A stretch of 64,000 bases of DNA from Gottfriedia acidiceleris (GTDB lineage Bacteria; Bacillota; Bacilli; Bacillales; Bacillaceae_G): assembly GCF_023115465.1 (NCBI RefSeq), contig NZ_CP096034.1, positions 1,612,001 through 1,676,000 on the forward strand, in the 5' to 3' direction. Under the pieces are notes generated by a model that was not told where the DNA came from, did not search any database, and saw only the letters and a list, made by a program, of their open reading frames with translations. Positions 1 to 64,000 of the stretch are shown in pieces. The first letter of the stretch is position 1. Every line of letters begins with the position of its first letter. The position numbers were made by a program, and so were the translations under genes.

Positions 1-43
1 GAACAAAAGCAAGAACTGCTTTTTTCAATGCGTTCCAATTCAA
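1..43 (-). CDS. 5' end of a leftward gene, product unknown (partial)
   Basis: Reading leftward, an AGGAGG ribosome binding site at about 52-57 is followed after 8 bases by a TTG codon at 43-41. An open frame then runs to the window edge and encodes MNWNALKKAVLAFV. The start has a lysine pair followed by a hydrophobic run, as in a membrane or exported protein. Only 14 codons are visible, so no function can be given. A second TTG at 28-26 is less well placed for the ribosome binding site. Confidence 0.5.
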   Translation of the reverse strand, partial: MNWNALKKAVLAFV

Positions 44-571
44 TAGATTTCCCTCCTAATTTGCTAGTAGGTTACTTCCTAAGCATAGGGAAGGATTGTT
101 AAAGCTTCTTTACCCTAGTGTGAATTTTCAGTTAAACTTTAATACTAGCTATTAATACGCTCTTAAGAAATATTAACGATTTTTAAAATTATTTTTTAAT
201 TGCATTTTTATACAATACATAAAATGCTCCAACAGTAATACAAGGCATAAAAGAAGAACAGGGGGAGAAGGGACTAAAGAGTAATAGAGTATTTAAAAAC
301 TACGATTATACCTATACTCGTGATTGCTCCATTACCTACGTTTAATTAGTGGATTTTATAAAACTAAACCCTTCCCAAAAGAATCTACAATTTCTAATTG
401 CCATTCTTTTCACTAAAATTGAATAAATACACACAACAACATTAAATTCTTTTTGTAACATACTAAAGATTCCCAAAAAACTTATTAAATGGTGTTGATT
501 TTTTCTCACATAAGGAGGATAATTGTAACATTATTTTTAACTGAAAATTAACTAAATTAGGGGTAATAAAA
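44..571. other. Divergent intergenic region, no gene seen
   Basis: AT-rich spacer between a leftward gene and the aspartokinase gene. I see no ORF with a convincing start. An AAGGAGG-like site near 511-518 is followed by TTG-TAA, so it is an orphan ribosome-binding-like sequence. I looked for a lysine riboswitch, because the next gene makes aspartyl phosphate, and did not find its conserved segments. Purine-rich patches around 250-290 are unexplained. Confidence 0.4.
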
Positions 572-1933
572 ATGAAAATCGTAAAGTTTGGTGGATCTTC
601 ATTAGCCACTTCGGAACAAATTGAAAAAGTATTTCAAATTGTTACATCAGATGTTGAACGTAAAATTATCGTTGTATCTGCACCAGGTAAAAGATTTCCA
701 GATGATATCAAAGTTACCGATTTACTAATTAGTTGCGCACAACTTGCTCTACAGGGAAAGGATTATTCGAAAGAATTCATTCAAATTATTCAAAGGTATT
801 CTGAAATTGCAAATGGATTAGGTTTATCTGAGAATATTATGAATGAAATTTTACTAGGTATCGAACTTTCTTTAAGTAGTAAAAAGGATCATCCTGCAAG
901 ATATATGGATGCTGTTATGGCATGTGGGGAAGATAATTGTGCTAGATTAGTAGCGTCATATTTTCAGTTAAAAGAACTTGAGGCAAGTTATATTAATCCA
1001 AAAGAAGCAGGTTTATTTGTTACAAATGAACCAGGACATGCCCAAGTTTTAGCAAAAAGCTATGAGAACTTATTCGAATTGAGAAAAAAATCTGGAATTC
1101 TTATTTTCCCAGGATTCTTTGGCTATTCAGAAGATGGACATATCGTTACATTTTCTCGCAGTGGCTCAGATATTACTGGTTCTGTTGTTGCCAACGGAGT
1201 TAAAGCTTCTTTATATGAAAACTTTACTGATGTTGATGCAGTTTTTTCTGTAAATCCTGCGATTATTCATAATCCTAAGGAAATAAAAGAATTAACTTAT
1301 CGAGAAATGAGGGAGTTATCTTATGCAGGCTTTAACGTATTTCATGACGAAGCATTGATACCTGCCTTTCAAGCTGGAATTCCAGTTAACATTAAAAATA
1401 CGAATAATCCAACTGCTCCTGGTTCACGAATTGTTAAGGAACGTACGTTATCAAACGGTCCATTAATTGGGATCGCGAGTGATAATGGATTTTGTAGTAT
1501 TTATATAAGCAAGTATTTAATGAACAGAGAAATAGGATTTGGGCGTAAATTATTGCAAATACTTGAGGATTATCAGATTTCATATGAGCATCAACCAAGT
1601 GGAATCGACGATATTTCGATTATTATTCGTCAAAATCAATTACCAGTTGAATTAGAGTTTCAAATTATTAAACGGATCCAAGATGAATTAGATGCAGACC
1701 ATGTTGTCGTTGAAAGAGACCTTGCCTTGATCATGTTAGTAGGTGAGGGGATGCGTCATAATGTTGGTACTACTGCACGAGCGAGTAAGGCATTAGCAAA
1801 TGCGGGAATAAATATTGAAATGATAAACCAAGGTTCTTCAGAAGTAAGTATGATGTTTGGCGTTAAAACATGCGATGAGAAAAAAGCAGTACAAGTTATT
1901 TATGAAGAATTCTTCTCAAAAAATGTCATCTAA
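572..1933 (+). CDS. yclM: Aspartokinase (YclM/aspartokinase III type)
   Basis: Phosphorylates L-aspartate with ATP, the first step toward lysine, threonine, methionine and diaminopimelate. The N-terminus MKIVKFGGSSLA is the amino-acid-kinase signature KFGGSS. The middle has an FSRSGSDITGS-type nucleotide/substrate segment at about residues 193-204. The last 150 residues look like tandem ACT domains (GEGMRHNVGTTARASKALANAGIN). The 453-residue length matches the monofunctional aspartokinase III of Bacillus rather than the shorter LysC types. The start is an ATG with a GGGG site 9 bases upstream. It lies 74 bases before alaR, so co-transcription with the alanine genes is possible but not shown. 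No T-box or L-box is visible upstream. Confidence 0.88.
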   Translation: MKIVKFGGSSLATSEQIEKVFQIVTSDVERKIIVVSAPGKRFPDDIKVTDLLISCAQLALQGKDYSKEFIQIIQRYSEIANGLGLSENIMNEILLGIELSLSSKKDHPARYMDAVMACGEDNCARLVASYFQLKELEASYINPKEAGLFVTNEPGHAQVLAKSYENLFELRKKSGILIFPGFFGYSEDGHIVTFSRSGSDITGSVVANGVKASLYENFTDVDAVFSVNPAIIHNPKEIKELTYREMRELSYAGFNVFHDEALIPAFQAGIPVNIKNTNNPTAPGSRIVKERTLSNGPLIGIASDNGFCSIYISKYLMNREIGFGRKLLQILEDYQISYEHQPSGIDDISIIIRQNQLPVELEFQIIKRIQDELDADHVVVERDLALIMLVGEGMRHNVGTTARASKALANAGINIEMINQGSSEVSMMFGVKTCDEKKAVQVIYEEFFSKNVI

Positions 1934-2013
1934 CTAAATTAGTAAAATATAGATGAATAGAATAAACATCTAAAGTAATTCCAGAAAATGGAATACATAA
2001 GGAGTAAATGAAT

Positions 2014-2508
2014 ATGACAGAAAAAGAAATACAATTACTTCAGTGTATTGAACAAAATGGACGCTTAAGTAATGACGTAATAGCAAAAATGATAGGAGCT
2101 ACTGAAAAAGAGGTAGCAGATATATTAACAAAATTTGAAAACGATCGCATAATTCTTCAATATATTACGCTTATTGATTGGGGGAAAGTGCCAGTTCAAG
2201 AAAGTATAACTGCAATGATTGATGTAAAAGTAGCTCCAAAACGTGGCGTAGGGTTTGATGAGATTGCTGAAAAAATCTATTTATACCCAGAAGTTAAATC
2301 AGTTTATTTGATGTCCGGAACATATGACTTATCAGTTGTAGTTGAAGGAAAAACAATGACATCAATTGCTTCATTTGTATCCCAAAAACTATCGACTTTA
2401 GAATCTATTTTATCAACGACTACCCATTTTATTTTAAAACGTTATAAACATGATAGTATCGTATACGGTCAAAAACAAAGTGATAAGCGTATGGTGATTA
2501 CGCCATGA
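2014..2508 (+). CDS. alaR: Lrp/AsnC-family regulator AlaR
   Basis: Transcription regulator of the leucine-responsive family, expected to control the adjacent alanine transaminase gene. Residues 1-60 form a winged helix-turn-helix (LLQCIEQNGRLSNDVIAKMIGA). The rest is the RAM/AsnC ligand-binding beta-alpha domain with the MSGTYDLSVVVEGKT segment. The family length is about 150-165 residues. I prefer ATG 2014 over ATG 2008, because TAAGGAG at 1998-2004 is 9 bases from the former and only 3 from the latter. The stop overlaps the start of alaT by four bases (ATGA), which indicates translational coupling. The same pair occurs in B. subtilis as yugG-yugH. Confidence 0.85.
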   Translation: MTEKEIQLLQCIEQNGRLSNDVIAKMIGATEKEVADILTKFENDRIILQYITLIDWGKVPVQESITAMIDVKVAPKRGVGFDEIAEKIYLYPEVKSVYLMSGTYDLSVVVEGKTMTSIASFVSQKLSTLESILSTTTHFILKRYKHDSIVYGQKQSDKRMVITP

Positions 2509-3707
2509 GTAAATTTAACTTATCAAATACAGTAACTACACTACAACCATCAGGGATTCGAAAGTTTTTTGATTTAGCGGCTAGTATGGATAATGTCATT
2601 TCACTTGGGGTAGGTGAACCCGATTTTGTCACGCCTTGGAACGTGAGAGAAGCAAGTATTTATTCATTAGAAACAGGACATACGGCATATACTTCAAATG
2701 CTGGACTCCTAGAATTACGTCAAGAAGTAAGCCGATATTTTGCTAAGAAGTTTGATGTGCATTATAGTCCAGAAGATGAATTAATTATAACTGTAGGGGC
2801 AAGTCAAGGGATTGATATTGCTTTAAGAACAATTTTAAATCCAGGAGACGAAGTAATCGTTATTGATCCATGCTTTGTTTCGTATGCTCCTCTAGTTTCA
2901 CTAGCAGGCGGTGTTCCAGTTCATTTATCAACGACAGGAGAAGAAGAATTTAAAATCAATCTTCAAGCGTTGAAAAAGAAACTTACACCGAAAACAAAGG
3001 CGATTTTACTTTGTAATCCTAATAATCCAACTGGTACTCTACTAGAAAAAGAATTATTAGAAGATTTAGCCGTATTTGTTAAAAAACATAATTTAATAGT
3101 CATTTCAGATGAAATTTATGCTGAGCTTGTTTATGATGGTGAATATACAAGCTTTGCAAATATCGATGGTATGCGAGACCATACAATTTTAATTTCTGGA
3201 TTCTCTAAGACATTTGCAATGACAGGCTGGCGACTTGGAATTGTTGCAGCACCTTCGGACATTATTTCTCATATGCTTAAAGTTCATCAATATGCAATTA
3301 TGTGTGCACCAACTATGTCACAGCATGCTGCAGTTGAAGCACTTCGAAATGGAGATCATGATGTAGAAGCAATGCGACGTAGTTATATGCAACGTCGTAA
3401 TTTCCTTGTGCAATCTCTTCAAGAAATTGGATTATCATGTCATCTCCCAGGTGGAGCTTTTTATGTATTCCCATCAATACAGAATACTGGCTTAACATCA
3501 GAGGAGTTCGCTGAACAATTATTATTAAAAGAGAGAGTAGCGGTCGTCCCGGGAAATGTTTTTGGAGATTGTGGTGAAGGGTATATTCGATGTTCTTACG
3601 CAACTTCATTAAATCAATTAATCGAAGCTACAAAAAGGATTAATCGATTCTTACAGACTCTTCCAACTTACCAACCAACAAATTTTATTAAAGTTGAAAG
3701 TAAATAA
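2505..3707 (+). CDS. alaT: Alanine transaminase AlaT (class I PLP aminotransferase)
   Basis: Transfers an amino group between glutamate and pyruvate to make alanine; cytosolic and PLP-dependent. Fold-type I landmarks are visible: GASQGIDIALR near residue 105, CNPNNPTG (substrate/PLP contact) near 170, SDEIYAELVYDGEY, and the PLP lysine in SGFSKTFAMTGWRLG near 235. The 400-residue length is usual. It overlaps alaR by four bases and ends in a strong terminator shared with the convergent sirB. The substrate is inferred from the alaR pairing; the fold alone would allow aspartate or other 2-oxo acid partners. Confidence 0.85.
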   Translation: MSKFNLSNTVTTLQPSGIRKFFDLAASMDNVISLGVGEPDFVTPWNVREASIYSLETGHTAYTSNAGLLELRQEVSRYFAKKFDVHYSPEDELIITVGASQGIDIALRTILNPGDEVIVIDPCFVSYAPLVSLAGGVPVHLSTTGEEEFKINLQALKKKLTPKTKAILLCNPNNPTGTLLEKELLEDLAVFVKKHNLIVISDEIYAELVYDGEYTSFANIDGMRDHTILISGFSKTFAMTGWRLGIVAAPSDIISHMLKVHQYAIMCAPTMSQHAAVEALRNGDHDVEAMRRSYMQRRNFLVQSLQEIGLSCHLPGGAFYVFPSIQNTGLTSEEFAEQLLLKERVAVVPGNVFGDCGEGYIRCSYATSLNQLIEATKRINRFLQTLPTYQPTNFIKVESK

Positions 3708-3710
3708 ACG

Positions 3711-3757
3711 AAAAAAAGCTCTTGTTCTCTATTTAAGGAAACAAGAGCTTTTATTTT
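3711..3757. terminator. Bidirectional terminator between alaT and sirB
   Basis: An 11-bp perfect stem (AAGCTCTTGTT at 3716-3726 and its complement at 3740-3750) is flanked by A-rich sequence on the left and T-rich sequence on the right, so it can end both convergent transcripts. Confidence 0.9.
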
Positions 3758-4506
3758 ATTACAGTGTATAATTCATTTGTTTGAGCTTCAATTATTCTTT
3801 CAGTAAAAATTGATGTAATTAAGCAATCGTACCCTAAGGTTTCACATAATATCCAGTTATTTTGCATTTCTAGAGGTAACGATTTTATTCTATCTTTTAA
3901 TTCATTCATAAGAGTTCCTGAAAAAAATAAATACGGAACGATTATTACTTGATGATTTTTTTCAGTCAATAGTTGATTCCATGCTTCGTTTATCGACGGC
4001 TTTGAAACTGCCATAAAAGCGGGGAGTACAGGATGCTTTAAATTTGTTTCAAGATGTTTAACGATTGAATTGAAATCATCTATCGTTAATGGATCACTAC
4101 TTCCTCGTCCAACTAGCAATATTTTAGTTGGCTTTATTAAATACTTAACCTTTTCATTAATTCGCTTTTGGATTAAATTGATCATATTTTTGTGTATTCC
4201 GATTGGAGAGGCAATTTTTATTTTTATATGCGGATATACCTTTTGAAATTTAGCGATTTCAAGAGGTATATCCACCTTTGCATGATTTGCAGAAAGGAGT
4301 AAAACCGGCAATACTGTTACCGATTTAGCTCCTTTACGCAAACAATTCTCTAATCCTACTGAAATTGATGGTTCTGCGAGTTCAATAAAACTAATTTCTT
4401 GAATAGGGCAATCGATTTGTTTTTGTACTTTTTTAACAAATTGTATGGCTGAATGGACAGCCGATTTTACACGGCTGCCATGACATACATATAAGATTGC
4501 ATCCAT
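3751..4506 (-). CDS. sirB: Sirohydrochlorin ferrochelatase SirB (CbiX family)
   Basis: Inserts Fe2+ into sirohydrochlorin to give siroheme, the cofactor of the sulfite reductase in the same operon. The N-terminus MDAILYVCHGSRV carries the CbiX/SirB histidine (CHGSR). The protein has two homologous halves, each starting with a short beta strand and a G-S-R/S-type turn (LLVGRGSSDPLTIDDFN in the second half). The length of 251 residues fits the two-repeat bacterial form. It is the last gene of the sulfur operon, and its stop codon lies inside the shared terminator. CbiX-type cobaltochelatase activity cannot be excluded, but the siroheme context favours iron. Confidence 0.85.
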   Translation of the reverse strand: MDAILYVCHGSRVKSAVHSAIQFVKKVQKQIDCPIQEISFIELAEPSISVGLENCLRKGAKSVTVLPVLLLSANHAKVDIPLEIAKFQKVYPHIKIKIASPIGIHKNMINLIQKRINEKVKYLIKPTKILLVGRGSSDPLTIDDFNSIVKHLETNLKHPVLPAFMAVSKPSINEAWNQLLTEKNHQVIIVPYLFFSGTLMNELKDRIKSLPLEMQNNWILCETLGYDCLITSIFTERIIEAQTNELYTVIK

Positions 4507-4539
4507 TCTAAAGCACCTCGTTCCATTTTAAGGGAGAAT

Positions 4540-5325
4540 TTATAGACTTGAGTAATTAATGTTTGTATGTTCAGTGATCGCGTTATAGTTTGTCTCAAAC
4601 CATTGTAATTGATGGTGTAAATTTACTACTTCTCCTACGATAATCATACTAGGATTGGCTATTTTTTCTTTTTCAATGTCAGTTATTACATTTTTTAGTG
4701 TACTAATGACAGTTCGCTGTTGTTCAGTCGTACCATAGTGAATCAGGGCAACGGGTGTGTCTTGATGTTTTCCATTTGAAATTAGTTGATGCCGAATATA
4801 TGGTAAATTATTAACCCCCATATAAATTGCTAGTGTGTCAATGCCTTTTGCTAAAGAGGCCCATTTAACCGTATCCTCTTCTTTGCAATGACCTGTTACA
4901 AAAGCAAAGGAACTACTATAATCACGATGGGTGACAGGGATACCAGCATAAGCTGGAGCTGCTATACCTGATGTAATGCCAGGAACGATTTCAAAAGAGA
5001 CACCACGTTCTACAAGATAAGTTGCTTCTTCACCACCACGACCAAAAATGAAAGGATCTCCACCTTTTAATCGAACTACGTTTTTTCCTTTTTTTGCATA
5101 CTTCACTAAGAAAGCATTTATTGTTTCTTGTTTTAATGCATGGTAGTTTGGGAGTTTACCAGCGTATATTAACTCGACGGATTCTTTTGCATACTCTAAT
5201 AGTTCCTTATTAACTAGTCGGTCATAAATAATGACATCTGCATTTTGAATGCACTTTAGTCCTTTTACTGTAATTAGATCAACGTCCCCTGGTCCAGCAC
5301 CAACTAAATAAACTTTTCCAATCAT
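4540..5325 (-). CDS. sumT: Uroporphyrinogen-III C-methyltransferase (SUMT)
   Basis: Uses two S-adenosylmethionine molecules to convert uroporphyrinogen III to precorrin-2 for siroheme. The SAM-binding start VYLVGAGPGDVDLITVKG, the VVRLKGGDPFIFGRGGEE loop and VPGITSGIAAPAYAGIPVTHR are all diagnostic for SUMT. It is a stand-alone methyltransferase of about 261 residues, with none of the CysG oxidase/chelatase N-terminal domains. The frame opens at GTG 5334, but ATG 5325 sits 6 bases after a GAGGTG site and is preferred. It is 33 bases upstream of sirB in the operon. Confidence 0.92.
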   Translation of the reverse strand: MIGKVYLVGAGPGDVDLITVKGLKCIQNADVIIYDRLVNKELLEYAKESVELIYAGKLPNYHALKQETINAFLVKYAKKGKNVVRLKGGDPFIFGRGGEEATYLVERGVSFEIVPGITSGIAAPAYAGIPVTHRDYSSSFAFVTGHCKEEDTVKWASLAKGIDTLAIYMGVNNLPYIRHQLISNGKHQDTPVALIHYGTTEQQRTVISTLKNVITDIEKEKIANPSMIIVGEVVNLHHQLQWFETNYNAITEHTNINYSSL

Positions 5326-5341
5326 TCCACACACCTCATCA

Positions 5342-5560
5342 TCATCGTTTACTTAAAACTTCTAAATCTAAAACAAATCCACCACTTTGGCTAACTTTCT
5401 TTTTTTCATACATTAGTAATTCTTTAACGTCCGGTTTCTTAACATAAAACTTTTCAAGTTCTGTATCAACTAGTTTAAATGCTTTTTCATCATCATTTGC
5501 TAATATAACAATAGGAACGATACGACTTTCGATTGATGCTTCAAATCGATATAAAAACAT
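5342..5560 (-). CDS. Small DUF3906-family protein
   Basis: A 72-residue protein starting MFLYRFEASIESRIVPIVILANDDEKAFKLVDTELEKFY. It resembles the short DUF3906 proteins found beside sulfate-assimilation genes in the Bacillus cereus group. It has alternating beta strands with an acidic helix and ends in a KKKVSQSGGFVLDLE strand. There is no catalytic motif, signal peptide or membrane segment. It is packed between sulfite reductase and sumT with gaps under 20 bases, so it probably acts in sulfite reduction or siroheme supply. That role is inferred only from position. Confidence 0.7.
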   Translation of the reverse strand: MFLYRFEASIESRIVPIVILANDDEKAFKLVDTELEKFYVKKPDVKELLMYEKKKVSQSGGFVLDLEVLSKR

Positions 5561-5576
5561 ATGTCACCGACTTTCT

Positions 5577-7199
5577 TTAAGATGCATTGACAGTTTCAAG
5601 AATGGAAGTTAAATAGGTTTGTAATTCTTCAATTCCAACTCTTGATACATAATCTAAAAAGGTTTCTGAAGGTAGTTTATTTTCGCTAAAGTGCTGCAAG
5701 AATTTTTCTAATACTAGGTGGAGGGCAGGGGATTCAACCTTCCCTTTTAATTTTTCATTTAATTTACCACCATTGGCTAATGTACCACCTACATAAATTT
5801 CAAAAGCCTCTACTAATTCTTTTTTCTCATTACGAGCCTTGATGCCTTGAAGTCCTATATCAGCGATTGCTCTTTGACCACAAGAGTTAGGGCAACCAAC
5901 CATGTGAATTCTAACTGGTACATCTAAAGTAATTTTTTCATCTAAATAAGATGCTGTATCCTTCATACGAGCCTTCGTTTCAACTAATGCTAAATTGCAG
6001 TATTCATTTCCTGTACAAGCAACAGAGTAACCAATAAATTTTGGAGGTATTGGAGTGAATTTTTCAAGTATTGGTTCTTTCAATAATTCCTCAATATTTT
6101 CAGCTGGAATATTTGGTAAAATTAAATTTTGTGAATTACAATTACGTATTTCACCATTACCGTATTTTTTAACAATTCTAGCTAATTCAAAAACATCCTT
6201 AGAATGCAATCTTCCAACAGGTATACTTAATCCAACATAATTTAATCCTTCTTGCTTTTGTGGATGAACTCCATAAAAATATCCTGCATTCCATGACTCT
6301 TCAAAGCCAGTTCCTTTTGGTAATAGCTTACCTGTATATCCTTCTAAAACTTCTTTAAACTTTTCAACGCCCCAATCAGCGACTAAAAACTTTAAACGAG
6401 AGTGATGGCGTTTCTCACGGTAGCCATAATCTCTAAAGATTGTAGTAACGGCGATCGCAACTTCTTTCACTTGATGTGGTAACAAGAATACATCAAGTTC
6501 TTGAGCTAAATGTGGAGCGGAAGATAGCCCACCACCAACTTTTAAATGGAAACCACAAGTTTCTTTGCCGTCAATTTCTTTAATAGCCGGAATAAATGAA
6601 ATGCAGTTAATTTCTGCATTTGACGCATTATTTTTATTTGTACTGATCGACATTTTATATTTTCTAGGTAGATTGGAGAACTCTTCATTAAACTGAAAGA
6701 ATTCATAAACTTCCTTTACGATAGGTGTAGTATCAAATAATTCATTAGGATCAATTCCTGCAAGTGGATTTCCAACGATATTACGTGTAATATCACCGCA
6801 TGCCCCAGCACTAGATAGACCAACTTTTTCTAAACGTGTGAAAATATCTGGAATTTGATCAATTGTTAACCAATGAAATTGGATCGCTTGACGGGTTGTA
6901 ATATCATACACATCTCGACCATAATCGCGAGCGATTTCTGCTAATGTTATAAGCTGTTCATGTGTTAGTATGCCAGACGGAACATTAACTCGCATCATAA
7001 AATATCCGGCTTCTTTTGGTTTTTGTAAATAGCATCCAGCCCACTTGAATAAATCCCATTGATCTTTTGGAATTGATTCAAACCCATTTTTTGCATAGTA
7101 GGGGATGTCATCATAGATTTTAAGTCCATCCTTAACGAGTTTCTTTTTCTCAGTTTCATTTAGCTTAAGATTGTCTTTCCAAATTTTTTCAAATGCCAT
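5577..7199 (-). CDS. Ferredoxin-type nitrite/sulfite reductase (siroheme, 4Fe-4S)
   Basis: Six-electron reduction of sulfite to sulfide. The protein is 540 residues with two nitrite/sulfite reductase ferredoxin-like half domains. The siroheme-4Fe4S ligands are visible near the C-terminal third as CTGNEYC (C-x5-C) and CPNSC (C-x3-C). ACGDITRNIVGNPLAG and YDITTRQAIQFHWL are family signatures. The B. subtilis enzyme is the two-subunit CysJI; here there is a single polypeptide and no flavoprotein partner, so ferredoxin or a similar carrier is the likely donor. Position after cysC and before sumT/sirB supports sulfite over nitrite as the substrate. Confidence 0.88.
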   Translation of the reverse strand: MAFEKIWKDNLKLNETEKKKLVKDGLKIYDDIPYYAKNGFESIPKDQWDLFKWAGCYLQKPKEAGYFMMRVNVPSGILTHEQLITLAEIARDYGRDVYDITTRQAIQFHWLTIDQIPDIFTRLEKVGLSSAGACGDITRNIVGNPLAGIDPNELFDTTPIVKEVYEFFQFNEEFSNLPRKYKMSISTNKNNASNAEINCISFIPAIKEIDGKETCGFHLKVGGGLSSAPHLAQELDVFLLPHQVKEVAIAVTTIFRDYGYREKRHHSRLKFLVADWGVEKFKEVLEGYTGKLLPKGTGFEESWNAGYFYGVHPQKQEGLNYVGLSIPVGRLHSKDVFELARIVKKYGNGEIRNCNSQNLILPNIPAENIEELLKEPILEKFTPIPPKFIGYSVACTGNEYCNLALVETKARMKDTASYLDEKITLDVPVRIHMVGCPNSCGQRAIADIGLQGIKARNEKKELVEAFEIYVGGTLANGGKLNEKLKGKVESPALHLVLEKFLQHFSENKLPSETFLDYVSRVGIEELQTYLTSILETVNAS

Positions 7200-7210
7200 C
7201 GAAAATCACC

Positions 7211-7807
7211 TTACCCAATATAATTTTTACTCTTTAAAAATTGAAGTATTGTTTCAACACAATCTTGTACAGATTGTTTATCAGTATTTAATATAATTTC
7301 TGGATTGATTGGTGCCTCATACGGAGAGCTGATGCCCGTAAAGTTTTGAATTTCACCATTTTTTGCTTTTTTATAAAGTCCTTTCGGATCTCTACTCTCA
7401 CAAGTTTCAACGGAGCATTCTACGTAAACTTCAATAAACTCGTCTTGTTCGACTAATGACCGAACGATATTTCGATCAGCAATAAAAGGGGAGATAAAAG
7501 CCGTTAAGACAATTTGCCCGTTATCTACAAAGAGTTTTGCTACTTCACCAATTCGTCTGATGTTTTCAGTTCTGTCAAAATCAGTGAAACCTAGATCTTT
7601 GTTTAAGCCATGACGAATATTATCACCATCTAATACGTATTGTTGAACATTAAGATGGTATAAAGCTTTTGCAATCTCGTTAGCAATCGTCGATTTACCT
7701 GAAGCGGATAAACCAGTAAACCATAAAATACAGCTGTGGTGATTGTTTTTTTGTCGGCGATCTTCTTTTGAAATACTAGCTTGATGCCAAACGATATTTT
7801 CAGACAT
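7211..7807 (-). CDS. cysC: Adenylylsulfate kinase CysC
   Basis: Phosphorylates APS to PAPS with ATP. A Walker A loop GLSASGKST is at residues 32-40, and the DGDNIRHGLNKDLGF APS-binding loop and DRTENIRRIGEVAKL follow. Length 198 residues, as usual. It sits 12 bases downstream of sat and 11 upstream of the sulfite reductase gene, an operon arrangement. Having CysC together with a cysteine-rich CysH is typical of Bacillus, where the reductase can accept APS or PAPS. Confidence 0.93.
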   Translation of the reverse strand: MSENIVWHQASISKEDRRQKNNHHSCILWFTGLSASGKSTIANEIAKALYHLNVQQYVLDGDNIRHGLNKDLGFTDFDRTENIRRIGEVAKLFVDNGQIVLTAFISPFIADRNIVRSLVEQDEFIEVYVECSVETCESRDPKGLYKKAKNGEIQNFTGISSPYEAPINPEIILNTDKQSVQDCVETILQFLKSKNYIG

Positions 7808-7819
7808 TCAACTTTTCTC

Positions 7820-8971
7820 CTATTCTACAGAAATTGATTCAGGTTCTTTTAAACCTTCAATTAGTACTTCTACAACTTCTTTTCTACTAAAAGCAGAAGG
7901 AGGAAGTTCACCTTTTTTTAGCATTTCACGAACCTTCGTACCTGATAAAGTTACGTGATGCTCGCTACCATGCGGGCATGTTTTGGTTGATGCCATATTC
8001 TCGCACTTTGTGCAATAGAAACTATTTTCAAAGAATAGTAGAGAGATTCCTAATTCATCTTGTGAAAACTTTTGAAATATTTTTTGTGCATCATAAGTTC
8101 CATAGTAGTTGCCGACACCAGCATGATCACGTCCAACAATAAAATGTGTACAGCCATAATTTTTTCGAACAATTGAATGGAAAATAGCTTCTCTTGGTCC
8201 CGCATAACGCATTGCGGCAGGGAATACGGCTAAAAATACACGATCTGAAGGATAATAGTTTTGGAGTAAGACCTTATAGCTTTTCATTCGAACTTCTGCA
8301 GGAATATCGTCCGATTTTGTCTCACCAACTAATGGGTTTAAGAATAATCCATCTACAATTTCAAGTGCGGTTTTCTGAATATATTCATGGGCACGATGAA
8401 CAGGATTACGAGTTTGGAACCCAACTATTTTTTTCCAATTTAATGATGCGAATTTTTCTCTCGTTTCTTTTGGACTTAAATAATGTTCAGAGAATTGAGA
8501 ACGATTAATTTGTCTAATAACAGTTACTTCGCCACCTAAATAAACATCACCACGGGAATACATTTTTGCTACTCCAGGGTGGTTTGTGTCAGTAGTACCA
8601 AAAACAAACTGTGCCTCTAGTAATTTGTTAGGTGTATAAATATCATCAATCCTTAACAAGCCATACACATTATTTTCCCAAGTTAGTTTAACTTGTTCGC
8701 CTAGTTTTAGATTACTAGCTATCTTTCCACTTACAGGAAGGGTAATTGGAATACTCCATACAGTCCCATCTTTTAATCGCATTGTGCTTACGACTTGCTC
8801 ATAATCATCTTTTCCTAAATAACCAGTTAGGGGACTATAAGCTCCATTTCCAATTAACTCTAGATCACTTAACGCAATTAAATCTAAAGGAATTTCCTTT
8901 ATACCATCCTTAACAGTAACTTCTGGATTAAATCGATTAATTAAGACTCCGCCATGTGGAGGTAAACTCAT
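7820..8971 (-). CDS. sat: Sulfate adenylyltransferase (ATP sulfurylase)
   Basis: Makes APS from sulfate and ATP. The conserved [15 protein letters not shown] (HxxH nucleotide site) and [18 protein letters not shown] are present. The C-terminal part contains a CTKC...CPHG set of cysteine/histidine residues that could bind a metal. The open frame extends 26 codons upstream to 9049, but ATG 8971 begins [14 protein letters not shown], matching known Sat starts, and has AAGGAG 9 bases before it. This gives 383 residues. It follows cysH and precedes cysC. Confidence 0.93.
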
Positions 8972-9049
8972 TTCTAAACACTCCTTAAATTTTCCTATTT
9001 TAATAGTTAGTAAGAATAAACTTTCATTTTTTGCATTTAATAAAGACAA

Positions 9050-9751
9050 CTAATCATGTAATCCACATTCAGTTTTTTGTGAACCAGACCAACGACCAGA
9101 GCGACTATCTGAAGAGTTTGAAGCAGGTAATGTACATACCTCACAACCAATGCTTGGGTACCCTATATCGTGTAATGGATTGTATGGGAGATTTTTGTAA
9201 TATACATATCGCCAAACTTCCTTCCAAGTCCAGTGGATTAAGGGACAAACTTTAATTGAGCTGAACTTATTATCTAGATTAAGAAATTCTGTTTTTTGTC
9301 TTGACGGAGATTGTTCCCTTCTTAAGCCTGACACCCAGGCTGGAGCACTATTTAGAGCTTCTTGAAGTGGTAAGATTTTGCGTATATTACAGCACTTATT
9401 TGGTTCACGCTTCCATAACTCATCTCCATGAATACGAGCTTGCTCTTCTAAAGTCAGACTTGGTGTTTTCTTTTCTATTTGTAAGCTTGGATAGTTAGCT
9501 TGTACGCGATCTATTAATTCATAAGTTTCCTTAAAATGTAGGCCGGTCTCTAAAAAAACAACCTTTGCATCAGGTTTTACTTTTGAAATTAAATCAATTA
9601 GTAAGATTCCCTCAACTCCAAAGCTACAAGCATAAACTAGATCATCACCATAGGTTTTGTAAGCCCACTCGAGTACTTCAAGTGCACCTTTTGTTTCATT
9701 ATCAATCGAAAAGTCTGGAATACTTTTCTCGTTCCAATTTTCAAATCTCAT
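9050..9751 (-). CDS. cysH: APS/PAPS reductase CysH
   Basis: Thioredoxin-dependent reduction of APS or PAPS to sulfite. Key features are [15 protein letters not shown] (PP-loop-like nucleotide site), KCCNIRK and GCEVC (the two cysteine pairs that bind a 4Fe-4S cluster in APS-type reductases), and the C-terminal ECGLHD with the catalytic cysteine. The frame opens at a TTG that is part of the ribosome binding site; ATG 9751 with GGAGG 8 bases upstream is the real start (233 residues). It follows the yezD hairpin and leads the main catalytic part of the operon. Confidence 0.92.
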
Positions 9752-9789
9752 ATTACTTTCCTCCAATTGACTAAAGAAGCCAAGTTATC

Positions 9790-9850
9790 CTAAAAAGAAA
9801 AAGCAGCTCAAATCTACACTCTTCAAACGTAGACTTGAGCTGCCTCTAGT
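9790..9850 (-). terminator. Terminator-like hairpin between yezD and cysH
   Basis: A 15-base stem with one mismatch (9803-9817 with 9829-9843, GCAGCTCAA... paired to ...TTGAGCTGC) is followed leftward by a U-rich tail (TTTTTCTTTTT on the minus strand). It lies downstream of yezD and only about 40 bases upstream of the cysH start, so transcripts entering cysH from the yezD promoter must read through it. It may act as an attenuator or a differential-expression site. Confidence 0.75.
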
Positions 9851-9873
9851 TTTTCTAGTCAGCAGGAACCTAT

Positions 9874-10017
9874 TTACTTTAATCGTATTTTTTCTTGTTT
9901 TTCTACTTGAATAATTCTCCCATCTTGAACGACTAATGTGATTGTTCCAAATCTTAAACCATTTAGTAATGATTCCACGACCTCAATGATGGGTGTTAAG
10001 TCGTTGGTTTGGCTCAT
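9874..10017 (-). CDS. yezD: YezD-family small protein (DUF2292)
   Basis: A 47-residue protein, MSQTNDLTPIIEVVESLLNG followed by LRFGTITLVVQDGRIIQVEK and QEKIRLK. The TITLVVQDGRIIQVEK core is characteristic of the short DUF2292/YezD proteins, which are repeatedly found next to sulfate-assimilation genes. The ATG at 10017 has AGGAGG 7 bases upstream, and the gene has its own promoter. Its position at the head of the cysH operon suggests a regulatory or accessory role in sulfur metabolism, but the molecular function is unknown. Confidence 0.8.
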   Translation of the reverse strand: MSQTNDLTPIIEVVESLLNGLRFGTITLVVQDGRIIQVEKQEKIRLK

Positions 10018-10353
10018 GAGCTTCCTCCTAGAATTTAATTACAACTAAGTCTATCAGAATTATATGGATTGTCAATTTCAAAAATGATAATTTATTTAAA
10101 ATTTATATATTTCTTAATTTTGAATTATGTCATTAAAGCTCTCCAATATATGTCATAATAATAATTAAAAGTAAAAAACATTATGATAAATAATTCATTG
10201 AATTAATAATATTGGTACAATAGTTACAATTTGTTTTTGCATTTTAATATTTAACAAAAATTATTTTGTTCTTATAAGTTATTAATGAATATACAATTAT
10301 TTAAGAAAGATAATAATGGAATAACAATTAGTTGCATCTAAAGGAGGATCTTT
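10018..10353. other. Divergent intergenic region yezD / yuiD
   Basis: AT-rich spacer of about 335 bases. The yezD promoter (10048-10075) lies at the left end. No further ORF or strong hairpin is visible. The right end carries the AAGGAGG site of the yuiD-like gene. A sulfur-responsive operator (for example for CymR) would be expected here, but I could not identify one with confidence. Confidence 0.4.
10048..10075 (-). promoter_or_regulatory. Sigma-A promoter of the yezD-cysH operon
   Basis: On the minus strand TTGACA (10075-10070) and TAGACT (10053-10048) are separated by 16 bases. Transcription would start about 25 bases before the yezD ATG, leaving no room for a riboswitch leader ahead of yezD. 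Confidence 0.65.
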
Positions 10354-10779
10354 TTGACGATACTTCATAACGAACCATTAATTTCAGCCGTTATAGCGTG
10401 GTTTATTGCGCAGTTTTTAAAGGTCATTATCCATTTATTTAAAGAAAAAGAATTTGATATATCTAAGTTTTTTGCTTCTGGTGGTATGCCAAGTTCACAT
10501 TCCTCAACAGTGACTGGGTTAGCACTAAGTGTTGGATTAACAGAAGGTTTTGAAAGTGTTACCTTCGCAATCTCAGCAATTTTTGCGACGATTATTATGT
10601 ATGATGCTTCAGGTGTAAGATTGGCAGTTAGTAAACATGCAAAGTTATTAAATGATTTTTTTCATGGAAGAATTAAAAATTATAAAGCTTTAAATGAACT
10701 AGTAGGTCATACTTCATATGAAGTTGTTGTTGGAGCATTAATTGGAATCATCATTGCCATCATAGTTTCAAAATTTTAA
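10354..10779 (+). CDS. yuiD: YuiD-like divergent PAP2-family membrane protein (DUF212)
   Basis: Integral membrane protein of 141 residues with three or four hydrophobic segments and the conserved SGGMPSSHSSTVTGLA and YDASGVRLAVSKHA blocks of the DUF212 family. These are distant relatives of PAP2 phosphatases that keep the SxxxH motif. The start is TTG 10354, placed 6 bases after AAGGAGG. The substrate is unknown. It is monocistronic, with its own terminator. Confidence 0.82.
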   Translation: MTILHNEPLISAVIAWFIAQFLKVIIHLFKEKEFDISKFFASGGMPSSHSSTVTGLALSVGLTEGFESVTFAISAIFATIIMYDASGVRLAVSKHAKLLNDFFHGRIKNYKALNELVGHTSYEVVVGALIGIIIAIIVSKF

Positions 10780-10827
10780 CGCTCTAATATAAATCAATTG
10801 ATTTATATTATGAGCGTTTTTTTACAC
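10779..10827 (+). terminator. Terminator after yuiD
   Basis: A long near-perfect stem (ACGCTC and TGATTTATATTA arms meeting at an ATTGAT centre) is followed by seven or more T residues at 10817-10823. Confidence 0.9.
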
Positions 10828-10855
10828 ATTGAGAAATGATTAATCAATCGTCATT

Positions 10856-10889
10856 GAGGTAGACTTTACGACAAGGTGACACCTACCTC
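10856..10889 (+). promoter_or_regulatory. Inverted repeat upstream of the MMPL gene
   Basis: GAGGTAG at 10856-10862 pairs with CTACCTC at 10883-10889, and an inner palindrome AGGTGACACCT lies at 10874-10884. It could be an operator or leader hairpin for the exporter gene 130 bases downstream. The binding protein is unknown. Confidence 0.3.
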
Positions 10890-11020
10890 TGTGTCTTTGC
10901 TTTAAGATTTCAATCGGAGAGTTTTCTTTCTCTATTTTCTGACTCAAGATATAAATCAATAGTCGAATTTACATCAGTTTGATAAGATATTGGTAGGATA
11001 TGTAAGTAAGGAGTGGAAAA

Positions 11021-13252
11021 ATGAAAAGTACAGTAAGTGAAAATAGTGCTTGGAAAAAGGTGGGTCGAACGATTTATCAATTCCGATTTATTGTTATTGC
11101 AATTTTAGCTATATTTTCAATTATTCTAGGTATTTATTCGAAGCATTTACCTGGCATTTTAGATGGAGATGGTTTTAGGACACCTGGAGAGTACGAAAAA
11201 GCTAAGAATGTACTAGAAAAAGAATTTGAACAATCGCCAGATTCACTCATCATTATTCTCGAGCGGAAAAAGGGTGCCACAAGCGTCGAATTCCAATCTG
11301 ATATTGAACGGATTGTGAAGGAAGTTCAAAAGGAAAAGAATGTAAAACAATTTCATCACCCTCTAATGAATCCGGGTATGAAAAAAGATAATATTGCCTA
11401 CTTATCTCTTTTATACAATGAAAAGGATCACGATAAGCTTGTTGATCTAAACAATAAATTTGCAAAAAAATTAGAGTCTTTATCAAATGATACTGTAAAG
11501 GTAGGAACAACTGGTTTTACAATCATTAGTGATGTAATGAATAAAACTAGTCAAGAAGACTTAAAGAAAGCAGAAATGATTGGTGTACCGATTGCGTTTA
11601 TTGTTCTATTTTTTGCATTTGGAAGTTTAGTTGCATCTGCTATTCCAATTATAATCGGTATGATTAGTATTTTAAGTACATTTGGAATATTATTCTTCAT
11701 AGGTAAACATGTTGATTTATCAATCTTTGTCTTAAATGTTGCACCGATGATTGGATTAGCTTTATCAATCGATTTTGCCTTATTATTCGTAAGCCGTTAT
11801 AAGACTGAATTACAGAACCATTCATCAGTGAAAGAAGCAATTAGTATAACGTTTGCAACTGCGGGTAGAGCGATTATTTTTTCTGGTATTTGCGTATTTA
11901 TTGGATTATCAGCTCTGTACTTCATAAATATTGATCTTTTTAGAAGTGTCGCAATAAGTGGCGCAGTTGTTGTATTAGTTAGTTTATTTTTATCATTAAC
12001 TCTATTACCAGCAGTACTATCAGCTCTTGGTAAAAATATTAATAAAGGTACGTTAAAATCGATTGCGAATCGAAGCCAAGATCAACAACAAGCAGTTTGG
12101 AGAAAATTTGCAAATTTCGTTATGAAAAGACCAATCATCATGGCACTAACGTCATTAATCATATTAGGTCTTTTCGTCATTCCAATTAGGGATGTGCACT
12201 TAAATATCCCTACAATTGATGCATTACCAAAGGATGCAACATCGAGAATTAATTATGAAAAATATCAAAAAGCTTTTCTTCCAGAAGCTCAAAAACATGG
12301 AACGATCTCAATTGTACTAGAATCTAATACGGACTTTTTAAATCAAAATAATGTAAACGCATTAGATAAAATACAGAAAAAGCTTGAAAATGACAAAAAT
12401 GTTTATGAAGTTAAAAGTGTGTTGAATGCAGTTAATTTAAACGCTCAACAATTTTTACCTGCTTTAAAATCTCCAAACGCATCAAAAATTCAGCCTGCGA
12501 TTGATGCCTATATTAAAAAGAATAAAACTTATATTCAAGTATTCTTGAATTCTGATCCAAAATCAGAAAAAGGGAAACAATGGGTAAGAGATTTTGAAGA
12601 TAGATACAATGGTAAAATTGAAGGACTTGATTATACTATCGGTGGTCAAGTGAAATTTGAACAAGAATTATTTGATGAGATTACAGATAATATTGTATAC
12701 GGTTTACTAGTGATTATGGTTAGTACTTTTATCATATTAATGATTGCATTTAGGTCCATTATCATTCCAATCAAAGCGATCTTAATGAATGTTTTATCTT
12801 TAAGTGCAACGTTTGGAATCATTACTTGGTTATTCCAAGGTGGTAATTTTGGCTTACCTCAATCTGATATTATGTTAATTTTGCCAGTGTTTGTTTTTGG
12901 ATTAGTTTTCGGTTTAAGTATGGACTATGAAGTATTTTTAATGTCGAGAATGCAAGAGCTATACTATGAATCGGGAGATAATACTTATTCAACAAGAGAA
13001 GGGTTAGTATCGACGAGCCGAATTATCACATCAGCGGCATCCATTATGATTGTTATTACAGGGGCATTTGCTTTTACGGATATGGTACCTGTTAAACAGA
13101 TGGGAATCGGGATTGCTATAGCCATTTTCTTAGATGCTACAATTGTTCGTTTAGTTTTAGTTCCTAGCTTAATGCAGTTATTTGGAAAATGGAATTGGTG
13201 GTTTCCATTTGCAAAAAATAAAACCGAGGAACCATCTAAACGAGTTGGGTAA
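11021..13252 (+). CDS. MMPL/RND-type exporter (YdfJ-like)
   Basis: Inner-membrane exporter of 743 residues with the MMPL layout. There is one N-terminal membrane helix, a periplasmic-side loop of about 150 residues, five helices (residues about 185-345), a second large loop, and five more helices at the C-terminus. IGLALSIDFALLFVSRY and FGLSMDYEVFLMSRMQE are the paired SxDF/MDYEVFLMSR segments that carry the proton-relay aspartates. Family members export lipids, siderophores or antimicrobials; the substrate here cannot be told. The ATG 11021 has AAGGAGTGG upstream. No regulator gene is adjacent. Confidence 0.88.
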   Translation: MKSTVSENSAWKKVGRTIYQFRFIVIAILAIFSIILGIYSKHLPGILDGDGFRTPGEYEKAKNVLEKEFEQSPDSLIIILERKKGATSVEFQSDIERIVKEVQKEKNVKQFHHPLMNPGMKKDNIAYLSLLYNEKDHDKLVDLNNKFAKKLESLSNDTVKVGTTGFTIISDVMNKTSQEDLKKAEMIGVPIAFIVLFFAFGSLVASAIPIIIGMISILSTFGILFFIGKHVDLSIFVLNVAPMIGLALSIDFALLFVSRYKTELQNHSSVKEAISITFATAGRAIIFSGICVFIGLSALYFINIDLFRSVAISGAVVVLVSLFLSLTLLPAVLSALGKNINKGTLKSIANRSQDQQQAVWRKFANFVMKRPIIMALTSLIILGLFVIPIRDVHLNIPTIDALPKDATSRINYEKYQKAFLPEAQKHGTISIVLESNTDFLNQNNVNALDKIQKKLENDKNVYEVKSVLNAVNLNAQQFLPALKSPNASKIQPAIDAYIKKNKTYIQVFLNSDPKSEKGKQWVRDFEDRYNGKIEGLDYTIGGQVKFEQELFDEITDNIVYGLLVIMVSTFIILMIAFRSIIIPIKAILMNVLSLSATFGIITWLFQGGNFGLPQSDIMLILPVFVFGLVFGLSMDYEVFLMSRMQELYYESGDNTYSTREGLVSTSRIITSAASIMIVITGAFAFTDMVPVKQMGIGIAIAIFLDATIVRLVLVPSLMQLFGKWNWWFPFAKNKTEEPSKRVG

Positions 13253-13261
13253 ATCAATTAA

Positions 13262-13302
13262 AAGAAACTGTTATTCATTTCATATTTGAGTAGCAGTTTT
13301 TT
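13262..13302 (+). terminator. Terminator after the MMPL gene
   Basis: AAACTG-TTATTCA pairs with TGAGTA-GCAGTTT (12 bp, one G-T pair) and is followed by a T run at 13297-13302. Confidence 0.65.
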
Positions 13303-13413
13303 AAATTTAAGTGAATTAAATCGATCTGTGTAAAAATTCCCAATTTTTTGAAACTATAGAAAATGCATGGTCAAATTTGGTAAACTAAAAATGAAAGAGG
13401 GGGAGAAGGAAAA

Positions 13414-14049
13414 ATGTTAAAAAAATCGATTAGGGCAATTTTAATAAGCTGTCTTGTGTTAACAATCAGCTTATTAGCAGCATGTGGTAACAATCATGAA
13501 AAATCTGCAAATGGTAAAAAACATGTGAAATTACCAATTGCAACAATAAAGGTAAAGGATTACGGTGTCATTAAAGCTGAATTATATCCTAATATTGCAC
13601 CAAATACAGTAGATAATTTTATTTCACTAGCAAACAAAGGATTTTATAATGGATTAACATTCCATCGAGTTGTTAGAGACTTCGTTATTCAAGGTGGAGA
13701 TCCTGAGGGAACTGGTGGCGGTGGTCCAGGATATGCAATTAATGGAGAATTTACATCAAATGGCTTTAAAAATAACTTAAAACATACAACAGGTGTACTA
13801 TCTATGGCAAGAACTGGTGACCCAAATAGTGCTGGAAGTCAATTTTTCATAATGGCAAACGATACACCTGACCTTGATGGGCAATATGCTTCATTTGGTA
13901 AGGTGACAGAAGGAATCGATATTGTTAAGAAAATTGACGCAGTTGAAGTGGATTCAATGGAAAAACCTGTTACTCCAGTAATCATCGAGTCCATAAAGGT
14001 AGATACTAAAGGCGAGAAATACGCTAAACCAAAAACTCATAAAGAATAA
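13414..14049 (+). CDS. Lipoprotein cyclophilin-type peptidyl-prolyl isomerase
   Basis: Catalyses cis-trans isomerisation of proline peptide bonds, here on the outer face of the membrane. The N-terminus MLKKSIRAILISCLVLTISL ends in the lipobox LLAAC, so the protein should be lipid-anchored at Cys24. From about residue 45 a cyclophilin domain follows with FHRVVRDFVIQGGDPEGTG, the NSAGSQFFIM segment and TPDLDGQYASFGKV. The length of 211 residues fits a signal plus one domain. It differs from cytosolic PpiB by its export signal. Confidence 0.88.
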   Translation: MLKKSIRAILISCLVLTISLLAACGNNHEKSANGKKHVKLPIATIKVKDYGVIKAELYPNIAPNTVDNFISLANKGFYNGLTFHRVVRDFVIQGGDPEGTGGGGPGYAINGEFTSNGFKNNLKHTTGVLSMARTGDPNSAGSQFFIMANDTPDLDGQYASFGKVTEGIDIVKKIDAVEVDSMEKPVTPVIIESIKVDTKGEKYAKPKTHKE

Positions 14050-14091
14050 AATCTTCCTGAGCTTGGTTTTAATAACTACTACATAAACCCG

Positions 14092-14125
14092 AAAAAACTA
14101 CTTCACAAAAATGAAGTAGTTTTTT
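14092..14125. terminator. Bidirectional terminator
   Basis: AAAAAACTACTTCA (14092-14105) pairs perfectly with TGAAGTAGTTTTTT (14112-14125), serving the cyclophilin gene and the convergent yqhL. Confidence 0.92.
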
Positions 14126-14144
14126 CATTTAAATTAAATATGAA

Positions 14145-14540
14145 TTATAAACCTTTTTTAATTTTACCAGACCAAAGCTTGTAGCCGCCTTTAAGTTGGT
14201 AAAGTTCTGTTACACCTTGTTTACGTAAAATACGTGCAGCTTGTCCTGGACGAACGCCCATTTGATCATATAAATAGACAGCTTGATCTTTACGAATTTC
14301 TTTTGAACGCGTTTTTAATTGTGCGAACGGAATATTACGAGCACCTAATATATGGCCGTTCTTAAAATCTTCTTGATCACGTAAGTCAATTAGCTGAGCT
14401 TTACGGTAGCCAGCACGAAATTCTTCCTCAGTTAACGTTTTAATTAAACGTTTTTGGTAGAAATACATAACTGTTGAGTATACAATGATACCTAGTACGA
14501 CAAAAATTATTGGTAAAAACTGACTCAAATTTTTCAACAC
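14145..14540 (-). CDS. yqhL: Membrane-anchored rhodanese-like protein YqhL
   Basis: 131 residues: one N-terminal membrane helix (about residues 8-28), then a rhodanese domain (TEEEFRAGYRKAQLIDLRDQEDFKNGHILGARNIPF). The position that holds the catalytic cysteine in active sulfurtransferases reads VYLYDQMGVRPGQAARIL, that is Asp in place of Cys, so classical sulfur transfer is unlikely. Adjacent to lipM, as in B. subtilis. Possible roles are binding or scaffolding; none is shown by the sequence. Confidence 0.85.
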   Translation of the reverse strand: MLKNLSQFLPIIFVVLGIIVYSTVMYFYQKRLIKTLTEEEFRAGYRKAQLIDLRDQEDFKNGHILGARNIPFAQLKTRSKEIRKDQAVYLYDQMGVRPGQAARILRKQGVTELYQLKGGYKLWSGKIKKGL

Positions 14541-14643
14541 CTTTCAATTACCTACTTATCTTATTATAATTCTCTAGTAGGATTGTGCAAGAAACTTTCA
14601 TTAAAAAAGTAAAAATTTATCGAAAAATGAGGAGATTTTCAAC

Positions 14644-15477
14644 ATGACAAAGACAAAGTGGTATTTTATTAATAGCGGAGTAAAATCAGGAAGCTATAAT
14701 ATGGCTCTTGATGAATGCTTAATCAAGTGGCAAAGTGAAGAAGGTTTTCTTCCAACACTGCGTTTCTATGAATGGGAAAATCCTACTGTAACAATTGGAT
14801 ATTTCCAAAAAAACCAAGAAATAAGTTTAGAAGCATTAAAAAAATACAACGGTGATTTCGTAAGACGCCAAACTGGTGGAAGAAGCGTACTTCATCATGA
14901 TGAATTAACTTATAGCGTAATTGTCCCAGAAAGCTACCCAAATATGCCTGTATCAGTTACAGAAGCATATAGAGTGATTTCAATGGGAATTTTAGAAGGG
15001 TACAAGCTACTTGGTTTAGATGCTTCTTTTTCTGTACCAAAAACTGCTGAAGAAAAAAATGAATTAAAAAACCCAGCAAGTGCAGTTTGCTTTGATGCGC
15101 CATCATGGTATGAAGTTGTTGTAAATGATAAAAAAATTGCTGGAAGTGCGCAAACAAGACAAAAGGGCTCAATTCTTCAGCATGGTTCAATTCCTTTAAA
15201 TATTGATGTTGATATGTTATATGACTTATATATTTTCTCTTCAGACGCAGTGAGAGAAAGAATGAAAAAACGATTCTTAGATCGTGCAACTTGGATCAAT
15301 GCAGAAAGTACTACTCCTAAAACAATGGCTGACTTGTATAAAGCATTTGAAAAAGGCTTCGAAATTGGATTAGATATCGAGTTGATGCCTTATGAATTAA
15401 CGGAAGCTCAAGAGAAGGAAGTACAGGATTTAGCTGCAACTAAATATGGTACTGAGGAATGGAATTTACGTAAGTAG
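14644..15477 (+). CDS. lipM: Octanoyltransferase LipM
   Basis: Transfers octanoyl from acyl-carrier protein to GcvH, the first step of lipoate synthesis. It therefore feeds the BkdB E2 protein encoded later in the window. Visible motifs are FVRRQTGGRSVLHHDELTYS, the acyl-site cysteine at residue 149 in NPASAVCFDAPSWYE, and IAGSAQTRQKGSILQHGSIPL. Length 277 against about 278 for the B. subtilis protein. It has its own terminator and lies divergent from yqhL. Confidence 0.92.
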   Translation: MTKTKWYFINSGVKSGSYNMALDECLIKWQSEEGFLPTLRFYEWENPTVTIGYFQKNQEISLEALKKYNGDFVRRQTGGRSVLHHDELTYSVIVPESYPNMPVSVTEAYRVISMGILEGYKLLGLDASFSVPKTAEEKNELKNPASAVCFDAPSWYEVVVNDKKIAGSAQTRQKGSILQHGSIPLNIDVDMLYDLYIFSSDAVRERMKKRFLDRATWINAESTTPKTMADLYKAFEKGFEIGLDIELMPYELTEAQEKEVQDLAATKYGTEEWNLRK

Positions 15478-15486
15478 TTTTTTATT

Positions 15487-15513
15487 GAAAGCCTTTTTGG
15501 CTTTCTTTTTTTT
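15487..15513 (+). terminator. Terminator after lipM
   Basis: GAAAGCC-TTTTT-GGCTTTC followed by eight T residues. Confidence 0.9.
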
Positions 15514-15729
15514 GCATTGTTGGACTAAATGGTAAAAGGAGCGGTCAAATAAAAAGAGGTAAGTGTACAAAAAAACAGATCAATCATGAAAATACCTTCA
15601 CAATATAGTTCAATTTTAGGCATCGACAATAAATAAAGAAGCATCAAAGAGAACTTCCTACCTTTTCCACTGTTTTAATTCTTATCGGGGTTAATACTAA
15701 TCAAAAAATGTGGAGAAGGAGTAGATTAT

Positions 15730-16755
15730 ATGAAGCCTTTTATACCAAAGCTTGTTTATTTCGAGCCTCAAGCTTTAGAGTATCCGTTAGGAAAGGAACT
15801 AAAGGAGAAATTTGAGCAGATGGGTTTAGAAATAAGAGAAACAACATCTCATAATCAAATTCGAAATTTACCTGGTGAAAATGATGTGGAAAAATACCGG
15901 ATTGCTAAGTCAACTTTAGTAGTGGGGTTGCGTAAGACTTTAAAGTTTGAAACATCTAAACCTTCAGCGGAATATGCAATTCCTCTTGCTACAGGCTGTA
16001 TGGGGCATTGTCATTATTGCTACTTACAAACTACGCTTGGTTCCAAGCCTTATATTAGGGTGTATGTAAATTTAGAAGATATTTTTGAGCAAGCCCAAAA
16101 ATATATAAAGGAACGCGAACCTGAGATTACACGGTTTGAAGCTGCGTGTACGTCTGATATAGTTGGTATAGATTATTTAACACATTCTCTTAAGAAAACG
16201 ATTGAATTTATTGGTGAAACAGAATTTGGTCGTTTACGATTTGTAACGAAATTTCCACATGTAGATCATTTACTTGATGCAAAACATAATGGAAAAACAA
16301 CATTTAGATTCAGTATTAATTCTAGGTATGTTATCAAAAACTTCGAACCTGGAACTGGTTCATTTGATGAGAGAATAGAAGCCGCGAAAAAAGTTGCATA
16401 TGCAGGATATCCATTTGGTTTTATTGTTGCACCCATTTATATGCATGAAGATTGGGAAGAGGGCTATGAGGAGCTTTTTATTCGATTAAAGGATGCATTA
16501 GGTGAATTAGCTAATGAGAAGATGACTTTTGAACTCATACAGCATCGTTTTACTAAGCCTGCCAAAAAGGTGATTTTAGAGAGGTATCCTAATACTAAAC
16601 TAGAAATGGATGAAGAGAAAAGGAAATATAAATGGGGCAAATATGGAATTGGAAAATATGTTTATCAAAAGGAAGAGGCTGCTTCAATTGAAGAGACCAT
16701 TTCTGGTTATATAAAAAAGTATTTTCCTAATGGAGAAATTCAATATTTTACTTAA
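15730..16755 (+). CDS. splB: Spore photoproduct lyase SplB
   Basis: Radical-SAM enzyme that reverses the spore photoproduct thymine dimer during germination. The iron-sulfur cysteines are C90, C94 and C97 in CMGHCHYC, and the catalytic hydrogen-donor cysteine is C140 in FEAACTSDIVGID. Length 341 agrees with the family. AGAAGGAGTAG precedes ATG 15730. No splA regulator gene is present in the 250 bases upstream. A forespore (sigma-G) promoter would be expected, but I could not place one reliably. It sits between lipM and mntR, where B. subtilis has no splB. Confidence 0.95.
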   Translation: MKPFIPKLVYFEPQALEYPLGKELKEKFEQMGLEIRETTSHNQIRNLPGENDVEKYRIAKSTLVVGLRKTLKFETSKPSAEYAIPLATGCMGHCHYCYLQTTLGSKPYIRVYVNLEDIFEQAQKYIKEREPEITRFEAACTSDIVGIDYLTHSLKKTIEFIGETEFGRLRFVTKFPHVDHLLDAKHNGKTTFRFSINSRYVIKNFEPGTGSFDERIEAAKKVAYAGYPFGFIVAPIYMHEDWEEGYEELFIRLKDALGELANEKMTFELIQHRFTKPAKKVILERYPNTKLEMDEEKRKYKWGKYGIGKYVYQKEEAASIEETISGYIKKYFPNGEIQYFT

Positions 16756-16791
16756 TGAAGTGTATCTAGTTTATCAATAATCGACAGAAGA

Positions 16792-16840
16792 CTCCTACCT
16801 AATTACGTGAAGGTGTGATAACACCAGTAATAGGTGGGAG
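16792..16840 (+). repeat. Long hairpin, possible IS200/IS605-type end
   Basis: CTCCTACCTAATTAC (16792-16806) pairs with GTAAT-AGGTGGGAG (16827-16840), enclosing an inner GGTGT/ACACC stem. Subterminal hairpins of this kind mark IS200/IS605-family ends. It lies about 125 bases upstream of the tnpB remains and may be an element end or part of a related RNA. Confidence 0.4.
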
Positions 16841-16965
16841 ATGAATGTCGGTTAGGCGTTCGTATGTCTAAATGCTTTTTTGTTGTCTGCTTCATAACTC
16901 AATGATATGCTCAGTCTTAGGGATAAGAAAGGCTGAAATTAAAGAGAAATTTGATAGCGATAATC

Positions 16966-17325
16966 ATGATCAAACGTGCCTTTCCAAAGCTTTGTTCTGC
17001 TAATTTACAAAGTTGGCTCAAAGAAGTTGACAATATAGCTCTTCAATCCTCACTGAAAAACCTCGCAGATTCGTATTCACGATTCTTCAAAAAAGTTGAA
17101 TAAAGCACCACACTTTAAGTCTAAAAGAATCGAGTTCAATCCTATACAACAAAAGAAACAAACGGAAATATTGCCGTTCTCGGAAACATGTCCTTTTTCC
17201 ATCAACATCACGATCGAGATATAAATGCCAGTAAAAGTATTCTAGCTCAAGGCAGGCATACGAACATTGGCTTTGGCCTAAATAATCATAGAACCGTAGG
17301 GATATCTACGGAGATCGCTTGGTAA
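16966..17325 (+). pseudogene. tnpB: Decayed tnpB (IS605/IS1341 family)
   Basis: Three out-of-frame fragments of a TnpB RNA-guided nuclease can be read in order. From 16966, SANLQSWLKEVDNIALQSSL continues to SRFFKKVE and a stop at 17101. Near 17135-17190, in another frame, YTTKETNGNIAVLGN. From 17188, MSFFHQHHDRDINASKSILA continues to a stop at 17325. HDRDINASKSIL is the last RuvC motif. The N-terminal domain is truncated, and most of the RuvC core between the second and third fragments (of the order of 150 codons in a typical TnpB) is missing. It cannot encode an active nuclease. No tnpA transposase is visible nearby. Confidence 0.8.
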
Positions 17326-17329
17326 ATAA

Positions 17330-17428
17330 GAGAAACCTCTGCTGGCAAAGCTAGCAAGTATGCTCAGCTCCCAAGAATCTCCCACTTCAAACAATCTGTA
17401 AGGGTGCTAAGTGGTGAGAAGTTCAATG
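17330..17428 (+). mobile_element. Residual right end / omega-RNA-like segment of the tnpB element
   Basis: Directly after the tnpB stop are hairpins: GCTGGC-AAA-GCTAGC near 17343-17357, and a TCTCCCACTT arm (near 17377-17386) facing AAGTGGTGAGA (near 17413-17423) that ends AAGTTCAA. This is the usual shape of an IS605-family right end and the 3' part of its guide RNA. The assignment is by form and position only. Confidence 0.45.
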
Positions 17429-17588
17429 GTACACTCTTATTATTTTCAACATACTCTTATACAGAATGGAAATCTATTATTATTTAAATGTGTTCATGTT
17501 AATTGCACTTTTAGTATATGTGTTGTATCATTTTATTGATGCTTATTGTAACGGAATAAAGTTTGAATGAGTGTATTGGAGGAAGAAC

Positions 17589-18026
17589 ATGCCCACACCT
17601 AGTATGGAAGATTATATTGAACAAATTTACCTTTTAATTGAAGATAAAGGGTATGCTCGTGTATCTGATATTGCTGAAGCATTATCTGTACACCCATCGT
17701 CAGTAACTAAAATGGTGCAAAAACTAGATAAAGACGATTATTTAATTTATGAAAAATATAGAGGATTAATCCTAACGCAAAAAGGTAAAAAAATGGGAAA
17801 AAGACTTGTCTACCGCCATGTATTACTTGAGCAATTCTTAAGAATTATTGGTGTAGATGAAAATTTAATTTATCAAGATGTTGAAGGAATGGAACATCAT
17901 ATGAGTTGGGAAGCCATTGATCGAATTGGCGAACTTGTTCAGTTCTTTGAAGAAGATAAAAATCGAATCGAAGCATTAAAAGATATTCAAAAGTCGAATG
18001 AAGCCCAATCGAATTCAAATAACTAA
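17589..18026 (+). CDS. mntR: Manganese transport regulator MntR
   Basis: DtxR-family metalloregulator that represses Mn2+ uptake when Mn2+ is bound. It has an N-terminal winged helix ([20 protein letters not shown]) and a helical dimer/metal domain. The expected ligands are all present: D8, E11, H77, E99, E102 and H103. The frame opens at GTG 17571, but ATG 17589 starts [14 protein letters not shown] as in B. subtilis and follows a TGGAGGAAG site. 145 residues. Confidence 0.95.
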
Positions 18027-18065
18027 AAAGACCGTGCTTAGTAGGAAGCACGGTCTTTCTTTTTG
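18027..18065. terminator. Bidirectional terminator mntR / yqhP
   Basis: AAAGACCGTGCTT (18027-18039) pairs with AAGCACGGTCTTT (18046-18058), followed by T residues. The last codons of the convergent yqhP gene lie inside this stem. Confidence 0.92.
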
Positions 18066-18442
18066 CCCTTTTCACCTTCAATCACAGTTAAGTGACTTGC
18101 ATCCTTTGAACGTTTTTTTAACAAAGGCGTGGAGGTACTTTTTCTTGAAGTGGGCTTTGATTTGTTAATCGATTTTTTAAACGAGCTAGATTTTTGAGTG
18201 TTATATTTTTTTATAGTTTGTTTTGCAGCCTTACGATAGGAGTCTTGATGGCTTCTTTGACTGTTTGAAGATGAAAAAACTCTATAAATAAAATAAATAA
18301 TTAAAAGGATTAATCCAATAAACAAAAATCGTTGTAATAATTTTGCTGGATCGTTTATCAACTGAGCAATTAAGCCAAAAAGTGCTAATGCTATTATTCC
18401 ATAAAATATTGATGTGTACACTTTTTGATTCACTTTAAGCAC
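18038..18442 (-). CDS. yqhP: SA1362/YqhP-family small membrane protein
   Basis: 134 residues: two membrane helices (about 10-27 and 38-54) followed by a strongly basic, Ser/Lys-rich cytoplasmic tail (KKSINKSKPTSRKSTSTP and KGKKKDRASY). It matches the SA1362/YqhP type by layout and position between mntR and yqhQ. Function unknown. The start ATG 18442 follows an AGGAGG-type site (CACCTCCT on the plus strand). Confidence 0.75.
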   Translation of the reverse strand: MLKVNQKVYTSIFYGIIALALFGLIAQLINDPAKLLQRFLFIGLILLIIYFIYRVFSSSNSQRSHQDSYRKAAKQTIKKYNTQKSSSFKKSINKSKPTSRKSTSTPLLKKRSKDASHLTVIEGEKGKKKDRASY

Positions 18443-18543
18443 CTCCTATGGTGAAGAGTAAATAATGTATTAGAAAAATATTGTTTCTTATAGTTTATTA
18501 CATTTTATCCAATAAGTTGATATTTTTTATAAAATTCTGTCAA

Positions 18544-19473
18544 TTAAATGTTGTTATTTTTTTCCACTTCTAAAAGTCGGTTAAATGAAGCGATTGATAC
18601 TTCAACTTGATCATCAGATGGTTCTTTAGTTGTTAATAATTGTAGCCATAAACCAGGGTAACCTACCCATCTTAAAATAGGAATATTTCGAACTTTATTT
18701 GTTAATTGAAGAACTTCGAACGAAACACCTATAACGACTGGAATTAATAAAAGTCGATCGACAATTCTAAGCCATAGTGGGCTTGTTGGAACTAAGAAGT
18801 ATATGAACATACCAACTATTACAGTAAATAGGATAAAGCTACTTCCACAACGGTAATGAAGTCGAGATTGTGATTGGACTCCTTCAATCGTTAAAGGAAT
18901 ATTGTTTTCATATGCATTAATCACTTTATGCTCGGCACCATGATACATAAACACTCTTTTTATAAATGGAGTCAATGAAACTAAGTAGATATAGATTAAT
19001 AAAAAACCTAGTTTTAAAATACTTTCTATTACGACTTGTTGAAAATCGGTTTCAAATATTGGTTTCAATGTTGCTGCCAATAGTACCGGAACAAGGGTGA
19101 AAATAACTTTTCCAACTAAAAATGATAAAACGGCTAGCAATGAAAGTCCGAGATAAGTTGCAAGCGTACCTTTTTGTTTTTCACGCTCAATTGCAATTTT
19201 CTCATCATCCTCTGGATCAATTCCGTATCTTTCAGTTGAGTAATTTAAATGCTTGGACCCATTAATACTTGCTTGTATAATCGCGACTACACCACGGACT
19301 AAAGGGATTTTCTTTAATTTTTGCATTGTCCGATTTATATGTATCGGTTCTTCATAATATTGAATTTCTTCATTTGTCCTGCGGATAGCAGAGACTGTAT
19401 GTGTTTTGCCACCAAACATTACGCCCTCTACGATTGCTTGACCCCCATAAACTGCTTTATTTTTCTCTCTCAT
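18544..19473 (-). CDS. yqhQ: YqhQ, DUF1385 membrane protein
   Basis: 309-residue multi-pass membrane protein of the DUF1385 family. The start YGGQAIVEGVMFGGKTHTVSAIR and the central YHGAEHKVINAYE...RLHYRCGSSFILF block, with conserved His, Glu and Cys, are diagnostic. Four to six hydrophobic segments are visible. The function is not established, though the conserved HGAEHK motif suggests a metal or catalytic site. Neighbours are yqhP downstream and yqhR divergently upstream, as in B. subtilis. Confidence 0.88.
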   Translation of the reverse strand: MREKNKAVYGGQAIVEGVMFGGKTHTVSAIRRTNEEIQYYEEPIHINRTMQKLKKIPLVRGVVAIIQASINGSKHLNYSTERYGIDPEDDEKIAIEREKQKGTLATYLGLSLLAVLSFLVGKVIFTLVPVLLAATLKPIFETDFQQVVIESILKLGFLLIYIYLVSLTPFIKRVFMYHGAEHKVINAYENNIPLTIEGVQSQSRLHYRCGSSFILFTVIVGMFIYFLVPTSPLWLRIVDRLLLIPVVIGVSFEVLQLTNKVRNIPILRWVGYPGLWLQLLTTKEPSDDQVEVSIASFNRLLEVEKNNNI

Positions 19474-19679
19474 GTTGCACCAACCTAAACGTGTTTTTTA
19501 TCTATTACTATCTATTGTAAATGTAAGCATAATAATGGTGCAAGTAAGAAGTAGGAAAATCTAAATAATAATCATAATATTTTTAATTTTCTAATAAAAA
19601 ATCGGAATCACATTAAAAATTTCTTTGTTGGACATAATACTCAGAGATATTTAGCAATGTATGGAAAGGGAAATGTTAA

Positions 19680-20297
19680 ATGCAGGAAAAAGATAAAGAA
19701 CAAGAAAAAAAGCAAGGTCAGGATCAAGAACAAGAAAAAGATATGCAAAGTCAAGAAAATAATCAAAACCAAGATCAAAATCAAAGTAAAAGTCAAAATG
19801 AATACCTAGTCCAAGGTGGCGAAGGTGATTCAAAAGGGAATAAGAACTTTAATAAGATTGTTAGTATTGGGTTTTTTGGTGGCATATTTTGGTCTTCTGT
19901 TTTGTTAGTTCTTAGTTATTTTGACTTTACTCAAATTGGTCCAAATTTTGTTTTAGAAAGAATCAAACTTGGAAAATGGGCAAATGGTTATGTTGAAAAC
20001 TTACTATCTATTGTTGGTATAGGCATTATTTCAATCATTATTGCATTTATATTTTATTTTATCGGTAGAAAATTTAACGGAGTTCTGCCAGGTATATTTT
20101 TTGGATTACTCCTGTGGGTTATTGTTTTTATTCTTCTTGGTAAAATAGCATTCGATTTAAAAGCAATTAAGGATTACTCATCTGATACGACAGTTACTAC
20201 AATCTGTTTATTCATTTTATACGGAACTTTTATTGCATATTCTGTTTCTTTTGCTTTTCAAGAGCAAAAGGCATATTTGCGTGGCTATTCAAAATAG
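19680..20297 (+). CDS. yqhR: YqhR-like membrane protein with Gln/Lys/Glu-rich N-terminus
   Basis: 205 residues. Residues 1-55 are extremely polar (MQEKDKEQEKKQGQDQEQEK and onward, repeating Q, E, K, D, N and S). Four membrane helices follow at about 60-80, 110-130, 138-160 and 170-190. The membrane part and the position before aroQ fit YqhR. The DNA of the first 130 bases is a degenerate caa/gaa/aaa repeat, which would allow length variation. Function unknown. Confidence 0.72.
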   Translation: MQEKDKEQEKKQGQDQEQEKDMQSQENNQNQDQNQSKSQNEYLVQGGEGDSKGNKNFNKIVSIGFFGGIFWSSVLLVLSYFDFTQIGPNFVLERIKLGKWANGYVENLLSIVGIGIISIIIAFIFYFIGRKFNGVLPGIFFGLLLWVIVFILLGKIAFDLKAIKDYSSDTTVTTICLFILYGTFIAYSVSFAFQEQKAYLRGYSK

Positions 20298-20385
20298 TCT
20301 GGCCTATGATAAAATAAACCTTGGGTATTCCAAGATATGTGTATTTGGGATAAATATGCCGAAATGATGGGTGGAGACTTTTAAA

Positions 20386-20844
20386 ATGGCTAAGTTTTTA
20401 TTATTGAATGGACCTAATCTAAATATGCTCGGTCAGAGAGAAGTTTCTATCTATGGTTCAACTACTTTAAAGGATATTGAGGATCATTTATCATCGCTTG
20501 CACATGAAGATGGGGATACGATTGATTGCTTTCAATCGAATCATGAAGGTGAATTAATCGATCAACTTCATGCGGCAAATAAAGTCTATGATGGGATTCT
20601 GTTTAATCCTGGCGCATTTACTCATTACAGCTATGCAATTCGTGATGCAATTGCAAGTATTACCGTACCAACTATTGAAGTACATATTTCAAATATACAT
20701 AAAAGAGAAGAGTTCCGACATACTTCAGTTTTAGCTGCAGTAACTGTTGGGCAAATCGTTGGTTTAGGTGTGTATGGATATGACTTAGGTTTAAGTGCGT
20801 TAAAAAAGATTAGTAGGGGAGAGAAAAACAATGGAAAAAATTAA
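20386..20844 (+). CDS. aroQ: Type II 3-dehydroquinate dehydratase AroQ
   Basis: Converts 3-dehydroquinate to 3-dehydroshikimate in aromatic amino acid synthesis. [20 protein letters not shown] at the start holds the catalytic tyrosine loop; [30 protein letters not shown] and [18 protein letters not shown] are the other family blocks. The frame opens at GTG 20371; ATG 20386 (MAKFLLLNG) after GGTGGAG is preferred, giving 152 residues. The last 14 bases overlap papA, so the two genes are coupled. Confidence 0.94.
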
Positions 20845-21892
20845 AAAGTTACGTGAAGCTTTAGTAGAAAAAGGATTAGACGCATTATTAGTTACTAGTA
20901 CATACAACAGACGTTACATGACGAACTTCACAGGTTCTGCTGGTGTTGCATTAATTACACAGGACAAAGCTTTATTCATTACTGATTTCCGCTATATTGA
21001 ACAAGCTACTAGCCAATGTGAAGGTTATGATATTGTTAAACATGAAGGGTCAATTCCAGCTGAAGTTGCAGCTTTAACAGAGAAATTTGGCTTAGCAAAA
21101 CTTGGATTTGAACAAGATCATATTACGTTTACAGAATTTGGTTCTTACCGCAAAGTGGTAAAAGCAGAATTAGTTCCTGTAAGTGGATTAATTGAAAAAT
21201 TACGCTTAATTAAAACGGATGCAGAGATTTCAATCATTAAGGAAGCTACTAAAATTGCAGAATCTGCTTTTGATCATATTTTAGGATTTATCCGTCCAGG
21301 TGTTACTGAATTAGAAGTATCGAATGAGTTAGAATTTTTTATGCGTAAATTAGGTGCTACTTCATCATCATTTGATACGATCGTTGCTTCTGGTACTCGT
21401 TCTGCTCTTCCTCACGGTGTAGCATCAGAAAAAGTAATTGAATCAGGTGATTTTGTAACGTTAGATTTTGGTGCATACTATAAAGGTTATGTATCAGATA
21501 TGACTAGAACAGTTTCAGTAGGTGAGCCTCATTCTGATTTGAAGAAAATTTATGATATCGTTCTTGAAGCTCAATTACGTGGTGTTAATGGGATTAAAGC
21601 AGGTATTACAGGTAAAGAGGCTGATGCTTTAACTCGTGATTATATTACGGAAAAAGGTTACGGAGAGTATTATGGACATGGAACTGGCCATGGTATTGGT
21701 CTAGAAGTACATGAGGGACCTGGCGTATCATTCCGTTCTGATACAGTATTAGAGCCAAATATGATCGTGACTTGTGAACCAGGTATTTATATTCCAAATC
21801 TAGGTGGAGTTCGTATAGAAGATGATTTAATCGTTAAAACTGGTGGTAACGAAAACTTAATGTCTTCACCAAAGAATCTAATTATTTTATAA
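20831..21892 (+). CDS. papA: Xaa-Pro aminopeptidase (PapA/YqhT)
   Basis: Cytosolic M24 metallopeptidase that removes an N-terminal residue before proline. It has an N-terminal creatinase-like domain (residues 1-125) and a pita-bread catalytic domain. The metal ligands appear in order: [18 protein letters not shown] (two Asp), [13 protein letters not shown] (His), EPGIYIP (Glu) and RIEDD (Glu). 353 residues, as in B. subtilis. It directly precedes efp, a pairing conserved in Bacillus; both act on proline-containing sequences. Confidence 0.93.
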
Positions 21893-21977
21893 GTTTTCAT
21901 TAGATTAGAAATTAGAACTACACAAAAAGCGTATTTTACTTTATGATATAAAGTTGTAAAAGAAATTCATGGTAAGA

Positions 21978-22022
21978 GAAATGGTTCTTTTTTTACACAA
22001 TACATACTTATAGAACCATTTC
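21978..22022 (+). promoter_or_regulatory. Terminator-like hairpin in the efp leader
   Basis: GAAATGGTTCT (21978-21988) pairs perfectly with AGAACCATTTC (22012-22022) across a 23-base loop that begins with seven T residues. The second arm is followed by ATTTTTTAGGAGG, that is a U run merging into the efp ribosome binding site. It may attenuate read-through from papA or act as a translational element. Confidence 0.5.
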
Positions 22023-22042
22023 ATTTTTTAGGAGGATATTTA

Positions 22043-22606
22043 ATGATTTCAGTAAACGATTTTCGTACAGGTTTAACAATTGAAACTGACGGTGGACTTT
22101 GGCAAGTAATGGATTTCCAACACGTTAAACCGGGTAAAGGTGCTGCATTCGTACGTTCAAAACTTCGTAACCTACGTACAGGTGCTGTACAAGAAAAAAC
22201 ATTCCGTGCTGGTGAGAAAGTAGCAAAAGCACATATTCAAAACCGTAAAATGCAATATTTATACGCTAATGGTAACCAACATGTATTCATGGACAATGAG
22301 TCTTATGAGCAAATTGAATTACCAGAAGCAAATATTGAACGTGAATTAAAATTCCTTAAAGAAAATATGGAAGTTTATATCATGACTTTTGAAAGTGAAA
22401 TTTTAGGTGTTGAATTACCAAACACTGTTGAACTAAAAGTAGTTGAAACTGAGCCAGGTATTAAAGGTGATACTGCTTCTAACGTTACAAAACCAGCTAC
22501 AATGGAAACTGGTTTAGTAGTACAAGTACCAATCTTCATTAATGAAGGTGAAGTATTAATTATTAACACAACTGAAGCTAGCTACGTTTCACGTGCAAAA
22601 GCTTAA
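22043..22606 (+). CDS. efp: Elongation factor P
   Basis: Relieves ribosome stalling at polyproline stretches. It has three OB/KOW-like domains. The tip lysine is K32 in [10 protein letters not shown], the residue that carries the 5-aminopentanol-type modification in B. subtilis. 187 residues. A strong AGGAGG site precedes ATG 22043. It follows papA and ends in its own terminator. Confidence 0.96.
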
Positions 22607-22621
22607 TTAAATGTAAAAATG

Positions 22622-22651
22622 GAGGCACTTATTAAAGAGTGTCTCTTTTTT
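22622..22651 (+). terminator. Terminator after efp
   Basis: GAGGCACT pairs with AGTGTCTC (one G-T pair), followed by six T residues. Confidence 0.85.
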
Positions 22652-22688
22652 CTTATTAACAAATTTAAAAATAAGTAAGGGTGATTAA

Positions 22689-23177
22689 ATGGTTACTTCA
22701 ATTGTTCTTTGGACATTGATTATCATTTGTTTTGCATTGGCGTTTATTGCGTTAATCAAACCAATAATTCCAGGTGTACCAGTATTATGGGTAGGATTTT
22801 TAATTTATTATTTTGGTATGAATAAGACGAATTTAAATCTGTCGTTTTGGATTATTATGCTGATTTTTACAGCTGTTATATTTCTAGCGGATCTTCTAGC
22901 TAATAAATATTTTCTTAAAAAATATGGTAGTACGAAAACTGGTGAAAGAGTAGGTTGTTTGGCTGTAATCGTAGGGTCGTTTGTTTTTCCTCCCTTTGGC
23001 TTAATTATTGTTCCATTCATTTCTGTCTTTATTGCTGAGAAATTACAAGGAAAGAATACGAAAGAGTCGATAAAATCTGCATGGGCGACAGTTGTCTCTT
23101 TTATTAGTAGCTCATTAGCAAAAGCAGTATTGCAAGTTATTATGGTAATAATCTTTTTTGTTTATATTATATTTTAA
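22689..23177 (+). CDS. DUF456-family membrane protein (YqgC-like)
   Basis: 162 residues with four to five hydrophobic helices. The IIPGVPVLWVGFLIYYF segment and the glycine-rich VGCLAVIVGSFVFPPFGLIIVPF segment are typical of DUF456 proteins. Function unknown. In B. subtilis the homologue yqgC lies elsewhere, so its place between efp and yqhV is a local rearrangement. Confidence 0.75.
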   Translation: MVTSIVLWTLIIICFALAFIALIKPIIPGVPVLWVGFLIYYFGMNKTNLNLSFWIIMLIFTAVIFLADLLANKYFLKKYGSTKTGERVGCLAVIVGSFVFPPFGLIIVPFISVFIAEKLQGKNTKESIKSAWATVVSFISSSLAKAVLQVIMVIIFFVYIIF

Positions 23178-23280
23178 TTTGATTGAGAATCTAATCATTA
23201 AACAAAGAGGTTCTAGTCATGTTGTTTTTCATTACAGCCTAATGTGTGTAAGTGTTAATTTTATTATTTAGTTTTAAATG

Positions 23281-23362
23281 TTACTTATGAACCTTTTATG
23301 TGTAAGTAAGATGTAAAATTCAGCGTTATAGTTACTCATGAACCCTTATGGGTAAGTAGTTA
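23281..23362 (+). repeat. Two tandem hairpin-forming repeats
   Basis: TTACTTATGAACCTTTTATG at 23281 and TTACTCATGAACCCTTATGG at 23332 are about 80 percent identical. In each, the first bases can pair with a following TAAGTAA or ATGGGTAA. Weaker related pieces occur near 23240 and 23383. They lie in a 370-base gene-free gap just before a strong terminator. Confidence 0.55.
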
Positions 23363-23429
23363 ATTGTATATTATTGGTTTCTTGCTTACTTATAGACTAA
23401 TCGAGAGAATGTTATTTACATATTTTACT

Positions 23430-23466
23430 AAAGAGAGAAGTCATACGACTTCTCTCTTTTTTTTGT
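23430..23466 (+). terminator. Strong terminator upstream of yqhV
   Basis: AAGAGAGAAGTC (23431-23442) pairs with GACTTCTCTCTT (23447-23458), followed by eight or more T residues. It ends either the DUF456 transcript or a small RNA from the 23180-23430 gap. Confidence 0.9.
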
Positions 23467-23548
23467 GCCTTCGACTTAATGTTTGTCTTCTGAAATGGAC
23501 ATGTTCAGCATATTAGTAATAAAAAAGAATGAAAAAAGGTGTGTAGCT

Positions 23549-23830
23549 ATGAAGGATTGGATTGATTCAATGGATCGAGCTGTTCTAAGTATGGGAATGC
23601 TTAGAGTTTTTGGTGGAAGTGTGGAATTGATTGCTGCTTTTACAATTTTATATTTAAACGATATTAAGAAAGCATTGGCAGTAAATAGTGTTTTGGCAAC
23701 TGTCGGACCTATTATCCTCATTTCAACAATGGCGATTGGAATTATAGGTGTTGCATCTAAATTGGATCCTATTCGATTAGTTTTAGTTATTTGTGGTGTG
23801 TTTTTAATATTGTTGGCAGTTTTTAAATGA
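23549..23830 (+). CDS. yqhV: YqhV, small membrane protein ahead of spoIIIA
   Basis: 93 residues with three hydrophobic helices (MGMLRVFGGSVELIAAFTIL, ALAVNSVLATVGPIILISTM and LVLVICGVFLILLAVF). The frame could open 22 codons earlier, but ATG 23549 has AAGGTG 7 bases upstream and gives the length of the B. subtilis protein. It sits 16 bases before spoIIIAA, so it may be part of the same transcript. Function unknown. Confidence 0.82.
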   Translation: MKDWIDSMDRAVLSMGMLRVFGGSVELIAAFTILYLNDIKKALAVNSVLATVGPIILISTMAIGIIGVASKLDPIRLVLVICGVFLILLAVFK

Positions 23831-23846
23831 TAGGATGTGACCTTTT

Positions 23847-24767
23847 ATGGAAGAGGTTTTCAACGTATTGCCTACATTAATTAAAGAAAAGTTACAGCGT
23901 TCATATGGAGACTTACATCAAGTCGAGGAATTAAGGTTAAGAATCGGGCGTCCAGTTGAAGTGATTTCGAATAATCAGTCAAATTTTATTCCTTATATCC
24001 TAACCGAAGAAGAGGGCGGGCAGATTCTAGGAAAGTTAAGTCAATTTTCGATTTATACGATTGAGGAAGAATTGAAAAAAGGCTATATCACAATTAAAGG
24101 TGGGCATCGAGTCGGGTTAGCTGGTCGCGTTGTAACCGAAAACGGAATGGTTAAAATGATTCGAGATATTAGTTCATATAATTTTCGGATTGCAAAAGAA
24201 AAAGTAGGAATAGCTAGTCCGTTTGTAAAGTATGTTTATGAAGGAAGATGGAAAAACACTATGCTGATTGGCCCGCCACAAGCAGGGAAAACAACATTAC
24301 TTAGGGATTTTGCTAGAGTGGTGAGTCAAGGCGATGTTAAAAGGGGAATAAGGCCTGGAAAAGTTGGCATTGTTGACGAACGATCTGAGATAGCAGGTTC
24401 AGTTAAAGGGGTTCCTCAATATACATTTGGTGAAAGGATCGATGTATTAGATGCATGTCCAAAGGCTGAAGGAATGATGATGCTTGTAAGGTCGATGAGT
24501 CCTCATGTCATTCTTGTAGACGAAATTGGAAAAAAAGAAGATGTTGATGCAATTTTAGAAGCGATCTTTGCCGGTGTTCAATTAATAGTGACCGTCCATG
24601 GCTATTCTCTAGAGGAAATTAGAAAACGCCCTTCTCTTTTGCCTTTGTTTCAAAATGGGACATTTGAACGATTTATTGAAATTTCAAATTTTCCGTCACC
24701 TGGTACTGTAGCGGATATTAAAAATAAGGATTTCACTAGTTTATTTCATCCGAGGGCGGTGCTTTAG
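23847..24767 (+). CDS. spoIIIAA: Stage III sporulation ATPase SpoIIIAA
   Basis: Mother-cell ATPase of the SpoIIIA-SpoIIQ feeding-tube channel, related to type II/IV secretion ATPases. The Walker A loop GPPQAGKTT lies near residues 141-149, and the Walker B-like VILVDEIGKKEDVDAI near 222-237. VRSMSPHVILVDE and VTVHGYSLEEI follow the secretion-ATPase pattern. 306 residues. It is the first of eight tightly packed genes. The operon is expected to be sigma-E-controlled, but I could not place the promoter in the sequence with confidence. Confidence 0.96.
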   Translation: MEEVFNVLPTLIKEKLQRSYGDLHQVEELRLRIGRPVEVISNNQSNFIPYILTEEEGGQILGKLSQFSIYTIEEELKKGYITIKGGHRVGLAGRVVTENGMVKMIRDISSYNFRIAKEKVGIASPFVKYVYEGRWKNTMLIGPPQAGKTTLLRDFARVVSQGDVKRGIRPGKVGIVDERSEIAGSVKGVPQYTFGERIDVLDACPKAEGMMMLVRSMSPHVILVDEIGKKEDVDAILEAIFAGVQLIVTVHGYSLEEIRKRPSLLPLFQNGTFERFIEISNFPSPGTVADIKNKDFTSLFHPRAVL

Positions 24768-25280
24768 ATGAGGTGGATTGGAGCACTTATTATCATTTTT
24801 TCAACAAGCTGGCTTGGATTTTATTTTGCCGGTAGATTATCAGAACGAACAAGAGAATTAAGAGGCTGGAAGTTGGCTCTCCAATCCCTTGAGGCAGAGG
24901 TTATGTATAGTCAATTGCCACTGCAAGAAGCGTTTAGAAGAATTTCGAGTCAATTGAAAGGACCGATTAATAGTTGTTTAAAGGATTTTTCCATTCAACT
25001 TGAAACGAGTGCATTATCAGCGAAAGAAGCCTGGGAAAATTCATTAATGAAATATGCAAAAACTGTCTCGATTAAAGAGTCTGACATACAAGTGTTATTA
25101 CAATTTGGTGAGACAATTGGTATGCATGATAAATATTCACAACAAAAACAAATCATTTTAGCTTTAAAACATTTGGAAAGAGAAGAGCAAGAAGCAATCG
25201 ATTCACAGGGGAGTTATGAACGAATGTCTAAAATGCTAGGCGTTTTAAGTGGAATATTAATCGTTATATTACTCTTGTAG
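24768..25280 (+). CDS. spoIIIAB: Stage III sporulation protein SpoIIIAB
   Basis: 170 residues, resembling the cytoplasmic part of type II secretion GspF proteins. It has an N-terminal membrane helix (IGALIIIFSTSWLGFYFAGR), a helical soluble domain with SLEAEVMYSQLPLQEAF, and a C-terminal helix (MLGVLSGILIVILLL). ATG 24768 directly follows the spoIIIAA stop, so translation is coupled. It anchors the ATPase at the outer forespore membrane in the current model. Confidence 0.95.
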   Translation: MRWIGALIIIFSTSWLGFYFAGRLSERTRELRGWKLALQSLEAEVMYSQLPLQEAFRRISSQLKGPINSCLKDFSIQLETSALSAKEAWENSLMKYAKTVSIKESDIQVLLQFGETIGMHDKYSQQKQIILALKHLEREEQEAIDSQGSYERMSKMLGVLSGILIVILLL

Positions 25281-25292
25281 GAGGAATTTAAA

Positions 25293-25496
25293 TTGATTAC
25301 AAATTATGCACTGATGTTTCAAATAGCTGGGATTGGAGTAATTGCTGCAATTATTCATGCGGTCTTAAAAAAAGCCGGACAGGAAGAGTTTGCTACATGG
25401 ACGATTATTACTGCATTCATTATCGTATTTCTCCAAGTGATCACTAAAGCTGGTGATCTTTTTAATAAAGTTAGGGATGTATTTCTATTTCATTAG
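25293..25496 (+). CDS. spoIIIAC: Stage III sporulation protein SpoIIIAC
   Basis: 67-residue protein with two membrane helices (FQIAGIGVIAAIIHAVL and WTIITAFIIVFLQVI), related to SpoIIIAD. The start is TTG 25293, 8 bases after AGGAGG. Length agrees with the family (about 68). Confidence 0.94.
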   Translation: MITNYALMFQIAGIGVIAAIIHAVLKKAGQEEFATWTIITAFIIVFLQVITKAGDLFNKVRDVFLFH

Positions 25497-25513
25497 ATTA
25501 GGGGTGAGAGTCT

Positions 25514-25912
25514 TTGGAAATCATCCAAATTGTTGGCATTGGGTTAGCCGCTACATTTGTCATTCTTCTATTAAATCAATTTAAAATGAATAATTTTACG
25601 TTAGCAATAACTGTTTTTATAAGCTGTGTTTTGTTTTTATTTTTACTAGATAAGGTGCAATTCTTATTAGATCAAATTCAAAAGCTAGCAAATCAAGCGA
25701 GTATTAAAAATGTGTATGTCGAAACTTTACTAAAAATAATTGGGATCGCATACATAGCTGAATTTGGAGTTCAAATTACGAAAGATGCAGGCCAAGGGGC
25801 AATTGCCTCCAAGATTGAACTAGGGGGCAAAGTACTCATATTGGTCCTTGCAGTACCGATTTTAACAGCTTTAATTGAAACAATTTTAAGTTTTTTACCA
25901 AAAATTTCTTAG
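25514..25912 (+). CDS. spoIIIAD: Stage III sporulation protein SpoIIIAD
   Basis: 132-residue membrane protein with four hydrophobic segments. MEIIQIVGIGLAATFVILLL and IAEFGVQITKDAGQGAIASKIELGGK are typical. The start is TTG 25514 after AGGGGTGAG. It is the larger paralogue of SpoIIIAC in the channel base. Confidence 0.94.
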   Translation: MEIIQIVGIGLAATFVILLLNQFKMNNFTLAITVFISCVLFLFLLDKVQFLLDQIQKLANQASIKNVYVETLLKIIGIAYIAEFGVQITKDAGQGAIASKIELGGKVLILVLAVPILTALIETILSFLPKIS

Positions 25913-25933
25913 ATGTAAGGGAAGGAGGACATT

Positions 25934-27103
25934 ATGTCAAAAAGGATAAAAGTTTTTCTTCTTTTCTTTACTCTCTTTTTTTTAGTACCAAGAATTGTAC
26001 AAGCTGCTCCTCCACCTGCTGAAATAGTAAATGAACAAATACAGAAGTTAGGAATCGATGAAGTTCAACAATATTGGGATGAAGTTGTTCATCAATATGG
26101 TGGTTTTTTGCCCGAAAGTCAAAAAGGGGACTTTATCCAATTTATAAAGGGAGAAAAGAAATTTTCATTGCAAGAATGGTTTATTGCATTTGCTAAATAT
26201 ATATTTTTTGAGTTATTAAGTAATGGAAAAATATTAGGGATCTTAATTATGTTAGTTATTTTTAGCTCTTTACTCCAATCGTTACAAAATGCATTTGAGA
26301 AGAGTACGGTTAGTAAGATTGCTGATAATGTGGTTTTTCTAGTTTTAGTAGTATTTGCATTAAATAGTTTCTATGTTGCAACGCAGGCCACCCAAGATGC
26401 AATTACAGTCATGATTGATTTTTTACGAGCACTAATACCAATTTTACTAGCATTAATCGCAACATCAGGTGGTGTCATATCTGTTGGCGTTTTCCATCCA
26501 ATCTTAATTTTTTTAATGCATACAAGTGGATTACTAGTGACGTATTTTGTACTACCTTTAATTCTTGTCTCTACAATTTTAAGTATTGTAAGCATTATTA
26601 ATGATGAGTTAAAGGTGACAAAACTAGCTACTTTAATAAGAAATGTTGCTGTAGGTGTACTAGGAATCTTTTTAACTATTTTTTTAGGGGTATTAAGTGT
26701 ACAAGGTTTAACGACTGCAGTCTCGGATGGGGTAGCAGTAAAAACAGCAAAATTTGTAACAAGTAATTTTGTTCCGGTTGTTGGTAAAGTTTTTGCAGAT
26801 GTTACAGATACAGTTATTAGTGCATCTTTATTATTAAAAAATACAGTTGGGATTGTAGGTTTAGTTACTTTATTAGCAATCGTTGTATTCCCTGCTATTA
26901 AAATATTAGTTTTAGCTTTAATTTATAAATTCTCAGCGGCGATTTTACAACCAGTTGGAAGTAAAAATATCATTAGCACGATTGATACGATCGGAAAAAG
27001 TGTAACTTATTTATTTGTTTGTTTATCAATTGTTTCATTAATGTTTTTCTTAAGTATGACTTTAATAATAGCGGCAGGAAACATTGTCGTCATGTTTAGG
27101 TAG
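25934..27103 (+). CDS. spoIIIAE: Stage III sporulation protein SpoIIIAE
   Basis: 389 residues. A signal-like N-terminus (MSKRIKVFLLFFTLFFLVPR to VQA) is followed by a short outer domain and then about eight membrane helices from residue 90 to the end. It is the polytopic core of the SpoIIIA export apparatus. AAGGAGGAC precedes ATG 25934. Confidence 0.95.
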   Translation: MSKRIKVFLLFFTLFFLVPRIVQAAPPPAEIVNEQIQKLGIDEVQQYWDEVVHQYGGFLPESQKGDFIQFIKGEKKFSLQEWFIAFAKYIFFELLSNGKILGILIMLVIFSSLLQSLQNAFEKSTVSKIADNVVFLVLVVFALNSFYVATQATQDAITVMIDFLRALIPILLALIATSGGVISVGVFHPILIFLMHTSGLLVTYFVLPLILVSTILSIVSIINDELKVTKLATLIRNVAVGVLGIFLTIFLGVLSVQGLTTAVSDGVAVKTAKFVTSNFVPVVGKVFADVTDTVISASLLLKNTVGIVGLVTLLAIVVFPAIKILVLALIYKFSAAILQPVGSKNIISTIDTIGKSVTYLFVCLSIVSLMFFLSMTLIIAAGNIVVMFR

Positions 27104-27111
27104 GTGGAATA

Positions 27112-27729
27112 ATGGAATTCTTTATACATTGGGTTTCAAATATTATCGTTTATATATTAGTTGCAACCGTCATTATGATGTTAATTCCAAATACCGGCTT
27201 AGCAAAATATGTACGATTTGTAGCCAGTCTTTTATTAATTGTCATGATGCTCCAACCAATTTTTCAATTATTCAGAGTAAATATAAAAGAGGTTCTAGCT
27301 GGATACCAGTCTAAAACGTATGAAGCAAATGGTGAAATAAAAAATGAAATAAATAATAAGAAAAATGAAATACAAGAAGCAGAACGTGCATATATATTAA
27401 AACAAATGGCTGTCCAAATGAAAAAGGACGTTGAAAAAAGCTTTACGAAAGAATTTGAACAGGTCATTACAAATGTGGATTTACAAGTAAAAGATGGAGT
27501 GAATACAGTCAAAACAGCTCAGGATCTTTCTAAAGTAATCGTTTACGTTGGCCCCAAAAAAGATGAGACAAGCAATGTAGAACCTGTTCAAGAAGTGTCA
27601 ATTAATACCGATCAGCCAGTACAGACAGATGATCAAAAAATTAAACAACAAGAGTTACAAACTTTTTTAGCAAATAAATGGGAGCTTGAGGACAAGCAAA
27701 TCGAAGTCAAGATGGAAGGAGGGGAGTAA
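27112..27729 (+). CDS. spoIIIAF: Stage III sporulation protein SpoIIIAF
   Basis: 205 residues: two N-terminal membrane helices (about 5-25 and 33-52), then a soluble ring-forming-type domain in the intermembrane space (from about 80), rich in charged residues. In the SpoIIIA model AF, AG and AH form stacked rings. It starts 8 bases after spoIIIAE. Confidence 0.93.
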   Translation: MEFFIHWVSNIIVYILVATVIMMLIPNTGLAKYVRFVASLLLIVMMLQPIFQLFRVNIKEVLAGYQSKTYEANGEIKNEINNKKNEIQEAERAYILKQMAVQMKKDVEKSFTKEFEQVITNVDLQVKDGVNTVKTAQDLSKVIVYVGPKKDETSNVEPVQEVSINTDQPVQTDDQKIKQQELQTFLANKWELEDKQIEVKMEGGE

Positions 27730-27735
27730 TGACAA

Positions 27736-28428
27736 ATGAAGAAAAAGATTCCACCAATAAAATTAGCAGACTTTCTAAAAGGAAATGGCGATGACAAAAC
27801 CTCTTCTGACAAAGAAAAAAGTCCATTTAAACTGACGAGAAAATATGTACTAGCTCTACTGGGACTCGGGATTTGTTGGATGATTGCAAGCAGTCTATTT
27901 GCTAATACAAATCAAAAAACGAATTCAATGCTATCACCTATTTCCACAGAAACGAGTGCAACACCAAAAAATAATGAACAAGCTGTTGAGACTCTTGGAA
28001 GTGGTGGTGGAAAATCATCATCGAACAAAATAGAAGAAATTGAAAAAAAATACGAGCAGCAGCTAACCGACACATTAAATAATATGGCTGGTGTAAGTAA
28101 TGTAAAAGTAGAAGTAAATCTTGAAGGTAGTGAAAAGAAAGTCTATCAAACAAATAAAACAAATCGAACTCAAGAAACTGATGAAACAGATAAACAAGGT
28201 GGAACACGAAATATTGATGATCAATCTCAAGAAGAGCAAGTTGTCATTATTGATAACGGGGATAGACAAGAACCAGTAGTAGTCGAGACTGAAATGCCAA
28301 GGATTAGAGGAGTTCTAATTGTAGCCAAAGGTGCACAAAACTTAGAAATTAAACAAATGATTCGAGAAGCTGTTACACGATTACTTGATGTTCCAAGCTA
28401 TCGTGTCTCTGTACAACCAAAAAAATAA
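27736..28428 (+). CDS. spoIIIAG: Stage III sporulation protein SpoIIIAG
   Basis: 230 residues. One membrane helix near 34-50 (YVLALLGLGICWMIASSLF) is followed by a ring-building-motif domain with an insertion (VSNVKVEVNLEGSEKKVYQT; a polar T/E/Q-rich stretch; PRIRGVLIVAKGAQNLEIKQ), as in SpoIIIAG/EscJ-like ring proteins. It forms the large ring of the channel. Confidence 0.94.
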   Translation: MKKKIPPIKLADFLKGNGDDKTSSDKEKSPFKLTRKYVLALLGLGICWMIASSLFANTNQKTNSMLSPISTETSATPKNNEQAVETLGSGGGKSSSNKIEEIEKKYEQQLTDTLNNMAGVSNVKVEVNLEGSEKKVYQTNKTNRTQETDETDKQGGTRNIDDQSQEEQVVIIDNGDRQEPVVVETEMPRIRGVLIVAKGAQNLEIKQMIREAVTRLLDVPSYRVSVQPKK

Positions 28429-28449
28429 CAGGAAGAAGGTAAAAGTTAA

Positions 28450-29046
28450 ATGAAAAAACAAACAATTTGGTTATTAACAATGTTAAGTTTAGTAGTTGTA
28501 TTATCAGTTTATTATGTTACGACACCTGATAATTTAAAAACAACAAGTTTTATGAACATGAATAATAACACAGATACAGATTCATTAGACTCAACTCCTA
28601 AAGATACTAAGAAAACAGATTCTAAAACAGAAACTTCTAAACAAAACTCAGATACTTCTAAACAAAACGATAAAGAAACTGCTTCTAAAGAAAATTCTAC
28701 TAGTGAAGTATTCTTAAAACAACGTATGGAACAAGAAGATCAAAGAAGTCAATTGATTGATGAATATAAAGCTACTGTGGACTCAGCAACTGCATCTGCA
28801 CAAGAGAAAAGTGAAGCATTCACTAATATGAACGAACTTCAAAAATTAACTGCATTAGAATCTGATGTTGAAACTATGATCAAAGAAGCTGGCTATAAAG
28901 ATGCACTAGTTCGTTCTGACAAAGATGAAGTAAAAGTAGATGTAACATCTGCAAAACCAAGTAGAAAAGCAGCGAATGACATCATTCAAATGACAAGAAG
29001 TGTCTTAGGTGAAAAATTAGTAGTAGTAAAATTCCAAGTTAAATAA
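28450..29046 (+). CDS. spoIIIAH: Stage III sporulation protein SpoIIIAH
   Basis: 198 residues: an N-terminal membrane helix (IWLLTMLSLVVVLSVYYV), a Thr/Ser/Lys/Asp-rich linker (about 30-85), and a C-terminal ring-building domain that binds SpoIIQ across the septal space. The linker is repetitive (ETSKQNSDTSKQNDKETASK). It is slightly shorter than the B. subtilis protein (about 218). It is the last gene of the operon, with a terminator after it. Confidence 0.94.
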   Translation: MKKQTIWLLTMLSLVVVLSVYYVTTPDNLKTTSFMNMNNNTDTDSLDSTPKDTKKTDSKTETSKQNSDTSKQNDKETASKENSTSEVFLKQRMEQEDQRSQLIDEYKATVDSATASAQEKSEAFTNMNELQKLTALESDVETMIKEAGYKDALVRSDKDEVKVDVTSAKPSRKAANDIIQMTRSVLGEKLVVVKFQVK

Positions 29047-29058
29047 TTTGAAGAACAA

Positions 29059-29090
29059 AGCCAGTAGAATTCATTCTACTGGCTATTATT
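29059..29090 (+). terminator. Terminator after spoIIIAH
   Basis: AGCCAGTAGAAT (29059-29070) pairs with ATTCTACTGGCT (29073-29084), followed by a T-rich stretch. Confidence 0.85.
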
Positions 29091-29530
29091 TTGATGAAAA
29101 CAAGTTGTCAGTTTGACCAAATTTCCACAATATATGAAGCCCGCGTTGGGGGGGGGGGGCAACAAGGAACGGTAATCGAATAAGAACCAATTTAGAAGAA
29201 CATTATGTACGTAATCGTTAAAATAAAGGGCTGTCCATTGTTGAAATCGCCTGTTGCCAGTGGGATTAACTACTGGCTCTTCATTTTTTTTATAAGCTTA
29301 TAAATAATTAATGTGAATTTTAGGATTATTCCTAATTCCTATGCACTTTCTGTCTTTGGTTTTCCCTGTTATAATAGGTTAGATTGAATTATTTTTGGTA
29401 AGGAATAATATATAAATATTCCTTGTAAAATAGCTAAAAATAATTAGGAATCACTTTGTTTAAAATAATTTGTTGAAAAGTTTAGTATTAGGTTATAAGA
29501 TTAGACTATATGTCTTAAGGGGTGAACAGA
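29091..29530. other. Gap before accB: G12 tract, possible decayed insert, second terminator
   Basis: The stretch contains a run of twelve G residues (29148-29159), unusual in this AT-rich DNA. A short readable remnant near 29175-29215 (IRTNLEEHYVRNR, then a stop) has no full gene around it. A second terminator lies at 29256-29290. Near the end TTGTTG (29471-29476) and TATAAG (29495-29500) could be the accB promoter with an 18-base spacer. No intact gene is present. Confidence 0.45.
29256..29290 (+). terminator. Second terminator, similar to the spoIIIAH one
   Basis: GCCAGTGG (29256-29263) pairs with CTACTGGC (29270-29277), followed by TCTTCATTTTTTT. Its arms resemble those of the spoIIIAH terminator 190 bases upstream. 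Confidence 0.7.
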
Positions 29531-30016
29531 ATGAAAATTCATGAAATTAGAGAATTAATTAAGTTAATCGATCAATCAACAATAAATGAATTCGAATTTG
29601 AGGATAACGGTGCTATCGTTAAAATTAAAAAAGGTGGACAAACAACTGTCGTTACATCTGCTCCAGTTGTACACCAAGAGGTAGCTCCTGTTGTTACATC
29701 TGCTCCAGTTGCAACTTTAGAAAGACCAGTTGCTGCAGAAGTTGCTGCACCTGTAGTGGAAAAAGAAGATACAAGTAACTTACATAAGATTACATCACCG
29801 ATGGTAGGTACTTTCTACGCATCTCCATCTCCTGATGCAAAAGAATACGTATCAATAGGTGATCGTATTAAAAACGATTCAATCGTTTGTATCGTTGAGG
29901 CAATGAAGCTATTTAATGAAATTGAAGCTGAAATTGAAGGCGAAATTGTTGAAGTACTTGCTAAAAATGGTCAATTAGTAGAATACGGTCAACCATTATT
30001 CTTGGTAAAGGCCTAA
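29531..30016 (+). CDS. accB: Biotin carboxyl carrier protein AccB
   Basis: Carries carboxybiotin between AccC and the carboxyltransferase in acetyl-CoA carboxylase, making malonyl-CoA for fatty acids. It has an N-terminal [20 protein letters not shown] domain, a Val/Ala/Pro-rich linker (about 38-80), and a biotinyl domain with the biotin lysine in [19 protein letters not shown] 29531 after AAGGGG is preferred over GTG 29522. 161 residues. It is the first gene of accB-accC-yqhY. Confidence 0.95.
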
Positions 30017-30058
30017 TATCTACAAAATTAACAGTACTTTACTAGAGAAGGTGAAGAA

Positions 30059-31408
30059 ATGAAAAAGGTTTTAATAGCGAATCGAGGAGAAATCGCCATT
30101 CGTATTATTCGAGCATGTAAAGAATTAAATATTGAAACAGTTGCTATTTACTCTGAAGGAGATAAAGAAGCATTACATGTTCAAATGGCTGATGAAGCTT
30201 ATTGTGTCGGTCCTAAATTATCAAAAGATAGTTATTTAAATATGACTAATATCATTAGTATTGCAAAATTAACTGGTTGTGATGGAATCCATCCTGGTTA
30301 TGGTTTCTTATCAGAAAATGCTAGTTTTGCAGAATTATGTACAGAGTGCAATGTGAAATTTATTGGACCAACGGCTGATTCTATTTCTAAAATGGGTACA
30401 AAAGACGTTGCTCGTGAAACAATGAAAGAAGCAGGAGTACCAGTAGTACCTGGTTCACAAGGTATTATTCAAAGTGTTGAAGATGGTAAAAAGATTGCTG
30501 CAGAAATCGGCTATCCAGTTATTATCAAAGCTACAGCTGGTGGCGGAGGTAAAGGGATCCGTGTAGCAAAAGATGAAATCGAACTTGAAAAAGGTATACA
30601 AATTACTCAACAAGAAGCTCAAACAGCTTTCGGTAATCCGGGTGTATATCTTGAAAGATATATTACAGATTTTAGACATGTTGAAATTCAAATTTTAGCA
30701 GATGAACATGGAAATACAATTCATCTTGGAGAACGTGATTGTACAATTCAACGTCGTCTTCAAAAATTAGTAGAAGAAGCTCCATCTCCTGTTTTAGACG
30801 AAGAAACTCGTCAAAAAATGGGTCAAGCAGCTGTTCGTGCAGCTGAAGCAGTAAATTACTGGGGTGCAGGTACTGTTGAGTTTATTTATGAACCACATAC
30901 TAAAAACTTCTTCTTTATGGAGATGAACACACGTATTCAAGTTGAGCATCCTGTAACTGAATATATTTCTGGTATTGACCTTATTAAGCAACAATTATTA
31001 ATTGCTAAAGGTCATCCATTAAAAATAACTCAATCAGAAGTATCATTAAAAGGATGGTCAATTGAGTGTCGTATTAATGCTGAAAATCCAGATAAGAACT
31101 TTATGCCGTCTCCTGGTAAAATCATTACGTATTTACCACCAGGTGGTCCGAATGTTCGTGTTGATTCTGCTGTATATAGCGGGTACACAATTCCGCCATA
31201 TTATGATTCAATGATTGCGAAAGTTATCGTGCATGGCAAGACAAGAGAAGAAGCAATTGCTATAATGATAAGAGCACTTGAAGAATTTGTGGTAGAAGGA
31301 ATTTACACAACAATTCCATTCCATTTAAATTTATTGCAAAATGAAATCTTCGTAAAAGGGAAGTATAATACTAAATTCCTTGAGGAGCATGCGCTTGTTA
31401 AAGGATAA
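30059..31408 (+). CDS. accC: Biotin carboxylase AccC
   Basis: ATP-grasp enzyme that carboxylates the biotin on AccB. Visible motifs are [35 protein letters not shown], the glycine-rich ATP loop [33 protein letters not shown] and the catalytic [17 protein letters not shown]. 449 residues, standard length. Confidence 0.97.
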
Positions 31409-31423
31409 AGTGGAGGGATCTGT

Positions 31424-31822
31424 ATGAACGAAAATCAAATTTTAGAAATGGGTACTGCGACATTAGGTCGAGTAGAAATCGCACCTGAAGTAATCGAAGT
31501 AATTGCTGGTATTGCAGCTGCTGAAGTTGAAGGTGTTTCAAGCATGCGTGGAAACCTAGCATCTGGTATTTCTGAAATTATCGGTAAGAAATATCACGGT
31601 AAAGGTGTCCGAGTTGATTTATCAGAAGATCGAATTACAATCGATGTATACATTCTAGTTAAATTTGGTAAGTCAATCCCAACTGTAGCAGGTAATGTAC
31701 AAGACAATATTCGTCAAGCATTATTAACGATGACAGGTCTTGAATTATCTGAAGTAAATGTTCACGTAGTAGGAGTTCAATTCGATACGAAACCTGAGCA
31801 AGAAGCTCCAATTGAACTTTAA
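31424..31822 (+). CDS. yqhY: Asp23/Gls24-family protein YqhY
   Basis: 132-residue alkaline-shock-type protein (ASP23 family), with IAAAEVEGVSSMRGNLASGI and GKGVRVDLSEDRITIDVYIL. It is encoded directly after accBC in Bacillus, and genetic work there links it to control of acetyl-CoA carboxylase activity. Cytosolic, no catalytic motif. Confidence 0.92.
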   Translation: MNENQILEMGTATLGRVEIAPEVIEVIAGIAAAEVEGVSSMRGNLASGISEIIGKKYHGKGVRVDLSEDRITIDVYILVKFGKSIPTVAGNVQDNIRQALLTMTGLELSEVNVHVVGVQFDTKPEQEAPIEL

Positions 31823-31831
31823 TATTAATAA

Positions 31832-31866
31832 AAAGAGTCTCTATCTTATAGAGGCTCTTTTTTTTG
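31832..31866 (+). terminator. Terminator after yqhY
   Basis: AAAGAGTCTCTAT pairs with ATAGAGGCTCTTT (one mismatch), followed by a run of T residues. Confidence 0.88.
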
Positions 31867-32005
31867 TTTTGTTATATAAGAGTAAGGACAGTCTTTGCAG
31901 TTCTTTCATTTTAGTGAATCCTTTTGTCCGGTTTATATGTAACTGATTAACTATTTTGAAATGTGTTAAAATTTATTTAGAAATGAAATAGAAAAAGGTG
32001 ATAAT

Positions 32006-32569
32006 ATGAACTTAAATTTAAGCACAAATCGAACAAACTTACGTGAATTTGTTGAAAGCGATTGGCAGCAAGTACATAAATATGCATCACAATCAGTTGT
32101 ATGTCAATTTCAGCCGTGGGGACCGAATACAGAGATTGAGACAAAGGAATTCATTCAAAACATACTAAGAGACATGAAACAAATAAATAGGACTAGATTT
32201 GCATTTGCAATAATAGAAAAGAAATCCGATCAATTAATAGGATCAATCGAGTTTAATATTAGGGATGAAATTAATCAAATTGGTGAAATAGGGTATATAA
32301 TTCACCCGAACTTTTGGGGCATGGGATTTGCTAGTGAAGCCACTAAAGAAGTAATTTCATTTGGGTTTAAAAATTTTAAACTTCATCGACTATTTGCGAC
32401 ATGTGATGTTAGAAATATTGCATCAGCAAAAGTACTTGAAAAATGCGGATTAACTTTAGAGGGTAAAATGCGTGAAGATCTATTATTAAGAGACGGCTGG
32501 AGAGACACCTATTTATACAGCATACTGGAACATGAATGGCTCGTGATTCAGGAAGGAAAGGAAAGATAA
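32006..32569 (+). CDS. GNAT acetyltransferase (RimJ/RimL type)
   Basis: 187 residues with the GNAT fold: substrate part NRTNLREFVESDWQQVHKYA, acetyl-CoA part EIGYIIHPNFWGMGFASEAT, and the C-terminal NIASAKVLEKCGLTLEGKMR typical of RimJ/RimL-like acetyltransferases. The substrate is unknown (ribosomal protein N-terminus, peptide or small amine are possible). It sits alone between yqhY and nusB, which are close neighbours in B. subtilis, so it looks like a local insertion. Confidence 0.8.
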   Translation: MNLNLSTNRTNLREFVESDWQQVHKYASQSVVCQFQPWGPNTEIETKEFIQNILRDMKQINRTRFAFAIIEKKSDQLIGSIEFNIRDEINQIGEIGYIIHPNFWGMGFASEATKEVISFGFKNFKLHRLFATCDVRNIASAKVLEKCGLTLEGKMREDLLLRDGWRDTYLYSILEHEWLVIQEGKER

Positions 32570-32955
32570 TAAAATCTGGTATTAGTTGGAAATTTTTTTT
32601 ATTTCTTAAAAATCTTTTGTTCCCCCTTTAATACCACATTTTCTTAATCTATCTATTCGAATGTTCGTGTTTTGGTATGTAAATATTATTTTAAAGTAAA
32701 AAAAAGGAATTTTTTTTAAAAAAACACAAACATTGTTCTGTTATTTTATTTGATTTTAAGTTAAAATGTAGAAAACAGTTTAAAGTATTGAGTTTGCTTA
32801 GAAACGTTAATAATAATAAAAATTAGAGTTAATACAGACAGTCGTTGGAACTTATTAAAAAAAATGGTAAAATAACGTGTTACTATACAAAATTAGAATT
32901 CGTTATTACCTATGCAACGAATGATGAATTTAGCTTAAAGGAGTTTATTATTTTG
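32570..32955 (+). other. Gap before nusB with promoter and leader
   Basis: AT-rich gap of about 385 bases with long A and T homopolymers (about 32590-32720). It holds the nusB promoter (32845-32873) and a leader of about 75 bases in which AATAACG (32871-32877) can pair with a CGTTATT about 25 bases later. No ORF of interest. Confidence 0.45.
32845..32873 (+). promoter_or_regulatory. Sigma-A promoter before nusB
   Basis: TTGGAA and TAAAAT separated by 17 bases, with an extended -10 (TGG before TAAAAT). Confidence 0.6.
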
Positions 32956-33336
32956 ATGAAACGTAGAAAAGCAAGGGAACTTGCATTACAAACATTATTC
33001 CAAATGGATTTAGGTGAAGCGAATGCTTCAGATGCATTAGAGCATGTATTAGAAGAAGCTGAAGAAAAACAAGATGCATTTTTAGAGGCAATTGTAACAA
33101 ATTTTGTTAGTCATAAAGAAGTGATTGACGAACAATTAGCTTCAAATATCGAAAGCTGGACGATTGATCGTTTAGGAAACGTTGATCGCAATATCCTTAG
33201 AATCGCTGTAGTAGAAATTAATTACTTAGAGGATGTTCCAAAAAGTGTAGCAATCAATGAAGCGATTGAAATTGCTAAAGTTTACGGTGATGATGATTCT
33301 AGTAAATTTATCAATGCGGTATTATCAAAATTCTAA
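32956..33336 (+). CDS. nusB: Transcription antitermination factor NusB
   Basis: RNA-binding helical protein needed for rRNA antitermination with NusE. MKRRKARELALQTLFQMDLG is the typical start; RLGNVDRNILRIAVVEINYL and PKSVAINEAIEIAKVYGDDD follow. The open frame extends 37 codons upstream, but ATG 32956 gives the normal length (126 residues). A TTG at 32953, closer to the AAAGGAG site, is an alternative start. Confidence 0.93.
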   Translation: MKRRKARELALQTLFQMDLGEANASDALEHVLEEAEEKQDAFLEAIVTNFVSHKEVIDEQLASNIESWTIDRLGNVDRNILRIAVVEINYLEDVPKSVAINEAIEIAKVYGDDDSSKFINAVLSKF

Positions 33337-33373
33337 ATAGATAGATTGTTTATATGCATAGGGGGAAACTAAA

Positions 33374-34249
33374 ATGGTAGCAACATTAATTAATGGTAAA
33401 GAAGTTTCAGTATCAATTCGTGAGGAATTAAAGAATGGTGTTTCAGAATTAAAAAATCAAGGTGTTACACCAGGTTTAGCAGTTGTTTTAGTTGGGAATA
33501 ATTCTGCTTCAAGAACATATGTTAATTCGAAGCATAAAGCATGTAATGAATTAGGGATGTATTCTGAAGTAATTGAATTACCTGAAACAGTAACTGAGGA
33601 TGAGTTATTATCCGTTGTAAACAAATTAAACGATGACCAGTCAATTCATGGTATTTTAGTTCAATTGCCATTACCTGCTCATATCTCAGAAAAGAAAGTA
33701 ATTGAAACAATTTCTCCATTAAAAGATGTTGATGGATTTCATCCAATTAATATTGGAAGAATGATGACGAATCAAGATTCATTACTACCTTGTACTCCTT
33801 TTGGTATATTAAAATTAATAGAAAATACAAATATTCCGATTAGTGGCAAACATGTGGTTGTTATTGGACGTAGTAATATTGTTGGGAAACCAGTTGGACA
33901 ACTATTCTTAAACGAAAATGCAACGGTTACTTATACACATTCACGTACAACTAATCTAAAAAATATTACAAAGCAAGCTGATATTTTAATTGTTGCTATT
34001 GGTGTAGCAAAATTAATTACAGCTGATTATGTTAAAGAGGGAGCAATTGTAATTGACGTCGGCATGAATAGAGACGAAAATGGCAAATTATGCGGAGACG
34101 TAAATTTTGAAGATGTAAAAAATGTTGCTGGTTATATTACTCCTGTACCTGGTGGAGTGGGTCCAATGACAATTACAATGCTACTTCATAATACGTTAAA
34201 AGCAGCATCTCAAATTGATAGTAAATTAATTTTGAGTACTAAACTTTAA
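33374..34249 (+). CDS. folD: Methylenetetrahydrofolate dehydrogenase/cyclohydrolase FolD
   Basis: Bifunctional NADP-linked dehydrogenase and cyclohydrolase of one-carbon metabolism. It contains [18 protein letters not shown] (catalytic Lys/Tyr loop), [38 protein letters not shown] (nucleotide loop) and [15 protein letters not shown]. 291 residues, slightly longer than the family average because of a C-terminal tail. Confidence 0.96.
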
Positions 34250-34285
34250 TCTTATTGCTTTGTAAGAATGAAAGAAGGGCTATGC

Positions 34286-35632
34286 ATGACGGAAAAGCTT
34301 CCAGTTACTGTTACCGCATTAACCAAATATTTAAAAGCAAAATTTCAAGCGGATCGTAATTTGCAAAATATACTTCTCCGTGGCGAAATCTCAAATTTTA
34401 AACGTCATTCATCAAGCGGTCATTATTATTTTACGTTAAAAGATGATGGTGCTAGAATTGCAGCGGTCATGTTTCAATCCCATAATGCAAATATCGCATT
34501 TCAACCAACTGATGGTATGCAGGTTATTGTACAAGGTGAAATAAATGTATACCCAGGATCTGGTAGCTATCAAATCTACATAAGAGACATGCAACCTGAT
34601 GGGGTTGGCGGTCTCTTTGTAGCTTATGAACAATTGAAGAAAAAACTATTAGAAGAAGGACTCTTTGATCAGAAATTAAAGAAAAAGATTCCTTCTTTTC
34701 CTAGTGTAATCGGGGTTGTTACTTCACCAACTGGTGCCGCAGTTCGCGATATAATTACAACGATTCAACGCAGATACCCGATTGGGAAAATAGTTGTAAT
34801 TCCGACTCTTGTACAAGGTGAAGGGGCGAAAACTTCGATTGTAAAATCGATTGAAACAGCGGGTAAAATGAAAGAAATAGATGTGTTAATAGTCGGACGA
34901 GGCGGAGGGTCAATTGAGGAACTCTGGGCCTTTAACGAAGAAATAGTAGCAAGAGCGATCTTTGAATCAAAAATCCCAATCATTTCCGCAGTGGGTCATG
35001 AGACGGATACGACAATTGCTGATTATGTCGCTGATCTAAGGGCACCTACACCAACAGCTGCAGCAGAATTAGTTTCGCTAAGTCAAAGAGAAATACTAGA
35101 GCAATTTACAGTTCGAAAATCAAGACTAATCAAAGCGATGGATACGATTATAGAACGAAAACAAGCGCAATTAAAGGCTGTTCAAGATGCTTATGTTTTT
35201 AGATATCCAAATTCACTTTTCCATCCAAAACAAGAGCAATTTGATCGTATTAATGAACGTTTACATACATCAATAAATGAAATTATTAAGTCTAAAATAA
35301 ACAAGCATAAAGAACTAAATTCTTCCCTACTTATTCATCATCCAAGTAATCGAGTTCAGCTTGAAAAGCAAAAGCACCAGCAATTACATATGGCTTTACA
35401 AAAAGAATTTAATCGCCTAATTACCCAGAAGAAATTTGAAATGGAAAGAGTAGTTCATACACTTGATGCACTTAGCCCATTAAAAGTTATGGCAAGAGGT
35501 TATTCATTAGCATATAAAAATGATAATGAATTAATGAAATCGGTTAAACAAGCAAAAAGCGGAGACCGATTCCAATTACAAATGACAGATGGGAAATTAA
35601 ATTGTGAAGTACTTGAAGTAAAAGGAGAGTGA
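34286..35632 (+). CDS. xseA: Exodeoxyribonuclease VII large subunit XseA
   Basis: Catalytic subunit of exonuclease VII, which degrades single-stranded DNA to oligonucleotides. It has an N-terminal OB fold ([20 protein letters not shown]), a central nuclease domain ([37 protein letters not shown]) and a C-terminal coiled coil. ATG 34286 ([13 protein letters not shown]) after GAAGGG is preferred to 34268 and gives 448 residues, as in B. subtilis. Confidence 0.95.
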
Positions 35633-35637
35633 ATCAA

Positions 35638-35865
35638 TTGTCACAAAATGAGCGTTCTTTTGAAGAAGCAATAAAAGAAATTGAAATGATCGTACAAAAA
35701 TTAGAGCAAGGTGACGTACCACTTGAAAAAGCGATCGAATACTTTCAAGAAGGTATAAAACTATCTCAAATTTGTCAAGAGAAGCTTACTAAAGTTGAAA
35801 AACAAATGACTTCTATATTAAATGAACAGGGTGAACAAACTCCTTTTACTGTTGAGGAGGAATAA
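35638..35865 (+). CDS. xseB: Exodeoxyribonuclease VII small subunit XseB
   Basis: 75-residue helical-hairpin protein ([20 protein letters not shown] and [20 protein letters not shown]) that binds the XseA coiled coil. The frame opens at GTG 35629, which overlaps the xseA stop, but the AAAGGAG site is best spaced for TTG 35638. The reading frame ends one base before the ispA ATG. Confidence 0.92.
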
Positions 35866-35866
35866 T

Positions 35867-36754
35867 ATGAACACTTTCAAGGATTTTATGGAGTATTCCA
35901 GTAGACTAGTAAATGATGAAATGATTAAATCGGTTGAAAGATTAAAAGCACCAGAAAAATTAAAAGAATCTATGTCCTATTCATTACAAGGTGGAGGGAA
36001 AAGAATTAGACCTCTTTTACTTTTCGCAACTTTAGATGCTTTTGGTAATGACCCATTAATAGGGATAAAACCTGCATGTGCTTTAGAAATGATTCATACT
36101 TATTCATTAATTCATGATGATTTACCATGTATGGATGATGATGATTTTCGAAGAGGAAAACCGACAAATCATAAAGTATTTGGCGAAGATCTTGCGGTAT
36201 TAGCAGGTGATGGCTTATTGACATACGCATTTAAATTAATTACGGAAATGAATGTTTTTCATGTATCTGACCAAGTGAAGCTACAATTAATTAGTGAATT
36301 GGCGATTGCTGCAGGTCCTGAAGGTATGGTTGCCGGTCAGGTAGCAGATATGGAGGGTGAAAGTAAAGAGCTTAGTGGAGAAGAATTGCAATATATCCAT
36401 GAAAGAAAAACGGGTAAAATGCTAATGTATCCAGTTATTGCAGGTGCAATTATTTCAAAAGCAACAGCGGAACAATTATCCCATCTAACGCAATTTGCTT
36501 ATAAACTCGGTATCGCATTTCAAATACAAGATGATATTTTAGACGTAATAGGTGATGAAGAAGTACTTGGTAAGCCAGTTGGTAGTGATGTAGAAAATGA
36601 TAAAACTACTTATGTAAAGTTATATTCGGTCGAGGGTGCTAAAGAAAGGCTTCATACATTTATTACGGAAGCTAAACAACATGTTCGAGCATGTGGGATT
36701 AAAGATGACTACTTAATCTCAATTTGTGATTTTGTTGAAAATCGCAGCTTTTAA
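35867..36754 (+). CDS. ispA: Farnesyl diphosphate synthase IspA
   Basis: Condenses isopentenyl and allylic diphosphates to farnesyl diphosphate. First Asp-rich motif HDDLPCMDDDDFRRGK, second FQIQDDILDVIGD, and YSLIHDDLP and GGGKRIRPLL are present. ATG 35867 follows GAGGAGG and is preferred over an in-frame codon 15 residues upstream inside xseB. 295 residues. A terminator follows at 36864. Confidence 0.95.
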   Translation: MNTFKDFMEYSSRLVNDEMIKSVERLKAPEKLKESMSYSLQGGGKRIRPLLLFATLDAFGNDPLIGIKPACALEMIHTYSLIHDDLPCMDDDDFRRGKPTNHKVFGEDLAVLAGDGLLTYAFKLITEMNVFHVSDQVKLQLISELAIAAGPEGMVAGQVADMEGESKELSGEELQYIHERKTGKMLMYPVIAGAIISKATAEQLSHLTQFAYKLGIAFQIQDDILDVIGDEEVLGKPVGSDVENDKTTYVKLYSVEGAKERLHTFITEAKQHVRACGIKDDYLISICDFVENRSF

Positions 36755-37114
36755 ACTTTGATTATGTAATTAATTCCATGTCCATTGAATAGATTTATTC
36801 ATTTATGTATAATGTAACTACTTTATAACCGTTAATGTTGTTAATAAAATATACAGAAATGTAGGCCGTTAACACATATGTGCTAGCGGCTTTCTTTTCA
36901 TTTTGCAAAAAATATTTATTATTTTTGTTCTATAAAAATAAAAAACATTAAACAGATTTTAATAAAAATGGTATTATGATACATGGTGTTAAGAGTTAGT
37001 CATTTAAGAAACTAGCGTTTAACTACAAGTATGGTAAAATCATTTTATAGATAAAATTACATAATAATGAATTATTTATATAGATTTAACATCTAGGAAG
37101 GTGAGTGATCCAAG
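36755..37114 (+). other. Gap ispA-dxs: terminator and probable dxs promoter
   Basis: 360 bases. It holds the ispA terminator and a candidate promoter TAAACA (36949-36954)-17-TATTAT (36972-36977) with an extended TGG. That would leave a dxs leader of about 130 bases with no clear structure. The ispA-dxs gap hosts OLE RNA in some extremophilic Firmicutes, but this gap is too short for it. Confidence 0.45.
36864..36898 (+). terminator. Terminator after ispA
   Basis: GCCGTTA-ACACA pairs with TGTG-C-TAGCGGC, followed by TTTCTTTT. Confidence 0.75.
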
Positions 37115-38995
37115 ATGGATCTTACGACAATTGAAAATCCGAGCTTTTTAAAAAATAAAACGAACGGTGAATTAGAAGTATTAAGTGAAGAAATTCGTAA
37201 ATTTCTTATTCAACAGCTTTCTGAAACAGGTGGTCATATTGCGCCAAATTTAGGAGTTGTTGAATTAACGATTGCATTACATAAAGTCTTTAATTCGCCT
37301 AAAGACAAATTTTTATGGGATGTAGGACATCAATCGTATGTTCATAAAATATTAACTGGTCGCGCAAAAGAATTTACAACACTAAGACAATTTAAAGGAT
37401 TATGTGGCTTTCCTAAGCGAAATGAAAGTGAGCATGATGTATGGGAAACCGGACACAGTTCTACTTCTCTATCTGCGGCAATGGGGATGGCTATTGCTAG
37501 AGATATTAAAAAAACTGGTGAATACATTATTCCGATTATTGGAGATGGTGCATTAACTGGTGGGATGGCTCTTGAAGCTATGAATCATATTGGACATGAG
37601 CAAAAAGATGTCATCGTAATTTTAAATGATAATGAAATGTCTATAGCTCCGAACGTAGGTGCTTTACATAGCATTTTAGGAAGACTAAGAACAACTGGTA
37701 AATACCGATGGGCTAAAGGTGAACTTGAAGGTGTGATCAAAAAAATTCCTGGAATCGGAGACAAACTATCAAGTACATCAAAAAAATTAAAAGATAGCCT
37801 TAAATACTTAGTTACACAAGGTATGTTTTTTGAGGAAATGGGATTTACTTATTTTGGACCAGTTGATGGACATAATTTTGAAGACTTATTTGAATCACTT
37901 GAATATGCTAAGAAAACTAAAGGACCGGTATTAGTACATGTACTAACGAAAAAAGGAAAAGGATATAAGCCAGCAGAAAGTGATGATATTGGAACTTGGC
38001 ATGGTACAGGTCCTTATAAAGTAGAATCTGGGAAGTTAATTAAGCCGGATAAAGCACCACCAGCATGGAGTAAACTTGTTAGTGATACTGTATTAAAATT
38101 AGCATTAAAAGATGAGCGAATCGTAGCGATTACTCCTGCAATGCCAGTCGGTTCAAAATTGGAAAATTTCCAAGCTCAATTACCTAACCGAATTTTTGAT
38201 GTCGGTATTGCAGAGCAACATGCGGCTACAGTTGCAGCTGGTTTAGCAACACAAGGAATGAAACCATTTTTAGCAATTTATTCCACATTCCTTCAAAGAG
38301 CATATGACCAAGTATTACATGATATTTGCAGACAAAATTTAAATGTATTCATCGGAATCGACCGTGCAGGATTAGTAGGTGCTGATGGTGAAACTCATCA
38401 AGGTGTGTTTGATATTGCCTTTCTACGTCACATACCAAACTTAGTTTTAATGATGCCTAAAGATGAGAATGAAGGCCAACATATGGTAAACACTGCAATT
38501 CAATACGAAGATGGTCCAATTGCTCTGCGTTTCCCTAGGGGAAATGGTATCGGCGTACCAATGGATGAGCAATTAAAAGAAATTCCGATTGGATCATGGG
38601 AAGTATTAAGAGAAGGTTCTGATGCAGTTATTTTAACATTTGGTACAACAATTCAAATGGCAATGGATGCAGCGGATGATTTAGAGAAAGATAATATTTC
38701 TGTTAAAGTAGTAAACGCAAGATTTATTAAACCAATGGATACTGCAATGTTAAATGATATCTTCAAGGACGGCAAACCGATTTTAACAATTGAAGAAGCA
38801 GTATTACAAGGTGGTTTTGGAAGTGCTGTATTAGAATTTGCAAGTTCAAATAATTTTCAAAACGTCCGTGTAGAACGTATGGGTATACCGGATTTATTTG
38901 TTGAACACGGTGATGTTGATAAATTACTTGATGAAATTCATTTAACAAAAGATGAATCGGTTAAGAAAATCCGTGAAATGGTTTGTAATAAATAA
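37115..38995 (+). CDS. dxs: 1-deoxy-D-xylulose-5-phosphate synthase Dxs
   Basis: Thiamine-diphosphate enzyme that starts the non-mevalonate isoprenoid pathway from pyruvate and glyceraldehyde 3-phosphate. The ThDP motif [20 protein letters not shown]...NDNEMSI, the [15 protein letters not shown] segment with its His, and [18 protein letters not shown] are present. 626 residues. AAGGTGAGTG precedes the ATG. It is followed 15 bases later by yqxC. Confidence 0.96.
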
Positions 38996-39010
38996 GAGGA
39001 TGACATTTAA

Positions 39011-39838
39011 ATGGCAAAAAAGGAACGAGTAGACGTACTTTTAGTAGATCGTGGTTTAATCGAGACACGAGAAAAAGCTAAACGAGCAATTATGGCAGGA
39101 CTTGTCTATACAAACGAACAAAGATTAGATAAGCCTGGAGAAAAAATAGATATCGAACTCCCTTTACAAATTAAAGGGGAAGTTATGCCTTATGTAAGCC
39201 GTGGAGGGTATAAATTAGAAAAAGCTATAAACACATTCGATCTATCAGTCAAAGATAAAATTATGATTGATATTGGATCTTCGACAGGTGGATTTACGGA
39301 TTGTGCTCTTCAAAATGGGGCGAAAAAATCATATGCACTTGATGTTGGATACAATCAGCTTGCTTGGAAATTAAGACAAGATGAACGCGTTATTGTAATG
39401 GAACGAACAAATTTTCGTTATGTTAAACCAGAAGATTTAATTGAAGGGTTACCTCAATTTGCTTCAATTGACGTATCCTTTATTTCGTTACGTTTGATTT
39501 TACCAGTCTTAAAAACATTATTAGTACCTTCAAGTGATGTTGTCGCATTAATTAAACCACAATTTGAAGCTGGTAGACAGCAAGTTGGTAAAAAAGGTAT
39601 TGTACGCGATCCAAAAGTGCATGAACAAGTTATCGAAATGATGATCGATTTTGCCCTTCGCCAAGGATATGATATAAAAGCATTAACTTTTTCTCCTATA
39701 ACCGGTGGAGACGGTAATATTGAATTTTTAATTCATCTTCATTGGGAAGGTTCAAAGGAAATTGGAAATAGCGAGTTAAATCGATTACCAATGGAAATTG
39801 TAAATGAAGCACATAGTGAATTAAAGAAGGTAAAATAA
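39011..39838 (+). CDS. yqxC: TlyA-family S4-domain RNA methyltransferase YqxC
   Basis: 275 residues: an N-terminal S4 RNA-binding domain (RVDVLLVDRGLIETREKAKR) and an RrmJ/FtsJ-like methyltransferase domain (IDIGSSTGGFTDCALQNGAK for SAM; LIKPQFEAGRQQVGKKGIVRD for catalysis). Such proteins 2'-O-methylate rRNA or act as hemolysin-annotated TlyA. Context is the dxs-yqxC-argR-recN cluster found across Bacillus. Confidence 0.92.
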   Translation: MAKKERVDVLLVDRGLIETREKAKRAIMAGLVYTNEQRLDKPGEKIDIELPLQIKGEVMPYVSRGGYKLEKAINTFDLSVKDKIMIDIGSSTGGFTDCALQNGAKKSYALDVGYNQLAWKLRQDERVIVMERTNFRYVKPEDLIEGLPQFASIDVSFISLRLILPVLKTLLVPSSDVVALIKPQFEAGRQQVGKKGIVRDPKVHEQVIEMMIDFALRQGYDIKALTFSPITGGDGNIEFLIHLHWEGSKEIGNSELNRLPMEIVNEAHSELKKVK

Positions 39839-39840
39839 TA

Positions 39841-39868
39841 AAAAGGAAACCAAATAGGTTTCCTTTTT
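39841..39868 (+). terminator. Terminator after yqxC
   Basis: AAAAGGAAACC-AAATA-GGTTTCCTTTTT. Confidence 0.92.
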
Positions 39869-40020
39869 CTCCTTTTTTCAAATTAAGGTAAAACAGAAAA
39901 AAATTCATGCTAAAAAATGCATTTTATGAAAACGTTTAAAAAAATATATACAATAACGAGTAGATTAGATAAGATATTCTTTAAGTAAGATATTTGTCGG
40001 AATTTGCAAAGAGGTGTATT

Positions 40021-40473
40021 ATGAATAAAGGTCAACGTCATATAAAAATACGAGAAATTATCGCAAAAAATGAAGTCGAAACACAAGATGAATTAGTACA
40101 ATCACTAAGAGACTTAGGGTTTAAAGTAACCCAAGCAACGATTTCACGTGATATAAAAGAACTACATTTAGTAAAAGTTCCGTTATCTGACGGGCGATAT
40201 AAATATAGCTTACCAGCAGATCAACGATTTAATCCGTTACAAAAATTAAAAAGACTTTTAATTGATTCATTCATTAAAATTGATAGTTCAAGTCATTTAA
40301 TTGTAATGAAAACTTTGCCAGGTAATGCAAATGCAGTTGGTGCATTAATTGATCATTTAGATTGGTCAGAAATTATGGGTACAATCTGTGGTGATGATAC
40401 AATCTTAATCATTTGTCGTACACCTGTAGATGCTGAGGATTTAAAAGAAAAATTTATTGACATGCTTCAATAG
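40021..40473 (+). CDS. argR: Arginine repressor ArgR/AhrC
   Basis: Arginine-sensing hexameric regulator. Its N-terminal winged helix ([20 protein letters not shown]...[19 protein letters not shown]) and C-terminal oligomerisation/arginine domain ([34 protein letters not shown]) are complete. ATG 40021 after AGAGGTG gives 150 residues; the frame opens nine codons earlier. A cre-like sequence TGAAAACGTTTAAA lies at 39927. Its likely target in this window is the art gene at the right edge. Confidence 0.95.
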
Positions 40474-40505
40474 GAGAATGGTTTTAAAAAGAGGAGAGAA
40501 ACTCA

Positions 40506-42236
40506 TTGTTATCTGAAATTATCATTAAAAATTTTGCAATCATTGAGGAAGTTTCCATTTCATTTGAAAAGGGTTTAACTGTACTAAGTGGTGAAACAGG
40601 AGCTGGGAAATCGATTATTATTGACGCTATCGGTCTGTTACTTGGTGGTCGTGGTTCTGCAGAATTCGTAAGATATGATACTGAAAAAGCAGAAATTGAA
40701 GGCTTATTTCATATCGAAAATGAGAATCATCTAATTTATTCAAGATGCAGAGAATTAGGCTTTGACATTGAAGATGAAATGATTATTTTAAAAAGAGATA
40801 TTACTTCATCTGGTAAAAGTGTATGCCGTATCAATGGGAAATTAGTGACAACTTCTATACTTAAGGAAATTGGTGGTTTACTTGTTGATATTCATGGGCA
40901 ACATGAAAGCCAAGATTTAATGGACCAAGAACATCATTTACCGATGTTACAACAATACGATGAAAAAGCAATTGCTCCTTTGTATACTGAATATCAAAAA
41001 ATATTTACTAACTATACAGACTTAAAAAAACAGTTAAAGCAATTAACTGAAAATGAACAACAAATGGCCCATAGATTGGATTTAATACAATTTCAGCTAA
41101 CAGAAATACAAAATGCGAATTTGCAAGAAAATGAAGACGATCAGTTGATGGAAGAAAGACTTAAAATTTCTAATTTTGAACGCATTTATAAGTCTTTAGT
41201 TGAAGCGTATCAAAGTTTATCGCAGGATGGATCAGGTTTGGATTCGGTTAGAGCGAGTATGTATTCTTTAGAGTCAGTAACAAATATTGATAATGACATT
41301 AAAGAAATGCATGAAGGAATCAGTAGTAGCTATTACTTATTAGAGGATATATCGTATCGATTACGTGATTCCATTGAACAAATGGAATATGATCCAAATA
41401 GATTAAACGAAATTGAAACTCGTTTAAGCGAGATTTCCATGCTAAAGAAGAAATATGGGCACAGTGTTGCTGATATCTTAAAATATGCAGAAGATATTGA
41501 ACAAGAGTTAGATACTATTCAACATAAAGATCTGCATATCGAGAAGTTACAAAAAGACTTAGATAATGTAACAATCAAGCTAATTAGTGCTGGTAAGACT
41601 CTTTCAAATAAAAGAAAAGAATTGGCAATCAAACTGACTGCTGATATACATAAAGAATTAAAAGAGCTCTATATGGATAAAACAACCTTTGAAATTATGT
41701 TTGATGTTGAAGAAGGACAAGAATCAGATCCAATTTTAGATGATCAACATATAAAGTTTAAAAAAGATGGCTTTGATTTTGTTGAGTTTTATATTTCAAC
41801 AAATCCAGGTGAGCCTTTAAAGCCATTAGCAAAGGTGGCTTCTGGTGGAGAACTTTCAAGGATGTTCCTAGCATTAAAGAGCATTTTCACGAAGCATCAG
41901 GGGATTACATCAATCATATTTGACGAAGTTGATACAGGGGTTAGTGGAAGAGTAGCACAAGCAATAGCAGAAAAAATACACAAGGTGTCTATAGATTCTC
42001 AAGTTCTATGTATAACTCATCTACCACAAGTTGCTTCTATGGCAGATACGCATTTATTTATTGCCAAATTAATTGATGGAAATCGAACGAAAACTTCTGT
42101 TACACCATTACGAAATGATCAAAAAATTACTGAAATTGCAAGGATGATCGCTGGAGTTGAAATTACAGATGTGACGATTCAACACGCTAAAGAATTGATC
42201 GACCAGGCAGCTTCTGCAAAATACCAATCTCAATGA
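40506..42236 (+). CDS. recN: DNA repair ATPase RecN
   Basis: SMC-like ATPase acting early in double-strand-break repair. Walker A GETGAGKSI near residues 30-38, a long coiled coil in the middle (about 160-370), the ABC signature VASGGELSRMFLALK and Walker B SIIFDEVDTGVSGR. The start is TTG 40506 after AGAGGAGAG. 576 residues. Pairing with argR is conserved in Bacillus. Confidence 0.96.
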   Translation: MLSEIIIKNFAIIEEVSISFEKGLTVLSGETGAGKSIIIDAIGLLLGGRGSAEFVRYDTEKAEIEGLFHIENENHLIYSRCRELGFDIEDEMIILKRDITSSGKSVCRINGKLVTTSILKEIGGLLVDIHGQHESQDLMDQEHHLPMLQQYDEKAIAPLYTEYQKIFTNYTDLKKQLKQLTENEQQMAHRLDLIQFQLTEIQNANLQENEDDQLMEERLKISNFERIYKSLVEAYQSLSQDGSGLDSVRASMYSLESVTNIDNDIKEMHEGISSSYYLLEDISYRLRDSIEQMEYDPNRLNEIETRLSEISMLKKKYGHSVADILKYAEDIEQELDTIQHKDLHIEKLQKDLDNVTIKLISAGKTLSNKRKELAIKLTADIHKELKELYMDKTTFEIMFDVEEGQESDPILDDQHIKFKKDGFDFVEFYISTNPGEPLKPLAKVASGGELSRMFLALKSIFTKHQGITSIIFDEVDTGVSGRVAQAIAEKIHKVSIDSQVLCITHLPQVASMADTHLFIAKLIDGNRTKTSVTPLRNDQKITEIARMIAGVEITDVTIQHAKELIDQAASAKYQSQ

Positions 42237-42240
42237 TCTA

Positions 42241-42299
42241 AAAAGAGAATGTTTAATGATGGGAATTTTTTTCTATACATTAAATATTCTCTTTTTTTT
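42241..42299 (+). terminator. Terminator after recN
   Basis: AAAAGAGAAT and TTTAATG pair with CATTAAA and ATTCTCTTTT across a loop of about 19 bases, then a T run. Confidence 0.88.
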
Positions 42300-42479
42300 A
42301 TGGGAATTATTGATAAATTAGTAATTGGAAAATGCTAAATGAAACATACTAATACAACATTATACGTTAAAGAATCTATCATATTTTTACAATCATATTT
42401 TGCTTTTGCTAAGCTAACATTAACTACATAGCCACGAATTAAAAAAATGAAATTTGGCGCTAAGGAGAGTGATTCGCTT

Positions 42480-43655
42480 GTGAAAAATATAAATGTTCAT
42501 CGAATAATAAAAATTCTTCTCCTTTTATTTATTGTTGGTATTGGCGTGTTTAATATAAATCAAAATAATGTGTTTTCATCTACCATAAAAAATAAGGATC
42601 AACAAGAAATTGTTAATGTAGCACTTGGTATGAATGAATTACCAAGTAAAAAGGTAGATGTTAAAGTATTAAACAGTTTAAGAATAATACCAGGGGGACA
42701 GTCAATAGGAGTAAAACTTAACTCAGTAGGTGTCTTAGTCGTTGGACATCATTTAGTAAATACCAGTTCAGGACAAAAGTCTCCAGGCGAAATTGCCGGT
42801 ATTAAAGTAGGAGACATGATAATAAAAATGAATGGTAAACAAATTGAAAAAATGTCAGATGTATTACCTTTTATTCAAAAAGCAGGGAAATATGGAAAAC
42901 CTATAAAAATCACGGTAAAACGTGAGGGTAAGTATTATACAAAAATGTTACAACCTATTCGGGACCAAGGTCATAATAGCTATCGAATTGGATTATATAT
43001 TAGAGATTCAGCTTCTGGTATTGGTACGATGACATTCATTGAACCTAATTCATTAAAATATGGTGCACTAGGACATGTTATCTCTGATAGCGATACGAGA
43101 AAAGCCATAGAAGTAGAAGATGGACATATCGTCTATTCAACAGTGACTGCAATTGAAAAAGGTGCAGATGGCTCACCAGGAGAAAAAATAGCGCATTTTG
43201 CCTTAGATCGTGGAACGATTGGTAATATCACTTCAAATAGTCCATTTGGCATATTTGGTAAAGTTAACAATAAAATAGACAATGGAATCATGTCACAACC
43301 ATTACCAATTGCATTATCAAATGAAGTGAAAAAAGGCCCTGCTAAAATACTTACCGTAATTCATGATAATAAAGTAGAAGCATTTGACATTGAAATAGTA
43401 AGCAGTATTCAACAAAAATTCCCTTCAACTAAAGGAATTATTTTAAAGGTTACAGATAAACGTTTACTTAAAGAAACTGGCGGAATTGTTCAAGGAATGA
43501 GCGGCTCACCAATCATTCAAAATGGAAAATTAATCGGAGCAGTTACACATGTTTTTGTAAATGATTCGACTAGTGGGTATGGGGTTCATATTGAGTGGAT
43601 GCTTGATGAGGCTAAAGTCCCGATTTATGATTATCAAAATAAAAAGGCTTCTTGA
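42480..43655 (+). CDS. spoIVB: SpoIVB serine peptidase
   Basis: Forespore-secreted S55 peptidase that triggers pro-sigma-K processing by cleaving SpoIVFA. It has an N-terminal membrane anchor ([16 protein letters not shown]), a PDZ domain (about 90-165, [20 protein letters not shown]) and a peptidase domain with the catalytic His in [12 protein letters not shown] and Ser in [15 protein letters not shown] 42480 is preferred over ATG 42447, because AAGGAG lies between them. 391 residues. Confidence 0.94.
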
Positions 43656-43658
43656 TTT

Positions 43659-43696
43659 AAAAAATACACCTATCAAATAATGTAGGTGTATTTTTT
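43659..43696 (+). terminator. Terminator after spoIVB
   Basis: AAAAAATACACCTA (43659-43672) pairs with TAGGTGTATTTTTT (43683-43696). Confidence 0.92.
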
Positions 43697-44049
43697 ATGT
43701 TTATATATACTTCAGAATGCTCGTATTTTTTGTAAAGCGATATCTTCCTACTCGTCTCTTCTTGGAAGTGCTCAAAGGGCTACACTGCATCTTTCAAGTG
43801 TTAAGTATTCTATTAAAGTAACTCTTAATAAATGTATAACAAAAAATAAAATACCCTTTCTCTTTATGAATTATTACAATACTGAAAAATACACTTATAA
43901 AAATTTTGTAGTTAAAAATAAGTCAAAATAGGAAAAAAATGGTAATATACTAATAGCAACATCAAAAGATTAAAAAAAATTTAATGTAAAGGATGGTTGA
44001 TATGACTGGTAATGTTACAGAATTGTAAATTTATATTAAAAATTATAAA
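43697..44049 (+). other. Gap upstream of the spo0A promoters
   Basis: An 81-codon open frame lies here, but it overlaps the spoIVB terminator, lacks a good ribosome binding site and has no recognisable protein features. I treat the stretch as non-coding. Confidence 0.5.
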
Positions 44050-44078
44050 TTTACATACTATTTAATTTTTTATATAAT
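44050..44078 (+). promoter_or_regulatory. Vegetative sigma-A promoter of spo0A (Pv-like)
   Basis: TTTACA (44050-44055) and TATAAT (44073-44078) with a 17-base spacer. It lies 200 bases upstream of the gene, upstream of the sigma-H promoter, the same order as Pv and Ps in B. subtilis. Confidence 0.75.
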
Positions 44079-44093
44079 GAATTATATGTATAA

Positions 44094-44133
44094 TTCGACT
44101 TAATACATAGTAGTTTTTAATGCAATAGTCGAA
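44094..44133 (+). promoter_or_regulatory. 0A-box-like sites between Pv and Ps
   Basis: TTCGACT (44094-44100) and AGTCGAA (44127-44133) each match the 0A box TTCGACA/TGTCGAA at six of seven bases and lie downstream of Pv. Phosphorylated Spo0A is known to shut Pv and activate Ps in B. subtilis, and these sites fit that role. Confidence 0.55.
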
Positions 44134-44195
44134 TGCTAGAAGAAATTGAAGAAAACTATCTATATTAATAAAAATATTCAGAATTTATAATAAAA

Positions 44196-44224
44196 ACAGG
44201 AAATAAATTTTTATTGTCGAAATT
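44196..44224 (+). promoter_or_regulatory. Sigma-H promoter of spo0A (Ps-like) with overlapping 0A box
   Basis: ACAGGAAAT (full match to the sigma-H -35 RNAGGAWWW), an 11-base spacer, then GTCGAAATT (one mismatch to RNNGAATWW). A perfect 0A box TGTCGAA at 44215-44221 overlaps the -10. Confidence 0.8.
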
Positions 44225-44276
44225 ATCGGTAATAAGTAATGAAAATTCACTATAGAGGATGTAGGGAGGAACGGGC

Positions 44277-45065
44277 GTGGAGAAAATTAAAGTATTATTA
44301 GTTGATGATAATAAAGAACTTGTTATTATGTTAGAAAACTACATTAACGCACAAACAGATATGGAAGTGGTTGGGGTTGCGTTTAATGGACAAGACTGCT
44401 TACCTCTAGTGAAAGATAAAAAGCCAGATGTACTAGTCCTAGATATTATTATGCCACATTTAGATGGATTAGCGGTTTTAGATCGTTTACGCACTGGCTT
44501 AGTTGAAAAAATTCCAAACGTAATTATGCTAACAGCATTTGGTCAAGAAGATGTTACTAAAAAAGCTGTTGACCTTGGTGCATCATATTTTATCTTAAAA
44601 CCATTTGATATGGAGCATTTAATCTCAAATATCCGTCAAGTAGTTGGAAAAGGTAGTGCGGTAACTAAACGTAATGCACCTTCTTTAGTTTCAAATTACG
44701 AAAGCAAGCCACGTAACTTAGATGCTAGTATCACAAGTATCATCCATGAAATTGGGGTACCTGCACATATTAAAGGATATATGTACTTACGTGAAGCGAT
44801 TTCGATGGTATATAACGATATTGAGCTTCTAGGTTCAATTACAAAAGTTTTATATCCAGATATCGCTAAAAAGTTTAATACTACAGCTAGCCGAGTTGAA
44901 CGTGCAATTCGACATGCAATTGAAGTAGCATGGAGCCGTGGCAATATCGATAGTATTTCTACATTATTTGGTTATACAATTTCAATGTCAAAGGCAAAAC
45001 CAACAAATTCAGAATTTATTGCAATGGTAGCTGATAAATTACGTTTAGAACATAAAGCTTCTTAA
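44277..45065 (+). CDS. spo0A: Sporulation master regulator Spo0A
   Basis: Response regulator at the end of the phosphorelay. The receiver domain spans residues 1-120, with acidic pocket D10/D11, phospho-acceptor D56 (VLVLDIIMP) and K-containing YFILKPFD. The C-terminal DNA-binding domain has the recognition helix region [22 protein letters not shown]. The start is GTG 44277 after GGGAGGAACG. 262 residues. Autoregulation is supported by the 0A boxes upstream. Confidence 0.98.
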
Positions 45066-45206
45066 TTTATTTTTATTATTCATTACTCAAGAAAATTCAA
45101 TCCCGATTAACTTCTAATAGTGATTCCACAGACATTTCTCTTAGCGAATAACTTCTTATGAGATCTTCGGTACTTTTTCGCATTAGCAATTATATTATTT
45201 GTAAAA

Positions 45207-45241
45207 AGAAAACGTTGTCTATCGTAGACAACGTTTTCTTT
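45207..45241 (+). terminator. Terminator after spo0A
   Basis: AGAAAACGTTGTCTA-TCG-TAGACAACGTTTTCT, a near-perfect stem with a T-rich tail, 140 bases after the stop. Confidence 0.9.
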
Positions 45242-45310
45242 TGCTGTTGAAGTACTACCTTGTCAATTAATTATCAAATTCTCGGAGTAGAGTGATGTTG
45301 ATTTCCATTA

Positions 45311-45425
45311 CAGAATGCTCGCTTTCCCTGGGGCGCCACCTGAGCCTCCTTGGCGAGACCTGAGAATCCTCGGCAAGCCTGCGGGGTCTTTAGCCTTCCC
45401 GCATATCCCAAAGGAGTCGAGCATC
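45311..45425. repeat. GC-rich Bacillaceae-type intergenic repeat
   Basis: Starts CAGAATGCTCGCTTTCC and ends AAAGGAGTCGAGCATCTC, with complementary GAATGCTCG / CGAGCAT ends. The inside is GC-rich (GGGGCGCCACCTGAGCC; GCCTGCGGGGTC) and stands out sharply from the AT-rich surroundings. Similar REP-like blocks with CAGAATGCTCG...GGAGTCGAGCAT ends are scattered through many Bacillaceae genomes. Origin and function unknown. Confidence 0.6.
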
Positions 45426-45545
45426 TCCATTCCAATCAACTAATTCATCTAAAAAAAGTTTGCGATATAAACTTATTTTAATATCCTTTACTTTGTGTAA
45501 AATAACAGATAGTAACCGTTGAATTTACACTTTATAAAAATTAGT

Positions 45546-45574
45546 TTGCGTAATAATTTTTAGTATGCTATAAT
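45546..45574 (+). promoter_or_regulatory. Promoter of the candidate structured RNA
   Basis: TTGCGT (45546-45551) and TATAAT (45569-45574) with a 17-base spacer and an extended -10 (TGC before TATAAT). Confidence 0.65.
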
Positions 45575-45580
45575 AATTAA

Positions 45581-45866
45581 TGCGCCACTGAAACATTTAG
45601 CAAATCGATATTATTACTACGAAATTTGGGAGAAAATTGGACGTACTCCATGACACGTTAGCTATTTCAACCTTATTTCAAAACTAGTAATAGTGTGTGT
45701 TAGTGAAGATTGTTGTGAAACAAGCTGCCTAATGGAACGGCCCTGGAGCCGAATTGCGAAAGAGAGGTAGGGCTTTCGCCAATAAACAACAATTTTTATA
45801 TTTAAATAACTAACATATATAATATAACAAAGGCTATTCGTATACGTTGTACGAATAGCCTTTTTC
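45581..45866 (+). ncRNA. Candidate structured non-coding RNA, family not recognised
   Basis: About 285 bases bounded by an extended -10 promoter and a strong terminator, with no ORF. Helices that can be read: 45612-45619 with 45685-45692 (8 bp); 45694-45704 with 45809-45819 (11 bp, two G-U); 45709-45716 with 45786-45793 (8 bp); hairpin CGGC-CCTGGA-GCCG (45738-45751); hairpin GCGAAAG-10 nt-CTTTCGC (45756-45779). The loop AGGTAG (45765-45770) can pair with CTGCCT (45725-45730) as a pseudoknot. It does not match RNase P, tmRNA, SRP RNA or the riboswitch classes I checked by eye. The downstream uppP gene is on the other strand, so it is not a leader. Confidence 0.6.
45830..45865 (+). terminator. 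Terminator of the candidate RNA
   Basis: AAGGCTATTCGTA (45830-45842) pairs with TACGAATAGCCTT (45850-45862), then TTT. Confidence 0.85.
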
Positions 45867-45902
45867 CATTTATAAAATAAACCGATAAATTATATAAAGA
45901 AA

Positions 45903-45938
45903 TAAAAAAATAGGACATACCAATATGGTTGTCCTATC
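45903..45938 (-). terminator. Terminator after uppP
   Basis: On the minus strand ATAGGACA pairs with TGTCCTAT (45910-45937), with an inner ACCATATTGGT stem, followed by a run of seven T residues. Confidence 0.88.
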
Positions 45939-45961
45939 TCTTTGAAGTTTTTAATTATGAA

Positions 45962-46762
45962 TTAGAATATAAATACAATCGTGAAAACAATCGCTACAAT
46001 AAAACGATAAACTGCAAAACCTGTTAGTTTTACTTTCTCTAATAATTTTAGGAAGGAAACGATCGCAAGTAATGCAACAATGAATGCAGTGATGAATCCA
46101 GTTGCGAATAATGGTAGATCTGAAGCACTTAAAATATCGATATTTTTAATAAAATCTAATCCACTTGCAGCAATCATCATTGGTACTGCTAAAATAAAAG
46201 TAAATTCTGCAGAAGTTTTTCGATCTAATCCAAATAATAATCCCCCAGCTATTGTAGAGCCTGATCGTGAAAATCCTGGCCATAAAGCTAGCATTTGGAA
46301 GCATCCAACAATAAAAGCTTGTTTATATGAGATGTGATCTAAATCAGATGATTTAGGATGTTTAGAGACTTTTTCAGCAACAATTAATAAAATACCGCCT
46401 GCTACTAATCCGATTACAACAGTTTTAGGTGAGAATAAAACATCCTTAATGAAATCATGGAATATAAGCCCTACAATCCCGGCTGGAATAGCACCGATAA
46501 TAATATGAATTAAGTTAAGGTTCGTTTGTCTGTAACCATCTGATTTTACTCCTAGTACTGACCAGAGTCGTTTCCAAAAAACAACAACTACGGCTAGAAT
46601 TGAACCAAGTTGAACTATTACTTCAAAAAATGAAGCCTTCTCACCTGTGAAATTTAATAAATCAGCAACTAATATCATATGACCAGTAGAAGAAACAGGT
46701 AAAAATTCTGTTAATCCTTCTACCATCCCCATGATCAAACCAATTAACCAATCAGGTAACAT
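45962..46762 (-). CDS. uppP: Undecaprenyl-diphosphatase UppP/BacA
   Basis: Recycles the undecaprenyl lipid carrier by dephosphorylating undecaprenyl pyrophosphate; confers bacitracin tolerance. Both signature motifs are present: [20 protein letters not shown] and [20 protein letters not shown]. Seven to eight membrane helices, 266 residues. GGAGG lies 9 bases before ATG 46762. Confidence 0.95.
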
Positions 46763-46925
46763 TTAAAAATACCTCCATAAATACTTTTCGTTATAAAATA
46801 TACACAATACATTACATTTTACTTGAAAACTAATTAATATGAAAGGAAGTTTAAATTAAAATTAGCTCATAATTGTTAATTATTTGTACAATTTTACATA
46901 AAAATGAAATTTAAGGTTAGAATAA

Positions 46926-46954
46926 ATAAAAAAAGAAGTAGAAAAACTACTTCT
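46926..46954 (-). terminator. Terminator after yycC
   Basis: On the minus strand AGAAGTAG-TTTTT-CTACTTCT is followed by seven T residues. Confidence 0.85.
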
Positions 46955-46979
46955 GCCATTTTTATTGACGCTATTTTGA

Positions 46980-47147
46980 CTATTTAGATTCTTTATCCTC
47001 AGAAGCTTCTTCGCTTTTAGACAAATCCAATTCCATCAACTTTTTCATTAATATATGCTGTGGCATATGCATAATTTGTTCTAAAGGAACGTTTAATTTC
47101 TTAGAAAGTAAAATTGCCGTTTCAGGCGAAATTTGCAATGGTCGCAT
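46980..47147 (-). CDS. yycC: YycC-like small protein
   Basis: 55 residues, MRPLQISPETAILLSKKLNV followed by PLEQIMHMPQHILMKKLMEL and an acidic/basic tail. It is nearly identical in pattern to the B. subtilis YycC family (MRPLQIS...MHMPQHIL). ATG 47147 follows AAGGAGG by 7 bases; the frame extends 12 codons upstream without a site. Soluble, function unknown. Confidence 0.82.
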   Translation of the reverse strand: MRPLQISPETAILLSKKLNVPLEQIMHMPQHILMKKLMELDLSKSEEASEDKESK

Positions 47148-47230
47148 AATAATCCTCCTTAGTTTCGTAAAAATAGTATACAATAAGAAAAAGAAGAAAG
47201 TACATATTTTCTCATGTGGGGGGAATTTGA

Positions 47231-47965
47231 GTGGTCGATATTATAGGTCATAGAGGTGCTGCAGGAACCTACCCAGAAAATACAATGGTTTCTTTTATGG
47301 CATGCGAAGATTTAGGTGCAGACGGTATAGAATTAGATGTACACTTATCAAAAGATGGTGAAATCGTTGTTATTCATGATGAAACAATAAATCGCACAAC
47401 TAACGGAAAAGGTTTCGTGAAAGATTATACTTTAGATGAATTAAAGCAATTTGATGCTAGTTATCGATTTAAACGCCAATTTAAGGGTTGCACGATCCCG
47501 ACCTTAATAGAAGTATTTCAATGGGCAAAAGGAAATAACTTTAGTATCAATGTTGAATTAAAGAATGATAAAATCGAATACCATGGACTTGAGGAACGTG
47601 TAATAAATTTAATCCGTTCATATGAATATGAAAAAAGAATCGTTTTATCATCCTTTAACCATAAAAGTATGCTTAAATTTCACTTAATGGCACCGGATAT
47701 TGAAACAGCAGTCCTATTTAATAGAAGAAGTAAAGAACCGTGGAAGATTGCTGAAGACTATAAAGCAAATGCAATTCATCCGAATTATCGTATTATTACT
47801 GATGAACAGATAGAAGAAACTATGGAACATCACATTGCCGTAAGACCGTATACAATCAATGAACCAGCTGTTATGAAACGATTATTTGAAGTCAATTGTA
47901 CAGCGATTATTACTGACTATCCAGAGATAGCTTTCCAAGTCAGAAGTCAATTTCTTAGTAAATAA
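47231..47965 (+). CDS. yqiK: Glycerophosphodiester phosphodiesterase YqiK
   Basis: Hydrolyses glycerophosphodiesters to glycerol 3-phosphate and an alcohol. A GDPD TIM barrel with IIGHRGAAGTYPENT (catalytic His/Arg), GADGIELDVHLSKDGEIVVIHDE (metal ligands and second His) and NVELKND. No signal peptide, so cytosolic. The start is GTG 47231 after a GGGGGG-rich site. 244 residues. Confidence 0.93.
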   Translation: MVDIIGHRGAAGTYPENTMVSFMACEDLGADGIELDVHLSKDGEIVVIHDETINRTTNGKGFVKDYTLDELKQFDASYRFKRQFKGCTIPTLIEVFQWAKGNNFSINVELKNDKIEYHGLEERVINLIRSYEYEKRIVLSSFNHKSMLKFHLMAPDIETAVLFNRRSKEPWKIAEDYKANAIHPNYRIITDEQIEETMEHHIAVRPYTINEPAVMKRLFEVNCTAIITDYPEIAFQVRSQFLSK

Positions 47966-47992
47966 AAAAGTGCTCTCATCAGCACTTTTTTT
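47965..47992 (+). terminator. Terminator after yqiK
   Basis: AAAAAGTGCT-CTCATC-AGCACTTTTT, with further T residues. It starts at the stop codon and may also serve the convergent yqzF. Confidence 0.88.
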
Positions 47993-48041
47993 GTTTTGTT
48001 ATTTATCTTTAATGAGACCCTAAGTTATACTTTGACAAAAA

Positions 48042-48290
48042 TTATCTTTTTAAAAATCTGCCTTGTACTTTGTTTCGTTTACGATCTCTAAATAATACAA
48101 AGCTTCCGACTAAATAAAAACCGACTCCTAATGAAACAAGTCCGATTAATAATTGCAATGGAAGATTTGGAATGCCAAAAGAATGGATTAGAAAAACCGT
48201 ATCACGAAGTAATTTAATTCCGATAACTGCTAAAGCTATTGGTACAACAATCACAACGAATGCTAACATACGTGTAAATGATTCTTTCAT
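48042..48290 (-). CDS. yqzF: DUF2627 small membrane protein YqzF
   Basis: 82 residues with two membrane helices (MLAFVVIVVPIALAVIGIKL and LQLLIGLVSLGVGFYLVGSF) and a basic C-terminus (RDRKRNKVQGRFLKR). ATG 48290 follows CGGAGGAATT by about 10 bases; the longer frame from 48374 has no site. It lies next to bkdR, as in B. subtilis. Function unknown. Confidence 0.82.
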   Translation of the reverse strand: MKESFTRMLAFVVIVVPIALAVIGIKLLRDTVFLIHSFGIPNLPLQLLIGLVSLGVGFYLVGSFVLFRDRKRNKVQGRFLKR

Positions 48291-48470
48291 TTTTATTAAT
48301 TCCTCCGATAAAAGTAACAATAAATTTACGTAATTCTCTTTCTTCATAATCTTATACAAGGATAGTGTTGTCAAGACTTATAAAACATTTGAAATAGACG
48401 AATGAATGACTTTATATATATAATAGTCTAATGTGTTCAATAATTTGTTGAAATTAGTAGGTGAACTAAG

Positions 48471-50543
48471 ATGAAACAAAACGTAATGATTGTTGGAATG
48501 GGAACTGGAGGTACAGCTGTATTAAAACTTCTATCACATTCTGATTTATTTCATGTTGTTGCAGTAGTAGATATGATAAAAGAGGCTAAAGGCGTAGAAC
48601 TTGCTAAAAGCTTACATATTCCAATACTAAAGGATTGGAAGTCTAATTTAAACGAAGAGATTGATGTTGTCATAAATACTACTGGAGATGAAACCATATA
48701 CCAGGAATTAATCGAGTATAAACCTAAGAATACTTTAGTGATCCCAGGTTCTGTTGCAAAAATGATATCTGATCTTGTTCAAGAAAAAGAATCACTTTTT
48801 AATTTAATCAATAATAAAAAAAGGCAACAGGAACTCATTTTGGACAACACTCATGATGGGATGATTGTGGTTGATAAATGGGGAAAAATTCTTTTATTTA
48901 ATCGCTCAGCAGAAAGAATGTTACATACTGATAAAGATGCTGCGATTGGTAGGTATATATTGGATGTTGTCCCAACTAGTAAATTACCTCGGGTTCTTCA
49001 AACAAAAAAGAAGGAAATTAATCAAGAACATATTTTAATTAACGGAAGTAAGATTTTTACGACCCGAATTCCAATCTTTCGAGATGATGGTGAACTTGAA
49101 GGGGCAATTTCTGTTTTTAAAGATGATACTGAGGTTATCGATTTAGCAGAAGAGGTTACAAATTTAAAAGAAGTTTATAGCATGCTTGAAGCAGTCATTC
49201 AAAGTTCGGATGAAGCAATTTCAGTTGTAGATGAAAAAGGTAATGGAATTATTATTAATCCTGCATACACAAGATTGACTGGATTATCCAGTGAACAAGT
49301 TCTTGGTAAACATGCAACAATTGATATTACTGAAGGTGAAAGTGTTCATTTAAAAGTCTTGAAAACAAAACAAGCAGTTCGTGGAGTACGCATGAAAGTC
49401 GGAAAGCAAAATCGTGATGTACTAGTGAATGTAGCTCCAGTAATCGTAGACGGAAAATTAAAAGGCAGTGTTGGAGTAATCCATGATGTTTCTGAAATTT
49501 CACAGTTAACGAATGAACTACATAGAGCACGTCAAATTATTAGAACATTAGAGGCAAAATATTCTTTCGAGGATATAGCTGGTGAATCTGAAGGAATCAG
49601 TTTAGCGATCATGCAGGCTAAATTAGCAGCGAGCACTCCTGCTACCGTATTACTACGTGGGGAATCAGGAACAGGTAAAGAATTGTTTGCTCACGCGATT
49701 CATAATGAAAGCGATCGCAAATATAATAAATTCGTTCGAGTGAATTGTGCTGCTATTTCTGAGTCTTTATTGGAAAGTGAATTATTTGGTTATGAAGAAG
49801 GTGCTTTTTCTGGCGCAAAACGTGGTGGGAAAAGAGGGCTTTTTGAGGAAGCTAATAATGGTAGTATTTTCTTAGATGAAATTGGAGAATTATCACCTGC
49901 GATGCAAGCCAAACTATTAAGGGTCCTACAAGAGAAAGAAATAAGACGTGTTGGTGGAACAAAGTCTATTCCTATAAATGTGCGAGTGATTGCTGCTACG
50001 AATGTCCATCTGGAGGAAGCAATCATTGAAGGAAAGTTTCGTGAAGATCTATATTATCGATTAAATAAACTTCCTATTATTATTCCTGCGCTAAAGGATC
50101 GAATTGAAGATATTTTACCGATTGGCGAAAGATTATTAGCAAAAATCAATCAAGACTACGGTCGAAATGTTGAGGGAATCTCATTATCAGCATTAAATAA
50201 ATTAAAAAGTTACAATTGGCCTGGTAATGTTAGGGAGTTGGAAAATGTGCTAGGAAGAGCTGTTATATTTATGAAATTTAATGAAAAACAAATCCTACCT
50301 GAACATTTATCAGCGATTGTACAAGTTAAGCAAGAACAATCTGTTCATCATAACGAAGTTCATACTGAAGAAATAAGCTCCCTTGATGAAATGGTTATAA
50401 ATTATGAAGGTGAAATTATTGAAAAGATATTAATGAAAAATAATGGCAATAAAACAAGGTCCGCAAAAGAGCTTGGAATATCAGTAAGGAATTTGTATTA
50501 TAAATTGGAAAAATACCACACTGCAAAAAATAGCACGCAATAA
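48471..50543 (+). CDS. bkdR: Sigma-54-dependent activator BkdR
   Basis: Enhancer-binding protein that activates the bkd operon with sigma-L (sigma-54). Residues 1-110 hold a Rossmann-like sensing domain ([20 protein letters not shown]). Two PAS-type domains follow (about 120-230 and 240-350). The AAA+ domain has Walker A GESGTGKE near 397, a GAFSGA loop near 443 (variant of GAFTGA) and Walker [12 protein letters not shown] near 464. The C-terminal Fis-type helix-turn-helix is [20 protein letters not shown]. 690 residues. The gene ends in a terminator just before the bkd control region. Confidence 0.94.
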
Positions 50544-50565
50544 TTTGCGTGCTATGAATATTTTT
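50530..50565 (+). terminator. Terminator after bkdR
   Basis: ATAGCACGCAA (50530-50540) pairs with TTGCGTGCTAT (50545-50555), then GAATATTTTT. The bkdR stop codon is inside the stem. Confidence 0.8.
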
Positions 50566-50581
50566 GCATACAATTACTGTC

Positions 50582-50596
50582 ATTTTTCAAAATATT
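50582..50596 (+). promoter_or_regulatory. CodY-box-like sequence upstream of bkd
   Basis: ATTTTTCAAAATATT matches the CodY consensus AATTTTCWGAAAATT at 12 of 15 bases. CodY represses bkd in B. subtilis, which makes a site here plausible, but AT-rich DNA gives chance matches. Confidence 0.3.
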
Positions 50597-50622
50597 GTTG
50601 TAGAATAGATTTACTGGTGTTA

Positions 50623-50639
50623 CTAGTACCTGGTACTAG
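50623..50639 (+). promoter_or_regulatory. FapR-box-like palindrome upstream of the bkd promoter
   Basis: CTAGTACCTGGTACTAG is a perfect dyad of two 8-base arms around one base. It matches the FapR operator TTAGTACCTGRTACTAA, as I recall it, at 15 of 17 bases; only the two end bases differ. It lies 60 bases upstream of the sigma-54 -24 element. Confidence 0.5.
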
Positions 50640-50663
50640 AATGTTAGTAATGTAAGGCTTTTC

Positions 50664-50682
50664 AACTATTTTTGAAATAGTT
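50664..50682 (+). promoter_or_regulatory. Palindrome, candidate BkdR upstream activating site
   Basis: AACTATTT-TTG-AAATAGTT, a perfect 8-base dyad centred about 27 bases upstream of the -24 element. The site is close for an enhancer, but the operon is controlled by the adjacent bkdR gene. Confidence 0.4.
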
Positions 50683-50699
50683 TTATCCTTTTTGAAAAG

Positions 50700-50715
50700 T
50701 TGGCACGCAAATTGC
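50700..50715 (+). promoter_or_regulatory. Sigma-54 promoter of the bkd operon
   Basis: TTGGCAC (50700-50706), five bases, TTGC (50712-50715): GG at -24 and GC at -12 with the canonical 10-base spacing, 38 bases upstream of ptb. Confidence 0.92.
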
Positions 50716-50752
50716 TTTATATAGTGCAGGGGGATGAAAGGAAGGGCTTTCA

Positions 50753-51658
50753 ATGAATTTAACAGATATAATGTTACGCGCGAAGAATTATTCTAGGCAA
50801 ACTGTTGCTGTAGCTGTTGCTGAAGACTTCGAAGTAAAAGAAGCAGTTTCAATTGCGTTAGATAATGATTTAGCAAACTTTTTACTTTTCGGAAACGAGC
50901 AAGCGATCTATGAAATGTATGATGAATTATTAAAAAACGAACAATTTGCAGAAAGACTAAAAATTGTTCATTCTCATTCAAACAAAGAGGCTGCTAAAAA
51001 TGCAGTTGTAGCTGTTCGCTCTGGTGAAGCTTCAATTGTAATGAAAGGTAATCTTTCATCTTCAGTTCTTCTAAAAGAAGTATTGAACAAAGAATATGGT
51101 TTAAGAGATAAAAGTGTTTTATCGCATGTTGCAATATTCGACGTACCAGGTAGAGAAAATGCAGTAATCGTAACAGATGCTGCGATGAACATAGCACCTA
51201 CGTTAGATCAAAAGGTGAAAATTATTGAAAATAGTGTTGAAATTGCAAGGAAAGTAGGAATAGAAACCCCTAAAGTTGCTGTACTGGCAGCTGTTGAAGT
51301 AGTAAATCCTGCAATGCAAGTAACACTAGATGCAGCAACACTAACTGTCATGAATACAAGAGGACAAATTAAAAATTGTATTGTTGATGGACCATTAGCG
51401 CTTGATAATGCCATTTCTGTTGAAGCAGCTGAACATAAAGGATTAACAGGTGAAGTTGCTGGGCGAGCTGATATTTTATTAGTACCTACAATAGAAACTG
51501 GAAATATTTTATATAAATCATTAGTCTTTATGGCTAACTCAGAAGTGGCTGCACTTATTGCTGGAGCAAAGGCACCGATTGTTTTAACTTCGCGTTCTGA
51601 CTCTGCAATGACAAAATTATATTCATTAGCGTTAGCTATATGTAATTCTAAAAACTAA
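50753..51658 (+). CDS. ptb: Phosphate butyryltransferase Ptb
   Basis: Exchanges acyl-CoA and phosphate to give acyl phosphate; with Buk it releases branched-chain acids and ATP. It belongs to the PTA/PTB fold, with ASIVMKGNLSSSVLLKEVLN and the C-terminal VPTIETGNILYKSLVFMANS...APIVLTSRSDSAMTK. 301 residues. First gene of the sigma-54 transcript. Confidence 0.93.
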   Translation: MNLTDIMLRAKNYSRQTVAVAVAEDFEVKEAVSIALDNDLANFLLFGNEQAIYEMYDELLKNEQFAERLKIVHSHSNKEAAKNAVVAVRSGEASIVMKGNLSSSVLLKEVLNKEYGLRDKSVLSHVAIFDVPGRENAVIVTDAAMNIAPTLDQKVKIIENSVEIARKVGIETPKVAVLAAVEVVNPAMQVTLDAATLTVMNTRGQIKNCIVDGPLALDNAISVEAAEHKGLTGEVAGRADILLVPTIETGNILYKSLVFMANSEVAALIAGAKAPIVLTSRSDSAMTKLYSLALAICNSKN

Positions 51659-51688
51659 ACTTACACATTTTAAGGGAGCTGTTATTAC

Positions 51689-52783
51689 ATGGAAATCTTC
51701 AAATACTTAGAAACTTATGATTATGAGCAAGTTGTTTTCTGCCAAGATAAGGAATCTGGATTAAAAGCAATTATTGCGATCCACGATACAACATTAGGCC
51801 CAGCATTAGGTGGAACAAGAATGTGGACTTACGAAACAGAAGAAGCTGCAATTGAAGATGCTCTACGTTTAGCAAAAGGTATGACTTATAAAAATGCTGC
51901 TGCTGGCTTAAACTTAGGTGGAGGAAAAACTGTAATCATCGGTGATCCACGTAAAGATAAAAACGAAGCTATGTTCCGTGCATTTGGTCGATATATCCAA
52001 GGTTTAAATGGACGTTATATTACTGCTGAGGATGTAGGTACTACTGTAGCAGATATGGACTTAATTCGTGAAGAAACTGATTTCGTAACTGGTATTTCAC
52101 CATCATTTGGTTCTTCAGGTAATCCATCTCCAGTAACTGCATATGGTGTATATCGTGGTATGAAAGCTGCTGCTAAAGAAGCATTCGGAACAGATAGCTT
52201 AGAAGGTAAAGTTATTGCAGTTCAAGGTGTAGGTAATGTTGCCTTTAACTTATGCAGATACTTACACGAAGAAGGTGCAAAATTAATCGTAACTGATATT
52301 AATAAAGAATCAGTTCAACGTGCTGTTGAAGAATTTGGTGCTACGGCTGTTGATCCAGACGATATCTACAGTGTTGAATGTGATATTTACGCGCCATGTG
52401 CTTTAGGTGCAACGATCAATGATAAAACGATTCCACAAATTAAAGCGAGAGTTATCGCTGGTGCGGCAAATAACCAATTAAAAGAAACACGTCACGGTGA
52501 TTTAATTCACGAATTAGGTATTGTTTACGCTCCTGACTACGTAATTAATGCTGGTGGAGTTATCAACGTTGCCGACGAGTTATACGGATATAACCGTGAA
52601 CGTGCAATGAAAAAAGTTGAAGGTGTATACGATAACATCGCAAAAGTTATTGAAATTTCAAAACGTGATGGAATTCCAACATATTTAGCTGCAGACCGTT
52701 TAGCAGAAGAGCGTATTGCTCGTATGGCAAAATCTCGTAGCCAATTCTTATCAAATAGTCACAGCATCATTAGTAGAAGATAA
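51689..52783 (+). CDS. bcd: Branched-chain amino acid (leucine) dehydrogenase Bcd
   Basis: NAD-linked oxidative deamination of leucine, isoleucine and valine to 2-oxo acids. Glu/Leu/Phe/Val dehydrogenase family: [10 protein letters not shown], the catalytic lysine region [21 protein letters not shown], and the Rossmann loop [16 protein letters not shown]. 364 residues. Codon use is more strongly biased than in its neighbours, suggesting high expression. Confidence 0.95.
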
Positions 52784-52827
52784 TTGATCTAGTTAAAAAT
52801 TATGAGTAATTCCTTTATTTTTTAGAT

Positions 52828-52856
52828 AGAAAGAAAGAGTGAAGCTCTTTCTTTCT
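52828..52856 (+). repeat. Intra-operon hairpin between bcd and buk
   Basis: AGAAAGAAAGAG (52828-52839) pairs perfectly with CTCTTTCTTTCT (52845-52856) around TGAAG. There is no T run after it, so it is more likely an mRNA processing/stability element than a terminator. Confidence 0.65.
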
Positions 52857-52899
52857 AGTTATAAAAGTAAGGTAAACATTTAGGAGGAGAGTGTTGACA

Positions 52900-53994
52900 A
52901 TGCATCGTATTTTAGTAATTAATCCTGGCAGCACATCCACAAAGGTTGGTGTATTTGATGATGAAAAACCAATTTTTGAACAAACAATACGCCATGACGA
53001 TGAAGAATTAAATAAATACAAAACAATAATTGATCAATATGAATTTAGAAAAAATGTTATTTTAGAGGTACTACACAAAGAAGGCATTAACATTTCTAAA
53101 TTAAGTGCTGTATGTGGTCGAGGTGGACTACTTAGACCAATCGAAGGTGGAACTTATGCAGTAAATGAAATCATGTTAGAAGATTTGAAAATAGGTTATA
53201 GTGGTCAGCATGCTTCAAATCTTGGTGGAATCATTGCTAATGAGATTGCACAAGGATTAAACATCCCAGCATTTATCGTTGATCCAGTAGTTGTTGATGA
53301 ATTAGATCCGGTTGCAAGAATTAGCGGACAATCACTTATGGAAAGAAGAAGTGTTTTCCATGCCTTAAATCAAAAAGCTGTAGCACGTAAAGTGTCAAAA
53401 CAGTTAGATCAGTCATATAACGATTTAAACCTTATTATCGCCCATATGGGTGGAGGTGTGAGTGTTGGTGCTCATAAAAAAGGACGCGTAATTGACGTAA
53501 ATAACGGTTTAGATGGTGAAGGACCTTTCAGTCCAGAGCGAGCTGGAACTGTACCAATTGGTGATTTAATAAAACTTTGTTACTCTGGTGACTACTATAT
53601 TAACGAAGTTCAAAAAATGATGGTTGGTCAAGGTGGATTAGTTAGCTATCTTGGAACAGCAGATGCAATTAAAGTCGAAAGCATGATTGAAAATGGTGAC
53701 GAAAAAGCTGCATTAGTATATGAAGCAATGGCTTACCAAGTCGCAAAAGAAATTGGAAGTGCGGCAGCTGTTCTTGAAGGCCATATTGATGCAATTATAT
53801 TAACAGGTGGAATTGCTTATAGTGATTTTATTGTTAATGAAATAACTAAAAGAGTTAAATGGATGGCACGTGTAATTGTTTTACCAGGTGAAAATGAACT
53901 TCAAGCTCTTTGTGAAGGTGCACTTCGCGTACTTCGAGAAGAAGAAGAAGCAAAAATCTATCCTGGAGAATTTGCAGTTAAATCTTTAGTATAA
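52900..53994 (+). CDS. buk: Butyrate kinase Buk
   Basis: Makes ATP from butyryl or branched acyl phosphate. Acetokinase/ASKHA fold with [20 protein letters not shown] at the start, [20 protein letters not shown] and [16 protein letters not shown] 52900 after AGGAGGAGAG is preferred to a GTG three codons upstream. 364 residues. Confidence 0.94.
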
Positions 53995-54013
53995 ATGTGA
54001 GGAGAATTTCATC

Positions 54014-55435
54014 ATGGCAACAGAATATGATTTAGTCGTACTCGGTGGCGGTACAGGTGGCTATGTAGCTGCTATTCGTGCTTCTCAATTAGGATTAAAA
54101 GTAGCGGTAGTAGAAAAAAATAAACTAGGTGGAACTTGCTTACATGCAGGCTGTATCCCAAGTAAAGCATTTTTACGTAGTGCTGAAGTTTTTTCAACTG
54201 CTAAGAAAAGTGAAGAGTTTGGTGTTGAAACATCAGACGTAACATTAAACTTTAGCAAAGTACAACAAAGAAAAGAAAATATTGTTGCCGGGCTTCATAA
54301 AGGTGTTGAACACTTAATGAAACAAGGGAAAATTGATGTATACAATGGTTTAGGACGTATTTTAGGACCTTCAATCTTCTCACCAATGCCAGGAACAATT
54401 TCAGTAGAAATGAACGATGGTAGCGAGAACGAAATGCTAATTCCTAAGAACGTATTAGTCGCAACTGGTTCAAGACCAAAGTCTTTACCTGGATTAACAA
54501 TTGATGGTGAGCACGTAATGTCATCTGATGAGGCGTTAAAAATGGAGTCACTTCCAGCGTCAATTATTATCGTTGGTGGCGGTGTAATCGGTATTGAGTG
54601 GGCTTCAATGTTAGCAGATTTTGGTGTTGAGGTAACAGTAATCGAGTATAGTAAAACAATTTTACCTTTAGAAGACGAAGAAATTTCTAAAGAAATGACT
54701 AGATTATTAAAGAAAAAAGGAATTAAATTAGTTACTGATGCAAAAGTTTTAGCTGAAACATTAGTAATCGACAATGGTGTTAGAATTAATGCACTTCATA
54801 AAGATACTGAGAAATCTTTCACTGCTGAAAAAATGTTAGTATCTGTTGGCCGTCAAGCGAATGTTGAAGGAATTGGATTAGAAAATACTGACATCGTAGT
54901 TGAAAATGGTTTTATCCAAACAAATGCCAATTACCAAACTAAAGAATCACATATTTACGCAATTGGAGATGTTATTGGTGGCTTACAATTAGCACATGTT
55001 GCTTCAAGAGAAGGTACAATTGCAGTTGAGCATATTGTAGGTAATACTCCACTTCCATTAGATCCAACAATGGTTAGTAAGTGTGTTTATAGTAATCCAG
55101 AAGTTGCATCTGTTGGTTTAACTGAGCGTGAAGCAAAAGAAAAAGGTTATACAGTTAAAAAAGGAAAATTTTCATTCCGTGCAATCGGTAAAGCTTTAGT
55201 TTATGGTGAGCATGATGGATTTGTTAAAATAATTGTTGATGAAGAGACGAATGATCTTCTTGGTGTCCATATGATAGGACCTCATGTAACTGATATGATC
55301 TCTGAAGCAGGTTTAGCACGAGTTTTAGATGCAACTGCTTGGGAAATTTCTCATACAATTCATCCACATCCTTCATTATCTGAAGCGATTGGTGAAGCAG
55401 CACTTGCAGTAGAAGGATTAGCAATTCACTCTTAA
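54014..55435 (+). CDS. lpdV: Dihydrolipoamide dehydrogenase LpdV (E3 of the branched-chain complex)
   Basis: Reoxidises dihydrolipoyl groups of BkdB with NAD. FAD motif YDLVVLGGGTGGYVAAIRAS, redox-active disulfide GGTCLHAGCIPSK, NAD motif IIIVGGGVIGIEWASML and C-terminal HPHPSLSEAIGEAAL with the His-Glu pair. 473 residues. Confidence 0.95.
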   Translation: MATEYDLVVLGGGTGGYVAAIRASQLGLKVAVVEKNKLGGTCLHAGCIPSKAFLRSAEVFSTAKKSEEFGVETSDVTLNFSKVQQRKENIVAGLHKGVEHLMKQGKIDVYNGLGRILGPSIFSPMPGTISVEMNDGSENEMLIPKNVLVATGSRPKSLPGLTIDGEHVMSSDEALKMESLPASIIIVGGGVIGIEWASMLADFGVEVTVIEYSKTILPLEDEEISKEMTRLLKKKGIKLVTDAKVLAETLVIDNGVRINALHKDTEKSFTAEKMLVSVGRQANVEGIGLENTDIVVENGFIQTNANYQTKESHIYAIGDVIGGLQLAHVASREGTIAVEHIVGNTPLPLDPTMVSKCVYSNPEVASVGLTEREAKEKGYTVKKGKFSFRAIGKALVYGEHDGFVKIIVDEETNDLLGVHMIGPHVTDMISEAGLARVLDATAWEISHTIHPHPSLSEAIGEAALAVEGLAIHS

Positions 55436-55446
55436 TTTAAAAAATT

Positions 55447-55475
55447 GAAATGTAGAGATCAAATCTCTACATTTC
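55447..55475 (+). repeat. Intra-operon hairpin between lpdV and bkdAA
   Basis: GAAATGTAGAGAT (55447-55459) pairs perfectly with ATCTCTACATTTC (55463-55475) around CAA. It is followed by ATCACTATAATG, not by a T run. A cre-like TTAAAACGCTTCCA (two mismatches) lies at 55490-55503. Confidence 0.65.
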
Positions 55476-55532
55476 ATCACTATAATGATTTAAAACGCTT
55501 CCACACATGTATGTGGTAAAAGGGGGATATTT

Positions 55533-56537
55533 ATGGAAAAGGTTACAACTTCAAACCGTCATGAACAGCTGGGTCTATCAAATGATGACGTTCTTAGTAT
55601 GTATGAAACAATGCTAATGGCACGTCGTATTGATGAGCGTATGTGGTTATTAAATCGTGCTGGTAAAATTCCGTTCGTTATTTCTTGTCAAGGTCAAGAA
55701 GCAGCTCAAGTTGGATCAGCATATGCGTTAGATAATACAAAAGATTACGTATTACCATATTACCGTGATATGGGTGTTGTTTTACAATTTGGAATGACAG
55801 CAAAAGAATTAATGCTTTCTGGTTTTGCAAAAGCAGAAGATCCAAACTCTGGTGGACGTCAAATGCCAGGTCATTTTGGACAAAAGAAAAATCGTATTGT
55901 TACAGGATCATCTCCAGTTACAACTCAAGTACCTCACGCTGTAGGTGTATCTCTAGCTGCAAAAATGGAAGGTAAAGATATTGTCTCTTGGGTTTCATTT
56001 GGTGAAGGTTCTTCTAACCAAGGTGATTTCCATGAAGGCGCAAACTTTGCTGGTGTACATAAGTTACCAGTAATTTTCATGTGTGAAAATAACAAATATG
56101 CTATCTCAGTACCAATTGAGAAGCAATTAGCATGTGAAAAAGTATCTGATCGTGCAATTGGATACGGTATGCCTGGTTTCACTGTTGATGGAAATGATCC
56201 TTTAGAGGTTTATCGTGTAACAAAAGAAGCGGTTGATCGTGCTCGTCGTGGAGAAGGCCCAACATTAATTGAAGCTGTATCTTATCGATTAACTGCACAC
56301 TCTAGTGATGATGATGATCGTATTTACCGTTCTCGTGAAGAAGTAGAAGAAGCAAAAAGCAAAGATTGCTTATTTACATTTGCTAAATACCTTCATGAAG
56401 TTGGTGTGTTAACAGAAGAATTAGAAAAAGAAATAGATACAAAAATTCGTGCGATCGTTGATGAAGCAACTGACTACGCAGAAAACGCTCCATATGCAGC
56501 ACCTGAGCATGCATTGAAGTTTGTTTACGAAGAATAA
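55533..56537 (+). CDS. bkdAA: Branched-chain 2-oxo acid dehydrogenase E1 alpha BkdAA
   Basis: ThDP-binding alpha subunit. The GEGSSNQGDFHEGANFAGVH...NNKYAISVP segment is the ThDP motif, with GGRQMPGHFG and YRLTAHSSDDDDRIYRSREE (E1 alpha loop) also present. 334 residues. It forms a heterotetramer with BkdAB. GGGGG precedes ATG 55533. Confidence 0.95.
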   Translation: MEKVTTSNRHEQLGLSNDDVLSMYETMLMARRIDERMWLLNRAGKIPFVISCQGQEAAQVGSAYALDNTKDYVLPYYRDMGVVLQFGMTAKELMLSGFAKAEDPNSGGRQMPGHFGQKKNRIVTGSSPVTTQVPHAVGVSLAAKMEGKDIVSWVSFGEGSSNQGDFHEGANFAGVHKLPVIFMCENNKYAISVPIEKQLACEKVSDRAIGYGMPGFTVDGNDPLEVYRVTKEAVDRARRGEGPTLIEAVSYRLTAHSSDDDDRIYRSREEVEEAKSKDCLFTFAKYLHEVGVLTEELEKEIDTKIRAIVDEATDYAENAPYAAPEHALKFVYEE

Positions 56538-56553
56538 GAGGGGGTAGGACAAT

Positions 56554-57537
56554 ATGGCAGTAATTTCTTATATAGATGCAGTAACTTTAGCGTTAAAAGA
56601 GGAAATGGAACGCGACCCAAAAGTATTTGTATTAGGGGAAGACGTTGGATTAAAAGGTGGAGTATTTAAAGCGACTCATGGTCTATATGATCAATTTGGT
56701 GAGGATCGTGTATTAGATACACCACTTGCAGAATCTGCAATTGCGGGTGTTGGTATTGGTGCTGCAATGTACGGACTTAGACCAGTAGCTGAAATGCAAT
56801 TTGCTGATTTCATTATGCCTGCAGTAAACCAAATTATTTCTGAGGCATCAAGAATTCGTTATCGTTCAAACAATGACTGGACTTGTCCTATTACGATTCG
56901 TGCTCCTTATGGAGGCGGTGTACACGGTGCACTTTACCACTCTCAATCTGTTGAGAAGGTATTTGCAGGTCAACCAGGATTAAAAATTGTAATGCCTTCT
57001 ACACCTTATGATGTGAAAGGTTTATTAAAAGCAGCAATTCGTGATAACGACCCAGTAATTTTCTTTGAGCATAAACGTGCTTATCGTTTAATTAAAGGTG
57101 AAGTACCTGAAACTGATTATGTACTTCCAATTGGAAAAGCTGACGTAAAACGTGAAGGTGAAGATATCACAATCATCACTTACGGATTATGTGTACATTT
57201 TGCTCTTCAAGCTGCTGAAAAATTAGCTCAAGATGGTATTTCTGTACATGTTTTAGACTTACGTACAATTTATCCATTAGATAAAGAATCTATTATCGAA
57301 GCTGCTTCTAAAACAGGAAAAGTTTTATTAGTAACTGAAGATAATAAAGAAGGAAGTATAATGAGCGAAGTTGCAGCAATTATTGCTGAAAATTGTTTAT
57401 TTGAATTAGATGCGCCAATCGCACGCCTTGCTGGCCCTGATGTTCCGGCAATGCCTTATTCTCCAACAATGGAAAAATTCTTTATGGTTAATCCAGATAA
57501 AGTAGAAAAAGCGGCTAGAGAACTTGCAGCATTTTAA
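56554..57537 (+). CDS. bkdAB: Branched-chain 2-oxo acid dehydrogenase E1 beta BkdAB
   Basis: Beta subunit of E1. GEDVGLKGGVFKATHGLYDQ, PLAESAIAGVGIGAAMYGLR, IRAPYGGGVHGALYHSQSVE and the C-terminal RLAGPDVPAMPYSPTMEKFF are family features. 327 residues, 16 bases after bkdAA. Confidence 0.95.
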   Translation: MAVISYIDAVTLALKEEMERDPKVFVLGEDVGLKGGVFKATHGLYDQFGEDRVLDTPLAESAIAGVGIGAAMYGLRPVAEMQFADFIMPAVNQIISEASRIRYRSNNDWTCPITIRAPYGGGVHGALYHSQSVEKVFAGQPGLKIVMPSTPYDVKGLLKAAIRDNDPVIFFEHKRAYRLIKGEVPETDYVLPIGKADVKREGEDITIITYGLCVHFALQAAEKLAQDGISVHVLDLRTIYPLDKESIIEAASKTGKVLLVTEDNKEGSIMSEVAAIIAENCLFELDAPIARLAGPDVPAMPYSPTMEKFFMVNPDKVEKAARELAAF

Positions 57538-57564
57538 TGGCACTGTTTGAAAAAGGGGGACATA

Positions 57565-58896
57565 ATGATGATCGAAAATATTAAAATGCCTCAATTAGGT
57601 GAAAGTGTAACAGAAGGTACAATCAGTACTTGGTTAGTAAAAGTAGGAGATCGTGTAAATAAATACGATCCACTTGCTGAAGTTATGACAGATAAAGTTA
57701 ATGCTGAAGTACCATCTTCATTTTCTGGTGTGATTAAAGAATTAATCGCAAATGAAGGTGAAACTTTAGCAGTTGGTGAAATCATTTGTACGATTGAAGT
57801 TGAAGGTGCTTCTGGTGAAGTAGCTGCTACAACTATTGAAGAAACTAAACCAGTTGAAAAAGCTGCACCTGTAGCACCAGCACAAGCTCCTGTAGCTGCT
57901 GCACCGGTTCAAACTATTGCTAAAACTGATGAGTCTGGTAAAGTTCGTTATTCTCCAGCTGTACTTCGATTAGCACAAGAAAATAATCTTGATCTTTCAT
58001 TAATTCCTGGTACAGGAAATAATGGTCGAGTTACTCGAAAAGATGTTTTAAATGCAATCGCAAATGGTGTACCTCAAGCGGCACCAGCACCTGTTGCAGT
58101 TGAAGCTCCTGCTCAACCAGTTGTAGCACAAACTGCTCCTACAGCTCAAGTAGCAGCACCTAATACAGCACCTGCACCTGTTATTCCAACAGCAGTTGGC
58201 GATATTGAAATTCCAGTTACAGGTGTACGTAAAGCAATTGCTTCAAATATGTTACGTAGTAAACATGAAGCTCCACACGCTTGGATGATGATCGAAGTAG
58301 ATGTTACTAACTTAGTTAATTACAGAAACAGCATTAAAGACTCTTTCAAGAAAAAAGAAGGTTTCTCTTTAACATTCTTTGCATTCTTTGTTAAAGCTGT
58401 AGCGCAAGCACTTAAAGAATATCCAATGATTAATTCAATGTGGGCTGGAGACAAAATCATCCAAAAGAAAGATATTAACTTATCGATCGCTGTTGCAACA
58501 GACGATGCATTATTTGTTCCAGTAATTAAAAATGCTGATGAGAAAACAATCAAAGGTATCGCACGTGAAATTACTGAATTAGCTACAAAAGTTCGTACTG
58601 GTAAGTTAAAATCAGACGAAATGCAAGGTGGCACATTCACAGTAAATAACACTGGATCATTTGGTAGTATTCAAAGCGCGGGTATCATTAATTACCCACA
58701 AGCTGCAATTTTACAAATTGAAAGCATCGTAAAACGCCCAGCTGTTGTTAACGGAATGATTGGTGTTCGCGATATGGTTAACCTATGCTTATCACTTGAT
58801 CACCGTGTACTTGACGGCTTCATTTGTGGTAAATTCTTAGGAAGAGTAAAAGAAATCCTAGAAAATACAACAAAAGAAAATACGAACGTATATTAA
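57565..58896 (+). CDS. bkdB: Branched-chain acyltransferase E2 BkdB
   Basis: Lipoyl core of the complex, making isobutyryl-, isovaleryl- and 2-methylbutyryl-CoA. Layout: lipoyl domain with the lipoate lysine in EVMTDKVNAEVPS (about residue 45), an Ala/Pro/Val linker, a peripheral subunit-binding domain (RYSPAVLRLAQENNLDLSLI), a second Ala/Pro linker, and a catalytic domain ending LSLDHRVLDGFICG. The start is ATG 57565 or the next ATG at 57568. 443 residues. It needs LipM-derived lipoate. Confidence 0.94.
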   Translation: MMIENIKMPQLGESVTEGTISTWLVKVGDRVNKYDPLAEVMTDKVNAEVPSSFSGVIKELIANEGETLAVGEIICTIEVEGASGEVAATTIEETKPVEKAAPVAPAQAPVAAAPVQTIAKTDESGKVRYSPAVLRLAQENNLDLSLIPGTGNNGRVTRKDVLNAIANGVPQAAPAPVAVEAPAQPVVAQTAPTAQVAAPNTAPAPVIPTAVGDIEIPVTGVRKAIASNMLRSKHEAPHAWMMIEVDVTNLVNYRNSIKDSFKKKEGFSLTFFAFFVKAVAQALKEYPMINSMWAGDKIIQKKDINLSIAVATDDALFVPVIKNADEKTIKGIAREITELATKVRTGKLKSDEMQGGTFTVNNTGSFGSIQSAGIINYPQAAILQIESIVKRPAVVNGMIGVRDMVNLCLSLDHRVLDGFICGKFLGRVKEILENTTKENTNVY

Positions 58897-58906
58897 TTTT
58901 ATAAAC

Positions 58907-58939
58907 AAAAGAGGTTGTCTTAAGGGCAATCTCTTTTTT
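58907..58939 (+). terminator. Terminator of the bkd operon
   Basis: AAAGAGGTTG pairs with CAATCTCTTT (one G-T pair), followed by a T run. Confidence 0.82.
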
Positions 58940-59254
58940 ATGTTAGTTTGTGAAATGAGAAAATTAAAATCGTTTTGAGAGGTGCAAATAAAGATAGAGG
59001 TTCTGCAATTAAATTCTTCATAAACAAAAATAGAAATGAATTACGCTAATGATCTTAAAATGGCCACATAATTCATTCAAAATGAAAAAACCATAGGAAT
59101 TACCACTCTATAGAAATAAAATCAGTATTTTATCAATATAAAAAGGATTATATGTGTGTCCTTTATCCAGAAATAGAAATAGCCCTTTTTTAGTGACTTA
59201 TGATAAAATTAATAAATATAAAATTCTCCGATATTATAAAAAGGAGTGGAATTT
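58940..59254 (+). other. Gap after bkdB, no gene seen
   Basis: About 315 AT-rich bases with many stops in all frames. Only the AAAAAGGAG ribosome binding site of the next gene is recognisable at the right end. Confidence 0.4.
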
Positions 59255-59731
59255 ATGCTAGTTGAACAAAATGGCTATTACATATCAACAAATAAAGAAT
59301 TATTAAACAGAGACGTTATTTATAACTTTTTAGACAAAGATTCATATTGGGCAAATGAAATTCCTTATGAATATATTGATCGATTTATCAAAGGTTCTTA
59401 CTGCTTTGGCGTATACAAGGGGAATCCAGGAGAAAGTGACCCAACCCAAGTAGGCTTCGCAAGAGTCGTATCAGATGGCGTCACATTTGCTTATTTAGCT
59501 GATGTATTTATTCTCCCAGAATATCGTAAACAAGGCTTATCAAAATGGCTAATGGAAGAAATCATGTGTTATGAAAAACTATCAACAGTACGGACATTCA
59601 TGCTTGGCACAAGAGATGCTCACAACTTATATCGCAAATATGGCTTCGAAGTGATTGATAATAGTAAAAACCGATTCATGGCTATTTTAAAAGACAATCT
59701 TTATCACAATATGAAAAACAATAGAGAATAG
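59255..59731 (+). CDS. GNAT-family N-acetyltransferase
   Basis: 158 residues with the GNAT acetyl-CoA motif FILPEYRKQGLSKWLMEEI (R/Q-x-x-G-x-A/S pattern) and C-terminal LGTRDAHNLYRKYGFEVIDN. ATG 59255 lies 8 bases after AAAAAGGAG; the frame opens at GTG 59246. The substrate is unknown. First gene of an accessory block between bkdB and brxB. Confidence 0.82.
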   Translation: MLVEQNGYYISTNKELLNRDVIYNFLDKDSYWANEIPYEYIDRFIKGSYCFGVYKGNPGESDPTQVGFARVVSDGVTFAYLADVFILPEYRKQGLSKWLMEEIMCYEKLSTVRTFMLGTRDAHNLYRKYGFEVIDNSKNRFMAILKDNLYHNMKNNRE

Positions 59732-59732
59732 G

Positions 59733-59861
59733 ATGCCACACCTCATCTCTCTAATCCTCTTTTCCACGGGCTTCATGCTTACCATTTACCTTTACACAAC
59801 CTCTAGCTCATTTTTAGATCCTGAACTAAAATCTTTACAAACTGTAACATTTGTAAGATAA
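59733..59861 (+). CDS. Possible 42-residue membrane peptide
   Basis: An ATG two bases after the GNAT stop opens a short frame, MPHLISLILFSTGFMLTIYL and so on, with one hydrophobic helix. It lacks a good ribosome binding site, and its end overlaps the promoter of the next gene, so it may be chance. Confidence 0.25.
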   Translation: MPHLISLILFSTGFMLTIYLYTTSSSFLDPELKSLQTVTFVR

Positions 59862-59878
59862 TTTACAAATATGTGACA
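59834..59878 (+). promoter_or_regulatory. Promoter of the MFS gene with palindromic operator over the -10
   Basis: TTTACA (59834-59839)-17-GATAAT (59857-59862). ATTTGTAA (59849-59856) and TTACAAAT (59863-59870) form a perfect dyad exactly around the -10, with outer TGTAACA/TGTGACA half-matches (59843 and 59872). This is the layout of a repressor operator of the TetR/MarR size class. No regulator gene is adjacent. Confidence 0.6.
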
Positions 59879-59902
59879 TCTTAGAGAAATAGGGGGGATA
59901 AG

Positions 59903-61153
59903 ATGTTTAAAAATTTATCTGCCGTACATCCTGTTGCTTGGAATATTGTAATTGGAACTTTATTCGTTAGATTTGCTAGCACAGTAAGTATGCCGTTTTT
60001 AGCTATTTATTTAACTTCAGTTAAACAGATCTCACCTGCAATGGTTGGGCTTATGTTAACAGTTTCATCTTTTTTAGGGGTGTTTTTCAGTTTTATTGGA
60101 GGAACTCTTTCTGATCGTATTGGAAGGAAAACTATTTTATTATCGAGTATTTTCTTATGGTCTATAACATTAGTTGGTTTTGGACTAGGAAATTCATTCG
60201 CCTGGTTTTTCGTGTTGAACTCGATCTTAAATATTTGTTCATCATTTTTCGAACCTTCTTCAAGAGCATTACTTTCTGATTTAACCGACGAGAAATCAAA
60301 ACTGTTAGTGTTTAATTTGCGATATGCTGCTATTAATGTTGGAGTTGCAGTTGGTCCATTAGTTGGTTTATATCTAGGAAGCTCTAAAAGCACATTGCCA
60401 TTTGTATTATCTGGAATTGTTTACTTTATTTATGGTTTAACATTATTATTTATGTTATCAAAGTATAAAATTGGAGAAGGAAAGTCTGCTTCGACAACGA
60501 ACAAAGTTTCGATGAAGGCATCTTTTTCTATTTTACGTAAGGATATCATCTTTGCTTTAACGATTCTAACAATCTGTTTTTATGGTCTTGGTTATTCGCA
60601 AAGCTTTTCAACAATGTCTCAATATTTTGCGAACGCACCACAGTTTCATAATGGCGTGAAACTGTATGCATATTTAACAACAATCAATGCAGTAACTGTA
60701 GTAATACTTCAATTCCCAATTGTAAGTAGAATGAAGAATTTTTCTCCAACTGTATCAATGATGATTGGTAATGTGATTGTTAGTTTAGCTGTTGCTGGAT
60801 TTGGGTTATTTACTAACTTTTTCTTATTAGCAATCGTTATGATTGTGTTAACTGTAGGAGAAATATTTGCATTTACATTTACAGATGTATTTGTCGATCA
60901 GCTTGCTCCTGAAGAATTAAAAGGAACTTATTTTGGGGCAATGGGATTCTCAAAACTCGGTTTCGTTTTCGGTCCAGCGCTTGGTGGAAGTTTACTAGCT
61001 TACTTCGGATATGAAAATGGTGGCCATGGATTTGTTATTATTAGTGCAATCGCTTTTATAAGTTTTCCAATGATGTTTTTTGTAAATAGACTTTTTCAAA
61101 AAAGAAAAGAAGTCAAGGGTGAATCGGATACAAAATTAACTGTTAATTCTTAA
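59903..61153 (+). CDS. Major facilitator superfamily exporter
   Basis: 416 residues, 12 predicted membrane helices, with the drug:H+ antiporter motif A in loop 2-3 (GGTLSDRIGRKTILL) and a related loop in the second half (FVDQLAPEELKGTYFGAMGF). Probably a DHA1-type multidrug or metabolite efflux pump; substrate not known. AGGGGGGAT precedes ATG 59903. The promoter carries a palindrome that suggests ligand-controlled repression. Confidence 0.88.
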   Translation: MFKNLSAVHPVAWNIVIGTLFVRFASTVSMPFLAIYLTSVKQISPAMVGLMLTVSSFLGVFFSFIGGTLSDRIGRKTILLSSIFLWSITLVGFGLGNSFAWFFVLNSILNICSSFFEPSSRALLSDLTDEKSKLLVFNLRYAAINVGVAVGPLVGLYLGSSKSTLPFVLSGIVYFIYGLTLLFMLSKYKIGEGKSASTTNKVSMKASFSILRKDIIFALTILTICFYGLGYSQSFSTMSQYFANAPQFHNGVKLYAYLTTINAVTVVILQFPIVSRMKNFSPTVSMMIGNVIVSLAVAGFGLFTNFFLLAIVMIVLTVGEIFAFTFTDVFVDQLAPEELKGTYFGAMGFSKLGFVFGPALGGSLLAYFGYENGGHGFVIISAIAFISFPMMFFVNRLFQKRKEVKGESDTKLTVNS

Positions 61154-61183
61154 AAGAACGCTTTTAAAGCGTTCTTTTTTTTT
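61153..61183 (+). terminator. Terminator after the MFS gene
   Basis: AAAGAACGCTT-TTA-AAGCGTTCTTT followed by further T residues. Confidence 0.92.
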
Positions 61184-61267
61184 CAGAGTGTTAAGTTGTC
61201 AATATAATTTTCCATTCATACCAGTATTTAATTTTGATACATTTAATGTAAGAAAAAAATAGCGAGG

Positions 61268-61519
61268 ATGTGTAGTTATTTGAATAAATATGGTAGGCTT
61301 TCTTTATTGATGGTTGGTATCAGTATAGTTATAGCTCTTTTTATGAATGATCACACTAAACAATTCCTTTTATGTTTCTTAATCTTATCCATAGCAGGGG
61401 TAATTTTTGCATTCCTCTCAAAAAAACTTACAAATATTATTCTTGGCGTAGTCTTAAATATGATCACCTTTATTTTCTTCTTCTTTTTAATTTTGGCGTT
61501 CGGAATTGGAGAAGCTTAA
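61268..61519 (+). CDS. Small membrane protein, unknown
   Basis: 83 residues with three hydrophobic helices (LSLLMVGISIVIALFM; FLLCFLILSIAGVIFAFL; IILGVVLNMITFIFFFFLIL). Polar residues are few. The start may be ATG 61268 or TTG 61280 (MNKYGRL); the GCGAGGATGTG site fits the latter better. No family recognised. Confidence 0.55.
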   Translation: MCSYLNKYGRLSLLMVGISIVIALFMNDHTKQFLLCFLILSIAGVIFAFLSKKLTNIILGVVLNMITFIFFFFLILAFGIGEA

Positions 61520-61609
61520 ATATTAGAGTTTTTCCATTTCATACTAAAATAGTATGCTTTCGTTTATTTCCTCATATATTGTATAAACAAGCGATATGGA
61601 GGGAGAGAT

Positions 61610-61921
61610 ATGGACGAACTTCTTTTTGATCAGCTTAAGTTATTAAGTTGGGACTGTGTAATATTAGAAGGTGCTAGTGAGCAAGAAGAAGAGCTAATGA
61701 AAAATGTTTTATCCACATTACATTCAATCGGATTAAAAAATAAAATTGATGCAAAAGTTTTATTTATTGCAGGAGATGTGGAAAAGATTGATCAGTTTGT
61801 CATAAAAAATCCATTCGTAACCGTTATACGAGTTGTTGAAGAATTAAATGAAGATTACCAATACGCCATATCTACTTTAGCTCATTTACCGAATGTAATC
61901 GTAGATTTAGTCAATGAATAA
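61610..61921 (+). CDS. Hypothetical cytosolic protein
   Basis: 103 residues, alternating helices and strands (LSWDCVILEGASEQEEELMK; IDAKVLFIAGDVEKIDQFVI; VTVIRVVEELNEDYQYAIST). GGAGGGAGAG precedes ATG 61610. No catalytic motif or known family recognised. It stands between a small membrane protein gene and brxB. Confidence 0.6.
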   Translation: MDELLFDQLKLLSWDCVILEGASEQEEELMKNVLSTLHSIGLKNKIDAKVLFIAGDVEKIDQFVIKNPFVTVIRVVEELNEDYQYAISTLAHLPNVIVDLVNE

Positions 61922-62033
61922 TTAAGACGTTAAAAAATTCACTTGAAATATAATAAAACTAGCAGGTTCAAAAGCTTGAATTATTAGCCGCTAAATTGGT
62001 AAGATGAAAAAAAGCATGTAAGGAGTAGATGAA

Positions 62034-62471
62034 ATGAATATGAATTTTAATTTTTTTATGAATGATGTTGTCCATACTGCACGTCAAGAAATCGTAGCGG
62101 CTGGTTATGCAGAGTTAAAAACACCTGAGGAAGTTGCGCAAGCACTTGAAAAGAAAGGCACTACACTTGTAATGGTAAACTCAGTATGTGGTTGTGCTGG
62201 TGGTATTGCTCGTCCTGCAGCAGCACATTCAGTGCACTATGATGCAAGACCAGACCAATTAGTAACTGTGTTTGCAGGGCAAGATAAAGAAGCTACTGCT
62301 AAAGCTCGTGAATATTTTACTGGTAAAGCACCATCATCTCCGTCATTTGCACTTTTAAAAGACGGTGAACTTGTTGCGATGGTTGAGCGTCATGAAATTG
62401 AAGGTCATGATCCAATGCAAGTCATTCAAAAACTTCAAAATTATTTCGACCAATTTTGTGAAGAAATTTAA
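62034..62471 (+). CDS. brxB: Bacilliredoxin BrxB (YqiW)
   Basis: Removes bacillithiol from S-bacillithiolated proteins. DUF1094 thioredoxin-like fold with the CGC active site at C52-G53-C54 in [17 protein letters not shown]. 145 residues. The ATG at 62034 follows AAGGAG by about 9 bases; ATG 62040 is an alternative. The C-terminal [20 protein letters not shown] is typical. Confidence 0.94.
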
Positions 62472-62473
62472 AT

Positions 62474-62527
62474 AAAAAAGTACAAAAATTTATGAGGGGA
62501 ATTCCATAAATTTTTGTACTTTTTTTG
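62474..62527 (+). terminator. Terminator after brxB
   Basis: A perfect stem of about 20 bp, from AAAAAGTACAAAAATTTATG to its complement ending GTACTTTTT, then T residues. It could also end transcription from the left-pointing gene at 62767. Confidence 0.92.
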
Positions 62528-62572
62528 TACATAATATTATTATTATGTAAACTGTATTTTAAATGAAGCGTT

Positions 62573-62767
62573 TTAATTAATTATTTTGTAAATAAAATAA
62601 AAGATAAAGAAGAAAGATAATGCAGCTAAAGAGCATGTAAAAATTAATAACATTAATGCATCCTTATATGCTGTCTCATCGTTTTTTACGCGAAAAGCGA
62701 AGGATTCTGATCTATGTTTTTTTAATTTTCTATATTGGCTTAAATCGATAATATTTGATTGATCCAC
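62573..62767 (-). CDS. Small single-pass membrane protein, unknown
   Basis: 64 residues: a charged N-terminal half (IDLSQYRKLKKHRSESFAFR) and one C-terminal membrane helix (LMLLIFTCSLAALSFFFIFY). The start is GTG 62767, 5 to 8 bases after AGGAGAGGTG. The IDLSQYRKLK-type start occurs in several short Bacillus membrane proteins. Function unknown. Confidence 0.6.
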   Translation of the reverse strand: MDQSNIIDLSQYRKLKKHRSESFAFRVKNDETAYKDALMLLIFTCSLAALSFFFIFYFIYKIIN

Positions 62768-62922
62768 AACACACCTCTCCTTTGTGTTACTAATATATTA
62801 ATTAAATTTTAAAATATTCTAAATAATTAGTAAAGTTGTTTTGCAAACAAATTACTAGCAAATTATGCCATAATTAATGTGAATAAAATTTACTAATATG
62901 CTTGAAAGGTAAGTGGGAATTT

Positions 62923-63405
62923 GTGAAATATACTTTATGTTTTATCAAACGAAATGATGAACTATTAATGTTAAATCGTATAAATGCTCCTACAATGGGA
63001 ATTTGGAATGGTGTTGGTGGAAAAATAGAAAAAGGAGAAACAATCGAAAGATCCGTTCAAAGAGAGATTGCAGAAGAAACCGGTATACAGATTGAATTGA
63101 AAGATATAACTTATAAAGGTAAAGTGACCTGGCATGAAGAAGAAGTGGATTTCGGAGGTATGTACGTATTCCTGGCCAAGGTTTCTAATAGTTTAAAATA
63201 TGATACGCCTTTAAAAATAGATGAAGGAATTTTAGATTGGAAAAAAATTGATTGGGTAATAGATGAAAAAAATCAAGGAGTAGGGGAGTGTATTCCTTAT
63301 TTTCTTCCAATACTATTAAATAATGAGCGAAATCATCACTATTCCTTTTATTATAAGGAGAATAAGGTTGTTGATGTAGTAATAGAAGAGGTTGTTTTAA
63401 TATAA
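62923..63405 (+). CDS. Nudix hydrolase (MutT-like)
   Basis: Hydrolyses a nucleoside diphosphate linked to another moiety. The Nudix box GGKIEKGETIERSVQREIAE continues with ETGI and is complete (G-x5-E-x7-REUxEExGU). The start KYTLCFIKRNDELLMLNR resembles 8-oxo-dGTP-type MutT proteins. GTG 62923 is preferred over TTG 62902, giving 160 residues, but the ribosome binding site is weak for both. Substrate not determined. Confidence 0.85.
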   Translation: MKYTLCFIKRNDELLMLNRINAPTMGIWNGVGGKIEKGETIERSVQREIAEETGIQIELKDITYKGKVTWHEEEVDFGGMYVFLAKVSNSLKYDTPLKIDEGILDWKKIDWVIDEKNQGVGECIPYFLPILLNNERNHHYSFYYKENKVVDVVIEEVVLI

Positions 63406-63858
63406 TCAAATAATTTATGAATGAATAATGTAATCATTTTTATGAAAATACCATTACCAAAATGGTATTTTTTTTATAAATAAGTATGAAAACGCTTAAA
63501 TTAGGGGGAATTCAGGTATTCGGAAATGTAAAATGTAGTGATTTGCAAGATTTGTCGAAAATTTATTGAAAAGTTTGAAAAGTTTAATAACAACTCTTTT
63601 ATTCGCTTATTTGAATAAATATATAAACGTAATGAATATTAATGAAAATATATTTTTTAAAATATCCCTGTAAAATGAAGCTATATCTAATTTTTTTGTC
63701 GAAATACTGAAAAATATATTTGCATATTTATTAGTATGTGTTAAAATTCATTTTGTGGAATAATTATTCATTCGAAAAAAATGGTTGTTTAATAGAATAC
63801 TAATAAAGATAATATAAATAATAAGTTTGAATTTTTAAAAAATTAGGGGGAAGCATTA
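63406..63858 (+). promoter_or_regulatory. Control region of the artP-like gene
   Basis: About 450 bases without a gene. It holds a cre-like TGAAAACGCTTAAA (63487-63500, one mismatch), two perfect 0A boxes TGTCGAA (63553-63559 and 63697-63703), a promoter TTGCAT (63720-63725)-16-TAAAAT (63742-63747), and the dyad GAATAATTATTC (63758-63769) just after the expected start, which resembles an ARG box. A weak terminator for the Nudix gene may lie near 63450-63475 (ACCATTACCAAAATGGT). Confidence 0.5.
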
Positions 63859-64000
63859 ATGAAAAAAATAGTCGGAGTTTTAGCTGCATCAGCATTATCA
63901 ATTGGAATGTTATCTGCTTGTAACAAGTCAGATGATAAAACCTTAACCTTAGGAACAAGTGCGGATTATAAGCCTTATGAATTTATTGACACAAAAAATG
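63859..64000 (+). CDS. artP: Amino-acid ABC transporter binding lipoprotein, probably ArtP (partial)
   Basis: The first 47 codons are visible. The signal MKKIVGVLAASALSIGMLSA ends in the lipobox LSAC (lipid on Cys21). The mature start TLTLGTSADYKPYEFIDTKN is the beginning of a type 3 solute-binding protein for polar amino acids. brxB followed by an art-type operon (artPQR, formerly yqiXYZ) is the B. subtilis order, so arginine is the likely ligand. The gene runs off the window. Confidence 0.8.
   Translation, partial: MKKIVGVLAASALSIGMLSACNKSDDKTLTLGTSADYKPYEFIDTKN

Follow-up and report, generated by a model that had tools for sequence, protein, structure and literature searches.

A diverged BsrC-family RNA between spo0A and uppP in Gottfriedia, its probable strand, and a family-level linkage to cold-shock protein genes

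A predicted transcript unit and its fold

What is encoded in the gap between spo0A and uppP of Gottfriedia acidiceleris? An earlier note, made from the letters of a 64,000-nucleotide stretch of this genome (the window), described there a promoter-to-terminator structured RNA of about 285 nt that was not recognised as any known RNA. Our analysis confirmed, at the level of sequence, a free-standing transcript unit with a vegetative-type promoter that is predicted to yield a small structured RNA. The predicted transcript occupies positions 45581 to 45865 of the plus strand (∼285 nt), running from promoter to terminator between the two genes, with the following features.

44277-45065, plus strand: spo0A, with its own terminator near 45211-45245
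45545-45550, plus strand: −35-like element TTTGCG, seen in the sequence
45566-45574, plus strand: extended −10 element of the sigma-A type (TGC plus TATAAT, the latter at 45569-45574), seen in the sequence after an 18-nt spacer from the −35 element
Near 45581, plus strand: predicted transcription start, placed by the promoter position
45829-45865, plus strand: intrinsic terminator seen in the sequence, a hairpin (−20.6 kcal/mol) followed by a T run
45962-46762, minus strand: uppP, the convergent downstream gene

The gene names uppP, amj, csp, and carD are used here on the basis of sequence reading and the gene order of Bacillus subtilis. The promoter received a score of 3 in a promoter scan, which is middling because the −35 element is weak; many stand-alone relatives described below have stronger promoters. 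One plus-strand open reading frame of at least 20 codons overlaps the unit. It has a GTG start and encodes 25 amino acids, none in the unit being longer on that strand, and single-base insertions put it out of frame in two relatives (L011 and L012). The earlier description of the unit and of its flanks, a spo0A gene with its own terminator and uppP on the opposite strand, was thus accurate. A riboswitch or leader would have a same-strand gene directly downstream, whereas here uppP lies on the opposite strand and the unit ends in its own terminator. The unit is found in all 13 Gottfriedia genomes, although the match in one of them (G003) covers only positions 69 to 305 of the 311-nt query; outside the genus, a DNA search found the core alone, in two of six genomes. 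Together with the covariation described below, the promoter, terminator, convergent uppP gene, and conservation support the view that this is probably a stand-alone structured small RNA.

A GC-rich repeat of ∼150 bp (45285-45450) separates the spo0A terminator from the promoter of the RNA. It has 42 matches in the genome, counting itself and partial ones. Three copies are interrupted at one shared point by 1,685 bases, which might reflect an insertion or a longer element from which the repeat derives.

The minimum free energy of the 286 nt is −75.9 kcal/mol, compared to −54.8 ± 4.6 kcal/mol in 200 dinucleotide shuffles (z = −4.6, no shuffle as low). The opposite strand of the unit is likewise more stable than expected by chance (z = −3.3), so the strand cannot be assigned from folding energy alone, and the terminator hairpin supplies part of the stability on both strands. 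The elements of the fold are listed here.

45586-45705, plus strand: genus-specific 5′ domain, with pairing of 45586-45591 to 45700-45705 and of 45607-45619 to 45685-45697, and inner hairpins; seven pairs show changes on both sides
45698-45815, plus strand: possible but weak outer helix, 45698-45704 (TGTTAGT) with 45809-45815 (ACTAACA), present in the minimum free energy fold
45709-45716 (ATTGTTGT) with 45786-45793 (ACAACAAT), plus strand: helix closing the core, seven pairs in the consensus fold
45738-45751, plus strand: hairpin P3, CGGC-CCUGGA-GCCG, with GGA in the loop; covaries across the family
45756-45779, plus strand: hairpin P4, GCGAAAG-AGAGGUAGGG-CUUUCGC, with a strongly conserved purine loop; covaries across the family

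In the consensus fold of the 13 Gottfriedia sequences, 8 of 74 pairs have changes on both sides, seven of them in the 5′ domain, which has a covarying long helix of its own, and one in the terminator. Within the genus the core does not vary; compensatory changes in it, of the kind that the earlier note proposed to look for in the helices, appear at the level of the family. The outer helix is absent from the consensus fold, where 45700-45705 pairs with the 5′ end instead. The closing helix (45709-45793), likewise invariant and without covariation in the genus, takes the position of helix P2 of the family with a different sequence. P4 is missing from both the minimum free energy fold of the Gottfriedia RNA and the genus consensus fold, in each of which a nested CUGCCU/AGGUAG helix replaces it, and we prefer P4 solely because it covaries across the family.

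The same hexamers had been proposed to form a loop-to-junction pseudoknot. Both are present (CTGCCT at 45725-45730 and AGGTAG at 45765-45770), but both are invariant among the Gottfriedia genomes, and at 80 other loci of the family the junction and loop were no more complementary than when the junctions were shuffled. The pseudoknot is therefore unsupported.

A BsrC-like core and the strand on which it is read

A covariance scan of positions 44500 to 47000 against Rfam (cmscan, E ≤ 1) returned a minus-strand match to BsrC and a weak match to ctRNA (E = 0.56). The latter falls on the spo0A terminator region rather than on the RNA and was set aside. As the earlier note had judged by eye, there was no match to 6S RNA, RNase P RNA, tmRNA, or SRP RNA, which are likewise free-standing structured RNAs, at an E value of 1 or better in this interval. 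A covariance model (R2) built on the plus-strand core of 43 sequences, with Gottfriedia and its sister genus left out, recognised the window core as its one convincing match in 64 kb, the next match having an E value of 1.2. The two matches compare as follows.

45707-45786, minus strand: match to Rfam RF01410 (BsrC), 30.5 bits against a cut-off of 38, E = 0.0088; taken to be the plus-strand core viewed from the wrong strand
45722-45794, plus strand: core of the family in the re-stranded orientation, model R2, 37.3 bits, E = 7.3e−11

The statement that the RNA matched no known family is thus half right: its core appears to be a diverged, re-stranded BsrC-family core, so the RNA is not without a family, but the Rfam match is below the cut-off and on the minus strand. 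When nine related loci were scanned against Rfam, RF01410 was the sole family above its cut-off.

In a 48-sequence alignment of the family core, 14 of 18 pairs show changes on both sides, the covariation score is 0.407 (0.209 in shuffles), and 93% of the cells at paired positions pair (81.8% in shuffles). GGA is present in the P3 loop in all 48 rows and is missing in L207, L208, and L214; many members carry a second GGA. The P4 loop, AGGNAGGG, is not wholly invariant, reading AGAGGAAGGG in L203 and L205 and having other changes in L207, L208, and L209. Gottfriedia retains the sequences of P3 and P4, at positions 45738-45751 and 45756-45779, and can form both hairpins. In contrast, P2, the AUUCACACUGG junction between P2 and P3, and the AAGGA step have been replaced, the genus having GAAACAAGCUGCCUAAUGG and another closing helix in place of the first two. 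We treat P2 and the junction as typical of the family rather than defining, because some other members vary there too. Compared with BsrC of the B. subtilis ydaG-ydaH interval, the window RNA shares a conserved sequence core, while it differs in P2 and junction and in forming a 285-nt unit at spo0A-uppP; it is not BsrC as Rfam defines it, since its score is below the cut-off and Rfam models 87 nt of the strand opposite to the one to which the evidence points.

Five stand-alone loci (L069, L080, L089, L092, and L098) have a 5′ segment GUAACUUG (UAACUUG in L080) for which CAAGUUA(C), on the 3′ side of the core, is a possible pairing partner. By eye, the same loci also have a competing 3′ hairpin (CUUG...CAAG), forming a possible switch.

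The strand was assessed in several ways. Among 74 core sequences, the ratio of G-U to A-C cells is 83 to 0 in P4, 10 to 0 in P3, and 56 to 15 in P2, with 14 of the 15 A-C cells in six Gottfriedia or sister-genus rows whose P2 misfits these columns. These counts favor the plus strand, because each G-U pair would become an A-C mismatch on the other strand. At 56 loci without an adjoining csp (cold-shock protein) or carD gene, promoter-like sites with a score of 2.5 or lower were found in 39 cases in the sense direction and 6 in the antisense direction, and terminator-like hairpins of −12 kcal/mol or lower in 36 and 3, respectively.

The B. subtilis 168 genome contains two copies according to the re-stranded model, at 474425-474502 (plus strand) and 559891-559968 (minus strand). 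The first sits between ydaG and amj (ydaH), and ydaG, the core, and amj are on one strand. An extended −10 element (TGTTATTAT) immediately precedes position 474,265, and a terminator hairpin ends near 474,645; B. subtilis bsrC is therefore predicted to be a plus-strand RNA of ∼380 nt. The consensus promoter scan omits this promoter because its −35 element is poor, and the terminator hairpin is listed more fully on the minus strand because it is two-sided. An Hfq coimmunoprecipitation peak for bsrC has been published at 474265-474410 (PMC3574147), from an experiment in which strand information was lost; the peak starts where the extended −10 element predicts the start of the RNA.

A 322-nt BsrC transcript has been reported on the minus strand of Paenibacillus riograndensis, at 687,745-688,067 (PMC5670726). 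In the genus labeled g143, presumably Paenibacillus, the core was found in 74 of 75 genomes, and 30 of the positives are assembled in one or two contigs. Within these 30, the core lies at 470 to 645 kb in 19 genomes, on the minus strand in 18 of them, and elsewhere on either strand in the other 11. These positions agree indirectly, by comparison of location in relatives, with the strand of the P. riograndensis transcript.

The case for the Rfam orientation is that the RNA is a minus-strand small RNA whose C-rich loops (CCCUACCUCU and one with UCC) mask ribosome-binding sites. C-rich loops are typical of Gram-positive small RNAs, an 87-nt Rfam model exists in that orientation, the minus strand has the low z score given above, and the terminator hairpin is two-sided. 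Set against this are the G-U and A-C counts, the promoters and terminators, which are rare in the antisense direction (6 and 3 of 56 loci), and the direction shared with csp, carD, and ydaG, and we consider this orientation very improbable. The G-U and A-C counts, promoters, terminators, bsrC synteny, and direction of csp and carD all favor the plus strand, and RF01410 appears to be modeled in the wrong orientation. With high confidence in both identity and strand, we assign the window RNA to the re-stranded BsrC family, as a diverged member from Gottfriedia.

RF01410 matched 255 of 299 genomes of the order, 247 of them above the cut-off, and in 14 control genomes matched B. subtilis alone. 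The window RNA thus contains a diverged part of an old and common element. The re-stranded model gave matches at an E value of 0.001 or better in 183 of 348 genomes of the class Bacilli, and in a search of the B. subtilis genus all 44 genomes matched; the stricter filters used on large samples can miss weak matches. A study of B. amyloliquefaciens FZB42 looked for BsrC and did not detect it (PMC4634765).

Spo0A neither is needed nor suffices for the RNA: in lists compared by hand, 174 of the 183 genomes of the class with the RNA had a Spo0A_C match, as did 113 of the 165 without it. A tie to sporulation was rejected because of those 113 RNA-less genomes and the RNA-bearing genomes in which the match was missing. 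Apart from weak response-regulator similarity at three loci, spo0A was not found in the flanks retrieved for the 80 other loci. A mobile or phage origin was also set aside; the class-B core had no match in phages, and the class-A core occurred in three plasmid records.

Linkage to csp and carD genes

The neighborhood of the core was analyzed at 80 loci hand-picked across many families, with the window locus left out. A csp gene lies within 1 kb at 23 of these 80 loci, across 15 family labels, although the loci are related by descent and such counts are not independent events. All 26 csp matches are on the RNA strand, and there were none in the 323,469 bases of outer flanks. The csp gene is upstream of the core at 16 loci and downstream at 7. 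At most of the 13 csp-upstream loci that were viewed by eye, a terminator-like hairpin follows csp and is then followed by the core, the leanest case (L244) having little beyond core and terminator. Copies downstream of csp seldom have a separate promoter (a score of ≤1.5 in 0 of 16 and of ≤2.5 in 2 of 16), compared to 25 and 39, respectively, of the 56 loci where neither csp nor carD adjoins the core. The neighbors of these stand-alone loci are varied.

Among the 30 top-scoring RF01410 loci, the core was located in 28 and carD was present in 27 of these, upstream on the RNA strand in 24 and with a misassigned core position in the other 3; these counts cover only loci where automatic location of the core worked (it failed on 16 of 113 and misplaced others). 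The second B. subtilis copy is a carD-type locus that faces cspC. In an earlier Rfam scan, a second bsrC match was reported in the cspC-ydeB interval (PMC8208703).

Several individual arrangements were recorded. At L242, four tandem csp genes precede the core on the same strand, and at L237, csp, the RNA, and carD follow one another on one strand, joining both kinds of neighbor. The csp leaders of L122, L136, L137, L148, L224, L234, L237, and L241 have an attenuator-like hairpin that ends in AUAUGUGAAUnUUUU or similar, precedes the csp ribosome-binding site, and has arms that resemble or complement the RNA junction AUUCACA.

At the window locus, the flanking genes are spo0A and uppP rather than csp or carD. 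The genome has seven csp genes, none with a core within the ∼1.5-kb flanks that were searched, and hence the csp link holds at the level of the family only. A csp or carD neighbor is not a defining feature of the family, since it is missing at 56 of the 80 other loci.

These arrangements bear on the idea that the core is a cis-acting sensor or attenuator of csp, working by temperature or termination control, with the stand-alone copies as derivatives. At the seven loci directly upstream of csp, at least five have, by eye, a long terminator-like hairpin before csp, and mutations in the 5′ untranslated region of B. subtilis cspC are reported to raise cspC expression (PMC8307031). On the other hand, 16 loci are downstream of csp and 56 lack both csp and carD, 39 of the latter having their own promoter-like site and 36 their own terminator-like hairpin; in the window, uppP runs the opposite way. 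A purely cis-acting element is thus improbable. The cspA thermoregulator (RF01766) is likewise an RNA element of csp mRNAs and scored above its cut-off at the csp gene beside three of six family loci scanned. It is a separate match beside the core rather than the core itself, has no match in positions 44500 to 47000 of the window, and differs from the family, whose copies often stand alone.

Possible functions of the RNA

The earlier note had suggested a regulatory or catalytic RNA, and the csp and carD linkage of the family favors a regulatory role. Because the core is found on either side of csp, 3′ of carD, and on its own, protein binding, titration, or another action that does not depend on position would explain the set better than a pure leader switch. 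We propose that the compact core, with its conserved unpaired AGGNAGGG loop, its GGA loop, and, outside Gottfriedia, the AUUCACACUGG junction, may be a binding platform for a protein. This protein would belong to the RNA-chaperone and cold-shock circuit and would most likely be a Csp protein itself. The core would act in cis next to a csp or carD gene that is read from the same strand; where the RNA is made alone, as here and in B. subtilis bsrC, it would be a free titrating or feedback RNA. Copies behind a csp terminator could be a feedback output, which would suit an effect of Csp on read-through; CspB and CspD are reported to influence terminator read-through (PMC8307031).

The strand, the P3 and P4 hairpins closed by P2, the limits of the unit, its conservation and spread, and the same-strand linkage to csp and carD are supported by computation. 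A regulatory link to the Csp circuit comes close to an even chance, its mechanism being conjectural. Direct binding by Csp is a guess that we regard as rather unlikely. CspB prefers pyrimidines, and the mismatch with the purine-rich P4 loop counts against the proposal as a whole, as do the replacement of the family junction and AAGGA in Gottfriedia and the lack of P4 in the minimum free energy and consensus folds. For the whole explanation, a re-stranded BsrC-family RNA that serves as a binding platform in the Csp circuit, we estimate a probability of roughly 40%. The more specific statement, that RF01410 represents, in the wrong orientation, part of a widespread class of RNA in the Bacilli, a compact three-way junction that binds cold-shock proteins and is the RNA partner of the Csp system, is doubtful at present.

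Base pairing is rated as likely as direct Csp binding. On this view, mRNAs would be the partners of the P4 loop, the junction, or the variable 5′ parts, possibly with the help of Hfq, and the linkage to csp would be indirect. Conserved segments are left unpaired in the core, and in 6 of the 16 csp regions scanned, an attenuator-like hairpin before csp contains a 7-mer that could pair with the junction. In the table of small RNAs from Hfq coimmunoprecipitation in PMC3574147, B. subtilis bsrC stands in the first row, with an RPKM ratio of 53.6. The junction complement is absent from the other 10 regions, however, the junction itself is absent in Gottfriedia, and a 7-nt complement of the loop was found in none of the 16. 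With junction complements in 6 and loop complements in 0 of 16 regions, no pairing target is established.

The GGA motifs suggest a further comparison, with CsrB- and RsmZ-type RNAs, which are likewise free-standing and structured with GGA in a hairpin loop and whose titration logic resembles the one proposed here. The RNA would then titrate CsrA through its GGA loop and AAGGA, an idea to which the GGA of the P3 loop in all 48 alignment rows and the second GGA of many members lend some appeal. CsrB- and RsmZ-type RNAs differ in fold from the window RNA, which has few GGA motifs, and the window genome has no csrA (PF02599) match. Among the 299 genomes, in lists compared by hand, the RNA is kept in 16 of 17 without csrA, and csrA is present in 43 of the 44 without an RF01410 match. 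The RNA is thus not tied to CsrA, and a CsrA sponge, the most improbable of the explanations weighed here, is ruled out for the window genome unless its CsrA went undetected. PF02599 was absent from the window genome, five other sampled Gottfriedia genomes, and two genomes of the sister genus and present in two other Gottfriedia genomes.

We return to the preferred reading, that of a re-stranded BsrC-family RNA as a binding platform in the Csp circuit. In the literature searched, there was no paper on the function of BsrC, the strand problem, or the csp linkage, and the main text of PMC10029925 does not mention BsrC. The family is a widely conserved structured RNA of Bacillus relatives whose existing model is apparently wrong-stranded, and its same-strand linkage to csp is a first clue to its function. 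If its orientation is indeed wrong, RF01410 would direct strand-specific annotation, the design of probes, and the prediction of targets to the wrong molecule. The Gottfriedia copy illustrates how much the core can diverge even when the sequences of P3 and P4 are retained, and given the same-strand csp linkage, the function can be tested directly in B. subtilis 168.
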